From Xiphias gladius (taxonomy: Eukaryota; Chordata; Actinopteri; Istiophoriformes; Xiphiidae): DNA of 64,000 nucleotides. The DNA is taken from contig NC_053402.1 in the NCBI RefSeq assembly GCF_016859285.1, positions 7,473,531 through 7,537,530 of the forward strand, in the 5' to 3' direction. The notes under the pieces were generated by a model. That model was not told the DNA's origin and did not search any database. It worked only from the letters and a program-made list of their open reading frames with translations. Positions 1-64,000 of the stretch are shown one piece after another (position 1 is the first letter of the stretch; every line of letters starts with the position of its first letter). The translations under genes were made by a program, and so were the position numbers.

Positions 1-247
1 TGCATGACTCAATATAGCATACATATGAATGATTCATGGCATTCACAATCAAGCAAACCTCAAGGAGACATAGTCTGCATATAAGGCTAACACATTTGCA
101 CTACCTTCTGATATGACATACTCATGGTCAATAGGGACATCTAGTGACCAAAACTTGTCTAAGCACTTCCATCAGTAAGTGAATGTTGGGGTAATTCGTC
201 CAGTATCACAGGAGGTGCCTTATAAAAAAGCACACACACAGCAGACT
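1..247. other. Gene-free flank
   Basis: I see no exon, repeat family or RNA gene in this AT-rich stretch. It lies beyond the likely 3' end of the minus-strand osteocalcin gene. Confidence 0.5.
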
Positions 248-263
248 TTTATTTATCTTTATT
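248..263 (-). promoter_or_regulatory. bglap: Candidate polyadenylation signals of bglap
   Basis: Two AATAAA hexamers on the minus strand (TTTATT at 248-253 and 258-263) lie about 300 nt past the bglap stop codon. They are the best-placed poly(A) signals seen, giving a 3' UTR of roughly 300-330 nt. The mRNA end is not otherwise shown. Confidence 0.5.
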
Positions 264-559
264 TAATTTCATCAAGCTACTCTACAGGCTGGCTGAAATG
301 CTAGGATTAGAGACAATTCTGTGGGTCTATGCAGGGTGGAAAAAATTAATCCACATGCCAATATTATTCCTCTTGCTCACACATCTGTTCACATCTTTAT
401 CCCCATATCTCTCCCTTTTATATTTGTGTAACAACTATTACACACTGGCACACTTTGGGAATTTTTTCTCATGCTTGTTATGAGAGGCTGCAAAGATAGA
501 GTTGAACTCAAAGGTGATAATAAAAATGAAATATAAGACAGGTTGTCATGGTGTGGCGT

Positions 560-1738
560 CTAAAAGACAATTGGTCCATAGTAAGTGGTGTAGGCAGTGA
601 TGATTCCATCCGTGTCCATCATGTGTTCACAAGCCAGGTGTGCCTCACACACTTCTCTCAGGCTGGATGGAGAAAGGAACAGTTAGGACATGACTGGACT
701 ATGTTAGATTAAAAAAAAAAAACACATACAGTATTTTCTATTAGATTTGATGCTGGTATGTGAGTATGCCTGTCCACTGCTCCTTATAAGTGATGTGAAA
801 GTAGAGGATGTGGGAAATACCTCTCCAGCTGGGTCAGGGATAACTCTCCAGGAGCTCTCTTCTGTCTCACCACTGTGGACGCCTGCTCCCTTTCCACAAT
901 CAAACCTGCACATCATGCACATTCAACATAAATATATAAATAAAGAAGAAGTCTATCGATCCGGGCCTGTTGATAAAAGTCAACCAAATACGAATGCATA
1001 TGAAAGATATACTGTAGACAGCACCTCAGCAGAAATCAAGAAAAGTTTTGTCCATATGTTGCAAATAAAATATTTATAATATAATTTATGCATTGTGTTG
1101 AAGAGTGAAATATGTTTAAATCGTGTTTATCATTATACAAAATATGTTTAACAAATCAGACTTTTTTAAACTAATGATCCGGTTTTTATTTATTTATTAA
1201 TATTTATTTTAAGCAACTGAAAACTTCTGAAAAAGTTATCTAGCCAAACTGTAGGAATCATTTACTTTAGTATTCATCTTCGAGTCAAACTGACTCAAAT
1301 GTGTTACACAATAATTGATTTCATAAATTGTAGCAGAATAAATTCACAAAATGTACAGAACAGTCAAAATCCAATTGTAGAATCTTACCCTCCTGAGCAG
1401 GGTTGTCACTAGCAAGCTGGGAGCCAGAGGAGGCATCTGTCAAACATGAGGGAAAAATACCTATAACAATTATTTATTTTATTTTATGAAAAGAAGAAGT
1501 CTCAAAGAAGTATGGCCCCCTCAAGTGATTCCTTTCACCACAAGTCACTGTAGTCACATAAATCAATCGGCCAGATTTTTAAACTTTGTAGAGCTCCTGA
1601 AGTTGAAATAATATAATATTATACTGTTGTTTTAATAAAGAGCCTTACTAACATATAACCTACTGCTGTGTAGCTCTTACCTGAAGTCAGACAGATGACA
1701 GCCAAGGAGCAGAGAACCAGGATGGCCACTGTCTTCAT
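560..1738 (-). CDS. bglap: Osteocalcin (bone Gla protein) precursor, 4 coding exons
   Basis: Secreted vitamin K-dependent calcium-binding protein of bone matrix. Exons on the minus strand: 1738-1681, 1436-1389, 905-821 and 662-560, all with GT-AG borders; the 294 nt encode 97 residues. Residues 1-19 are a signal peptide (MKTVAILVLC...). A short acidic/Ser-rich propeptide carries the carboxylase-recognition region (about 37-52) and ends in a furin-type site RQKR at 49-52. The mature peptide is 45 residues (53-97), the usual fish length. Its Gla core shows Glu63, Glu67 and Glu70, the three positions gamma-carboxylated in osteocalcins, and the Cys69-Cys75 disulfide pair spaced as in the family. 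The C-terminus keeps the YYGP motif. The ATG at 1738 is fixed by the signal peptide. Its neighbour on the same strand is mgp, a relative. Identity is clear by family motifs. Confidence 0.94.
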
Positions 1739-1868
1739 CTTTCAGCTTCTTTCTTCACCGTCTGCAGTATCAAACAGCAAGTAAGACTGGAGACTTCAAT
1801 GGCTCTGTTACTCTCTTCTCTCTCTTCCGTTCCCTCTCTAACACATACATACATAGATACACATTCGG

Positions 1869-1874
1869 TTTATA
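1869..1874 (-). promoter_or_regulatory. bglap: TATA box upstream of bglap
   Basis: TATAAA on the minus strand, about 130 nt upstream of the bglap ATG. It would place the start of transcription near 1840 and give a 5' UTR of about 100 nt. Osteocalcin genes are classic TATA-containing, bone-specific genes. The spacing fits, but the start site is inferred. Confidence 0.55.
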
Positions 1875-1879
1875 GATGT

Positions 1880-3540
1880 GGCCCTCACTATGACATGGAT
1901 ATGTGATTGGTTAGGGAATCATGTATCACACACCCACACAGACGCAGAAATACACACCTCCACAAAAATCATGTACACCAAAACGAAATTTTATATATAT
2001 GTATGTTTTGCACCCAGAAACAGTAAACTGGCAGGCTGGGAGCTAGAGAAAGAATGTGGACTCTCTGCTTCCCAAAGGTGAGTATTTGTTTTAAAGCATA
2101 GGTGATGAGAAAACAAATGTGGGCAACTCACAGCAATTCACAAATATTAGCCACTGGAAGTGTCTTTCAATGATAAATATTTTTGCACCTTGTTTAGGTC
2201 ATTTTAGCTGCTGCTGAGAAACCAGATTGTTCTTGTGAATCGTTGTTTGCACCTGCATCTCAGTTTATTCTCTTGTATCTTGAAATGGCAGGTTTTTCTT
2301 TAAAGATGAAAGAAAAGTAGGAAAAAGGCTTTAACACTAAAGAGAGACATAGAATGATGTAATTTAGTTGCAAAATTAAATTACATCATCACCAGATGAC
2401 CTGCTGTCAGATTTAGTAATAATAATAAAACGTTTGATGAAATGCTAGAAAATGCAATGCCAGCTGGCAGCCTGGGGAGGTCAGAGTTTCTACTGCGCGC
2501 CCACACACTTCTACATCAAGGTCACAAAGTCTATGCAGTAGAGAAAACCATATAATACAAAGAAAAACCACTGGCCCACATAATGTGACAGGATTTTAAT
2601 CAGAAGGTTTTCTCTTTTATTACAAACCGCAGTGATTTCCTACAAAAGAAAGCAAAATTTAGAAACAAACTCGGAGTGTTTGAAGATTTGTAGAAGGGTA
2701 ATTTGAAATGTGGAAATATATTTTTACCAAAACAAGTGGGTGGTTTGTCAATATAATGGCAGAAAACTTCATACAGTGAGTGAACATGTCATTCAATGTC
2801 ACTTAAGTGATTTAAGAACATGTCATTTAATTTGAATTAAAACACAAATTTCTACAAGTAAAGTGTTTTTAAATGTTTGACCAATTAAAAAACATAATTA
2901 TTTTGTATTTTATTGTCTTAGTAGAGAGGGACCATTGCTGGTAATGTTGTGCTATAATTAATTACTACATCTGTTGTCAATACAACAGATGTTGTTACTA
3001 TATACAACATATTACCATAGTTACATTTCAAAAACCAATCCTTTGAATGTCCTTAATTTATGATATGAAAATGCTCCCATAGATTTTTGTCTTTCTTGCT
3101 CTTTTTGTTGCTTTTTTGACTAGATATTTAGACTCTGGACTGATTCTGACAGTATTACATGAGCTGTAATTTCACCGTCTGGATCTCAATCTTGGTGCCT
3201 TCTCCTTGAATTCTTTCAGGGAAAGAATTCAAGGACTCAACCTCAGGACAAATTTAATTGTACACATTTGTGGCAATGTGGCAACATAAAAAAACAAACA
3301 TCCAATATGCTGTTTTTTTTTTAGGTCTGAGACATACTGACAGCTACAGTGTGCTGACCTGTTTTTGTTTCTATGACTGTCTGCAGCAGATACTGACACA
3401 CAGATGTGAGGTGCATTGCACAGATTCCTCCTGAGATTACAAGAAACCAGATCTTGACTAAACATATTAAAATCAGCGGCGCTCATGTGCTTCCAGTAAT
3501 ATGTGTCCTTGTTTAACCCCTCAACAAGCCAGTGGTTGGA
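1880..3540. other. Intergenic DNA between bglap and mgp
   Basis: AT-rich sequence with no supported gene. It holds the upstream region of bglap and a few homopolymer runs. The short reading frames here have no recognisable domains. Confidence 0.5.
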
Positions 3541-3544
3541 ACTA

Positions 3545-4395
3545 TCTAAATACATTTACTCAAGTACTGAACCTCAGTACAGTTTTGAGATACTTGTACT
3601 TTACTAGAATGTTGCCATTTTATGCTACCTTACACTTCTACTCCACTACATTTAGGAGGCAAATATAATACCTTTTACTCTAGTGAATTTATTTTATTTT
3701 TAATCTCTTTTAAATTTCTCAGTTGGTTTCATTTAAATAACTGTTTAAATAACTATAACTACAAAAATCAAAGATTAGAGAAAAGTCTAATAAAGAAATA
3801 CAAATTTATGCAGCAGAGCTTTGTTCTTTCTTCTATCCTGTCCCATTAATCATATCACCACTCCCCAGACTCCCATGTTGTGAACCACTGGACTAAGGTA
3901 CCTAACTATAAATAAAGTAGTTACAACTAGCTTCACCTTGAGCTGTTAAGCCTAGTCATTGTTGCATCAGTATTAGCAATCTAATAAAGTCAAATTCGAT
4001 AAATCAGTCACCGGAGACATTTTACTGCAGAAAAAGTAATTTTACTTCGATATCTCAGGCACATTTTGCTGATTATACTTCTGTGCTTTTGCTTAAGTAG
4101 GATTTTGAACTGATTTTGTGTATTTCTCCCACCATTGCCTAACTCAATATAAAGCAGAAAAAACTAAAACCTTTTCTACCAGCCACAGCTTTAAAATACT
4201 GCTTATGCATTGATGCATCAGTATTAACAATGTAATAATGTCATAAATTATAATTTCAGTCACAGGCCCCATTTTTCTGCAAAACAAATACTTTTTTTTA
4301 CTTGTACCTATGATTTAGAGTACAGAACTTTTACTTGAAATAGAGTACTTTTACATTCATGTATTGGCACTTTCAGTTAAGTAAAGGATTGCAAC
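3545..4395. repeat. Teleost interspersed repeat (TACTCAAGTACT family) with internal duplication
   Basis: The block opens with the 'ttactcaagtactgaacctcagtac' type start and the 'acttctactccactacattt' segment that recur widely in fish genomes, and ends with an 'acttttacttgaaatagagtac' type end. Inside, a segment beginning with 'gcatcagtatta' is present twice, near 3965 and 4213, with similar following sequence. It is an old, mutated mobile-element copy with no coding capacity. Confidence 0.7.
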
Positions 4396-4759
4396 TGCAA
4401 CAATCAGTGACTTGTTGGTGAGTCAACTGCAAATCAATTTTCTGAATAAAACCCTATTTTAAATCATCTTTCCTCTGGCCACTCTCACAAGCCTTTATGT
4501 TAATCTCCTGCTATAAAACAAATCTGTTCGTTTAACTTGTCTACAACTCCAACACTACTCTTGGTCTACCCTTTTCAAAATACACATACCATTAAAATTA
4601 GCCATTTCATCTTGAGCAGTCACAAAAATTGGACAACTACTATCATTTTAACATCTGCCACACATTGGATACAATGGCACTGATTCCCAAATGTTTTGAT
4701 ACACTGCTGTGACAAAAAATGGCATTAAAAGCATTATGACAAAACCCAGTAAAGGCAAT

Positions 4760-4777
4760 TTTATTCATTTATTTATT
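4760..4777 (-). promoter_or_regulatory. mgp: Candidate polyadenylation signals of mgp
   Basis: Three overlapping or adjacent TTTATT blocks (4760, 4768, 4772) read as AATAAA on the minus strand, about 420 nt past the mgp stop. They are well placed to end the mgp mRNA. Confidence 0.5.
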
Positions 4778-5193
4778 TTTCAAAGCAGTGGAAATAATCA
4801 TTGACAGCGGTGCTGGCCTGGGTAAGTAGGCAGATAGTGTAAAAAATGTATGTGTAGCAAAACACCTAATTCAAGCACATCACATAAAGCTCATAAATGC
4901 TGGGAGGGTGTGATAATAGGAGATAAAAGTTATCCTGAGACTACTCGAAAGATCGGCCATGAATTTCTACATCTCTACATAATGGTGGGTTGTCGTGATA
5001 TTCGGGCCACACTGGATGCCTCGGTATTTATAAAATGTGTGTTATTTCTAGGATTGTCATTTCACATCCAGAAGAGGCCACAAAAACAATCACATAAATT
5101 ACAGAAAAAGTTATGCTATGTGGAGTGTAGAAATATGCATTCATTTCTATATGACAATGATACTCCTGCATTTGACGGACTGATACTTTGAAT

Positions 5194-6275
5194 TTAGTAT
5201 TGACGAGTCACAGCTGGTCTCTGGGGCTGATTCTGGGAGCCAAAGTATCTCTGGTAGGCCTGCTGATAGCCATGGTGATAGGCGTAGAAGCGGCAGGGAG
5301 AGTAGTCCTCACAGGTCTCTGCATGCCTCTCCGCCAGAGACTTTATTGTCCTGGAAGGGGGGGGGGTTATAGAACGGCAGGCAGAGATGGTTAGAGAGGG
5401 GAATGGTGAGGAGAAAGAAGAGAACTATAATCAGAAACAGATGCTTAACAGACAATGGCTAGTGTCTCTGTTTTTTTAATTTCTTGTTTAATATCACAAA
5501 CTTAATTATTTCAGTCAAGCATTTATCATCAGCTTCACGCTCTGTATATTTGTGTCAGTTGATGTTTCAAGCATATGTAAATGTTTAATATTCTAATTTG
5601 GCTTTGTCTTAATGATCTACAATGTCAGGTGTATTTTCTTGACTGCTTCTGTAGGTATGTGGTTTTCCATATGTACGCGATTAAGGAAGGGTTTTGCGCT
5701 CTGTATGCTTGTCCATGGTTGTGTGTTTTACCTCATGAAGTTGTAATTGTTGAGGCTGTTCCCTCTGGGGGGGTTGTAAATGTTGTCACTGTTTGGTGTG
5801 ATGAATGAGTTGGCCTGGTTTCGAGGTACAAACAAATCTGGAACCACAAAACTTTACTAGACAAATTCCTTATTTTAATCGTGTCAGGCATGCACTTCAT
5901 GCAACTGATCTGTGTCAGGTGAAACAATCGATAAGGGTATGTTAGTGAAGGGTAAAATGAGGATTAAACATATTATACTGCATAGCAGGCTGTGTCATGT
6001 TTGTTAGAACTGCATGCATGTTTTTCCATGAATGAGAGATGACGTTTAATCACCTTCAGTGGATTCTGTGCTTTCATGAGACTCTACAGGAAAAACATGG
6101 AATCGCGTTAATCATAAATGATGAATCACCGTCTAACTTGGATATATCACAGTTTATAAATAGATAATGGCTGCTGAATGATAGCAAAGTGTGGATGTCA
6201 GGGAGGCTCTGTACCATAGCAGACGCAGAGAGAGATCGCTGCACAGAGTGCCAGAAACCGAAGAAGGATCCTCAT
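5194..6275 (-). CDS. mgp: Matrix Gla protein precursor, 4 coding exons
   Basis: Secreted vitamin K-dependent inhibitor of soft-tissue and cartilage calcification. Coding exons on the minus strand: 6275-6215, 6083-6054, 5837-5732 and 5350-5194 (354 nt, 117 aa), all GT-AG. Residues 1-20 form the signal peptide (MRILLRFLAL...). Residues 21-31 hold three tandem S-x-E motifs (Ser22, Ser25, Ser28), the phosphoserine acceptor sites typical of MGP. ANSF at 39-42 matches the conserved ANxF cleavage motif. The Gla/disulfide core has Glu73, Glu77, Cys79, Glu80 and Cys85, followed by a GYxxAYxRYF block (93-102), a family hallmark. The tail is QPQRPAVTRQY rather than the basic RKRR tail of mammals. The ATG at 6275 follows a good acceptor at 6301-6300, so an upstream non-coding exon is expected. 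Not osteocalcin: no furin site, longer N-terminus and S-x-E motifs. Confidence 0.93.
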
Positions 6276-7060
6276 CCTGGGGCTTGTTTTTCTGCCTGTC
6301 TGTTGGAGGAGAGGAGAAAGGTATTTCAGTTAGTCATTAGTCATTTCAAGTTTGATAGGAAAAGAGGGAGAAAAATCAAAGAAACGAAAGAGGGGGAGAG
6401 AGAAATTGGCTAAGATTTTGAATCTGTGGATAAACAGGAAAGAACCACAAGCAGGGATGGACTGCAGAAAGTGGCTCTATATCTGTGCTTGTGGTTTTGT
6501 GCATGCAGGCTAAAAGCAGTCACATAAAGAACTGATACACGCTATCCTGTAGATACATTATACTGTACATCTGTACACACTGAAAAGTTACTGCAGAATT
6601 TCTGTATGGAACAAACAAAAATCAAAGTTATACTCATAGGACCAGCCTGAAGACTTTCACTGAGATAAGTGCCCAAAGGTTTTTCTGTGCACTGGACTTA
6701 AGTAAGGGCCAGTCCACAATGACCATTAAGCAGCTGGAAACTCAGTTTGTAGGAAAGAACAATAAGAGAATAACTGAGAAGAGTTGTCTAACTGCCAACT
6801 AATGAAGTCCAAATACACTTATGGTTAATGCAGGGAGATAGATTATAAATTAATTATTTATAATAATTTATAAATAAATTATAAAGAATCAGGTATTCTG
6901 TATGGTTCAACATACACACTAATATTGCACATGTATACATACAGCACTTACACGTGTACACACATATGCACTCAGTCACATGCATAAGTCACCTACAGTA
7001 AGGTGTGTGACACCTGTACAAACAGCAACGCCAGATGTCTGGAACCAACCAACACACACT

Positions 7061-7063
<3 letters not shown>

Positions 7064-7151
<88 letters not shown>
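7064..7151. repeat. (CA)n microsatellite in mgp intron 1
   Basis: About 44 uninterrupted CA dinucleotides on the plus strand (GT on the transcribed strand of mgp). Further short CA runs follow near 7276-7315. Repeat-only translations of this tract are not genes. Confidence 0.97.
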
Positions 7152-7153
<2 letters not shown>

Positions 7154-7849
7154 TATTCACATTTCTGCAGTGCAGAAAAGCTTTCATCCACATCATCTGT
7201 TTGTGGGATTTGAACAGGATTCTGTCCCAGCAGCCCTCATTTTCAATGTCAACAGCAGCCTTCATTATACATAAACACACACAAATCAGTGACACATGCA
7301 CACATGCACACACAGCACTCACAACATCGGGCCCTCAGGCGTATTTTGGCTACAGTTGAACCCAGACTAACAGTGGGCACAGAAACAGCAAGCCTGGGGC
7401 CCAGAGTTCAAAAAGAAACTTCCAGAGACTGGCAAGCACAGCTAGACAAGTGTATGTGTGCGTGTGTCAGATGCTGACAACAGTGTCTGCAGAGTTTTAT
7501 ACCCATCTGAGTCTTTGTAGGGGTCCTAGTGCACTAGCTTTCCTCCCTGCAGGCAGAATGTACCCAGCTCATTGGAAAAAGCTATTGGCATGATGCTAGT
7601 AGTGCACAGAGCCAAACCAAGGCTACAGACTAAACTCTCGATACAAAATAGTATGCATAAACTATAGGCCTACCGTACTATTAGGATGGCAGCATTATAC
7701 TACAAAACTTTTAAACACACATCTTGGACATAATCAAAAACAAGAAAACTGGCAGCTTTGGAAAGCTTTGGCTTGTTTAAAAGATGTAAACTACTCCTTC
7801 TTTTCACCTGTCACTGGTTTTAAAAGTTTATTTGCTTTAATGTACTTAC

Positions 7850-7915
7850 CGGTGAAGATGATTATGGAGTAAGAAGTCTTGGAACTATCTCTCTGGAATT
7901 TCTTCCAAGGAATAT
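7850..7915 (-). other. mgp: Predicted non-coding first exon of mgp
   Basis: On the minus strand a strong donor (CACCG|GTAAGT, exon ending at 7850) lies 25-90 nt downstream of a TATA box at 7945-7939. The next acceptor is the one just upstream of the mgp start codon (exon from 6299). The stretch has no ATG-led frame that joins mgp, so it is best read as 5' UTR. The upstream limit near 7915 is estimated from TATA spacing. Confidence 0.6.
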
Positions 7916-7938
7916 TTCCTAATTCCTGACAGTAAGGC

Positions 7939-7945
7939 TTTTATA
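7939..7945 (-). promoter_or_regulatory. mgp: TATA box of mgp
   Basis: TATAAAA on the minus strand, followed at the expected distance by the predicted non-coding exon with its GTAAGT donor. This supports a single defined start near 7915. Confidence 0.55.
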
Positions 7946-7949
7946 CTCA

Positions 7950-10900
7950 CCTCTTTTCCCCCCACCCCTTCATCTTCTACCCACTGACTCCCCCCACTCC
8001 CCTTAGCCCTCGCCCTCTCTCCTCCCTTTTCCCCCTATCAGCCCCCTTTTCCACCATTTAATCAGACTGTGGGTATTAGCTCACTCTCTCCCCAACTCCC
8101 ACTTCACCAAAACATAAGGTCTGTAGGTGACGGAAAGGCAAGGAGCAATGGAGAAAAACAAGCAGGGGGTAAATAGAGACAGAGAGGAAGGTGAGGGAAG
8201 GCGGGCACAGGGACATCTTACCTGCTTCATAGCAGCTACATGATAATATTTGCTACTGATTACCAGCATGGCAGGATGATATGAAGAGAACATCCACCAT
8301 TCAGACAAAGCATGGACTGACTCAACTTTTTGGCCCCTATATGTCTCTGGGAAAACATGTACTGCAGCACTTGGGTTGGTTTTTTGGGTAACACTTCACA
8401 TTGACCCCTTCTTTAGCATTTATAAGCAGTACATAAACATTTAATAAATATAATAATGTAATTGTAACTCCTCCTGTGGATACCTATAAGTGGAGGCTGT
8501 TGCTGCTGTTTAAACAGATAATGAATGACAGTAAAGTACAACACAGTTGTAATAATATAAAAATGTCTACAAGGGAGATGTTCTAATCGTTAATAAATCT
8601 TTTATTAACCGTACATTTAAAAAAAAAAAAAACTCACCAATTTCCTTATCTAATGACTTCATTATAGTGTGTTATAAGCCAAAGACATATGATGGTGGGT
8701 TGTTACAAAGAGCAGACTATACTGACCATTGCTTTAAAGGGAGATATTTGGGAAAATATCCCTTTAATTTTGGAAGCTGTGGTCTTATATAACCCATCAA
8801 CTGCGTCTTTCAATGTTAAAACAACCATGGCAGTCCGATGCATTACTGGTGGTATTCTAGCAACATAACACTGAAATCTCTGCACTGTAAAATGTCATAC
8901 ATGAATAAAGTGGACTCAACTCATCTTTTCTCAGTAACTCAACATAATTATAATTTTATATATTTTTGTACACGTTCTATCAAAATTTCTAGTTTTTGTT
9001 TTCAGACCATTTCAGACCATATCAACATGAGTTGTTCTGACTTGAAGCCTTTTGACTCGAAATGATAAGTTGAATGAAAGTACTGCTGAGAGTTCACTTA
9101 ACTCATGGTCAGCATATTAACAGACTTCCCAGCATGGATTGTTTGAGAGTTGAAATTCCCAGAGACCCTTCTTTTTTGTAGTTTGAAGAAAACATACATG
9201 CAGTGCTGTTTGTCTCTAATACATGTTAAGATAAGTCAGGGTTGTTTCCTTTCATTATAACGCATACAATGCAGACCATTATGAATGTTAGTACCGAATT
9301 CAGTCCCTACACCCTGTACACTTTTCTGTTAAATTCACTGTGAGTAGAATCACGTCTTTATGCTCACTCTGGTACAAAATGGCTCAGTCAGAAACCACAG
9401 CTGAAAAACCTTTATGTCAAATGAAAACTGCCCCTTCTGTGATATTAACTTAGTTTATTTTACATTATCATAACTCATAAGACAAACCAATTATTCAACT
9501 TAAGTTCAGTTATTTTTTAGGCAGCTGGAAAACTTACATTTTTAAATTAACACCTGCTTAAAAAAATTTACAGTGTGACATTTATTAAGAGCACATGCTG
9601 CACTTCATCTAGCAAGTCATACATTAAAGTAAATGTAGTAGTTACACAGAACAACATCCATCTGGTGTATATCTGAGACTTATGTAATGCCACATCACTG
9701 TTGGCTCAGCCAGAATGCTCTGTGAATAGCTGTGTGAGTGCAGACCGTTGCGAAAAGTAAACAAATCCGAATACAAGGACAGTCTAAGCCAGGAATCAGC
9801 GGGACGCAGACAGATAGATAAACATTAAGACAGACATAAAGATGGAGATAAGCCCTGACGACAAATAGAAGATGGGGGGAATTCAGGTTTCAGAGGGAGA
9901 GAGAGGGAGATGGAGTCAGATGGAGCAGAGAGAGAGAAAGCACATATTGATGTTTTTGGCACTGGGGCTGTAGAAATATTCAGTGATGTGGTTATATTAG
10001 CCTGTTAAATCTAACTCTGTTTGGTTTTTTAAACGCAGATATTAAATGTCCAATTGCCGCAGGTATATACCAACACAAAGGAGGGAAGGAAAGATGAATG
10101 AGAGGGATTGTTTTCTTCAAGATTTTAAAGAGTTTTACACCAAAACTCTCTCCTGGTAAGGGAGATTTATGAATGAGAGAAGATTGCATGGAAAAAAAAT
10201 TGTCATCCTTCTACACCCAGTGTTCTTATTCTCTTTGTTTTTATTTACGCCCCCTCTCTGCTCATTTCCAGTCATATTTTTGCTGTTTCCCTCATGTGCA
10301 TCCCCCTCTCTTTACCTCCATGTGGGTTCAGTACTTTTCCTTTTTCTCACGGCCTCTTGTGCAGTTAATATCCTGTGCTGACCAGTCACCTCCCCAGCCT
10401 TCCCACTCTGCGTTGTGCAATGACATGCAGTATCTAGCTCTTGAGAAATGTTATGAATGCACCTCAGAGAGCCAGAATCATGTTTTTGTAACCAGTGAAG
10501 TGTGCCAGAAGCCCAGATAAATGATAAATAAAAGCAGAGAGAAGTGAAAAACAGGATGGGAGTCACCTCGCACAGCTGTGGGTGAAAGTTGTGACTAACA
10601 GGGTGCACCTGTACAGTACATTTGGCTTGATTTCGTGATAGCAGCTACTAAAGGTCAGTTTAAGTAAAGCAGGTAGGAGGAAGAGACAGACGCAATATGA
10701 CCTTGGAGAAGGAAATTTACTAAATCAGATTCTATTGAGGCTGAACAAATGACATCAAGAGATGTAACTGTGGAAGAAATGCAGGATGTGGATGGAAGAA
10801 GGAGGATTGGAAGGAAAGAATGAACATTTGATAGCCGAAAACAGAGCGAATTAATGCAGAAGCAAAAGAAAAGAAAAAAAAAGAAAAAAAAGTGAACAGC

Positions 10901-13900
10901 ATGAATTTCATAATGAGGGCATGGCCACAAATGTGTAAACACTCCAAAAGACATATTCTAACCTGTTTGGGCAGGGTTGTATTTCCCTCAGTGGTTAAGC
11001 AGGTGTACCTCAGTCTGCTCTGTGGCCCTGTGGACACAACACAAACAAACACTAATCCAACAACAACTCCCAAAAAATAGTTTAGCTCTTCACCGGCAAA
11101 CCCAGACATTTTTCCTGCTATTTTTATTGCTTCTTTCCTTAATGGTCATTGCGGTGATTCACTTTTAAATTCTGTTTGAAAATAGTAGACGCATTTAGGG
11201 ATGAGTGACTCAGATAGAGTTGGTGAAAACATCCTGCAATGTAAGCTCATTCCCTGGCTCTGTCATTCCGTGGGATGGAGGCAGATCCGGCCAGACTCAA
11301 TGAAGGGCAGACATTACTCAGGACTGTGCCCCATCTTTGAGCCTCTGATGGCTCTGTTGTCCTGTGGCCGTGATTTTTGCCATATGAATGTCAACAAAAC
11401 TTCATGTGGATTTCTGGTTGTTGTAACATTGGCATCCTGCAAGACACATGGATCAACAGGTCGTTTATCTGTTAACCTTGTATTTAGGCATTTTTTCAAC
11501 TTGAAACTTGAAACGTGGCCAAAAATGAATCGTATTTTCCTGTATTCCTTAAACATAACAATTTGACACACAAAGCAGATGCAGTGCTAACCAATGCTAA
11601 TGATAAAGAACAGCTTCTACTCTGGCAATCATTTAGTGATATAATTCCTGCTGTTAAACCACTGTGCAGAAATATATTACGATTACTAAATCCTCTGACT
11701 AAATCAATATTTAGAAGCGGAGTTCATATCTTAAACCACAAATGACTTATAATATTTATAAACTTTCATCATGGTGAGTACCCTTGTTTCCAAACTCAAA
11801 AAAGATTGTGTTCCACATGTCATTCCGAGATAAATCCTTTTTTATTTAACACCTGGCGTTCACAAAGACTAATCTTCAAACTATCAAGCTGACTGGTGGT
11901 AGGGACAAAGACAGACTGCTGGCTGAAAGCTGTCAAAGACAAACGCCTCGTAGTGTCTCACTTCTTTCCCGCCATCTCCTCTAATCTCTCACTCCTGCAG
12001 CCTGACCTGTTATTACTTAGTGATTACATAAGTACATATAATTCCAATTAGGACACAATTTGTCTTAATATGAGAGCAAAGCATCAGGTTGAGTCTTGCC
12101 TAATTTTGGGTTTAATCTTCAGTGAGGGGTAGGTTTCCCAAGATTGCTCTGCATTCATCTGTAGCCCACACAGATCACACAAAAATAAACCTTTATGCAT
12201 ATTTTTTTCTTTGTGTATCTTGTTAATGTCTGTGTTTTATTTTTTTGGTTTTGTGTTTTGTTTTTTTTTTGGGGGGGGGGGGTTTACCCTGGTTTGGGTT
12301 TGTTTTTTTTTGCATTTATCTAGAAGTCTTGATATAATCCTGCTCCGACCAGGATTTGGTTTGTGTGCAAGGAAGGATATGCTCGGTGTTGTCATGTGAG
12401 CTGTTAAATCTTAAACAGATTTAAGTATGTCTTTAGTGTGTTAATATTTGGGGTCAATTCAGGAGTCTTTGCTGTATGTTTGTGTGTGCGATAGAGTACA
12501 TGCGTGGGTGTGTGTGTACATGTTTCTGTTGATGTAAAGCTCAGTATAATCTGCTTCTATTTCTCATATGGGCACTTTTCAACTTTTTCATTTTATGCGT
12601 GTTTACTTTGGTGCCTCACTGCTTTTGTGAGGTGCCAATTCTAACAAACAGACCTGCAGGGCATGCGACCACCACCACCACCTACGCCTGTTAGGAATCT
12701 CTCACACACACAAACGTTTGACCATATAAATGCACTGCATCAAATAGCATTCACAAACAGGCAACACAAACAAGGGATCACAGACAGCAGCACCCTTTAT
12801 GAAAGGCCACTGAGTGCAGTAATATGACAGAACAGGATGAACAAGCTCTGCCCTGTGCAATCTGCTGGGGAAGAATTTCCTCAACCAAGAGCCCGACAGT
12901 GACTGTTATGCATGACCACAAACAGACTAACTGCAACAATCTGCTCATCTATAAATAAAAATCAGGCATGTACCTTCTCTCTATTCTTCTTTGTCTCTTC
13001 CTCTCCCTTGCCATTTCAGCAAAGTCCCTTCCATTTTCTTATCATTTTTCACTCTCTGTCCTCCCATCCCTCCATTTTTTAGAACTGTGCCATACTCTGC
13101 AGTTGTTCTGCAGCTTTTCCTTTTGGCTTTGTATTCCTGCTAATTATCCAAAGCCAATATCCAAAGCCTTGGACTCTATATCAGCTCTTTTTGGTATTCC
13201 AAACTTAAATTTTACAGCTGGACTTCTGTGACTTTACTGACTGTGCACAACCAGTCAAAGTATATAAATGTATATATTTGGCTTTTCTGGGAGCCTTAGT
13301 TTGAAGGCATAGTCACACCTGCATTTAAAACAGCGAAATTTAGAAGTGAATTCATATGATGGCAATGGAAGAGCCATAATTAGGCGCAGTAAATCAGCAG
13401 TAATTTTGGTGTTGAGTTCAACTTGACTTGCAAATTTATGGCTTTGACCAATACCAAGCTGTCTTGACAATGCTGACCTTTGAGGGAATTGAGAGCCGAG
13501 AGTCCAAAATAGAGGAGGCTATCGTAGCTTTATTACAAAAGAGCAATTATTTGCAGACAGGTTATGGGACAGGAGTTGATGGTACAAATACAGTATGTCT
13601 TTTAGATAAACTGTGTGAGCTTATTGTCGTGTTAGCGACTGAACAACTTTAACAAGCGCAGACATCTTTATTTTGCCTCCAAATTAACTTTTCATACAAT
13701 AAAATTGTGAGCAATTTTGAACAAATGCCAGGGGAGCAGCTCAGTATAGACAAAAACTAGAAAGGCTTGGAGAGTTGTTGTAAATGACTAAAGCTATCCC
13801 AGCTGGCTAGCATGGTAGCGGTTAGCTTGACAGCTACAGCAATTCACCAACCACTGTATCACCAAGCTTTCAGAACCAAATATTTCGCAAGGACAGAGCA

Positions 13901-16830
13901 ATGTCACTGTGCCACTTTCTGGTGTGATCTGGCTTTAATACTACCATACTTAAGGCTGCTATATCTCCTAAACCATTTATAATTAATTTCTTTTTTGTCG
14001 CATCCTTAGTCCACTTGGTGTTTCATCTGATTCTCCTTTGCTTCTAAAATTTTAGCTTATCATCCACATTTAATGACCTGTTTTAGTTTTCCTGCTTTAC
14101 CTTCATCATTTCTCACCACGTTTCCATACTCCTCTCCCTCCTTCTCCTTCAGTACATTGATGTGACAGTGACTTTCATCTCATCTCGTGTCTGTTGCCTT
14201 CTCTTTATCTGTATCTTTCTCTCTTCATTTGGGATTGTCAAAAGCAGTCAGTGTAATCACATGTATGCAGCCACAAACACAACAGGCCAAACAGTGGACC
14301 AACACATCGTCTGTAACAGACTGGTGACACGCAGGCAGGCCAGTGGCGCAGTGTCACGGGGAGCCAAGGAGCCCGATGGTTCTATCCAACAACCTTTTCA
14401 GCTTCCTTCAGACTCACGTTCTCTCAGCTGTCATTTTATTTTAGGGTAGCACACTCTCTGAGAAAAATGGTATAACCTCAGCAGAAAATCTATATCCCTG
14501 AATGACCAAAGCAGGACATGTAATGATAAATGTATCTTTCTGTAAAAAAGAAAGAGAACTGAGAACTGCATAACCCATCCTTTAGAGATAAGGGTCTAAA
14601 ATGAAAAACACACTCACATAAAGAGAATGTGAAGATCTCTAATCATTGAGACTAAAACAAGGATACCTTGTCCAATCGAAATGTTACAATCTTGGCCTCC
14701 TGCAATAGTAAGAAGGGCTTAAAAGTTCATCCCAAAAAATAGTTTGAGACTTTTATACTAACTGAACATAGATTCACCTTTATCTCATATAGTGCTTTTA
14801 TGAGAGCCAACGTTTTCCTGTAGCGGCTTTTAGATAACTATAGAGGCTCCATTTGTATATTATCACTGAATCACTTTTGGTGTTTTAACCATTTAAGAAT
14901 CTTTAAACCAGTTGTTTGGACAGCTGTTCCCAGCACAGCAGCAACAGACAAGGCAAATTGAAACTCCCTGTCCAGTGCAACATTTCAGACAACCAAAGTG
15001 AACAAGTGGCTGAAACTCAGACTTAAATTAGTCAGGTAGAGAGAGAGAGACACCAATGGAATGCCCATGTTGTTGTCTACCCCCTTGTGGTCAAAAATCA
15101 CTCAGTGGAGCTCAAAGATAGAATCTAGATATTACTGTTGACCAGATATGAAAGCATGAACCATAGACTGTTTACAGTGGACAGAATGTCGTAAACCAAA
15201 TCGATTAGAGGTTTGCACAGAGGGATTCAACATTTCATGATCTGCACCAACATGTACTGTATATTATAACTTAAGCAATAATGCATAAGCTCAGCCTCTA
15301 TCCACTGTATCTAAAGCCCAGATAATACTGTGCAGAGGATTGGACGTTCACAAACTAAGAGTGCTACCCACAAAACCACTTACTTTATTCATAGTTGACT
15401 CTGGTATGTGTGAAGTGTGTGCGATGCTGAGCTGTGTTAGATATACAGCAGTGTGAAACCTTAGCAATCTGTCCTCTTTCACCCTCTCTGCCACAGCGAC
15501 TGACTAAAAGCTCAAGTGGTAGATTTTGCTGGCAGTTGGCTGCAACACTCAATGCCTGGCTCTGCTGAGTGACACTAATCTGCCCCCTGCAGGTGTAAAA
15601 GAGAGATTACCCCATTGGGGAATATGAATGCTTCAACAAACCCTATTTTTGTTCACTTCTCTTTTTTATGTTGTTCAAGAGACACATTATAGACTGAAGT
15701 ATGCATATATAGAAGTATGCAAAATATAGACCATAAAAAATAAATATAGTACATTTGAAAGATATATCTATCTAAATTATGACTGCTTGTGGTCTGTCTT
15801 ATCTTGCCAGTGATGTAATTCCTCACTTAAATCTTAATTTCCTGTATATTTGCACTCTCTTCTCCTGTTCTCTCCTATCCTGCCAAAGCAAATGAAATAC
15901 CAGACATTCCCCTTAAATTAAGGTAGATGCAACACTAATGTGGATGGCTTCTCCACTCATTTTGAAACATCATATAAATAGATAAATTGATGCGAGTGTG
16001 ACATGTACTTTAAGTTCCTACAATTAGCTATATGAATCCTCTTCTGAGACCATTCCTTAGAGTCTTTCCATGTCTCTGGACCTTTATGCTATTAAGCTCA
16101 ATGTTAGTCTTTCTCTCTGGAGCTTTCCTGACCTCTCCCTGACTGCCTGAGAGCCGCCAGCTAAGACTAGTAATGGAATTATTAGCCCTGACAGTGGTAA
16201 ATGGGGAGGGGTGAAAAGTGCTATTCCTTCACTGCTTCTCCTCTTTTTTCTCTTCTCTCAGAGCCCCATCTGAAGATTTACCTTCCTTCACACTTGCAGG
16301 GAGCTGTAGCATCTCTTCTTTGCTCCCCTTGTTCTTTCTACCTCTTTCTTGTTGTTCTGCTGAACCTTTCTCTCCTTCTTCCGTGGTTTTCTGTGGGACC
16401 TCTTTCTCACACCATCTTTCTTTGCAGTTATGTGTCTGCACATTGAAGCAGTGTGTGTGGGTGAATGAAAGGGAAACTTCCACCTTGGCTACATATGCCT
16501 ACAGCTGGGATTTGGGTGCAGAGGAGGCTGTCTAAGTTGAGTGTGGTGCATTGGAAACAAAATATACTGTACCAGAGCTGTGTCTGAGCCATTTAACATT
16601 CTGCACTAATATACAACTCGATCTTGAATGCTGCTGTTTTAATAAAAAGACATTGTAGGATGAGCAGATGTAAAACATTTTGGCATTTTAGGCCTTTTTA
16701 TTATCAGGTTTTTGGTGCTACATTGTGGTGAATCAGCATGAGAAGATATGATAAAGCCTTCACTGAACCATGGGCCCCACACTGATGAGCAAGACACCCA
16801 GACTGAAAGAGACACAGCGTTGTTTGTTGC
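7950..16830. other. Intergenic region, no gene supported
   Basis: About 9 kb of AT-rich sequence. It holds a worn repeat-like block (about 8386-8600, starting 'ggtaacacttcac'), short GA- and TC-rich runs and a poly-G run at 12272-12282. At 13270-13650 there is an element-like segment in which a 74-codon frame has no clear match that I recognise. No signal peptide, splice-consistent exon series or RNA gene was found. Confidence 0.45.
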
Positions 16831-16839
16831 CAATTTGTG

Positions 16840-17035
16840 AACCCTTTGTGGTCATTTTGTGTCTCATTGTAGTTGTTTTGCATCTCTTAATGGTAATTAT
16901 GTTGTTTTGTAACACTTTGAAGTTGTCTTATTTCTCTTTGTAGTTGTTTTTGCATCCCTGTAGTTGTTTTTATGTCGCTTTTTAGTCATTTTGTGTCTCT
17001 TTGTTGTTTTGTATCTCTCTGTAGTCCTTTTTTGT
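16840..17035. repeat. Degenerate minisatellite (TTTGTGTCTCTTTGTAGTTGT-like)
   Basis: Imperfect tandem units of about 20-26 nt built from 'ttttgtgtctcatt', 'gtagttgttttgcatctctt' and variants, repeated some eight times. This short-period repeat is common in fish intergenic DNA. Unit divergence and the lack of distinct spacers rule out a CRISPR-like array. Confidence 0.7.
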
Positions 17036-17049
17036 AGACGAAGCAGAAC

Positions 17050-20000
17050 TCTCAGGTGTTGCCGTTGGTTGAAAATCTGCAGCTGAACTTTAGTATTTAG
17101 TTCACCCTGGAGATGCAGAAAGGCTCCCTGCTAAATACTGGGTTGAATTTTAGTTTACACATACTCAGTAGACTCAAAGGACTCTGATCAGGATCGGGAG
17201 TAAAAAAAAACACAATCAGGACACCCATTTTTACTGAGCTCTGTGACTTTCCAACAAGAAATTTTAACAGTCACTTCAAACAGAGCCAGTGGTCTATCGA
17301 CCACTGGGCCTGCCATGTAGACCTGTTCAGTGATCCATCTTGAGTGTTAAATTTCTGATCATATCCGGCATACCAGGTTTTAGTTGAGGTAGAGAGAAAC
17401 TTTCAGCGACCAGACTCCAAGTATGCTTGCCGGGGTCACAGAGTTGGTTTTCCTGCCGCCTATTTTAAAATGCTTGGCATGCTGTTGATTTTATTATCTT
17501 ACAACCGCTCACAGCATATAGGATCTATAATGTGTATTCCTCGGCTTCCTGAGTTTTAATGACTGCCTAAAAGCAGCAATCACAACATTGCATTGTTATA
17601 GACTCTGTTAAGTATTAATGAGTACATTACTACACTGTGGGCTGGAGATCGGATGTTGCTAGCCAAGGGCGAAACTTGCCTTCCACACACACAGGACTGG
17701 GTATATAAAGCTGAACAGATTGTGGATTTATGGGCTACATTTGAAGACATAAACATATAAATATTCATTAATCTTGTTCAGTAAATGTAGTGATGTGGCC
17801 ATAAAAAGGCACCGTAAGCCATCTAAATGTGTGAGTGTGGTGTTGTACATATGTAGTTCTGTGTGAGAAAGAAAAAGAGAAGACAGACATAAGCACTTAC
17901 TGTACATTTATTGCTCATGCTAAACATATATGGCATTGACAGTCCAGTAATGAAACAGACCAGGAATATCAGCTCACTCATAAGTTTTTTCCTGTTTTAT
18001 TTTTTATCCAGTAAATATATGGCTGTTGGAAATTAAAAAGGCTCTCATAAATAAGCTTTCCTTGTTATGTCTCATTCCTTTTCATTCCAATACAGAAAGG
18101 AAGGCAGCATTTATCAAGTCTACAGGCAGAGGAAAAACACAGGAAACATAAGTACAATGTGAAATAAATAGAGACGCAGAGAGTTGCAGGAAGGCTGTAG
18201 TACCACTGTAGAAGATATAAGACTGAAACATGACCGCGTGACACTGCAGAATGTAAAATCACATCCCATCAACTCAAAAGACTAATTTCCCCTCAGTGGG
18301 ACTGTGTTTTATCGTGCTAGTGTGCAATGCCTCTGAGTGCTTGCTACACTGAATAACCTTTTGCTTCTTTATTTTTCATTTCTTCAACTCCCTTCTTTCT
18401 TTAATCTTTATCTCTCTTTCTTGCATTCAGATGAGCAAAATCCATTCTCTATCTGTTTAGCCCTTTCGCACCCACCACTTTTTTTTCTCTTGGTTGCTTC
18501 TCTGTTATTCAAAGCAGTAGAGTCGACTGATTTGCAGGCAATTAGCTATGGCTATTAATTATGGGGTTACAGAAAAAGCTTTCATATTCCCGACGTGTTA
18601 GACATGCAAACAAACAGATACACACATTAATCCCTGAACATGTTCCCCTTCATTCTTCTTCAGGATGTGTGTATGTTGACATGAAACTGTGCTGTATGTG
18701 TCTGCATTTGCTTGTGTGCATGCAAGCTTCATAAAATCATAAACTTCTGCTACAGTAGCACATGCAGTATATGAGTGTGTGTGATGTACGCGTGTGTGTA
18801 TGTTAAGTGTGTTTCTGGTTTGCTTCAGCATCATCGGCCTATATCAATTGCTATTAATGCTGTTTCCACTGTTTTCAAGCTCGTGCGAGCGTCATCCACC
18901 TCTGCTATCCTGTTCTATGTCATGACAACGTAAGGCTCTCTGATTTGGTGATATCCAATTAGTCTCTCACTCTGAGGCGAACATGCTCCACTCTAATAAG
19001 TGTCCTCCCTTAATACCAATGGTAGCCTTAAAACCCAGATTACAGCTCCAGCATCTCCCTCTTTCAGCCTCACCCAATCTACCCGCCAATCCCCTTTCAA
19101 ATCTACTGCACCTCACTTTCACTATCACGGTTTCTCTGTCTTTCTGGACCTTTCTCTGTTGCTCTACACCCACTCTGAGCATGCTGGCTCAACTGCTATC
19201 ACTACCTGGGCATCCCAAAGTGTGAAGGGACAGCTTTTCAGGAGGATGAAAAACCAAACGCTTCCCTGGTCAGGTCAAGTTTATTCTCAGTACATGTTAT
19301 TGTCTCTTTTACTGCAGGATTCAGAACAAATTTTGGCCCTTTTTTGATTCTCACAGCTCATTAGTACGGTGTAGCTGTAACTGAGTATTATATATAAAGG
19401 GTTTTATATGTTTCTCACTGCAACTGAGCTACAGTCTGCTGTCTCCTCAGGAAGTAATCAATTAAAATGTAAGTAATGAGCAAAACAGATGAAATATCAG
19501 GCATTCATTAGGGGTTAAAAGCATGAAAAAATGCACAGGAGGCTGGAAGGATAACCAATTTACATAGTCATGAGGATGACAGGTGAAACATTTACTCATT
19601 TAATGGTGTTGATATATGCTCTCTCATTAAGATCTCACAGTATAACAAATCACTTCTCCTGAAAATGATTTCAGATTCATCTTTAAACAAAGAAAAGAGC
19701 AGGGTAACCCTCTTTCTTTCTTTTTCGCTCTGTAAGTTTGTCATTCTGGAACTTTGTGGGATTTTCTGAGCTCATCCTCTCAGCCGGTGTGATTCTCTCC
19801 TCAGTGAGATGCTTCACTTGCAGAGTCCTCTTCAATTCTTCTGTTTTCACTTGAATGACCAGCATTTTGTGTTCAGCTGAAGTGAGACTTTCTTTCCCAG
19901 GCTAATTTAAATATAGCAATAGAAAGCATGTAGCATGTGTAGTTATAACTTGTCTTGCTTCTGCCTTTAACTTTGGTTTTGATTTCTTTCACTTTCTCAA

Positions 20001-23000
20001 ATCAAAACAAAAACGGAAACAAAACCACTATTTAAAGAACAGGTACATATTAAATAATTACAGGATACTGACATGAGATTATCAGGTTTAGCATATATGT
20101 CCTTTCACTTTCACTTGGCCAAAAACACTTTATTATAAACTTTAACATATCCTTTAACCACACTATATACACTACACTACGTTGAAAAAGTGGTGAAAAG
20201 GGACCATTTTATTTAGTGCCTTACACTGTAATAAGATAGCTTTCTCCCACATTGTCAGTGCTTTGTCCTGATTGTCATGTACTGTCACTAGAAAGCAATG
20301 CATATCACCTTGGATATAATATCTGATGCATGCTTTAAAAAAAAACTGAAATGTCATTTGTTGAATTTATGAATAGCTCAACACAGATTTCCTACTTTAT
20401 ACTGTATGTTGTCCAACAAACTTCAGTAAAATTTGTGAGTAAAAATATATGTGTTTGAATATAAATTGTTTTCTATGTGATGATATGACAGTATATACAC
20501 TACAAGTTTGTTTCTACTCACATATAGAGTAGGTACCAAATGAATATTTTATTTATACACTGAATATACTAAATAATTACACTGTAATTTGCAGGCTGTA
20601 ATCCAAACCATTACTATAATTATTAAACCTTTTAAACCTGCAAATCTAAGTAGATATAATTTGCAGCACTGTTGTTGTGTCACACACTCTTGTCTTTTCT
20701 GTTTTTACTGTTCCTTCATCAGATAAAATCCAATTGTATAAGATAACCAAGCATGCATTTGTGATACCTATAAATGTACTGATTTACAAATATATTCAAA
20801 TGCAAAATTATACCTCTGTTAAAAAAGAAAAGCAAAACTATCTACGTCAATACTTTTTCTCTACTTTGTCTCTCATTACAGAGTCATCTAAATTTAAAGC
20901 CAAGGTCTGATCTGTACCCTCGTACCCAAGTTTCTTTGATACTTTGTGTTAAGTTTCAGTCATGACTTACCTACACATACATGAAATTTTTACAGTTTTT
21001 GCAGACAGTAATTATGTGAATGGGTTTTGATGTAACATTGTAAACCAGGGAGGCGCAAGTTTTCCCATGAAGAAAAAATAAGTAAAATCAACTATTTTTC
21101 ATTTTGACCTTGTTTTCATTTCTGATTCATATAACATCAAAGTCAAGGTCAGGTTTCAACAAATAGTATTCAGCATATCCTGTGCAACATGAATCTCAAT
21201 GTTTATTCTCCTGTTTTATATTCTGACTTTGCCATAATGGCTGCTGGAAACTAAATTGTCCACTGCCTCCTTCTCTCCTTTGCACAATGTTTTGGATCCT
21301 GCCTCAAATCAAATATGGCATATTAATAGTTGCACACCCACATACTTGCTTCTACGCATGTAGCTCACAGCTCGCCTCAGTCTGTGAGGAGAAAAATAAC
21401 AGGATTTTATGGCAGAGGGAACATTGCTATGACTCTTCTGTGAAAAGTTTTGCATCTATGCACTGTAATCCCAATTTTTAGAGACTCGCTGAGGTGTCTC
21501 AGAGGGAAGGGGGGATGGTTTTGCCAGCCAGGGAATAACGCTCTCGCTGTACCTACAATGCATGGGCGCACAGTGAGAATCAAAAGGAAAGATTGATGTT
21601 TTCCCCTCAAGTGGATAGGAGCCTGCAACAAATTCTAAAAGACAAGTTTCAGTATGTGGATGGGTGAGACATTTGTGCGTTGACATGACACCTCAGAGCA
21701 GACATCATAAAAAAATCCTTTGCTGAGGAGAAGGCTCAGCACAACTCATTTACAACTAAGTTCATTGCCACATGGACACATAGCTCTTCATGTATGACTG
21801 CTCAATTAGGTTGGAAAGAATTTAATAATTTAATAAATGTGTTCTGGATCATTTTCACATGACATCTGCTATACTAACAAATATGCTCAAAGAAATGACA
21901 TAGAAGGAATAAAAATCCAATCCTCATTAAGTATCTATGCTCAGCAAAGGAGGGACACAACACTTTAACAGTTCCTGAAAATGTTTGGAAAAATGCTCAT
22001 GACGATAAAACGATGTAAGCCTGTGAAATGAGATTCAGGTCAATCTGCCCTTCAGAGAATTCTTCCCAGTGTCCAATTAGTTCAGCACGCTGGCTTCTTA
22101 AAGTCTTACATAACATTGACACACAAAGGATAATTTACCGTCTCCCTGGATGGATACCAAAATAAGAAATAGATTTTTGCAACTAACAATAAAAAGGACA
22201 AATCTCCCACTTAATAATGTAATTCAAAAAAGTGTAGCAAAAATTAAAAATAAAATTCAGTTTTTCTTCCTAAAAGTTGTACCAGTGATCGATTTACAGA
22301 AGGTGACAGTAATAACTTATTAGTAAATAACCATTTTGCAAAACAAGCCAGTAAAACTATGGCACATGTTACTGAAAACAAATTACACATTGACAGCTCA
22401 GTCATTATGCTAATAAGTCAACACTACAATATGATGACTTGCAAGGAACACCAAAATATTCTTTACAAGTTTATTCAACAGCAGAGAGATACTCAGGAGT
22501 TGGAATGTTTTTAAATGGAAATATACAGTATCGGGGAAAAAATACAGTTATTCAAATAGAATGAAAATGCATACATATACTACAAGCAAATCCATATATG
22601 AAAGAATTTGCTAGTTGCCATAAAAGTAAAAGATTTGGACTAAAACTGAAGGGATTTTGCAAGTCAAAGCTTAAACAAGCGTGGCAGATAGGAAATGCAA
22701 ATGCATAATGTGTTTGCAAGAATGAGAAAAATCATTAGTTGCATTTGAAGTGAATTTCTGTAAGCCATGGCATGGAATTTCAATCAAAGGGAGAAGAGAC
22801 TGAACTGGAATTAAAACAACTTATGTAAAATACAAAGCAGGAGTGTTTTTAAGATTTTTATGTCTAGCCTAATCTTAATGCCACAATAAAAACAACAGTT
22901 ATCTCTTTATGAATAATATATTTATGCCGTTCCTCTGAAAACAGTTACAAAGTACTTCTTAATAAAGAGATATAAAAGAGGTGGCAGACGACAGATCAGA

Positions 23001-23660
23001 AAAAAAACAAGGTACACAATATAAATAGAACAAACCATATGCCAGCATCAAGGCCACAACAAATGGAAAAACCATGAGAGATCTGGCAGATCAAATAGAA
23101 TGACAGACATGGCAGCACAATGATACACAGAAATAACTGTAGAAATAGTTCAAAAACTTCACAAGAGTAGGTTTTAAGAATAGACTGAAAGTGAAGATGC
23201 AGATTTGTTTTTTGAACGTTGCAGAGCCTTGACCAAAAAAAGCTTGATTAGCTTCACTTATAAGTCTGGAACACTCCAAAAATCCTGAATCAAACACTCA
23301 CACAGATAACCAAAGCCAAGTCAAAGGAGATAGGCTCCTATCTTATATCCTTGCCACAGCATTCTGAACTCGATGGAGCCACAGTGATGTCTCATGTGGA
23401 ACAGAAGCTCCTTATGAGGGATCAGCCTGTCTGACCTGAATACAAAATGGCTTGAATTTTTTTCAAAGCTGAAAAAGAAAACTCTACAGCAGATTCCAAC
23501 TCAGAGTATTAAGCAAACAGGGAGATATTTTTTGTGCAGTTTGACCACCAAATACACCAATTTAATGATTATGTAACTGTAATCTACATGTAACTGTTCA
23601 TGTCATGTGCAGGCATGTGACCACAAGTAGCCAAGCACTTACGGCTGATTCGCTTGTAAG
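17050..23660. other. Intergenic region, no gene supported
   Basis: AT-rich DNA with scattered short homopolymers. Reading frames up to 115 codons (for example near 19000) show no conserved motif and no splice context. I see nothing that earns a gene call. Confidence 0.45.
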
Positions 23661-23674
23661 TGTGTCACTTAGCA

Positions 23675-24348
23675 CAGTGATCCAGGGGTATATGTAAGCC
23701 AGGGGGTACGTCGAACGATTGTGAGGTAGCTTCACTAATTTGAAAAAAAATAAATAAATTATGATTTTAACAAAACAAACAAACAAACAAAACACCTGAA
23801 GACTAGGTGTTGAGATTGAGACTGCATGAAAACTAATTAGCCTGCTAGCATGAGTTTTAAGCAGTTAGCTAAAAGTAAGTGGTAAATGGCTGAAATAGTT
23901 TGCTAAAAGAAAGAAATGAAAAGTTGAAATAGCTAAAAGCAACCGATAGACGGTTAAATAGCTAAAAATATTGGATACATGGTTTAAATAATAGATAAAA
24001 GTAAATGATAGTCAGTTGAAGTACTCAGCTAAAGTAATAGAAAAATAGTTAAATAGCTAAACATATCGGATAATAATCAAAATAGTTGAAGTAATTGATG
24101 AAATGATTGATAAGACATCTTCTTCCACTATTAGTACGAAAGCAAACTTGACCAACGCAATCCAACAGTTCAACTGTACGAAAATATATATATTTTAACC
24201 ATATCCACTTCTATATAGTTAATAGTGCTATCATCCAGTTAATTCAAATGAATACATTTGGAACTACACTAGAGGTGCTCATGAAGGGGCACTTGAGTTT
24301 ACCTGACCTGGCTGTGGTGGTATGTCCAAAGAAGGTTAGGAACCACTG
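23675..24348. mobile_element. Non-autonomous hAT-type element
   Basis: The ends form a short inverted pair: CAGTGATCC at the left and the reverse complement of CAGTGGTTCC at the right. They are flanked by an 8-bp target-site duplication, ACTTAGCA (23667-23674) and ACTTAGCG (24349-24356), with 7 of 8 matching. An 8-bp duplication and CAGTG... ends are hallmarks of hAT transposons. The 674-bp interior is AT-rich, with many 'gctaaaag' type sub-repeats, and has no transposase frame. Confidence 0.72.
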
Positions 24349-24359
24349 ACTTAGCGTAT

Positions 24360-26205
24360 GAATGTGTAGCTGAGGTCAGAGGTCAATATTGTTGTCAATG
24401 ACCAGCGTCAGCAAGTGCTCAAATGGGATTAGGAAATGTCGCCTGTTTAAAGTAGGTTGGATGTGATCTGCTGTACATTGCTCTCTGATCGCACTCTACA
24501 ACTGTCAACACCAATACTAGTCCCACTACTATCTGACCCCATATTCACCAGCAAACAAGACAGACTGAGTCTGACCTATTTATATGAGGCAGAAATGTTA
24601 TTAAATGCTAAGATGCATGTGGTTCATGCAGAAGACTATTAGTAGTCGAGACGCTAAATTACACACAAATTTTAACTGATATTTTAACACTCACCCCTTG
24701 AAAACTAGACAGGTAGCTGTCAAAACTTTGCAGTTCCTGTCTTCAAAAGGTTCCAGCGGTGACAGGTTTTCATGTAAGAAAAAGTATCAAAACATCCATG
24801 AACACTTCTTGAAGCACTCCTCCAGTATAATCCAGTTCTCTGCTGTAGCATACAGCATTTTCCCCCTTATAGCTAAGTGCTTTTCTTCTGTGTCATGCTC
24901 CTTCTCAAACCTCTGGTAGAGGCTGTGTCTTTAGTCATTTTTTTTGCAGAAATATGAGTGTTTGGAACATACATTCTCTCACCACCCATAATTTAGTAGT
25001 TATCTTTATTGAGACCATTTCCGCTACCCTACTGTAGGCACAAAACTAGACCAAACTGTGGATGGGAGCTATTATTTGGCCACACAAGACTGCTGGGAAT
25101 ACAGCTTATATTTCAGCCTTGACTGCAGAGGAAAGTAAAGCCCAATAAAGAGGCAAGAGTGAATGTTAATGTGTTTGGAAAGCAAACCTCTATATATCCC
25201 ATAGAGCATATGTACTGTATGCCAGCACTGTATATGGTGCTTCTGAAGGCGGTAAGCTCAGAAATAAAAAGAGTAATGGTTCCCCCTGAACACACGCAGG
25301 AATTCATAAGGTTCATGAAAGAGCAGAATTGTCTGTGGAAGTCATACTTAGATGATGTTTACATAAATTTGACAAGCTGTAAAATACTGCCTGTGAAGTT
25401 AAGTGTCCCTCTAAAATAAAGTCTTGTGTCATATCGCTATCCCAGTGCTATTTTTCTATACTGAGTTCCTATGTTAATCTAATTAGTAGCCTAAGTATTA
25501 GTGTATTGTACACTCACACAAGAAAGGTGGGCTCGAAGATTGACATATTGACCTACAATCCAGAGATGTCAACAATGTGCTGTTATGTTCAGCCAAGTTC
25601 ACTTTTAAGTGAGAAGTAGTTTGCTAATTATCTGTGTGGATAGTTTAAAGAGGCCAGAGATAAAGAAGCTGTAGTTACAGGAGCAGGAGTGTCAGAAGTT
25701 TTACTGATGCATTTGCACTACCCACACATCCAATGTCTAAACATGTTCAGCACCTGACCCAGCACTACTAGATTTGACCTAAATGAAACGTTCCTGGCAC
25801 TCACTGTGGTGCCCAACCTATAGACTGTGAATCCAGTGTTTAAATCATATAAGGCAGGATTTCTGTCTGTGTTGTTAAAGAGGCCAGCTCCTTCCTACCC
25901 TGAGCCTACATACTGTTAAAGAGGCTTAGCCATTGTCCTGTTTTCCTTTAGGACAGGGTGCAAATGTTGTCCTGCTCTTAAAAACTGCCCTAAAAACCTC
26001 AGCATAGCAATGTACAGGTTATGATTGACCCCAATTCCACACCATATATGAAATAAAAAATTCACTGGAAATATCTTAATAACTGTGATTATTAATAACA
26101 GCCATTAAAGATTTAGTTGTAATTAACATTAACCTCATTTGAAGCCACTGAAGTTGTGCCATGACCTGTTGGAAAGTATTTCAGGGAGATAACTGCTAAG
26201 CACTG
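24360..26205. other. Intergenic region, no gene supported
   Basis: No exon series or RNA gene is visible. A frame at 25159-25419 has no recognisable domain and no flanking splice sites that tie it to a gene. Confidence 0.45.
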
Positions 26206-26209
26206 TGAT

Positions 26210-26536
26210 AATTTTGTTACACATGTTTAGCCATGTTAGAGGCATGGCTCTAAGGATGTCATTCGTATGGTCCACCACTTTGGTCAGATACAGATATTCA
26301 TGTTTCCCTAATGACGTAGATGAATCCCTGATTTTTTCCTGTGGTGCCACCAGCAGGTTGGCATTTTGTGGTTTTGAGTGAAATATCTCAGGAACTACTG
26401 GATTAGTAAAAATTGTAAAATTGGTATGTTAGCATTGCCATTGTCAGCATGTTGGCATTCCGGCATTAACATTTAACTTAAAGCAGTGCTTTGCCTAAAT
26501 ACAGCCTCACAGAGCTGCTGGCATGATTGTAGACTC
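26210..26536. repeat. Teleost interspersed repeat (GCTAGCATG/ATGTTAGCA family)
   Basis: The block contains the degenerate phrases 'aaatatctcaggaactactgg', 'cagcatgttggcatt' and 'acagcctcacagagctgctgg' in the order seen in an abundant fish repeat. A second copy in the opposite orientation lies at about 61304-61615, and a small piece lies near 32299-32340. Confidence 0.65.
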
Positions 26537-26539
26537 ATC

Positions 26540-28020
26540 TATTCATCTTTCCCAGTTTAACATTGGCTTTGTCTCCCTTGAAAACATAAAATAAAAAAAT
26601 GTCATTCATGATAGAATGCAAGGTAAGAAAAAAAAATAAAGAAATGAAATGCATGAATGAGAAAATAAAGATTAACAAAATTAAGAAAATAAACAAAAGA
26701 ATGAAACATGGAATTAACACCATCAATCTAATACCATAAATGACTAATGTAACATGACTAATATGTAGAATGACCCCTCTGTTTGGAGTTTGCATGTTTT
26801 CATTGTGTGTGTGTGTGTGTGGGTCTGTAAACTTCTCTTGAGTTTTAAACAGTGGATGATTGAATAATGTGAAGAATTTAGACTAAAATCTCTGCTTACA
26901 TAACTTCCTGTCAGTGCTCTGTGGTTGTATCTTGGCTTTTTCTCAGTATTTGTCCTACTTCCAAAAAGGCTAATCCAGGATCCTCCATGTAAGTTCAACA
27001 TTTTCCACATGTGATGCCAGACTGTGGAGAATTTTGATCTTCCATCTATCATTTTCCTCACGTAGAATGTCATTTCAATGATGACAATGATAACAAGTAC
27101 AGCTCAGGTGAGGCATATGCTAATTGTCCTAAATCCTAAACCCTTGTCATAAAGTCAAAGGCAACTGGACCTGCTGCTCGTTCAGTGTGAAGACTTTTCC
27201 TCACTCCACCAACAGCAAAACATTTTTAAGGCCACACTCCATGTCCAGTTGCCTACTTCTAGATATGTGACTGGTATTTATCAGTTTAATTACTGTACCA
27301 TTGGCCCTCCTACACTGGCCGCAGCTTTATATCTTAGATGAAATTACAAATAGGCATGTAATTAATTACTCTAATTTAGAAGAAATAATTGGAACATGAG
27401 GTAAGCTGAAAGTGAACACAAAAATGTGATGTTTGAAAACGTCTTAAATTTTCAGGGTATAGATACAATACAATCCAACCAAAACCAGTCCTCTCTTTTT
27501 AAAACACTTTCTAAATATTGAGTACTTAAATTGTCCTCTGACTCACAATCCAAAAATACAACTTCTATTACAGAAAGAAGAAGCTACTTTTACTGAGATT
27601 GCTTTTGTTTTGATCTAATTTAAATTCATATGAAACTATTTCATCTTAAAAAATACATTTTGTTTCAAAATGTATATTTGAAATGTTATTGAAATAATTA
27701 CATTTTTTCAAGGTCAGTTTGACCATTGTTTACCTGTGGCTACACAGAATCAACAGTAAACAACACCGCACATGTGAGAACAGCATCTCACATGGACCTG
27801 AAATAGGAGCAGCAGGTTGTCACCTCACCGCACACTTAGATGAAGGCATGCTGAGGTTTAGAAGGATAAGCCCGATAAAATCCTTCCAGATTGATCTTTG
27901 ACACTGTCTATCCATGACAGGTAGGGAGTGTTGGGTGGAGTTATGGGAACAAGGACACTGAGAGTCGGAGGGGGGTTGACTGACCTTTTCCGGTGACCAC
28001 GTGACTGGAAGAGGAGTTCG
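26540..28020. other. Intergenic region upstream of the PDE6 gamma gene
   Basis: It contains a short (GT)n run at 26804-26820 and a small inverted repeat near 27651-27672 ('atacattttg' with 'aaaatgtat'). The last few hundred bases are the likely promoter region of the downstream photoreceptor gene. No coding exon is seen. Confidence 0.5.
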
Positions 28021-28023
28021 TGG

Positions 28024-28047
28024 GGATTACAGATGAAGATATAAAAG
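28024..28047 (+). promoter_or_regulatory. pde6h: CRX/OTX-type site and TATA box of the PDE6 gamma gene
   Basis: GGATTA (28024-28029, the reverse complement of TAATCC, the core CRX/OTX homeodomain site) lies 10 nt before TATAAAAG (28040-28047). This is the expected layout for a photoreceptor promoter. A CACGTG E-box lies a little upstream, near 28008, and a GGATAAG at about 27864. Start of transcription is inferred near 28070. Confidence 0.6.
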
Positions 28048-28069
28048 CACAGCACAGACAGAACATCCT

Positions 28070-28131
28070 TACAAACTCAAGAAGAAGAAAGAAGCAGCTC
28101 TGGTTGCCTCTTGGGATATCTGTGACAGCAG
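28070..28131 (+). other. pde6h: Predicted non-coding first exon of the PDE6 gamma gene
   Basis: It runs from about 25 nt past the TATA box to a consensus donor (AGCAG|GTGAGA at 28131/28132). The next acceptor is at 29570-29571, just before the start codon, giving a 1.4-kb first intron. The 5' end is estimated. Confidence 0.6.
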
Positions 28132-29586
28132 GTGAGAGAAAACTCTACTGCTACAACCTTATTGACTTGACTTACTAATGAAACTAATGAAACTGCTAAA
28201 AGATTTTTTATAATGTTTCCCATGGTGCTAGATTTGAAATAGAAATTACTTGTAACTTGCTTATACATAAAATGAGTCATAGCAGCACTCAACTAGTGGA
28301 TAACTGATAGCAGAAAATGCAAGAATTCAGATGAGGATGACTTTGACTCTGTTGATGAGGATGGCTTTAATTCAGCATTTGTGCCCTGCTAACTAAAATT
28401 GTAAACTGATACAAGAAACAGCATGAATGACTGAATGACAAGAGCAAGAAGTTTGGACACAGCCTTGACTTATGAAAATAAAGTAGTGAAGTTCAAATGA
28501 AGAAAAAAAACTAACTGAAATCTATGAAACTTTCTATTTATTCTTCACTTGCAAAGTGCTTTGATGTTAAAATTTAATAAATTGAACGACAGATGTGGTA
28601 GGTTCAGATATGCAATACCGGTAGTTTAAAAAAAACCAAAAACACAGTGTTACTAAAAGTCATGATCAGACTTCGAGAGGAGAACAGGTGTGTGTATTTT
28701 CTAATGCCCACTGTAAAGAGGATTGACTTTAGGGGCAACAATCGCAGCAACAGATGGCTAATAACATGTTGGGCGTGTTCTCCACAGCACAGCTCCCGTG
28801 CAGCTTCACAGATCTCTAAACATGAGAGCAGAAAGATAGTCAACTCGGGAGAGCCTCTGTAACCCCATCCACAGGCATTGTAGATCTGCTGGTGCTGATG
28901 CAGGTGGCGTGTAGGTTTTGAGTTACATAACATGTCAAACCAGGGTGTTTTCCACCTCTGTCAAACTACCTTAACAGGATTACCAGTGTAAGTAGTCAGA
29001 GGAAGGGGGGTGAGAAGTAGTGCTTAGACAGGACACTTATTAAGATCAGGTTTAAGATGAGGACAACAGAGACAGACAGGGATAGAGACTGGCAGGTCCA
29101 GACAAGAGTCCTCTGTCAAACTTGACAGAAAGAAAAGAAATACAAAAATATTAAAGTATAATACAGGATTTCGCTGATGTTGTCACTGCAGTAGTTTCAG
29201 TTTCATAGAGTTTGATTTCTCAGATATAACAGTTGAATGGAAGTCTTAGCTGAAGACCTTTTGTTAAAGTTTGAGGTTAAGGATAGAGGTTGCTTTTTCA
29301 TTGCACATGGCATCCCTGTTTTTCAAAAAGGGCAATTAGTCCACTGCGGATCGGAGTGGGATTAGAGCTAATCTGGCTGTTTAAGCAAATCTGCATAATC
29401 TCCACTGATTAGCACTGAGAGCTGGAAGGAAACAGGATTAACAGAGGACAGCAGAAAGAGGGTCAGAGGACAAAAGAGAAGAAGGCAGAGGAAGCCGCAG
29501 GAGGCAACTGTGATCTCTGAGGAAATGCATGTGTGATGACGCATGCTCAAAAAATGCCCTCTGTATTTTAGAGACCCTCAGCAGAA

Positions 29587-29957
29587 ATGAACGCGAACCC
29601 CCCTGCAGGAAGTGCCCTGGCCCCTGGTGGAACAACTGGCCCCACTACACCCAAGAAGGGACCACCCAAGTTCAAGCAGAGGCAGACTCGCACATTCAAA
29701 AGCAAGGCCCCCAAGCCAGGCCAGAAGGGGTAAAAGTCATTTTATATTACATCCATATATATATTAATTATTGCACACAGTTAAATCTTTTTGTACACTT
29801 GGACCTTGGCAACTGATATCTCTGTTTTCTCTTTTCCAGCTTTGGTGACGATATCCCTGGCATGGAGGGTCTTGGCACAGACATCACAGTGGTGTGCCCA
29901 TGGGAAGCCTTCGGCGACATGGAGCTGAGCGACTTGGCCAAATATGGGATAATTTAA
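29587..29957 (+). CDS. pde6h: Photoreceptor cGMP phosphodiesterase inhibitory gamma subunit, 2 coding exons
   Basis: Small inhibitor of the PDE6 catalytic subunits in rod or cone outer segments. Activated transducin displaces it to start cGMP hydrolysis. Coding exons are 29587-29729 and 29840-29957 (261 nt, 86 aa) with a GT-AG intron of 110 nt; the split codon 48 is Gly. The Thr-Pro phospho-acceptor region is at 20-22. The central polycationic segment, roughly 23-47 ([11 protein letters not shown]...), binds transducin and the PDE6 GAF region. The C-terminal block at 55-86 ([18 protein letters not shown]...) ends in YGII and plugs the catalytic site. All are near-invariant in the family. Rod (PDE6G) and cone (PDE6H) forms are hard to tell apart here; I favour PDE6H because PDE6H is near MGP in human 12p12. 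Family identity is certain; paralogue is moderate. Confidence 0.95.
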
Positions 29958-30657
29958 ACCTGCTGCCTCCTGCCTTCCTTGCCTGTCTGTAGCTCTCCTC
30001 TGTCCAATCCTATTCACCCTGCCTTTCAACCATCTCAGCTTGGCACGTCATGATAAGGCTGTCAGCAAACCCCCTTGTGTCCTCTCGTCTATTTACCTCA
30101 TGCTTTAGTCTACTAAGTGGATGCAACGCATAATAATGTTCTTATTTTTATATTATTGTTATATGATACTGTTTACAGTATATATACTTGAAATGATAAG
30201 ACAAGAAAAAAAACTCCTCATACCTTATTCCCTTCCCCGTCATCCATCTACAACAGTTTTCTCCTGACTTCTCCTCCTTTCTTCTCCCCTCTCCCCCTTT
30301 GCCAGTCCTAACCCATGGCAATGTACACAAGCAAAACACTAGTTAATACTAGGTGGTATTTGCTTCTAGCTGTCTATTAAAATGTAAATATTTTGTTTTC
30401 AGTGTTGAACCTTTTTACCTTGTCGTCCATCTTACCTTTTGTACTTCCTTCCTCTTTTATTTTGCATTGTATTTTCTACTCCTTGTGCACAGGGTTACTG
30501 TAAACACCAAGGGATGCAAGGAGAGGGTGCATTATGCTGTAATGGTGAAAACTACAATGCACTTTCATGTCATCATGGAGGAGGAACTCCTTTTTATCCC
30601 AATCTCCAGCTTTTTCTGTCCTTGCTGCTATTTGAACCCACATCCCTCCTTATAGAA

Positions 30658-30831
30658 AATAAAGGCGTGGACCGTATGTATTTTGTTGCAAGCACAGTAA
30701 GACAGATGTCCTGATAGCTGCAGTAAAATGTGTTTATTTTTAGTAATCATGTTGTCTCTTTCTTTTTTTTCTGGAACACCAATTTGAAAAAAAACCCCAT
30801 AGTGGCTACAAATAAAGTCATGCCAAATAAA
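30658..30831 (+). promoter_or_regulatory. pde6h: Polyadenylation signals of the PDE6 gamma gene
   Basis: AATAAA occurs at 30658-30663, 30811-30816 and 30826-30831, some 700-870 nt past the stop. Use of either group would give a 3' UTR of that size. Choice between them is unknown. Confidence 0.5.
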
Positions 30832-30859
30832 GAGAATCTAATGATGATATAATGATATC

Positions 30860-31900
30860 ATAATTAGGATCTTGGATGAGAAACAGCAATTTTCCAGTAC
30901 TTTTTGAACACAAACTAATTACATTTACTTCCATGTCTTACCTGTAGTGCTTTCTGAGTACATCTAATAACTATTGCTAATTTTAAGGCTTTCTGAAATA
31001 AACAAACTCCCACAGGCCTCTTTGCTGGAAACGGGAAACAAACCATGGCGTTTGCTTTTGTAAATGTCATATAACAAAAAACTGTGTTCTTTCTCATCTC
31101 ACAAGAAAACCAAATGATCTGCTAATCTGCTGGTACTGTGTATGAGATGTAGCTCACGAGTCAAGCTGTACATTAGATTGAATACCTAATTACATTCATA
31201 CAGCAAATTCTAAACTGTAAGATATTATGTTCCTCTGTTGAAAATAAATATTCTAGACATTATATAGTAGGCAAATATAATCATTTTCTACTAATGAATA
31301 TATACCATATATACAGTATATTAAAAGTGATTTAGGAGCTGCAACCTCAAAAGAACAGTTTCTTTTAGTTTTAAGCCTGGAGTAAGGGACAACCAACAAA
31401 CCCTGATCATAGGACCCTTAGACTTTGACTGGTGACATAGGGCTGCAGCAGATCTCTAATGTAGGCAGGTGCCTGATCAGGCAGATTTGTGTAAATGATA
31501 ACAAGGACCTTTAATTGAACTCCGAATTTGATGAGGAACCAGTGAAGAACAATCAAGATCTGTGTCACATGAGATCATTTGGATAACCGAGTCAAAAGCT
31601 TGGCAGCAGCATTTTGCACCAATTGTTAGCGATCAAGGGATGTTTTAGTAAGACAGGTGGGAGGAGGGAGTTACAATAGGCAAGACAGGACAAAATAAAA
31701 CCATCAATGATCATTTCCATGTCAGCTTGAGACACACTGGGTCCTAGCTTCACAATGTTTCTCACCTAGAAAAAACAGGAACAAATCAAACACCTAACAC
31801 ATTGGTCAAAAGTCAGTGCCTGGTCTATAAGGACAGGTCCATAATAAATGTTGAGGAAAATTAACCTGAAACCCGTTAGGGAGTAGGCTGGCTGGGGTAG
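30860..31900. repeat. Repeat-rich intergenic block
   Basis: From about 31400 the sequence has the texture of the 3' part of a worn non-LTR element (for example 'gcagcagcattttgcacc', and a stretch that reads V-Q-N-A-A in the reverse frame). It leads into the reverse-transcriptase relic that follows. Before 31400 I see only AT-rich DNA. Confidence 0.4.
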
Positions 31901-31927
31901 ATATAAGAACTTCTGTTTTTTTAGCAT

Positions 31928-32296
31928 TTAGCTGTAGAAACTTCTCTGCCCTCTTTTTTTAATAGCATTTATGGAAATCTTATATAAAAGGGAAAATTTT
32001 GCTACATTTTGAGGCTTAAACGAGATGTATATTTGAACATCATCTGCATAGCAGTGATAGCAGATACGTTCAAAGTGACTTATGAGATGAGTTTCAGATG
32101 AAAATGCATAGTTACCAGCAACAACTGAAAAACTCCCAGCAGAGCGACAGGAGAAGAACTGTTCCAGGGCTGACCAAGAGATACGTTCCCACTGCCTAAG
32201 TCTGCTGATTAGCATGCTGTGGTCAACAGAGTCAAAAGCTGAAATCGGGGGATCACCAACATCAGTTGGGTTCAACCTCTGACGACCGTGAATGTT
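31928..32296 (-). pseudogene. Relic of a non-LTR retrotransposon reverse transcriptase
   Basis: A minus-strand frame reads 'ISAFDSVDHSMLISRL', matching the conserved A-F-D-x-V-D-H-x-x-L motif of LINE reverse transcriptases, and then 'YHCYADDVQIYISF', which carries the Y-A-D-D catalytic box. The spacing between the two is much shorter than in an intact domain, so an internal piece is missing, and no endonuclease region is present. A dead copy of an L2/CR1- or Rex-like element is the simplest reading; the clade is not resolved. Confidence 0.75.
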
Positions 32297-32298
32297 TG

Positions 32299-32340
32299 TA
32301 CAAAATTCCATGACAATCCATCAAACAGTTGTTGAGATAT
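32299..32340. repeat. Fragment of the same teleost repeat seen at 26.2 and 61.3 kb
   Basis: The words 'attccatgacaatccatc' and 'cagttgttgagatat' match the 'atggcaatccatccaatagttgttgagatat' part of a common fish repeat. Only about 40 nt remain, joined directly to the reverse-transcriptase relic. Confidence 0.5.
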
Positions 32341-32344
32341 AGTA

Positions 32345-33480
32345 GGTGAGTTGTTTGCCTGAAAATGAAGGTCTTAACCCACAACATTCACCCAAAAAAC
32401 ACTAGCACATGGCATCTGCCAACGTTCTTCAGCACTGCTGTTGTCTATCAACATCTTTTCCCAGACGCCTGGGTTGCTATGGTTTCTCCTCAAAATAATG
32501 ATCTGCTATCAGCACTGAGAGTCTCAACACTAATGTTTCCTGTCATGCTTGAATTCCTCTGGTATTATATGACACATCTGGGAGACTTTAGGTTTTAGTG
32601 CTTTTGAAATATCCAGTAAATAGAAGTTTATGTTGTTTTAAAAAATACACACTGCAACATACAAGCTTGATAATTGAAAATATAAAGCTCTGTCCCTCTG
32701 GATTTCACGCCACTAGAGTGAACTTAGAGTTTAAGAGACACATGAGATTCAACTGAACACACCCTATATACTCTGTACTTGTACAGGCATGAGTTGAGGT
32801 GTTACGTATGGGCTTGTAAAATACAACAGTTAGAAAACACTCTCTATTCTTGACACAACTCCCCCTGCGGCTAACTCAGCAATTTTAATTCTTTGTTGGT
32901 GTGATTTACCAGTAACTAAGGTGACGGTTGGTACTGTTCTGTATCCTGGTGAGACTGGGATGGGTCATTTGGACTCACTTTAACTCCCTTCTCACCCATT
33001 TTAAGCAGTTGTTTCACATAAGAAAACATCTCATACTTGCTCCAAACAATCCAGATAAAGTGCACACACTATCTGGAAATGGGATGCAAATTCTAATGGG
33101 AAATGGAATTCATAAATACGGAGGAGTGAACTCTCCCTCCCTGTGTCAGCTTGTGTGGATCATCACCTCCAGGTGTGTGAGCCCCACCTATAGTTTTAGG
33201 GAGGGACACAGAGAGAAAGAGGAACAGGAGGGGTCTGAAAGGAAGGTATGAGTAGGGGTGCAGGTTTCTCTGCTCTTGCCCAACCTGTTGATGCAAGGCC
33301 AAAACAATCTTCTCTACCAGTGGCTTCAGACCTCAGCGGCTCCATTGGTTCCCTCTCTTCCTCATTTTGTGATTTTCCTGTTACCTCGGGCTGGCACAGA
33401 TATGGGCACATCATCAGGATAGAAGGTGCATGGCTACAGAGTAAGCGGCTGCCGCTGCACAAACAGAGAAATTGTTGGAA
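32345..33480. other. Intergenic region upstream of the GPRC5 gene
   Basis: No coding exon could be supported. The distal part may hold the promoter or 5' UTR of the downstream receptor gene, but I see no clear TATA box at a fitting distance. Confidence 0.4.
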
Positions 33481-33550
33481 CACTTTTAGCCACGCTTCAA
33501 ATCACGACGTTTGGAGTGGGCTTAAGAGGACAAATTGGGGTTTTGTTTAG

Positions 33551-33573
33551 ACTCACATCCCAAAGGATAAAAG
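33551..33573 (+). other. Possible 5' UTR exon end of the GPRC5 gene
   Basis: A consensus donor (AAAAG|GTAAGTG at 33573/33574) precedes the acceptor at 34473-34474 (TTGTTTCAG) that opens the coding exon. An acceptor-like 'ttttgtttag' at 33541-33550 would make a 23-nt exon. Otherwise this is the end of a longer first exon. It is supported only by splice-site fit. Confidence 0.3.
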
Positions 33574-34541
33574 GTAAGTGCCTCTTTTTTTATAGAGGTT
33601 TATTCAGGCTTGGGAGATGGCCACTTCTTGATATGAGTTATAGCTTTAATAGTTTAAGTCATAGTCAACAAATATGTATAGATATTTTCCTTATAATACT
33701 CAAACATTTCTGGAATTTAAGCACCCTTTTTTGTTATCAGCCGTTGTTTAATAACAGCTATTATAATTAGCCAACATTTGTGTCCAGAGCCTAATATTCA
33801 AATTGGCTGATCCAAATGTCCATGTCGTTATATTAAGTTGAAAATAATCTCCTAAAATTGAGTGCAGCCATTGTTTCACAAGTCTTTGTGAAATCTCCCA
33901 CTCTGAGTCTCCCACTCTATGATATCCTGACTGACTATACAAATGAAAGCCAGCGTTGGGCAAATCTGAGGGCCTGGGTCATATTTAACGTGTGATAAAC
34001 CTAGGAAAGGTCATCTTTGAATCTCTGAGGCCGAAACAAAGGTTCTGTTACAGGCTGGAGGAAGTGACAATCAGCTATCAGGAGTGAATATCTTTGACTA
34101 TGTCTCTCACGTCCAATCAGTACAGTGTATAAACCGCAATCCCCATGTGTATAGCTATCTCTGTCTACAACAGAGTATTTACCTTTCATGTCTGCTATTG
34201 TGTCCCAGCCTCAACTCTGTGTTGCAGTTGTTTTTTACCCCATTCTTAGCCTTGGCTCACGCCCCTCTCTGCATTGTTCTGGCATGTTTATACACTCCCT
34301 CCTCCTGTTCTCTTCACTCTCACTGTCAAACTTCTCTCACTTTTTTTCTTTTCTTCACTCTGACCTCTGTGTTATCCTGTCTACCATTTCATCCATTCTC
34401 AGTCAACACAATGTTAGTGTGTTTCGTGAAACTTGTACTTAAATACTTTTTGCTGACATATGTTGTTGTTTCAGGAGAAAAGACCTGCCATATCAAAGGA
34501 CGGTTCAAAGGAAGTACAGAATTCCCAGTTGGTTTACTAAA

Positions 34542-37096
34542 ATGAATATGTCCTTTCTATCTGAGAAGCACAAATCCCATTTCCCCCTCCTCCTACTCAT
34601 CTATGTCCCTCTCACCTGTCTATGCCAGACAACCAACGCCAGCTCAACCATACCCACAATGAACACCCCAACCACTTCCTCTCTATTCTCAAATGTTACT
34701 TCACTGAAGGGTGTGCCAGGCTGCGGCACAGGACTGCACCCCATCTATAGGTACCTGTGTGACCGCCGGGCAGCATGGGGGATTGTATTGGAGACCTTGG
34801 CCTCTTCAGGCTTCCTGTTCAGCATGATTCTCCTCTTTGGCCTGCTGCTCTGGTCCCTTTGGATCTGTATCTCATCCCAGCACCAACGCAGTAGTATTGG
34901 AGGCACAGTGGCCTGCATGTCCATGTTCTTGTTGGCCACAGCAGGGATCTTCGCCACCACTTTCTCCTTCATCATCCATCTCACCCCTCAGACCTGCACC
35001 ACCAGAATCTTCCTCTTCAGCGTGCTGTTCTCCCTGGCCTTCTCCTGCCTGCTGGCTCGCTGCCTTGCCCTGCTGGGCTTCGCTGCTGCCCGGGGCTGGG
35101 GAGAGCCTGCCCTTGCCCTGGGTCTCTTCACTGTGCAGGTTATCATCTCCACAGAGTGGCTGATCCTTGTGTTGGTTCGGGACAAGACGCCTTGCGAGTA
35201 CAGCCAGGAGGAATTTGTCATGCTGCAGATCTATGTCCTGTGCCTCCTGGCTATCAGCTTGATCCTCTCCCTGCACTTCCTGTGCCGCTCCTGCTCCACA
35301 TACAGCTACAGCTACACAGGGCCCACCAACCAGCAGGGGAGGGTACAGGCCATTGTCCTCTGCCTCACACTGCTGCTGTCCACCTGCATCTGGGTGGTGT
35401 GGATCACTATGCTCACCAGGGGAAACCCTGAGGTGGGCCGCCGGCCACAATGGGACGACCCACTGCTTAGCATTGCATTGGTGGCCAATGGCTGGGTGTT
35501 ACTGATGGGGCACGGGTTGTCCCAGGTTGCCTTCCTCTGCAGGGGAGAAGCCAAGTCCAAGGATAGCCCTTTGAGCTTCGCCGGCTGGACCAGCCCCAGT
35601 GCTGATATCCCAGGACTGGGCAGCCAGAAGGAGGGAAAAGAAAACAGAAGCTTTGAGACTGATGGTGAGAACAGAAGAGGTGAGAAGCTGTCCTCATTAG
35701 CCATATATTGAGTGAAGCTTAATTGAAAGATTGTGAATTATTCTTAGGACTAAACTAGACAAGGGACAAAAAATAATTGTGGCTGCAACTAACAATTATT
35801 TGAATATAAATTAATCTGCCAATTAATTTTTTGAGGAATAAACTGTTTTGGTCTACAAAATGTCAGAAAACAAAATCCCTGTCACACATCTGAGAATCCA
35901 AGGTGACTTCTTTACATTGATTGTTTTGGCCAAACAACAGTACGCAACCAAAGATATTCAGTTTACTATCATAAAGGATGAAGGACTAAAACCAGTAATA
36001 TTTACATTAAAAAAATTTTTTTTAATGGTTTAAATGATTAATTGATTCTGGAAATAGTTACAGATGAATTTTCTGTTGATCAACCAGTCAATTCATCAAG
36101 TCATTGTTTCAGCTCTAAAAGTAACAACATCTCATCAAAAGGAGCTTTTTAATGTCAATAATGTTAGCTGTAAATACTACCGCAATGATGACAAATGTAA
36201 TGTAATAGGAGTATAACTTGTCTTGTAGCATTTTTTCTACCAAGTCAATGATATTAAAGTCAGACTACAAAACTTTTTCTGAATAACAGCTACAGTGGCC
36301 ACAAGTGACAATAAAGGAATGATGGTAAATGACAAAACAGTAGCACAGAAGTAGAGTATAGCAATAGCACAATTTGAGAAGAGCCAGGCACTTAGCAGGA
36401 CTCTAACGTCACATGCACAGCAATATCTATCTAGTTTGCTAATTTTAGCTAATGTTAGCTGCCATAAGCTAGTGGTCATGCCAGACCAAGTAAGGCATAA
36501 TAGCAAAACCTCTGAGTATATCATATTGAACAAGGCTGTGTTTTACTGCTTATAAATTCAGCATTTACAGCAATTCCAGATTCACTGAATGACATTCTGT
36601 CTATTAAAATATAACAGTAAGCCAAAATGAATATGGAGCCTGTGTCCAACTTCAAAAAATGAATTTGGCTATCAGTCAGCTCAGCTCTCACTGTGGGCCT
36701 ATATGATGAACAGAATATAATGAACCAATAATTAGCTAACTGTATCACATGTCTCCCTTAGGCAGGAGAACTGAGCCAACACTGCGGTCACCGTATGAGT
36801 CTGGATTCTCCATGACAGTGAGTAATAAACCATTAGGATTAACAATCTGACTCCACATACTGCGCAATTAAGCACCGTGACCTTTTACTACTGGAGGCAA
36901 TTATAGCTAAGTTATATGGTAAGGTTGATGAAAGCGCAGTTTATCATTGGTATTAATTGCAGTGACATGATGAATGCGTGATTAGATGTTTCTGTGTGTG
37001 TTTCAGGAAATCGACCCTGACAAAGATTACACCATTCCTCGCCCTCAGACCACCAACTACCGGGAACCTTATGATGAATATTATGGACATGACTAA
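34542..37096 (+). CDS. GPRC5-family orphan seven-transmembrane receptor, 3 coding exons
   Basis: Class C group 5 (retinoic acid-inducible type) orphan receptor of the plasma membrane. Coding exons are 34542-35679, 36762-36817 and 37007-37096, with GT-AG introns; 1284 nt, 427 aa. Signal peptide about 13-28; N-glycosylation sites at Asn32 and Asn51. A short ectodomain ends in the family motif GCGTGLHPIYRYLCD (60-74) before WGIVLE. Seven helices lie at about 80-109, 122-146, 155-180, 189-211, 225-248, 268-291 and 307-331. FSCLLA, STEWLI, WVVWI and PQWDDP are GPRC5 signatures. The ectodomain is too short for a ligand-binding Venus flytrap. The tail carries SPYESGFSMT and a tyrosine-rich last exon (YTIPRPQ...YDEYYGHD) resembling GPRC5A more than B or C, while the loop before TM7 is GPRC5D-like. 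Member assignment is left open; human GPRC5A/D lie on 12p near MGP/PDE6H. ATG at 34542 follows the acceptor; an ATG two codons on is also possible. Confidence 0.93.
35779..36116. mobile_element. MITE-like element in GPRC5 intron
   Basis: A left end 'ggctgcaactaacaattattt' and a right end whose complement reads AGAGCTGAAAC give degenerate inverted termini. The interior holds 'ggtctacaaaatgtcagaaaa' and 'caaagatattcagtttacta', which are landmarks of a very abundant fish element. About 338 bp, with no coding capacity. Confidence 0.75.
36120..36750. other. Intron 2 remainder of the GPRC5 gene
   Basis: AT-rich intronic sequence after the MITE. No extra exon is supported. Confidence 0.5.
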
Positions 37097-37389
37097 AATC
37101 CTATTCATTTTCTGTCTGATGAAACTAATACCATAGCCAAAGCTGAGAACGACCCAACTCCTGCACTAATCTGTACTTCAAAATATGATTTTCTATGTTT
37201 AATATTTTTGAGCAAATGTAAATATTTCTGCGTAGTGTTATAAGTAATGTCAGTAGGATGTGAAATCCTCTGCTCCGAAGAGAAGTAAGAAAAAAAGACT
37301 CAGCAGTATGATTCGTCATCGAGGCTGGATGAGTTCAGATAGTCTAGCTTTTTATTAGTGGGAAATTCACATCACAAATACTTAGCGGA

Positions 37390-37835
37390 AATAAATCTTT
37401 ATGATGGTGTTTGCTAGCCTGAGATGGTATATAATAGCCCTGAGGTGATAGAGGAGGTGTGAAACCATCACTCTGAAGGTGCCAAACTGCTGAGCAGAGC
37501 AGAGGCATCTGTGAACGGTAGAGAGAAGGGATGAAAGGAGAAGGAATGAGAAGAGAGGAGAGAAAAAACAGAGAGGAGAGGAAGGGAGATTAGATGAGAT
37601 GAGACAAGACAGTAGGAGGATAGGAAAGGAGACCTGTCAGCCTGTGGGAGGCTTGTGCCATCACCGATTAACATCTTCATATTCAAAGTTACATTACAGT
37701 AGCTAGAGGCTGTGCTGCACCAAAAACAATAGATGTGTTCCGTGTACATAAAAAGATACGAGCAATACAAGGTATGCCTCTTCTCAGTAACATATATTTT
37801 AATTTTTATATATTCTTGTGACAAATGTCAATAAA
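37390..37835 (+). promoter_or_regulatory. Candidate polyadenylation signals of the GPRC5 gene
   Basis: AATAAA lies at 37390-37395 and 37830-37835, about 0.3 and 0.73 kb past the stop codon. Either could end the mRNA. The next gene, RBFOX, runs toward it on the other strand. Confidence 0.45.
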
Positions 37836-37849
37836 AGGTTAATCTATGA

Positions 37850-39330
37850 AAGCCCAGACTTGTTTGTAATACTCTCACACAACCTTTGCTTCTCCCACTC
37901 ACAATCTGCACAAATGGCATACCAAAGACCACTCTCTCAATCAGACTCTCCCAGAATCAGTGCCATGATCCAAAGGCACCTGCTGCAAATCGGAGCCTCA
38001 ACCATACAGGGAGCAGAGTGGTAGTACCAAAGTTAAGCCACCAGGGGGCAAAGTCTGGGCATACCAAGTCAGACTGACCTGCTCAGGCTGGATGAGAGAT
38101 AATTAGTCAGAGGTGCTAAGTGCTAATTAAAGAAAAAGATTTGTGTTTAAGCATTAATTGTACTACCAAAGGCTCTTTGGCCCTTATTCTTTACACAATA
38201 GCCTAGAAAAGCAATATTATTAAAGTCCGCCAACAGGGTTGATTCAGTTTGTGATGGTCTGTTCTGCACTTATTTATTTGTCCTCCTACAGTGGCATGTA
38301 TGGACTCTGCAATCGACAAAGGTCAATTCCTCAGTCCAATAGATACAATCTTCACACATCCCCCTCCTATCAGACGGCCTTCAATCTATTCTTCCAATTA
38401 GTCCGACTTCAATTACTCACAGGGAGCATGCCATTAAATTGCCAATTGGCCTCTTGTGCATTAGTGCAATTAGCAGGGATATGAGGCTTCTCATCACATC
38501 CAACCCATTTACGGCCATTAACTCCAGATGCAATTACAGATTGTTCCAGATTGTTCCCCTTGGCAGCAATAAGAACATTGGAGGCGGTGGAGAAGCTTAT
38601 CATGCAGTAGATTTAGTCTGGTGGAACAAAAGTCAAGAGTTAACACCAATGCAACCCAGCCGAGCGGCATTAATGTGTGCAATTGTTGCCTCCATCAATC
38701 ATATCACTCATACTAATGCACCACTGAGAAGTAAAAGATTCTGAAAAATTTTGTTTCGCCTGTAATCAAAAGGTTGCAACATTCTTCTTACCTCCTATAC
38801 CACGTTTAATCAAAAACAGGTCTCCTTTATCTCCTTCTGGTATAGGGGCTTTGTACTATTTAAAGCAACCTTTCCTCTGATTGGATAACCTCATTCCAGC
38901 CAAACAGTGGAAAGAAAATGATAAGACTCAGACAATCATGGGAAGGAAATAACATAATGGTTACCAGCTCCAAAATCAAGAAACATATCTGGGTATGTGC
39001 TCTATCAACTCCTGATAACCATTATGTATCAGTTCTTGGGACAACAATGTTAAACCTGAGGAAAGCACGGGACACAGGTAATAAGTATCCAAAGACCAGT
39101 ATAAAAACCAAACAGTTTATTTATTATATACATTCAATAATAATGACGAGAATAAACAGAAGGCAGACACAAGGATGGCAAAATAAAACATTGTGAGAAA
39201 ATACATGTCACTTATTGAAAAAAAAAAAATCACTTGAATAAATGAGCTTTTAAGAGCATGTGACATAAAAAAAACCAAAAAAAAAAAAACCTCCACATGC
39301 AATTCAAACCCATTCATTAAATCCCTGTAC
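37850..39330. other. Intergenic DNA between convergent GPRC5 and RBFOX genes
   Basis: No exon is supported. The part at about 38380-38720 is less AT-rich and full of 'caattagc', 'gcaattac' and 'taatgtgtgcaattg' words, which is homeodomain-site-like texture seen in conserved non-coding elements; conservation cannot be tested here. Two overlapping AATAAA on the minus strand at 39116-39125 could end a very long RBFOX 3' UTR. Confidence 0.35.
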
Positions 39331-39339
39331 AAAAACTCC

Positions 39340-40080
39340 CACTGGGTTGACTTGAGCACAGTGCAGGGAGTCGGGGTCAGCGGCTGAGGATATCTTTTGG
39401 CCTCCCTGTCGTTCCAGCACACCTCGGCGGTTTTTTTTTCAGCCTTGCAAATAAGATGTACTCCTATTAGAAGAGACGAAAACAAGCAAAAGCAACCCGC
39501 AGAAGTCGCTGCAGCTGCACCACAGTCGCTGCTCGACCAAGATTACAACTCGACACCAGGCTCTGCCAACTGGACGAGTGACGTGGAGATGTTGCTAGAG
39601 GAGCATCACTCTGGGCAGGTTCACCATAATACTCTCTACCAGCCTCATCTCTGCGTAGAATTTTTTTTTTTTTTTTTTTAAAAACAGACGAGTTTGAGGC
39701 AGAATTATCGTCTGATGCGCCAATGTCGTCATTGTTATAATTTTGAGATTTACTTTCATTATAAAAGCAACCCACAGGGGTCCAGATATACCAAATTAAA
39801 CTTCGCACATCTGATACGACTGGTGATTACCGCGACGACCACAGAGTCGCAGAGCAGAGATAACCCAGATTATTGAAGCGGACCGAATCGGCTTCCACAG
39901 AGCGACTGGGGGCCACTTGCCTCTCCCCTCCCCACCCGGACACACTGTACTGGACCTTTACTGAGATTCCTTCGTCACTCCTGCCACCTCGCATTACATA
40001 ACCTCCGCGTTCTTTCTCCCCTCTTGCTGTGTAAACACCCCGTCCTGCTCCTCATCTTCCTCCTCCGGCACTATGATTTG
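39340..40080. other. CpG-containing block of unknown role
   Basis: Compared with its surroundings this segment is GC-rich with many CpGs (for example near 39365-39580 and 39820-40070). It includes an acceptor-like 'tttttttttcag' at 39431-39442 and an open plus-strand frame from 39397 to 39681 with 'AEVAAAAPQSLLDQDY' and 'NWTSDVEMLLEEH'. A 19-base T run follows at 39661. I do not recognise the frame; it may be a CpG island, an unmarked exon or a retrocopy. Confidence 0.35.
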
Positions 40081-40084
40081 AATT

Positions 40085-42820
40085 CATGCACAAATGAAAA
40101 GATTCTCTCACTGACACCTTTCCTCTCTCACAAAAGCATGCATAGCAACACTTATGATAATACTTGTAAGGGATAATAGTAACACAAAAAAGAGGTAATG
40201 CGCGTCGAAAATACTCATTGGACCTACTGCACACAGTTTTCACAATCATACAAAACAACATTACCCCTCCTCACACTGTCCGCTCCACCCTGAGCGCACT
40301 GTATCCCCCTGGAAAAAATTAAAATAAAAGAGACAGGGGGGGTGTTCTTTTCCTGTCAGCTAATGATTAATGGCTCAGCTTCTCACCTTCACCATCACTG
40401 CCACGATGTCCCTTGCTTAAGCACCCACACTTAGTTTCATTGTTCAAAAGGTGGCCACTTCGGCATTGTGTGGACGTTTCTCTCCCATTTACTTTGCCTG
40501 TAATTTGGCCCTGCTGGCAAATGCAATTCAAAATAGCCTCTCGTGCCTACCTGTCTTTCTGCATATCCCTCATGACTCCATCTATTCTGATTTCCCTTGT
40601 CTAGAGCAAACACCTCTGCATCTACAGCCTGTTCATGTGTTAATTAAGGAAAAAAAATGGAGCAAATCAAATTTCAGAATTCCCAAATTGCTGCAACCTT
40701 TTAAACATTTGCTTTTTTTTTTTGGAGCTGCAATGAGATTTCAACACTGTACTGAAAAATACAGCTTCAACCCACAGATAAACAATATAACAAAGTAAAA
40801 GGCAAAAATCAACCACAAAAATAAGAAATACATCAGGACCAAAAATGTGCTTTCTTCAGTAAAATCTTTGGAACCAAAAAGGCAAATAATAGCAATAACA
40901 AATAGTGAGAGTATATGGAGATGTAATACATAGGACAGAGACTTGGTGTATAAATTGTCTGCTTGCCAGTCCTTTTATGATGCCTTCAAACTGACTGGTA
41001 AAGAGAACTTTAAAACTATTCAGAGCAAACACTCCCAGATAACATGATAGAGGATTTAAAATTACAAAATGATGTGGACAACTACTGAAAATAATGAATA
41101 TAAATAGACAATTCTCATTACTTCAAGACTGACTACAACGTCTTTGTTTGAACGTGCTCACTGCATTCTAATCTGGGCTGTTCTGTTGGGATCTACTGTT
41201 CTGCTGAGTTGAGATCATACAGTACTTCCATGCATAGAAGAGCTCTGCCTGAAGCCTGTAGGCATAAATATCTCAATTGGCCAGGAGGGATTCCCGTTTG
41301 GCTGACTCGCAGATGATTAGTTTCCCACGTGGGTGTTCCTGCTTCAAATCTGCTTTGCCAAATCTATTTCATTTGTGTTTGACAGTTCTTTGTCCATCTG
41401 ACCCCTTCATTCACTACAACGCTGCTACAGCTTGTATGTCTGATGGTTTAGTACGCAGAAAGAAATGTACCGAGTCCTTTTTTGGAAGAAGTACTATGAG
41501 AGCAGATCAAGGTTGAGCCTTTGAGGGGAAGTGCACAGAATTCTCAAAATGGACATACATACAGGGTCAGTTTACAGCTGAAAGGGGTAGAAAGTCATTT
41601 CACATCCCATCTTAGTGTTGCACTTATAGTAATAAATGGAATATGTGTAGACCAGCAGTAAGGAAAAATGGTCACTAAAAGTAAGACAGTTTTGACTCTC
41701 TCTCTCATATATATATGTCTATATATATCTATATCTATATAGATATATATACACACATGTACATATATAAAATGACATGTCTATGCAACTTCTTATCAAT
41801 GGCAGCAAAACTGAATCTATGAAAGAAAAAAACTGAGGTAATGCAGAAAAAACAAAGTCACTCGTTTTTTTTCCTTGTCATTATCACTTTTTTAAAATTC
41901 TCTTTTTAAACAGTTTTTGTTTTCTTGTATTTTCTTGTACACTTGGGGGAAGTTGGGAAATGTCGGAAAATGACAAAAACAAGAGACTTTTTCCCAATGT
42001 CTTGATGTTCATAGTTTGCTGTTACCAGGACAACAGTAGTTTCTGTCAGTCAGATGCTCCCAAGTTCCTTCAAACTGAATGTTCGGGATTCCAGCTTCAC
42101 AAAATAACAAGAATAATTCCTACATCCTCTGGATTGAGCAGCCAGAGTTTGATTAATTTTTTTCATTATTATACCACAATGTTAAGCCAGAGGGATGTCT
42201 CTGCTGTGAGAGGGTAGCTTTACATCAATGTAGTGTTTAAAAACATAAGTACCTTTTTTAGTAATGCTGTGCAGTGACAGTTCTATCATTCTGTGCAGGT
42301 CAACACTAAAGGAAAATGTAAACTAGAGGAAACCGTATACTTGGTGTTGAATGTTAAGTATGTATATATAGGTCTGATTAGGTCTTATAGGGCAGTGGAT
42401 ATACTGTAAGTTCAGCGAGTCTTAGGAAAAAGGTTTGTAGTGTTCAGGATCACATAGGAACAGCAGTCTCTCTCCTTCCAGTTCCCATAGTGTTTCTAAG
42501 AACCATCCTAAATTGTGCCACGTAGATCAAAGTAGTAGGCTCCAGCTTTCTATGTGGGAAACACTCCTGGTAGTATTTTTTTCCATTGTTTCCATGTCAG
42601 CAACAAACAGAAGAGTACAGAAACAGAGTTTGAGTTGATGATGCGGCAATGGCCTCTCTTGCCACAAAACAAAAAAAAAAAACAAAACAAAAAACAAAAC
42701 AAAAAAACACATGAGTTGTCACTATAGTCTGCCTGCAGAAAACTGGAGGGGAGCTCCTGTCAAACAAGGAGCTTGAAAAAGTGTTTTGGAGCGATGTTAA
42801 ATTCCTTGGGTTTGATTTGT
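40085..42820 (-). other. Likely 3' UTR and downstream region of RBFOX
   Basis: AT-rich sequence downstream of the RBFOX stop codon (42825). RBFOX mRNAs often have long 3' UTRs, so much of this may be transcribed. It contains an AT-rich self-complementary patch at about 41705-41755. No other gene is supported, and the end of the transcript is not defined. Confidence 0.4.
41705..41770. repeat. AT-rich (TATA/TCTA)n simple repeat
   Basis: Alternating 'atatat' and 'ctatat' units with a near-palindromic centre ('ctatatctatatag'), followed by 'acacacatgtacatata'. It could fold into a hairpin in single strands. Confidence 0.8.
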
Positions 42821-42824
42821 GGTT

Positions 42825-45800
42825 TTAGTAAGGAGCAAACCTACTGTATCCTGCCCGGTATAAACTGGCCTGAAAGAGACAGAAGGATCAACAGTCATAT
42901 AGTGGAAAAAATGAAGTTATAGCTACATATTGCTGTTGTGAAAAATCTGGGAAAAATCTAGAGTTTTTATATAAAATATAGTCTACACATGGTAACACTA
43001 CAAATCCACAAACTATACATTTATTGACACAATTGTGACCCAGTTCCAGTGCAATGTCTTGCAGAGAACACACAAGCTAAAGCCCCACAGTGGACCCAAG
43101 GAAGTGTTTAACATAGGCAGTCCCTTTGCGTAACCCCCTACTGTGTAATGTACAACTGCCCTCTTAAAAGTACAATGAATTTATTTTCTCGTTGTTTTGC
43201 AGAGATTGTGTCAGTTTCTCACCATGGCTCCCACTCCATAAGCAGCAGCAGCTGGAGCTAAAGCGTGGTATGGATCTGTAGTGTACACCCGGCCATAACT
43301 AGCAACACAAACAGAAAACACAGTAAAAACTCATTTGAGTTAAAAAAAAAAAAAAAGGACAAAATGATTAAAAGCTACCTTACTGATTTTGTGACCAGTA
43401 TTCGAGCTTTTATGCAAAGCTTTATGAGTGGGTCCCCCTTTTTTTTTTTCACGTGCACGCATGAGGACACAGGTTTTTGCGCTATTCTACTCATCTACAG
43501 GTAGAGGTAATAAGTTAAGAAATGCACCAATCTGACCAGCAAAGGCAGGAAAGAAGAAGACTGCTGGCAAGTAAACAAAATCAGGTTTGCAAATATTTTA
43601 TGGGGAAGGAAATGCATTCAACATTTTTTTTAGACTTCAACAATACACACAGATTGTGTCCACACTAAGCTGGTTACATGTGTAAACATATTTTTCTCTC
43701 CATTTCAGCCCTATATCCAGACTAAATCAGTGTTTTTCTCACCTAAAAGTGAGCGTTTTCTAAACGGCTTCCAGACTGTGTTAATCTTAAAACAGTGGCT
43801 TGGTGTTTCAGTGAGCGTTTCAGAAAGCTGCATATTGAGGGTCGGGGCCTGCGTGGTATTAAAGTTAAGAAGGACTTTCTGTTGCCATCATAAAATAATG
43901 ATTTAGTTTTGTTGTAAGCCACAAAAAGGGAGAGAAGAAGAACAGCTCTAGCTGTTTATCTGTTGTTCAGATGTTTGACTTTGGGTAGAGGTCTTTAGAA
44001 AAACAACCTGGAGACACTAGGTGGACGAAAGTCATTCTCGTCATGCGTTTTGGTGAATAACACTTGTAATAAATAGAAACTTTATCTTTTACAGAAAACT
44101 CAAGAGGGCACCTTCAAGCCAAGTTTGCACTTTGTTGTCCTTTAGTAAGTTCATTTCTTTGTGGTTTATTATATATAACTGTTTCTCCTGATCCTACGTA
44201 GATATTTAAAGAAGATACCATACTTATTTAATTCATTATAAGAGTTAAAATGATTCCATGACGAATGCAAAAATAATTTTATTATATTAAAATGGCTCCC
44301 TGATCATGTTGCCATTAAGGTAACTTTTGCACAGTATCTAATCTTCTCTTATACAAGATTACCTTTTCATGCTTGAAGTCTTGCTGGCTTTTACTGTCAA
44401 TTTATCCATTTGTATCTATCCATTAATACTATGTTATTGAGTATAAATGTCCTGATATGTCTCCAAATTCTATTACCAGTATTCTCACTCTGTTATCAAA
44501 GAATCATGGTAAACTGTAATGTAAAAACCACCAGCCTTGGATTCCTCTGTAGCCTATCCTCAGCCAATCACTTCTACTAGAGAAAACCCAGAACTGAGTC
44601 CTCTACCTCAAATCTGTACTGAAACTGATTCTTGACAATACAGACGAGCTATACAGTCTGAAACCTAAGCAGATCTGTTGTATAGCGAGGTGTGTGTGTG
44701 TGCGTGCGTCTGTATGTATGTACCTGTCACTGTAGGCAGCAGCTGCTGCAGTTGCTCCAGTTACGGCAGCTGGCTGGGCGTAGCGATAGGCGGCGGCGGC
44801 GGCAGCAGCAGGGTAGCCTCCCTACAGACACACACACACACAACAGAACTTAGTCACATGTCTCTGAGGAACAAGACACCTGGACTAAGGTGTGTAAATG
44901 AGAGGGGAGGGGGCATAATATAGAGATGCAAAATACTGACATTTAATGCTGAGAAATACTTGTCATATTTGTAAATATTTGTGACTACCTTCAAAAATGT
45001 GTATATAACCAGCCTTTCTAGGTAATTTTTAAATAAATTCTGTAGATATTACACCATGAATACTGTATATTTTTTCTTTATATAATAATTTATGCATGAT
45101 CAAAGGTATTTTGAAAATAGCATGAATAATTATGGATAGACTTTTGAAATACTTTCCCTTGTATTCAGAAAATAATTTACAATTTAAATTTGTCAGTTAG
45201 AATAAAGATAATAAAGTATGTTTCAGTATATTGCATTTCTCTGTGGGGAAAGAAGGAGGTGGAGTGGTGTTGAATATGGGGCAAGAAGTGCTTCATCAGT
45301 GAGACAGAAAAAGGAAATTGGACTGTGGAGTTTGAGTTAGATTGTATTATTATCACTACAGGAAGAAAGGAAGCAAAAACAGTGGACGACAAAATGTTCG
45401 CACAGTTTACGTCATATAGAAACCTCATTGTCTTGTCAATACAAAAGATTCAAGTAATGAACAGATAAGTCAAGAGAGCACCTACAGTTTGACAACACTA
45501 AGGGATGCTAGAGTCTGACATATTTATGGCAAAAACAACATTTGATATTATTTGTGTTCAGGAGAAAGAAAACAGAGGAAGATGGGAAAAAGTCACACAC
45601 AAACACATCCACACAAGCCTATACTGACACTAAAAATCATCTCCTCGAACTGAGACTGCATGCATGACCCAAATGACAATTAAAACCTACTGGAAAAAAA
45701 AAAGAAAAAGAAAAAAAAGACATGACTGCATTTGGACCTGATCAGAACAGAGGCAAAGCAAAGCACAACAGAAACAACCCAGCATTCTCCGAGACGCCTG

Positions 45801-47168
45801 CAGGACATGGAGCAGAGGCGGAAGGATGGGGAAAAAAACGGGCTTATTAGAAGGGAGACAGAGCAAGGCTTTCTGGGTGAGTGGAGGGAAAAGAGGACAT
45901 GGAACAGTAATACAGTATGTCTGCATGCAGCAGCTGATCAGCACATGCTTCAGTCATCATCCTGGTAGGGGTCAGGGTGGTTAATTCAGTAAGAGACCAT
46001 GTTCTCTGTTTCAACTTGCAGGATTTTAGAGCATCTCACACCCCAGGCTAACACAGACTGGACCTTTGCTGCGAAATGGTAGCCTCCAATTTTAAAGGAA
46101 TGCAAGAAACCTTTAGTTTATTATTATTTATTTTTTTTTATTTGTGAAATGTAGGTGTATTGTGATTTTAGCCAAAATAAGGACGGGTGTCATATTTCTC
46201 CAAAACAAACAGACAAAAGAGACCAGGCTCTCTTTTGAAAAAACTGGAAGGAAAAATATACACTAGGTACAATTTAGTAGTTTAGTAAACAAACAAACAA
46301 AGCTCTTCCCCCAAAATAAAAAAAAAATGCACATTTCAGTGAGTTAGTAGAAAAATAAAGCAAAATTCAAAGTAGTGGAAATTTATTTATAACAACTAAA
46401 AGACAACATGTTCCAGATCAGATCAGAAGATGATTCATAAGATCAGAGGAAGTAGTACAATAAAACAATGCACACTGTGGGTTTGGTGTTGAGTTGACCC
46501 TACCTGAGGCAATCTGGGACTAAGGACTGAGTCCTGAAACACTAGTCTATAGAGAGAACAGAAACAACCGTTGTCAACCTGGATACACACACACACATAC
46601 ACACACACACGCACGCACACGTACACACTCTTGTACATATGTTCTCCCACTCATACACTGATGCATGCTGCCGCATCCGCCCACAGAGCAGCCTTTGTAG
46701 TGGTGTTTGAGACCCTCGATCCTATCATTAAGATTTCACAGCTCTCCTGTTTTCATTTTTAAATCAATACACTCTATTTTGACCCAAGTTGTGTTCAAAT
46801 GGCATAATAAAGGATATTTTTTGTCACAACAAAAAATACCGAAACAATAAAGGATCATAAAGGATCTTGTCTTAATTTGTGGCGTGTTGTGCTTGTATAC
46901 AGTTTTTCTTTGTGGGCTCATTCAACTTTATGTAGGCAGCTCTGTGCAGGGCATGACTAGACGCACATGCAGAATCACCCCCAGAGGAAAAAGAGCAGGA
47001 GAAAGGTGTGAGGGGAGGGACAAAGAGTTTGTCTCGGTGCAAGGTGAGTTTACTTACGTATAGGTCTGCAGCTCCGTAAAACCCATCTTGATACACCACA
47101 CTGAGGGAAGAAAATGATAGGAGAGACAGAGAGGGGAAGCAAGGTAAGAGGGAAAAGGGGGATGGTGT

Positions 47169-47216
<48 letters not shown>

Positions 47217-47270
47217 GGGGTGCACGGTCCCAGAAACCAGAGTGGATAGAGGTCACAACACAGCAAGGGG

Positions 47271-47320
<50 letters not shown>

Positions 47321-50300
47321 AGTAGTTATTTCACACCCATGCAGCATGCAGAGGAAATACAACTTCCATCATTAAGCTCCACAACTGCAACCAAAAACAT
47401 TAAACAATAAGGTCACGTGGCTAATAGATAAAGTTCACTGTACTGAAATGAGACCATAAACTGGTATTGTTCCCCAGCTACAGGAAAATCAAGGCAGCAA
47501 AGGCCAGTTTGAATGGATCATTTTATGAGGACATAATGTCTGAGACGTGTAGTTTTCAGTGGAGCAGATATGGAGGGGGTATTTCCTGCATCCCCAAATT
47601 TCACCTTGTTTAGCTTGATTTGATTGTCATCACAGTAAGCAACCACAAGGCCATTAACCAATCAATTTTGCTTTGATCTGAATATCACAGCAGTCATAAC
47701 CCCATTAGCCAATCATCATAGCACAGCAACAACATGCACAGACCACGTACTGAAGGGACAAAAAACTACATCACAGTAAATGTGAATAATTTGTAGCAAA
47801 TCTGTGAGCAGGATGACTGTTTCTGCATAATGAATGAATGTGATTTGTGTGTGTTTATGCAAATCTGCTGATGGTGGTATCTATCTGTTTATTCAAATGA
47901 ACCTTCAATGGTGCAATCCCATCAGTGTGTTATACTCCACTGAATAGCTTGTGAACTGACTGCCAATGTGCCAGCTGGACTGCTGGAGAGAGTGAAGTGT
48001 GAATAATGTTTGAACATGAGAAGTGTATTAGCACAGCTGTATTAAACAGGACCTGGTCAAATAGATTCTGAAAATGGCATTCATGAGGTGTTTCTGAAAA
48101 GATTTAACAGGCACTAAACAAAACAACTGACACTACCCGTTTTATTTCTGTTTTCTATACACACAAATATCTGGGCTACAAAGTATGTGAAGTCAACAGC
48201 TCTTGTTTCAAAGCAGTCTATATTTCTTACCCTGGGTAGGCAGGGATGGCAGGCTGAGGCACAGCAGCCCGCACAGCACTGTAGACAGGCCGGCCACGAC
48301 CCCTAAGATGGGCACCACGAAATGCTGCTGCTGCTGTCGTGGCTGCTGCTGCTGCTGAAGGGTAGGGAAACCCTGGGACTGGAGGAGGAAGAGGAGAAGG
48401 AGGACCAAAAGGGTAAAGAAGGAGGTGTAGAATAGGAGAGATAGGTTTAGTGACAGCAAAATGCAATTTGAGTGCAAAAATGTGGGGAGGCCCAGGATAA
48501 ATTAAGGAGCAAAGAGAGAAAGGAATAATCCAACTATAGCCTTAAGAGCTTGATATAACTAAAAGTGTCAGTGAGGAGAAATGCTAGACAAGCAGTGCAT
48601 TAATGGGGATTGAAGATTGGAATGTGACTAAAACTTAAAATAGGCTGTGGAGAGAGTTTTTAGTGTGGGTGAAGGAGATGGAGGCTAGCCTTACCTGCGT
48701 AGAGCTCTGGTCCGTACACGGCCCCCACCATGGGGCTCAATTTCCACCCCGCTGACAGTCACACAGAGAGAAAGGAGGGGGCAAAGATTGAATAGGGGCA
48801 GTTTACAAAGAACGTGGGCTCTTATATGCCTGCTTGAACATGTTTTATATACAGATATATTTTATATACATATTTCTCTACACCATTAGTCATTCTGTTA
48901 TTCACCTTTATTGGTGGCATTCATGGTTCACTAGGTACTTTAAGACCAGTTCTATTGTCTTATACTGGATATCAGGACACAAAAGGAGAAATAAGTGAAA
49001 TGTCAAGCACCGCTGAGTAGTGTTTTTTTAAAAATGATTGTAATGCCTGCTTCTGTTGAGGCTGTTTCACTGACCTTATTTTCATAAGACAGATTCCCTG
49101 TGAAACTCAAAACCAAACGGGAGGATGTAATGGAAGAGCACATGAAACAAACAGAAAATGCTGCTCCACTCTTGCCTTCAATCAACTGAACCTGCTACAC
49201 TGGCACCACGAGGTGAGGCATCCTGGAAGCAGCATAGACACTGGATTCAGGGCCTGGTTTTCAGCTGATTCTCAAAGCAACCCTGGCTCCTATTCATATA
49301 TATTTTCCCTTTTATTTAATCAAGCTAACTTTGTTACATGATCCTTTAGAGAAAGATTATTTTTGTCAGAACACTTCTGTCTGTGTCATTCCTTCTTTTT
49401 CTTCCTGCATGCTGTCGAGTTGATCTGGAGAAAGTGAGCTTAATTTTAAAGTCAGCTAACATCATTGCTGGTAAGTGAAAAATTACAAAACTAAAATAGC
49501 CTGCATGAATTTGGTTCGCGGATGGCCTTACAGAATGTGGTGTGGAACAGAGCCCACAGGGAGGGAACACTGTGGCTATGTTTTGCAATTTACCCCTGCT
49601 AACATCTGCCTCCCCGTGTACCTATGTTGTGTGGATTATTAGGGTGCGCCACAGTTCATTGTTAGTGTGTGTCAGTTTTGTTCGTTACCATAAGGCAGTG
49701 TGCTGAGAGCCTCTCCGTTGGGGTAAGGGCTGACCATTTTCTTGTTAGTCATCACCCTGGCAGTGGCGTTATTCACCTGGGGATGGAGGAGCAGACAGTC
49801 AAAGAAACAGACAATAATTCGGCAGAGGAAACTAAAGCAGCACACAGACTAAAACAAAGATTACTAGATCACAAGGCCAAGGCTGATATTGGTTTATGTT
49901 TTATTTTTTACAGTAGAATTAAATTCAAAATGCCTGCTGTAATGTGCTGCTATTATGCTTGCCTCCATTTTTTGTACATCTTTATATTTAATTTGAGGAG
50001 AACGCTGATGTAATCTGATGTTATGGCCCATTTACTTGAATCAACATCTAGTTTACATTTCCTCCAATCATTCTGCCGTATGTAATTAGTCTGTAACATA
50101 ACCTCATTTTTATTGTTAAGCTGCACACTTGACAAGGCTGGCAAGTGTGCAACTTGTCAAGGCTGGCTTAAAGCTAGCTGCTGACCCGCCAACAACATGG
50201 ATGTGACAAAGCACCAACATGATCTTGATTTTTTCTGGTAAAGAATTCGGTTTCTCTCTGTTGATGTTGTGTTTAAAATACTGCACGTGCTTATACAATA

Positions 50301-52185
50301 AATCTATATCTGCAGAATAAAAAAAGATCAAACATAACCAATATGAAATGCAAAAGTCACTGGTGTTGTATTTAACCTATGTGATCAGTTTGGAAGAATT
50401 TTACTCTTGACAAGTCCACTAACTCTTGCAAAAATGTGTGCATTTATGTTGGCGTGCATGTCCATGTTTGTGTGTAAAAGTGGGTGGGGACTGTTAAGGG
50501 GATTTTTAGTCATCATGCAATTAGAAGTGAGTTGCCCAGGAGAGATTTGGCGATTCACTGTGGATAGATATGAGGGCTGCCATGGGCGACACTGGTTATG
50601 TTGCTGCTGTGACTACAAATGAAGGGGGGTGGGGGCACAGCAATGGAAACTGAGCTGTACTTTTTTTTTTTTGGCATGCACAGGTCAAAGTATTGTTGAT
50701 TTCTTTTGAGGTGTGTGTGCATGTTCTGTGCATGCTGTCTGACATTTCAGACTAATGCTTAGGCCTTTCAATCCAAGATGGCTGCTAATCTTCTCTCTGA
50801 GCTTCAAAGGCTCATACGCCGGTCCCTTGATCTATCCTCATCTTCCTTTGATGGGCTTTAAGAGAAGGCGAATGTAGCTCTCCGTAATAACCCATACTGT
50901 CCAAGTGTGCTGTTGAAGCTCCACATCTGACTGTGTGACAAGCTTAAGATTAATGACCTTTTGGCTAGATGAGGGGAGAGTGTGCATACGTGTGTGCGAT
51001 AAAGGAGGGAGAGAAAGACTGAGGAATGAGAGTGCTTGTGTGTACATTCCCGCAGCACTCCCATTTAAAAGACCATTAAGTCCTAGACTGACCATTCGCA
51101 TTGCCTCTCTCAGTGAGTCATGTTCTTTATCTGCCGAGCTTCATTCAGATGGAAATGAAGTTTAACTCATTTTTCTCTCATGGCAAATGATGAAAAGGCA
51201 AGGTCAGAGGCAAACAATTCAAATAGCCTAGCTTAGGTGTCTTAGTGGAGACATTTTGAAATGTAAATCAAGTTAATGAATCAAATTAATGTCCACATTT
51301 TTTTGTATCACAGTGAAAATTTGTCCAGACTTGTGAGAAGTTTAATGTTGAATAGTAACACTTAATGATAATGAAGAGTTTAGCCTTTATCAATAGTGGG
51401 CAATCAGCTGTGTTTTACAGTATATGCACGTCTTTGTGTAATGCACAATTAATGAAATTGGGTAAACGGTTGACAGGAACACATGCAAATCAACAGAGAC
51501 CAAAACGGAAGGCAAATCTCAAAGTGTCAATGATTAATAAAACATTCAGTCTTTCTCCTCCCACTTTTGCCCTCCCAGTCCAGCCTGAACAATAAACCTG
51601 GGCAAAATGAAGTCACATTTCCATATGAAACCAAACTTGTGGGGTTTACATACCTAAAAAGAAATATTTAAAATAAATACAAGGGAGAGGGAGAGAAAGG
51701 GGGGGGTGCAAAAACATTTGTTTGACAAAATTAATAATCATTTAACACAGAAATTACACGCAGCCAAATATGGGCGCATCACATGACCAAGACCCAAAAA
51801 AAAGTAAAAATTCAGCCAATCAGCAAGCGTTGGATGCAGCATAGAGACCAATCAAAACAATCGCAGCACTCCCACATCGAACACATACGAGACAAAGATG
51901 GGACAGGTAAGTTAAGAGGAAGGGATGCAGGTGAGAAGTAAAGAGACAGAGCCAGTCCATATACAAAAACAGGAGAACGTAAAGATGGAGTGAAGAGAAA
52001 GAGAAAAAAAGGGAGAAAGTTTACATGAGCAACACAAAAAACTAATAACAATTACTGTTTAAAACATTTATACCAAGGTGCATCATTCAAATAAAGCAAT
52101 TAGATTTGGTGACCATTCTCCTAGAAATCTCATTATATGTGGTGGGTTGAGAAACAGAGCACCAAAGGATGGAGGGAACAGAGAG

Positions 52186-52248
<63 letters not shown>

Positions 52249-55200
52249 AATCCTCATTCCCAAAAAAGGAAAGAAATAAAATAAACATGAGACACTATGC
52301 AAGGCATTAGAACTGTGTCACAAACTAAGACCAGTACACTAAGACTACAACTACTACTAAAACTACTAATACACAGACAATCCACTACAAGAAAACCAAA
52401 CCAAAAGAGAAAAACAAAATGGCAGCATAATAGAGACCCAAAAACACAGCGAGGTAAACCCCATAACGGTTTAGAGATGCATATGGTGACAACACTGGGC
52501 CTGTGTCCAAAATCACTCCCTGACTCACTCATTCCCTACTCCCTATATAACAGACACTAAATAATTTACTCAGTAGTGAGCAGCAAATTGGGATTTCAGA
52601 CACTTACTTATTATTATTTTGCATTATCACTGTCAGCTGTTGAGCTGTGCAACAGTAATTTTTACCATTTATACAATGTGGCGCATTGCATTGGGGATTG
52701 TTAGCAGAAAGAACTATATATGTCATGGGCACTACTTTTTTCAATTCATTGTAGAAATTTTGAAATTTTCACTCAGAATTTGGACATTCAAATAAAATGG
52801 CAGTGGGTAATTGTAAGGCACTATATAGTAAATGGGTAGTGATTTGGGACACAGCCTGGCTGACTTGATAAGTGATCAGCCAGTTGCACCAGCAGTTCGT
52901 AAGTTCAAACTTAGCCTAGTTCAAACCTAAGTGTCTAAGTGGAGTTTTACACATCACTGAATTAAAACAAACTATTTCTTACCTAGAGTTTGGTTGTTAC
53001 TAAATATTTAAACCCACTAACGGGGTGTAAAGAATAACTGATGTTTTAGCTAACTGAACCAACTGACAAAGCTAACTTAGTAAATGAGTAAATTATGTTT
53101 GGTTACCATAATTGGATATTTCCCCACTGAATGGGAAAATATCATTCCCCACTAAACTTTATGAACACTACTAACACTGAAAAACACATTTGTATGTACA
53201 CAGGCATATATGAAACAATGTCACTTTTGGAAGTTATGTTGGCTTGTGATGCTACAGTGACTTCCTGTTTACATAGGTGATTGCTCTTGATTGTACAGCA
53301 CTATATGTGATTCAAAAACAACCAATTTACACATTCCCAAAGTTTTTACAAGCTAAGATATTTCTTAAGAGTGCAAACGAATTTAGTAAATGACTTGTTT
53401 GAAACTAGCTAGTAGTTACTAAGAACTTAGGAAGAACATTACATTCTAACTTAGTCATGAATTTATGAATAGCTGGTGCAACCCAATCCAGATCTTCAAC
53501 AGCATGGTTTCTAAACATGTTTTTATTTTTACATGAATTAACAAAAGATCCCCAATGAACAGTTCCAGTTTATTTTTAATGGCAAGACACAGTGTGCTAG
53601 TCTATGTATGGACATTTGGAGGGTCTCTGTCTTGACAGGCAGGAGTGTTAGGGCATTTTTCAAATGCACATCATGTCCAATTGGCTAACATTTGACAAAG
53701 TACACTATGCTAAAAGAAGGCAGGCCAGTGAAATAAAGAAATTCAAAACCAGAGCAGCGTTATTTGCCCTGCAGCTCGGGGTCTGCATTCACTCAAAGCA
53801 ATCGTAGGCAGCAACAGGGAGCAAAGCTTCATATCATTTCTGCTGCTTTCAATTAATTAGGAAGAAGAAAACTATATACATTGAGTCTAATGGAGAATTA
53901 ATCATACGGACTGTAGATAGGCGTGTGATTGCACAGAGGAGGGTGATTACATTCGGTCATTCCCAGTGAGGTGTTAATGATATGGTGGGGGACGGACATG
54001 TGGAGAAAATATTCCTGCTAAAAGATGAAAATGTGTTGAAAGATACTGTATCCATCTGTCTGTGTGCCTGTGGTACTGTGTTGTGCACTGTAAAATTACG
54101 TAATACCAATAGCTTTCTAGGGCATTACACTGCGTGGGCCTACGATTATTACATTTGGTAAATAGAAATGCAAAGAATAATCTAACTTCACAGTATATTG
54201 TACATAATACTGTATCAAAGGCCCATTTCAGGAGTGGGGTGGGAAGGGGATCAGTTCAGTGATAGATGTTTGTACACAACTTACCGTTGCCGTAGAAACA
54301 GCGAGTGGTTACCGTGGAGACTGACAACAACACACAGAAGTCGTCAGGGAAACAGAAAAAATATAATAAATAAAGGAACAAATAATCCTAGTAACAAAAG
54401 AAACCTAAATGCCCCCCCTTATTGCCCCATGTGAAATAAAAACCTGATAGCAGCAGTGTTACAGCTCAGAACAGAATATAAGAGAAAGAAGAAAGAGGAG
54501 GAAAGGGGAGAGAGGATGCTAGCTCTCAATGCTTAACAGAGCTCTGAGCATCATTAAAACAATCAGACCAGTGACAGGAAGGTATTTGGTGCTCTAGAGA
54601 ACAAAAGACATGGTACAGGAGAATGGAGATATGGGGCAACCTTGCCTTAACCCCTAAAAATTAGCCTATTGAATGTACAGTACAGTGAGGGACTTAAATG
54701 CAGCAAATTTAAACACCTCCAAGGAAAAGTCAGAAGAGCAGATAAAAATGCACACCACCCTCCACCATAGGAGCAGAATAGCAAAGGTTGCTTTAATGCT
54801 GTCTGGGTCTATTCCAGTAAAAGGAGAGAGGTATTTTGGCTAGATTTTGCAAGAAATTACTCATTCTTGCGTGGTACAGTTAGGCCACAAGAGAAGTGTG
54901 TGTGTGGTAATGGTTATGGGTAGAGTGGCTATAATTTCCAGTTTTTACCAGTCACCACAAAACATACTGAAGGACAGTCAAACAATAAACATAAGACAGG
55001 AAACTGAATACAGATGGAAATATGTGGAAACACAATAAGGCAGACAGAGATGGTGGCAATAAAAGAATATTAAAGTTAGAAAAAAAAAAAGCTATGGATA
55101 ATTTTCAAATTAAATACTAAATGACGTAAAGACAAACTTGACTGGCAACGAGAGAAGGAAGGGATAAGGAAGAGAAGAATGGAGCCAACACACAAAGAAA

Positions 55201-58200
55201 GAGGGTTAGAAAGGGCAAAGTACAAACTCTCTTTCCCCTTTTCTTTCAGTCTTATCTACATTTTCACTCATGTACAATGCAAACGCATACTCGCACATTT
55301 TATTAATTAATTTTTTCTGGGGCAAAGCATGCAGTAACAGAAAGCTCTGATAATAAAACAAAACAGGAGTGGTAAAATCCAAAGCAGTAGGGAGGCTGTA
55401 GGGGTTCATCTATGAAACCTGGACACAGTGGGGAGGCTGTAGGGGTTCATCTATGAAACCTGGACACAAGGAGCTGGTAATCCTTCGCTTCAGGCCATCG
55501 CCAATTCAACAACTCAAAATTAAGTTCTTCTTAATTCAGACTTTCACAATAACAATGCATAAAAATCACAATAAAGCATAAAATCTTCCAAAAATTTCAT
55601 AATGTTGTGAAAATTATTGGTACAAGGCCCAGGCCAAAATGAGTTGAAGGCCAGCTGTGTCCCATTGAGGAGTTTGTGGCAGCAGCATTGGTTGGTGAGT
55701 GTGCATGGTCAGGCATGCAGAACCACAGGCACAACTTCTACTCATCCTTTTTACCACATCCATGCAGTGATGATGACAATCATAACACAATAAGCCCCCC
55801 ACCCACCCCCTGCATGCAGAGCTGCACCACTTTTGACACACAAACAGATAACTCAGCTATTCTGCACTATTGTGTTGAAATGTCTGACTAAAACTCTGCG
55901 CTGCGGAGGAGCTGTGACTTCCCATAACACTCCATCCACACAGATCAACCATAAACACACAACCTTGGAGCAGTAGTTAGTGAATGGGAGTCTTAAGGTT
56001 TCTGCATGACCTCTGTGTGAGTGCCATCTCCTCTGCAGTCATGTGAGCACTGTCTGCAACTACTGACTGCTCTCTTCCTTACAGGAGTTGCCATTGCCCT
56101 TCCTCACTGTAGTTTACAATGTGGACAAATCTACAGCAAGCACACCAGAGAGCAGCACAGAAGACTGATGGAAAACTAAGGAAACCTGCAGATTCTTTTG
56201 CACAATGCTGATTGTATATAAAACCTGCATTCACTACAGTCTCTTTATTTTGAAATGTAGAGAACTTAATCTTGAAAGCCTGGCATTCCTCAGAGAGGAA
56301 ACAGTTAAAATAAATTTACTAAAATAATTTAGCCAGCATACACCTTGCTGTTTTACATATGTCCTTTTGGACCTTTCACCTATTGAGAAACAAATAAATA
56401 TTGAGAAGAAATATTGTTCTGTATGACCAGCATAAACTTCATGATTTTTGATCAAGGTTTGCAGCTGCGCAAATGAGACCATGCAGGGACCTTAATACAC
56501 TTCCTGTACAGTCAATAATTATGCCATTGAATGGTTTGAAGAGAATTTTCTATCTGTAGCTTTGTAGGGTGTCCTACAGTCAAAGTAACACAAGTCAATG
56601 ACAGCAGACATATGTTATGAGTGAAGACTGCTTAACCCATTTATGTTAGAGCATACACACAGTCACAGGGACAGCCATGGGCGGGTGGAGATGCTTTGAG
56701 GTGTGTATGTTTGTGAGTAAGATACACAATGTCACACCTATATATAGGCCTATAGGACTCTATATATAGAATTAATGGTGATGAGATGAGATCACAGAAA
56801 AGCAGGTATAGACAAAGTGAACTGTAGTTGGGCCACTTACATGGATACATTGGAAGCGCACAGGAAACTGACTTCTTCAAAGCGCAGAGTTTTATTCCAG
56901 ACAAAGAAAAGTACAGTATAACTTTAAGCACAATAATTCTCTTTCTATTTCATATAGGCTACATACATGGGCAGCTAAGCTATTCTATGAGAATAACTAC
57001 TAACTAACTCCCATTGGCATGCACCAAGAATAAGAAATGTCAGTACTTAAGGACAGCAAACTTTTAAAAAAAGATTCAGTCAAAAATTATTCTAAGGATT
57101 CAGCTATTCAGTCTCTTTTCAGTGACGCACTCAGGTGCAACTGATTTCATGCTAACTGAACAAGTCCCATCACCAAAACTAACAAAATAGCCGTACAGAA
57201 TAAACATGCAAGAAAAAACATCCAGCTTTCTGCAAGAAAAAACATCCAGCTGGGCTACATATTTCCATATTAAAATACCAACCATGCACACTTAAGCTAC
57301 ATCAACTAATTCCATGCCATTTGATAGCAGTGAACCACAGAATCACACACAATAAAGTTAAAATATTTATGTATAATAATGGTATACAGTAGGCCTATAT
57401 TTCAGAGTTTCTGAATGATAATACAAATAAATGATTACTATGGTTATCTTTTGCCATCTTCATCTCTGAAAATATAGTTCAACAAACTCTGAAATCATAT
57501 GACCAATTTAAGCAAGAGTTGCTCCAGCAACATCTGCAAGGAGGGAGAACTGCCAGAGAGCATTGCCCAATATAGAAATGTCCAGCCCTTTCTCCTTGGT
57601 TCAAAGAATGTATAAACACAAATCCACAGTTTGTCCTGCGCCAGCCTTTTTTCTGTTCAAGCCCATGCACCATAAACAGACAGAGAGAAACACACACTAC
57701 AGAGTCTTGCTGCTGGCCCACCATGCTGCTAATATATGACCTGCTACAGCCCAACACCACTACTGGAATACAACAGAGTACATGCAAATTGACAACTGAA
57801 AACAAAGACAAACTGCTCGCTGATTAATAAAAGTGACTGATATCATGCAAAACTCGGTGAGAAACACAGAATCAGATTAAAGCAATATCAAGGACAACAC
57901 AGGTTTTTGACTGATGCAGGTTACGTTGGCTCCATCAGTATCCATTCAGCTTGCTGATTGACTTAGGGTGGAGGTATGGAGTATATTGTAACAGTAGATA
58001 AAGGTATCTGTCTTTCATTCTCAACCACACTGCAGCAGAACTGAGAGTACAGAACTAAAAAGGGTCCAGCCAGCCTTATCCATCATGCAAGATCTGACTC
58101 ACACACACCCACACACACACACACGACAAGGAAATCCCCACAGTAAGCCCATGCAGAAATCTTGGCTTACAGTGGTTTGGGTCAGGAGATCCAATATGGA

Positions 58201-58769
58201 CAACTGGCTGATTGAAACCCCGATTACATTAAAGAAGAAAAACTGCTTTCAAAAACTCAGCACATGCTTGCGTTACTAATAAAAATAATATTTAATCAAA
58301 TCAAAAGTAAATTACCTTAAAACACACAGACTTACAGATATAAGAAGTCAAGTGGACAGATCTTTCGTAAGAATCCAGACTTCCATAAAGTGAACATGCT
58401 TCAGTGTTGCTGTGATTCTCAGCATGCTGCTGTTGCACCAGGAGCCATAAGCTTGTCACAACCACTTAGCCAAAACACCGGGAGAGGGGAACACAGAAGG
58501 ATTTCTAACCCAGGGAAGAAAATAAGAGCATCTGACGGCAATCTGCCATGCATCATCCTTTCACTGCGTTCCTCTCGTGCCCTCCGGTGCAAGCTACACA
58601 CGTCATTCCAATTGTTGCAGAAAAAGTTGTAACATCAGTCTGGCTATAAGTTGCGCATCAATGGAAAAAAAAGGTGAAGAGGCAACAGCTTAACATGAAA
58701 AAAAATGCTGCAGAGGAAAAGTACCCAGCATGCCTTTTGTAGTGTTCTTGCACCCCCAATCATTCCCAC

Positions 58770-58803
<34 letters not shown>

Positions 58804-61800
58804 AAGGAACAAGTCTTTTTAAATCTAAAAATGAAACACATTGCAGAGGACCAGGGTGTGGAATACCAGTGGGCTGCATCAGAGCATATCACTAAAGGGA
58901 GGATGGGAGCTAGCTAGCAGTCAGTGATCAAGCAGAATTACAATGAGAATACAGACAGAAGACAGAAGAGAAGAAAAGATAGAGAGAGAGAGAGAGAGAG
59001 GAAAGTTACCTCAATTTTACGACCTTCCACCAATGTGCCATGGAGCTTTTCCCTGGCTTTCTCTGCATCTGTGCTGTTCTCAAATGTCACAAAGCCAAAA
59101 CCCTGTGGTACACAGCAGAGGTTAAAGAGGTTGGTGGTGAGTGAGGGGCACATCAGGAGAGAGGAAAGGGAGAAGAGAGAATCTGTAAATCCTTAGATCT
59201 TGAGGTGCATTCTGACATTGTTTAATAGATAACTGAGGTTTCAGAAAAATGTCCAAAACATCTCCAATGTGGCTTGACAATACCATGTCACAAAGAGTCA
59301 CCGGAAAAAAATATGCATGACGGGAATAATTGTCGACAGTCAGGGAGAACTGTAGTGTTTCAAAAAAACCAAATGGTGTCTGTGCACTTACCTTTGAACC
59401 CCTCTCGTTGAAAATAATCTCTACATCCAGTATCTTCCCAAATTGCTGCAAATAAATTCGAGAAGAGAAATTAGCAAAAAAAATATAACCAAAGAACTAA
59501 ATCATATACAATTTTGACTTGTCTCAGGTTTGGTTTAGATTGCAGTCTTGTGGGATGGATTTACTGCAAAGTCAGAAGCTTGTGTGAATTGCAACTACGT
59601 TGCACCAGGGGTCACTGTTATACAAAAGACAACTTCACACATTTCAGTGTGCTTCTGTCGGTCCATTTGCTTGAACTGTGCTTTGCACCCTTTTTCCCTC
59701 TCACTACATCACTCATACTAACATCCTGACACACATAGCAGCCAATTGCCCCTCTCAAGCACCAAGAAAACACCCATGAGTGTCTTTCCTTTGTGTTACT
59801 CTTTGTCTGTCTCTACACCCCACTCCTAGTGAGGCAGCCCCTCTGCCAAAGACCCAGGGTGTCTAGACTGATTTATTGATCTTATTAAAAATGAGGCCCC
59901 ACAACATTCCCAGCTTCTTACCCCAAACATCTGCCTGAGATCTGGGTCCCGGAAACGGAAGGGGATGTTTGAGACATGGAGGCGTTTGGGGGTCCCTTTG
60001 GCCTCTTGGGAGTCTCCTGCAGAGCCTCCTACTCCTGTGCCTCCTGTACCGCACTGTACACCTGCCTCACCCTGGGATGTCTCATCTGTCTTTCCCTGTG
60101 TGGGAGAGAGAAAAGAAGATGAGTTGAGGAAGGTTAGAGAAGTAGAAATGGCTTATGATCATAATTTCAGCAAAGTAAGCGCTCTGCTACACCTCTTATT
60201 TTAGATGTAACCCAAATGGAAACACACAGAGTTGATGAGTACAAGATGCAGAAAACCTGTTGTGTGCAGTCTTGATATCATCATCATCATGCATTAGAAA
60301 TAAACATTATAATGTCAGCTGCATCTTAAATGAAATATGATTACCGCATTTACGATAAATAACAACACTAAGACTCTATAGCAGGGGTCTCCAACATGTC
60401 GCTGGCAAGCCGCCAGTTGCTCACTCCCTGTTTTAGAGTAGCCCGCCCAAAGGTTCAGATAATACAGTATGTAAAAACTATGGATGCATAGTACAAACAT
60501 TAAGCAACACAATTTCACTCAGTAAATCTGCTACAAATGCAATCAAATCAAATACACAGACCTCTCCAACACAAAATAATTATTTGTTAAACACTCAGTC
60601 AAATGAGTTGCGCTGCTGTCAAGTTTATTTACCTCAGGTATGCCATAGGCGACATGCAGTGTTAGCAACTCTTTTGGATAATGATACACTAAACATTAAA
60701 AGTCTTCATTTATATGAACAGATATAAACTAAACTTTTACAAGAAAACAGGAAACATGTTGTCATGGATTACATTTTGGAAAATTAGGTATGCCTAATTA
60801 GCTATTATAAGTTCCTGTTTGCTATGTACCATTGGATGTACTGACAGCCATCACTGGATTACTTTGATACTAAAGAAAACCAAAACGCAACAATTCCCAG
60901 GCAAGTTCTGGAGTTATAAGGAGCTTCTTAAGCACATTTATGGACATTTACTTGCAATGGGCATTGGGCATAATTGTATTTTCAGAGAGTGTAAGTGACA
61001 CTGTCTGTGTGTTCAGGTTTGACTGGAGTATGACTCCAATTTTTTGACACAGAAATTGACACTGATATGATGTCTGATTTAAGTTTAAGATGTTTTTGGT
61101 AAACAATGTGAGTTTTGGATATTGATATTTGATAACTGCTTACAAAAAAAATGTACTTATTCAGCTGGTTTGGTTTGGATATTAGTTTGAGTGTTTTTAT
61201 ACGATATGTGAATAAATGTAATTAGTAATATAAGACATGACTAGTTCTCATCTTGTCAAAGTAGCTCTCAAAGGAAAAAAGGTTGGAGACCCCTGCTCTA
61301 CAGCCATGCTAACGGCTCTTAGAAGCTGCATTTTAGGTACAGTGCTGCTTTGAGCTAAACGCTAACGTTAGAACGCTAACAGGCTCACAGTGACACTGAC
61401 ATAATGCTCATGTTTAGCAAGTATATTGTTTACCATGTTCACCATCTCAGTTGAATGTATTAGCATGCCGATATTGATAATTAGCACTAAGGTTGAGGAC
61501 AAAGGGAGCACCAAAGTCATTAGGATTCATCCTATAGGACCATGAATGGCAGTACAAATTCTGTGCAATGCATCTAATAGATGCTGAGATATTTCAGTCT
61601 GGACCAAAGTGGTTGATGGGTTTATGACTGTTATCAATAGTCTAGCACTACATGTGAAAGTTTATTTACAAAAAATAATAAAAATCCTTTAGTCCCTTCA
61701 CAAGTTCAAAACATTAAGATACTATAATGAGAAAAACAACAGTGGGGATGATTTTTTTCCCATAAAATACAGTATGTCTATAATTATCATGTAAAAGGAC

Positions 61801-62072
61801 TCAATATCCCATACACTCTGAAAGTTACTGAACTCCGAGTAAAGGTTTTATGAACACCAAGTACTTACATTGTTGTTGTTGGTGGTGGTAGTGGTGGTGG
61901 CTCCATTAGCTCCAGCCCCTACCTCTGCTGTTCCTTGGCCCCCAGCACCAAACATGGCCCCAGGGCCAAACTCTGTCCCAGGGAGTCCGTTTTGAGGTGG
62001 GGGTGGAGGTGGGAACGCTGTAAAGGGTGGGGCCACCAAAACTTCCTGTCCTCCTGTCGAATCTTGAGAGCC
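42825..62072 (-). CDS. rbfox2: RBFOX RNA-binding splicing factor, 5'-partial, at least 11 constitutive-type exons
   Basis: Nuclear regulator of alternative splicing that binds (U)GCAUG through one RRM. Minus-strand exons: 62072-61869, 60095-59922, 59445-59392, 59102-59010, 49776-49689, 48751-48695, 48378-48231, 47100-47058, 44821-44724, 43298-43223 and 42869-42825. They join in frame to 1080 nt, 359 visible residues. Residues 1-105 are Pro/Gly/Thr/Asn-rich. The RRM (about 107-183) spans exons 2-5, with RNP2 LHVSNI and RNP1 GFGFVTF; exons of 54 and 93 nt are the standard RRM exons. The C-terminal half is Ala/Tyr-rich with [19 protein letters not shown] and final [27 protein letters not shown] and ASLYR fit RBFOX2 best; the teleost rbfox1l paralogue is the alternative. 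Alternative cassette 46546-46504 is listed separately. No upstream start exon was found before 64000. Long introns hold many TGCATG sites on this strand. Confidence 0.96.
43300..44720 (-). other. RBFOX intron with a transposon-like segment
   Basis: The intron holds, near 43650-44050, wording typical of a worn fish DNA transposon ('gtgtccacactaagc', 'gagcgttttctaaacgg', 'gtcatgcgttttgg'). The termini are not clear enough to set borders. No extra exon is supported. Confidence 0.4.
44690..44843 (-). repeat. Paired CA and UG repeats flanking an RBFOX exon
   Basis: In transcript sense a UG repeat ending in GUCUG lies directly before the acceptor of exon 44821-44724 (plus map 44825-44843). A CAGAC-led CA repeat lies just past its donor (44712-44690). 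The two are reverse complements of each other. Confidence 0.85.
44850..46430 (-). other. RBFOX intron, gene-free
   Basis: AT-rich intron sequence with several TGCATG words on the transcribed strand (for example near 45662 and 45922). No additional exon is supported apart from the cassette at 46504-46546. Confidence 0.5.
46504..46546 (-). CDS. rbfox2: Predicted RBFOX alternative cassette exon, muscle-type (43 nt)
   Basis: A 43-nt segment lies between an acceptor (CTGTTCTCTCTATAG) and a donor (CTCAG|GTAGGG). It sits between the VVYQDGFYG exon and the alanine-rich exon and has exactly the same length and phase as the former. It is open in the required frame and reads [14 protein letters not shown]. 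The mammalian muscle-type 'M43' exon reads VVYQEPVYGNKLLQ, with the same length, the same V-x-Q-[ED]-x-V core and final Q. Using both cassettes together would shift the frame, so they must be mutually exclusive. A UG-rich run lies 40-80 nt upstream of its acceptor. The call is inferred from splice sites, length, phase and similarity; no transcript was seen. Confidence 0.75.
46586..46628. repeat. CA-rich run upstream of the muscle-type cassette
   Basis: Imperfect (CA)n with ATA and CG interruptions; UG-rich in the RBFOX transcript, 40-80 nt before the cassette acceptor. Confidence 0.85.
47058..47100 (-). CDS. rbfox2: RBFOX cassette exon, brain-type ([14 protein letters not shown])
   Basis: A 43-nt exon with GT-AG borders, phase 2 in and phase 0 out. 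Its peptide is the [15 protein letters not shown] form carried by the 'B40' brain-type exon of mammals, here one codon longer (AADLY). A TGCATG on this strand lies 87 nt downstream of its donor (46966-46971). A CA repeat and a CU repeat lie upstream (about 47177-47318). Confidence 0.85.
47177..47318. repeat. (GT)n and (GA)n microsatellites
   Basis: (GT)~19 at 47177-47214 followed by a G run, then (GA)~18 at 47283-47318. In RBFOX transcript sense they are a CU repeat and then a CA repeat, 75-220 nt upstream of the brain-type cassette. Confidence 0.95.
47320..48225 (-). other. RBFOX intron, gene-free
   Basis: Intron between the Ala-rich exon 48378-48231 and the brain-type cassette. It has two TGCATG words close together on the transcribed strand (about 47338 and 47345). 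No further exon is seen. Confidence 0.5.
48760..49680 (-). other. RBFOX intron, gene-free
   Basis: Ordinary intron sequence between the exons at 49776-49689 and 48751-48695; nothing else is visible. Confidence 0.5.
49790..52490 (-). other. 3' part of the large RBFOX intron
   Basis: AT-rich intron. It holds a small hairpin at 50123-50150, a poly-T run near 50661, and an uninterrupted (GA)n at 52196-52247 that is CU-rich in the transcript. No exon is supported. Confidence 0.5.
52196..52247. repeat. (GA)n microsatellite
   Basis: About 26 GA units in the large RBFOX intron. Confidence 0.95.
52499..52856. mobile_element. MITE with ~25-bp inverted termini
   Basis: The left end reads 'gcctgtgtccaaaatcact...ccctatata'. 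The right end is its degenerate complement ('actatatag...agtgatttgggacacagcc'). Element length is 358 bp with no coding capacity. This terminal wording recurs in fish genomes as a short non-autonomous DNA transposon. Confidence 0.75.
52860..54280 (-). other. RBFOX intron, gene-free
   Basis: AT-rich intron sequence with no exon or clear repeat. Confidence 0.5.
54285..54320 (-). other. Candidate 36-nt stop-containing microexon in RBFOX intron
   Basis: The acceptor (GTGTGTTGTTGTCAG) and donor (CAACG|GTAAGT) are strong and 36 nt apart. The expected phase is 0 between the 93-nt RRM exon and the next exon, and in that phase the fourth codon is TAA. If spliced in, it would truncate the protein after the RRM and could act as a poison exon. 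It is based only on splice-site quality and could be chance. Confidence 0.3.
54330..55320 (-). other. RBFOX intron, gene-free
   Basis: AT-rich intron, purine-rich around 54480-54520. No exon is supported. Confidence 0.5.
55387..55468. repeat. 41-bp tandem duplication
   Basis: Two back-to-back 41-bp copies (55387-55427 and 55428-55468), starting 'gtagggaggctgt' and 'gtggggaggctgt', differ by one base in my reading. A recent duplication in an intron. Confidence 0.95.
57207..57254. repeat. 24-bp tandem duplication
   Basis: Two copies with period 24 share 21 identical bases starting 'tgcaagaaaaaacatcc' (57207 and 57231). They lie inside the TGCATG cluster. Confidence 0.9.
58771..58801. repeat. 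Poly-A run of 31
   Basis: An uninterrupted run of 31 A on the plus strand (U-rich in the RBFOX transcript). No retrogene body could be recognised before it. Confidence 0.95.
58981..59000. repeat. (GA)10 next to the RRM exon
   Basis: In transcript sense this is a CU repeat starting about 10 nt into the intron after the 93-nt RRM exon. Confidence 0.95.
59010..59102 (-). CDS. rbfox2: RBFOX 93-nt RRM exon (RNP1)
   Basis: This exon encodes GFGFVTF and the end 'VEGRKIE'. Its 93-nt length is the same as the exon that mammalian RBFOX proteins skip in autoregulation; skipping keeps the frame but destroys RNA binding. Its 5' splice site (GAG|GTAACT) is followed 6 nt later by a CU repeat (59000-58981 on the plus map, GA there), and by a cluster of TGCATG sites 0.46-3.7 kb downstream. 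Confidence 0.9.
60382..61295. mobile_element. Non-autonomous hAT transposon, 914 bp
   Basis: Perfect 14-bp inverted termini CAGGGGTCTCCAAC at both ends, with an 8-bp target duplication CTCTATAG (60374-60381) and CTCTACAG (61296-61303), one mismatch. Terminal CAGGGG and an 8-bp duplication identify the hAT superfamily. No transposase frame is present. It lies in the RBFOX intron between the first two visible exons and is inserted at the edge of an older repeat. Confidence 0.88.
61304..61615. repeat. Teleost interspersed repeat, opposite copy
   Basis: Begins 'cagccatgctaacggctctt' and runs through 'gctaaacgctaacgttag' to 'agatgctgagatatttcagtctgg'. This is the reverse orientation of the family at 26.2 kb. 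The hAT element landed at its outer end. Confidence 0.7.
61620..61860 (-). other. RBFOX intron, gene-free
   Basis: Short AT-rich intron stretch before the N-terminal exon's donor; nothing else is seen. Confidence 0.5.
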
Positions 62073-62079
62073 CTGCGGG

Positions 62080-64000
62080 AGCAGGGAGGGGAGAGAGAGG
62101 AGAGAAGAGAAAGAGACAACTTAACGTATATACTCAGTAAGCCCTTTACAGTGGCTGCAGCGTCCTGATGAAGGTAGAATGAGGGGGTTAAATCCTGCCT
62201 ATTAAATTTCACTCTCTCTCTCTCACACACACTACTTCACCACTAAATCACTCCATTCTCTGCATGCGATCCTCTCCCCCTCCCTCTACCTCCATATCTC
62301 TGACAGGCATGTGTTTTCAGTCAGCCAACCATGAAATATTTACAGAAAACACATCTATTATTAAGAGTCAGAAAATTCGATACACAGTTTGAGATACAAA
62401 GATGCTTATGGGGTGGATGGGCATGCATAAAGATAAATACTAACTGTGACCTGTTAACCGTGACATGTTTACAGCTACTGTTATACTGTGTGAATACCGG
62501 TTCCTGCATTTCTGACTTTGTTTCAGGGGCCATGCATAATTTAGATTAATTGTGTATCTTTATCTTGGGACTTCTTCGCCTCAAGTCCTTTTTTTTCTCT
62601 GCACTGTTAAAACTGTATCAGCAGCAGGATCATCTAAAGATTCTTTATAGCTGTGCCGCTGCTGCTGCTCCAATGCATACACCTTATCGTGTATGGGTTT
62701 GTGTGTGCGTGTGGTGACTGCAGTATTGCTTGTTTCAATCATTTCACACACTCAAGTTTTACAAAATCCCTTTACAGCAAACACACAGAGTAAAAGAAAG
62801 AAAGAGATAATGGATGGATACAGAATGGGTGCATAAGCTGAAAAGGGGAAAAAACAGGCCAGTGGGTTTGGGTTTGAGGTCAGGGCTGCTTCTTCCACAC
62901 TACACCAGGCAGGATGACACACAGTATCCAACACCCTCAACCACTGGTTTGGTCTGTGCCGTGGGCTGGATCTGGGCCGGGCGGTGCCTAGAGACACTGA
63001 GTTTCCAGAAAGCCTTTTTAATTAGACAGAGTAACTAAGATGCCGCAAAGCAAACAAGCTCTCTCCCTCTTTCCTTTTCTCTTTCTCTAATCCTATAGAC
63101 TGATTGCTCACTGTTCTGCAGTGACTACCTTGCTGGATGTAAACAACCAGCTGATGCTAAAAGGCCCATCTTCAAGACAGACAGCTACTGGGGTCTGGGC
63201 CCAAAAGATAGAGGAGGCATCAGGGAAAGAAGGCTGGATGGAAGCAGGATGGAAAAATCTGGGAAACTCGTCCGCTGCCACTCTCATTGTGGTAAGCCTG
63301 AATGTGTGTTAGGAAAGATGGTGTGAAAGCTGATGGTGTTTTCCATCCGTTACAGTTTTCTGTCACCTAATGATAAAAGAGGAACCATCAAAAACCGCTG
63401 CTCAAAAGAGATAATAAGCTGTTAAAATTGTCAGGTTAAGCCCGGCTAGGTTAAATCAAAGCGTAATTGTACTTGTTAGGGCCTGCAAGCTCGTAAACAT
63501 GCAGTAGCCTGTACTCAGCCACTAAAGGGTGTGTCCTGTAGTCATATCCCAGCCCAGAGCTGAGTCATACACATCAAAAATGCTGGGCATAGAGAAAAAA
63601 AAGAGAGAAAGAAAAGAAAGAAAAGAGTGACAACAGAACAAGAAAATTAAAGTTTATGATTAGACAGAGAGGGAATTAGACCTAATTGTGTTTTAACAGG
63701 AGGGTCCATTTATGTTTTAAGTTTTACTGAATGAGAGAGTCAAGGAGAGTTGGTCAGTGACTGCGTTTCCCAGAGCTGAGATTAACAGGGAAGCAATATT
63801 ATGAACACTGATTATCTAGTTTTTTCCAGACACTGCTTTAGGGCACTAGAGAAGCAGCGTCATGGTTTATAAAAGCAAGGCTACAACTTTCTTTACTCTG
63901 TCTTCGCCATGTTTCCAACTGAATAAAGCACTGCCAAGCGAGAGCCAACTGGATTGGATGTCATTACAAAATGCTCTCACGATAAGTCATGTGAAAAAAG
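62080..64000 (-). other. Upstream RBFOX intron or 5' region
   Basis: The exon ending at 62072 starts with an acceptor (TCCCGCAG) in phase 0, so more coding sequence lies upstream. I searched the minus strand for a short ATG-led exon with a donor in phase 0 and found no convincing one. The gene probably starts beyond this window. The remaining sequence is ordinary, with a GA-rich patch near 63595-63630. Confidence 0.45.

Follow-up and report, generated by a model that had tools for sequence, protein, structure and literature searches.

Dense cluster of RBFOX-binding words in the intron after the 93-nt RRM exon of a fish rbfox2-type gene

Introduction

When an RBFOX gene carries a dense group of RBFOX-binding words directly after its own RRM exon, does that group serve as a platform for self-regulation and, if so, with which sign? 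The question is raised here by a fish rbfox2-type gene with fourteen TGCATG hexamers packed into 3,225 nt of the intron that follows its 93-nt RRM exon. RBFOX proteins regulate splicing in brain, muscle and heart, and their self-control via the RRM exon is reported as repression in mammals. Damianov and Black reportedly described in 2010 how RBFOX proteins regulate the 93-nt RRM exon in their own and in each other's transcripts.

PMC3126832 reports repression by Rbfox3, in mouse and human cells, of Rbfox2 exon 6 (the 93-nt RRM exon); Rbfox3 also raises a 71/74-nt poison exon, 6*, associated with NMD, in the following intron of mammalian Rbfox2. PMC5577181 points to potential RBFOX sites in the vicinity of regulated exons of rat Rbfox2, and zebrafish rbfox1l/rbfox2 double mutants have been described (PMC9534849). 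By the position rule given in PMC4541041, RBFOX sites downstream of a cassette exon favor inclusion and upstream sites favor skipping. Deep-intronic sites can also matter: according to PMC12435732, RBFOX1 control of Ntrk2 isoforms needs tight (T)GCATG clusters at distances of up to 25 kb, mammalian (T)GCATG clusters are rich in motifs of hnRNP M, a LASR partner, and the mouse genome holds 21,005 such clusters, with peaks on them in only 20–25% of RBFOX-bound genes. Going by titles and abstract starts, none of the literature matches listed dealt with RBFOX sites clustered behind the 93-nt exon in fish rbfox2, which is weak evidence of novelty.

Results

An rbfox2-type gene and its RRM exons

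The window, that is, the whole 64-kb stretch that was analyzed, corresponds to C3:7473531-7537530 in a genome of 690.8 Mb and 1,298 contigs, in which seven Fox-1_C matches mark RBFOX loci at six places; the genome size and this number of loci are in line with a teleost fish. Judged by its sequence, the minus-strand gene of the window is an RBFOX gene of rbfox2 type. Its RRM is identical to that of human RBFOX1 (PDB 4zka) at 81 of 85 residues and also matches an RBFOX2 structure and Pfam RRM_1, and a Fox-1 C-terminal domain (PF12414) lies downstream in the gene, within the window, at C3:7521757-7521909. Given this near-identity to the human RBFOX1 RRM, the encoded domain should be able to read UGCAUG. 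The rbfox2 assignment is our own, from C-terminal exons that appear RBFOX2-like beside human sequences, by comparison of residues.

The first RRM exon (59922..60095, minus strand; about 174 nt, with ends placed to fit AG and GT) and a 54-nt RRM exon read from the sequence (59392..59445, minus) are followed by the 93-nt RRM exon (59010..59102, minus), which was identified by RRM match to the RBFOX1 and RBFOX2 structures. The latter has the 3′ splice site ...TGTACCACAG and the 5′ splice site GAG/GTAACT, which has no G at +5 and appears weak by eye. The intron after it (49777..59009, minus; 9,233 nt) contains 17 sense and 6 antisense TGCATG. The preliminary description of this DNA had placed the cluster in an RBFOX gene, in the intron that follows its RRM exon, and both placements proved correct.

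The next coding exon (49689..49776, minus) apparently has 88 nt (61 + 27) by sequence reading, and we take it to be the counterpart of the exon that is 61 nt long in mammalian RBFOX genes. The apparent 27-nt extension is found in this exon and in its counterpart in the second rbfox2 copy of the genome, on C15; one of the two reads ...NG EGLAALPYG. Elsewhere in the window, an open frame on the plus strand (34542-35708) encodes a class C seven-transmembrane domain (Pfam 7tm_3) and presumably resembles a GPRC5-type orphan receptor.

Number, position and strand of the sites

The cluster (55328..58552, minus) holds 14 TGCATG and 20 GCATG on the transcribed strand by exact count. On the plus strand, the hexamers read CATGCA at 55328, 55714, 55761, 55813, 56480, 57018, 57205, 57283, 57664, 57781, 57844, 58084, 58150 and 58547, and TGCATG occurs within the same interval three times, at 55702, 55811 and 56003, so the earlier tally of fourteen against about three was exact. 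Over the whole window, TGCATG occurs 49 times on the minus and 32 times on the plus strand. The cluster starts 458 nt after the 93-nt exon and spans 458–3,677 nt downstream of it; only one of the 14 hexamers lies within 750 nt of the exon, most being distal.

The unequal strand density that had been claimed is borne out, at 14:3 for TGCATG (two-sided binomial P = 0.013) and 20:6 for GCATG (P = 0.009), with P values that are post hoc because the interval was picked for its sense sites. Such a bias fits recognition of RNA and not of DNA. By the published definition of a (T)GCATG cluster (at least four GCATG in 500 nt), the transcribed strand carries an extended cluster of 16 sites at 57018-58733 and a four-site cluster at 55328-55817. 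The antisense strand of the window has three clusters by this definition, one of which overlaps 55328-58552, and two of 30 strand-stretches of random DNA from the genome hold one.

Pentamers of hnRNP M are enriched in the cluster, with 137 on the sense strand compared to 69.5 ± 29.6 in 99 control windows (3% of which reach 137) and 39 on the antisense strand. Motifs of hnRNP H and hnRNP C showed no enrichment in the cluster, nor was there any sign of it for the secondary words GCACG (0), GAATG (4) and GCATT (2), given here as raw counts in the interval.

Density against background

The density of the cluster was compared with several backgrounds. Dinucleotide shuffles of the cluster gave 2.85 ± 1.63 TGCATG (maximum 11 in 2,000 shuffles), and the best 3,225 nt anywhere in the shuffled 64-kb window held 4.9 on average (maximum 9 in 200 shuffles). 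When 491 hexamers with 30–70 occurrences on the sense strand were ranked by their densest 3,225-nt stretch, TGCATG came first. Random DNA of the genome, taken as 15 stretches of 10 kb and read on both strands, gave 82 non-overlapping N-free windows of 3,225 nt, with a mean of 1.31 TGCATG per window, a variance of 1.97, a maximum of 6 among the 82 windows and a sliding maximum of 8. Sixteen non-RBFOX loci, some overlapping, averaged 0.91 per 3,225 nt (maximum 3), and in five stretches with other RBFOX genes no 3,225 nt held more than 5 on either strand.

The cluster is thus an outlier in every control, for an interval chosen post hoc. The excess over chance asserted at the outset is confirmed, whereas the chance expectation of about 0.8 then attached to it was low beside the 1.31 of random DNA and the 2.85 of shuffles. 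Poisson odds were set aside as too generous, since the background is over-dispersed. A negative binomial fitted to 113 windows (some overlapping, RBFOX paralogues included) yielded about 3e-7 for at least 14 sites in a given window, and 1e-4 to 6e-4 under more dispersed assumptions.

The sequence contexts of the 14 sites are unrelated, with no duplicated unit. The repeats that turned up in 55000-59010 were one pair each of 41 and 21 nt, two weak families of two copies (74% alike), three inverted pairs, all imperfect, and one poly-A run. A genome search with the cluster stretch found the whole stretch once and seven short matches elsewhere at 74–94%. Tandem duplication or a transposon as the source of the sites is ruled out by the repeat analysis together with the single-copy genome search; varied contexts in single-copy DNA indicate that the sites were not copied together.

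Comparison with the other RBFOX genes of the genome

The paralogue names used here (rbfox1, rbfox3-like, rbfox1l and second rbfox2) are our assignments by resemblance. The intron after the 93-nt exon measures 9,233 nt in the window gene, 4,057 nt in the second rbfox2 copy (C15), 6,856 nt in rbfox1 (C3, 4.75 Mb), 867 nt in one rbfox3-like gene (C3, 23.7 Mb), 3,793 nt in the other (C9) and 99 nt in rbfox1l (C22). Sense/antisense TGCATG counts in these introns are 17/6, 2/1, 3/3, 3/3, 3/1 and 0/0, respectively, and the low counts of the paralogues mark the large cluster as special to the window gene. The preliminary description had named lack of conservation in orthologues as a refuting result; within this genome, conservation at the DNA level fails between the two rbfox2 copies, whose introns hold 17 and 2 sense TGCATG, and the common feature is a smaller proximal enrichment of GCATG. 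For the C15 copy, conservation of the cluster as DNA since duplication is ruled out by its two sense TGCATG in 4,057 nt and the lack of an alignment, and the comparison thus gives no sign of selection on the large cluster. The word GCATGCTGGGT stands near the proximal sites of both rbfox2 copies and is too short to count as conservation.

The proximal enrichment is shared more widely. Each of the five RBFOX genes whose post-93 intron exceeds 800 nt, namely the window gene and four of its paralogues, carries one or more sense GCATG in the 300 nt that follow the exon. Over 750 nt, the window gene, the C15 copy, rbfox1 and the rbfox3-like genes on C3 and C9 have 5, 5, 2, 5 and 2, respectively, for a sum of 19 compared to 3.1 expected, or 14 without the window gene. 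A count of at least 14 in the latter four genes has a frequency of 3e-6 in random DNA and 5e-7 in other RBFOX-gene sense sequence, both from overlapping-window draws. The 750-nt cut-off was picked after seeing the data; sizes from 300 to 1,500 nt agree, with sums of 7, 13, 21 and 26 at 300, 500, 1,000 and 1,500 nt against 1.2, 2.1, 4.0 and 5.7 expected. On the antisense strand, too, GCATG is raised over these 750 nt (2, 1, 0, 5 and 1 in the same gene order, 9 altogether), in part because GCATGC is palindromic, and one rbfox3-like gene has 5 sense and 5 antisense.

Upstream of the exon, the same five genes carry 0, 0, 5, 0 and 0 sense GCATG in 750 nt and 1, 0, 6, 3 and 1 in 1,500 nt, and within 1 kb neither rbfox2 copy has any. 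Near upstream sites are thus found only in rbfox1 (exon C3:4757849-4757950, minus), in which TGCATG starts 37 and 9 nt before the 93-nt exon, the latter running into the AG, and a further TGCATG overlaps the 5′ splice site GAG/GTGCATGT. Judged by sequence, RBFOX bound in this arrangement would be able to mask the 3′ and the 5′ splice site alike. In rbfox1l (C22:18364121-18364240), the 93-nt exon has the consensus 5′ splice site GAG/GTAAGT and is followed by a 99-nt intron with no RBFOX site, from which its RRM exon may be constitutive.

Two conserved intronic blocks

Alignment of the two rbfox2 introns revealed two well-aligned blocks, both outside the cluster; up to E = 0.1, the introns otherwise matched at a poly-T run and, weakly, over 73 nt next to block 2 (E = 0.016). 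Block 2 (51747..51885, minus) is 75% identical over 141 columns with the C15 copy and contains ATTGG (CCAAT) boxes. No splice signals were seen in it by eye, and it could be an internal promoter or enhancer.

Block 1 (54235..54378, minus) is 72% identical to the C15 rbfox2 intron over 166 aligned columns, and in a genome search its matches are limited to the two rbfox2 copies. It contains a putative 36-nt poison microexon (54285..54320, minus), which reads ...TTGTTGTCAG/TCTCCACGGTAA...GGCAACG/GTAAGTTGTGTACA and has a 48-nt counterpart in the C15 copy (C15:18443125-18443288 region). In frame with the 93-nt exon, the putative microexon would encode Ser-Pro-Arg-stop (TAA) in both copies. In the C15 intron, GTAAGT occurs once, as the 5′ splice site of this putative exon; four occur in the window intron. 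The pyrimidine tract of its 3′ splice site is interrupted by G and falls below a simple threshold of 14 pyrimidines in 20 in both copies; an alternative 3′ splice site with a better tract lies outside the conserved block and, with the same 5′ splice site, would give a 103-nt exon. Block 1 also overlaps two RFX X-box-like motifs with one mismatch each, in both copies, and from its sequence it looks like either a putative 36/48-nt poison microexon or an RFX-site element. The distance from the 93-nt exon to the putative microexon is 4,689 nt in the window gene versus 966 nt in the C15 copy, and the nearest GCATG in the window gene is 1,012 nt from it.

Discussion

With the gene, its exon, the sites and their positions, density and strand, the single-copy DNA and the five-gene proximal enrichment established here, we read the cluster, most simply, as an RNA-level RBFOX platform, an extended RBFOX/LASR-type enhancer of the 93-nt exon that favors the full-length form, and give this reading a probability of about 45%. 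The platform would extend a proximal group of downstream sites also seen in the other long-intron RBFOX genes of the same fish. RBFOX would bind the UGCAUG and GCAUG words that lie about 0.28–3.7 kb beyond the exon, where the GU-rich sequence is of a type that hnRNP M, a LASR partner, recognizes, and the assembly may act as an intronic splicing enhancer that helps define the 5′ splice site GAG/GTAACT with its missing +5 G. A rise in RBFOX activity would then be predicted to yield more full-length, RNA-binding protein, with the 93-nt exon as the presumed responder, and the resulting loop would be positive, unlike mammalian repression. Counting against this reading are the absence of the large cluster from the C15 copy, the distal position of most of the hexamers, one sense site of the window gene between 1 and 1.5 kb upstream of the exon, the three antisense clusters of the window, the ordinary hnRNP H and hnRNP C motifs, the raised antisense GCATG in the proximal 750 nt and the repression of the exon by Rbfox3 in mammals. 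A feedback platform is plausible from the sequence, the strong loop foreseen in the preliminary description is an inference, and by the position rule the sign of any RBFOX feedback here probably differs from the mammalian one. The mammalian precedent invoked in the preliminary description therefore carries over in part: RBFOX regulation of the exon is indeed reported, but as repression (PMC3126832), whereas downstream sites favor inclusion.

A competing account, in which the sites built up by drift in DNA free of constraint, or are bound by RBFOX to no effect, in an intron whose size differs between copies, seems to us somewhat unlikely. The region cannot be aligned with the C15 copy and its sites are not conserved, and (T)GCATG clusters are widespread in mammals, with 21,005 in mouse and peaks on them in only 20–25% of RBFOX-bound genes (PMC12435732); yet none of the 82 random windows and none of the shuffles reaches the observed density, the unrelated contexts make a single duplication insufficient, and both the strand bias and the recurrence of proximal enrichment across paralogues speak against mere accumulation. 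A DNA-level element, with the words recognized by a DNA-binding factor as part of an intronic enhancer, could draw on the X-box-like and ATTGG motifs of the conserved blocks in the same intron, but those blocks lie outside a cluster that is itself unconserved and strand-biased, and we regard this as very improbable.

Other accounts keep RBFOX on the cluster and change its target or its sign. The platform might act mainly on the putative poison microexon at 54285-54320, 1.0–4.2 kb further downstream and a possible fish counterpart of 6*, so that the RBFOX level would set the share of transcripts going to NMD; from sites lying upstream of it, RBFOX would suppress the microexon, although a looping mode could reverse this. 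A splice-like block kept in both rbfox2 copies and nowhere else in the genome, the in-frame TAA in both, a 5′ splice site that is the only GTAAGT of the C15 intron (against four in the window intron) and the effect of Rbfox3 on the 71/74-nt poison exon of the same mammalian intron (PMC3126832) argue for it. Against it stand the subthreshold 3′ splice site tract in both copies, the two X-box-like motifs that could by themselves explain the conservation of the block and the 1,012 nt to the nearest GCATG, and we consider it doubtful. Mammalian-type negative feedback, with RBFOX on the cluster causing skipping of the 93-nt exon and a dominant-negative protein, appears improbable: it would agree with the repression of Rbfox2 exon 6 by Rbfox3 in mouse and human cells (PMC3126832) and with the rbfox1 sites of this fish at both splice sites of the exon, which are fit for repression, but both rbfox2 copies are free of sense sites for 1 kb upstream of the exon, and the cluster is on the side associated with inclusion (PMC4541041).

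The enhancer reading of the cluster can be carried one step further, to a proposal that we hold as speculative and rather unlikely. The sign of RBFOX self-regulation may be split between paralogues, with repressive sites at the splice sites in rbfox1 and downstream arrays in the rbfox2 copies through which inclusion of the RRM exon would rise with RBFOX, perhaps with the microexon held down. If true, a positive, switch-like loop would stand in place of the mammalian negative one, with the array greatly expanded in one rbfox2 copy. With an array of 14 sites on the inclusion side, and a paralogue whose sites lie at the splice sites, the gene would allow a direct test of a flip in feedback sign after duplication while the RNA-binding domain stayed nearly unchanged. 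The cluster is also a natural case in which to ask whether a large number of distal sites can work together as a single RBFOX/LASR platform.

Comparison with known systems

The locus can be set beside three known systems. Like exon 6* of mammalian Rbfox2 (PMC3126832), the putative microexon would be a small, stop-bringing exon in the post-93 intron of Rbfox2; it differs in having 36/48 nt and an internal in-frame stop, whereas 6* has 74/71 nt and brings stops in the next exon. With the RBFOX/LASR clusters exemplified by mouse Ntrk2 (PMC12435732), the window cluster shares a density beyond four sites in 500 nt, a 16-site extended cluster, enriched GU-rich hnRNP M motifs and an intronic position hundreds to thousands of nucleotides from the nearest cassette exon. 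It departs from them in lying within rbfox2 itself, after the gene's own RRM exon, and in its unenriched hnRNP H motifs. Mammalian autoregulation of the 93-nt exon, finally, involves the same gene family, the same exon and the family's own binding word adjoining it. There, skipping gives a dominant-negative form; in the fish rbfox2 genes, near sites are found downstream only, and the opposite sign is accordingly what we would predict.
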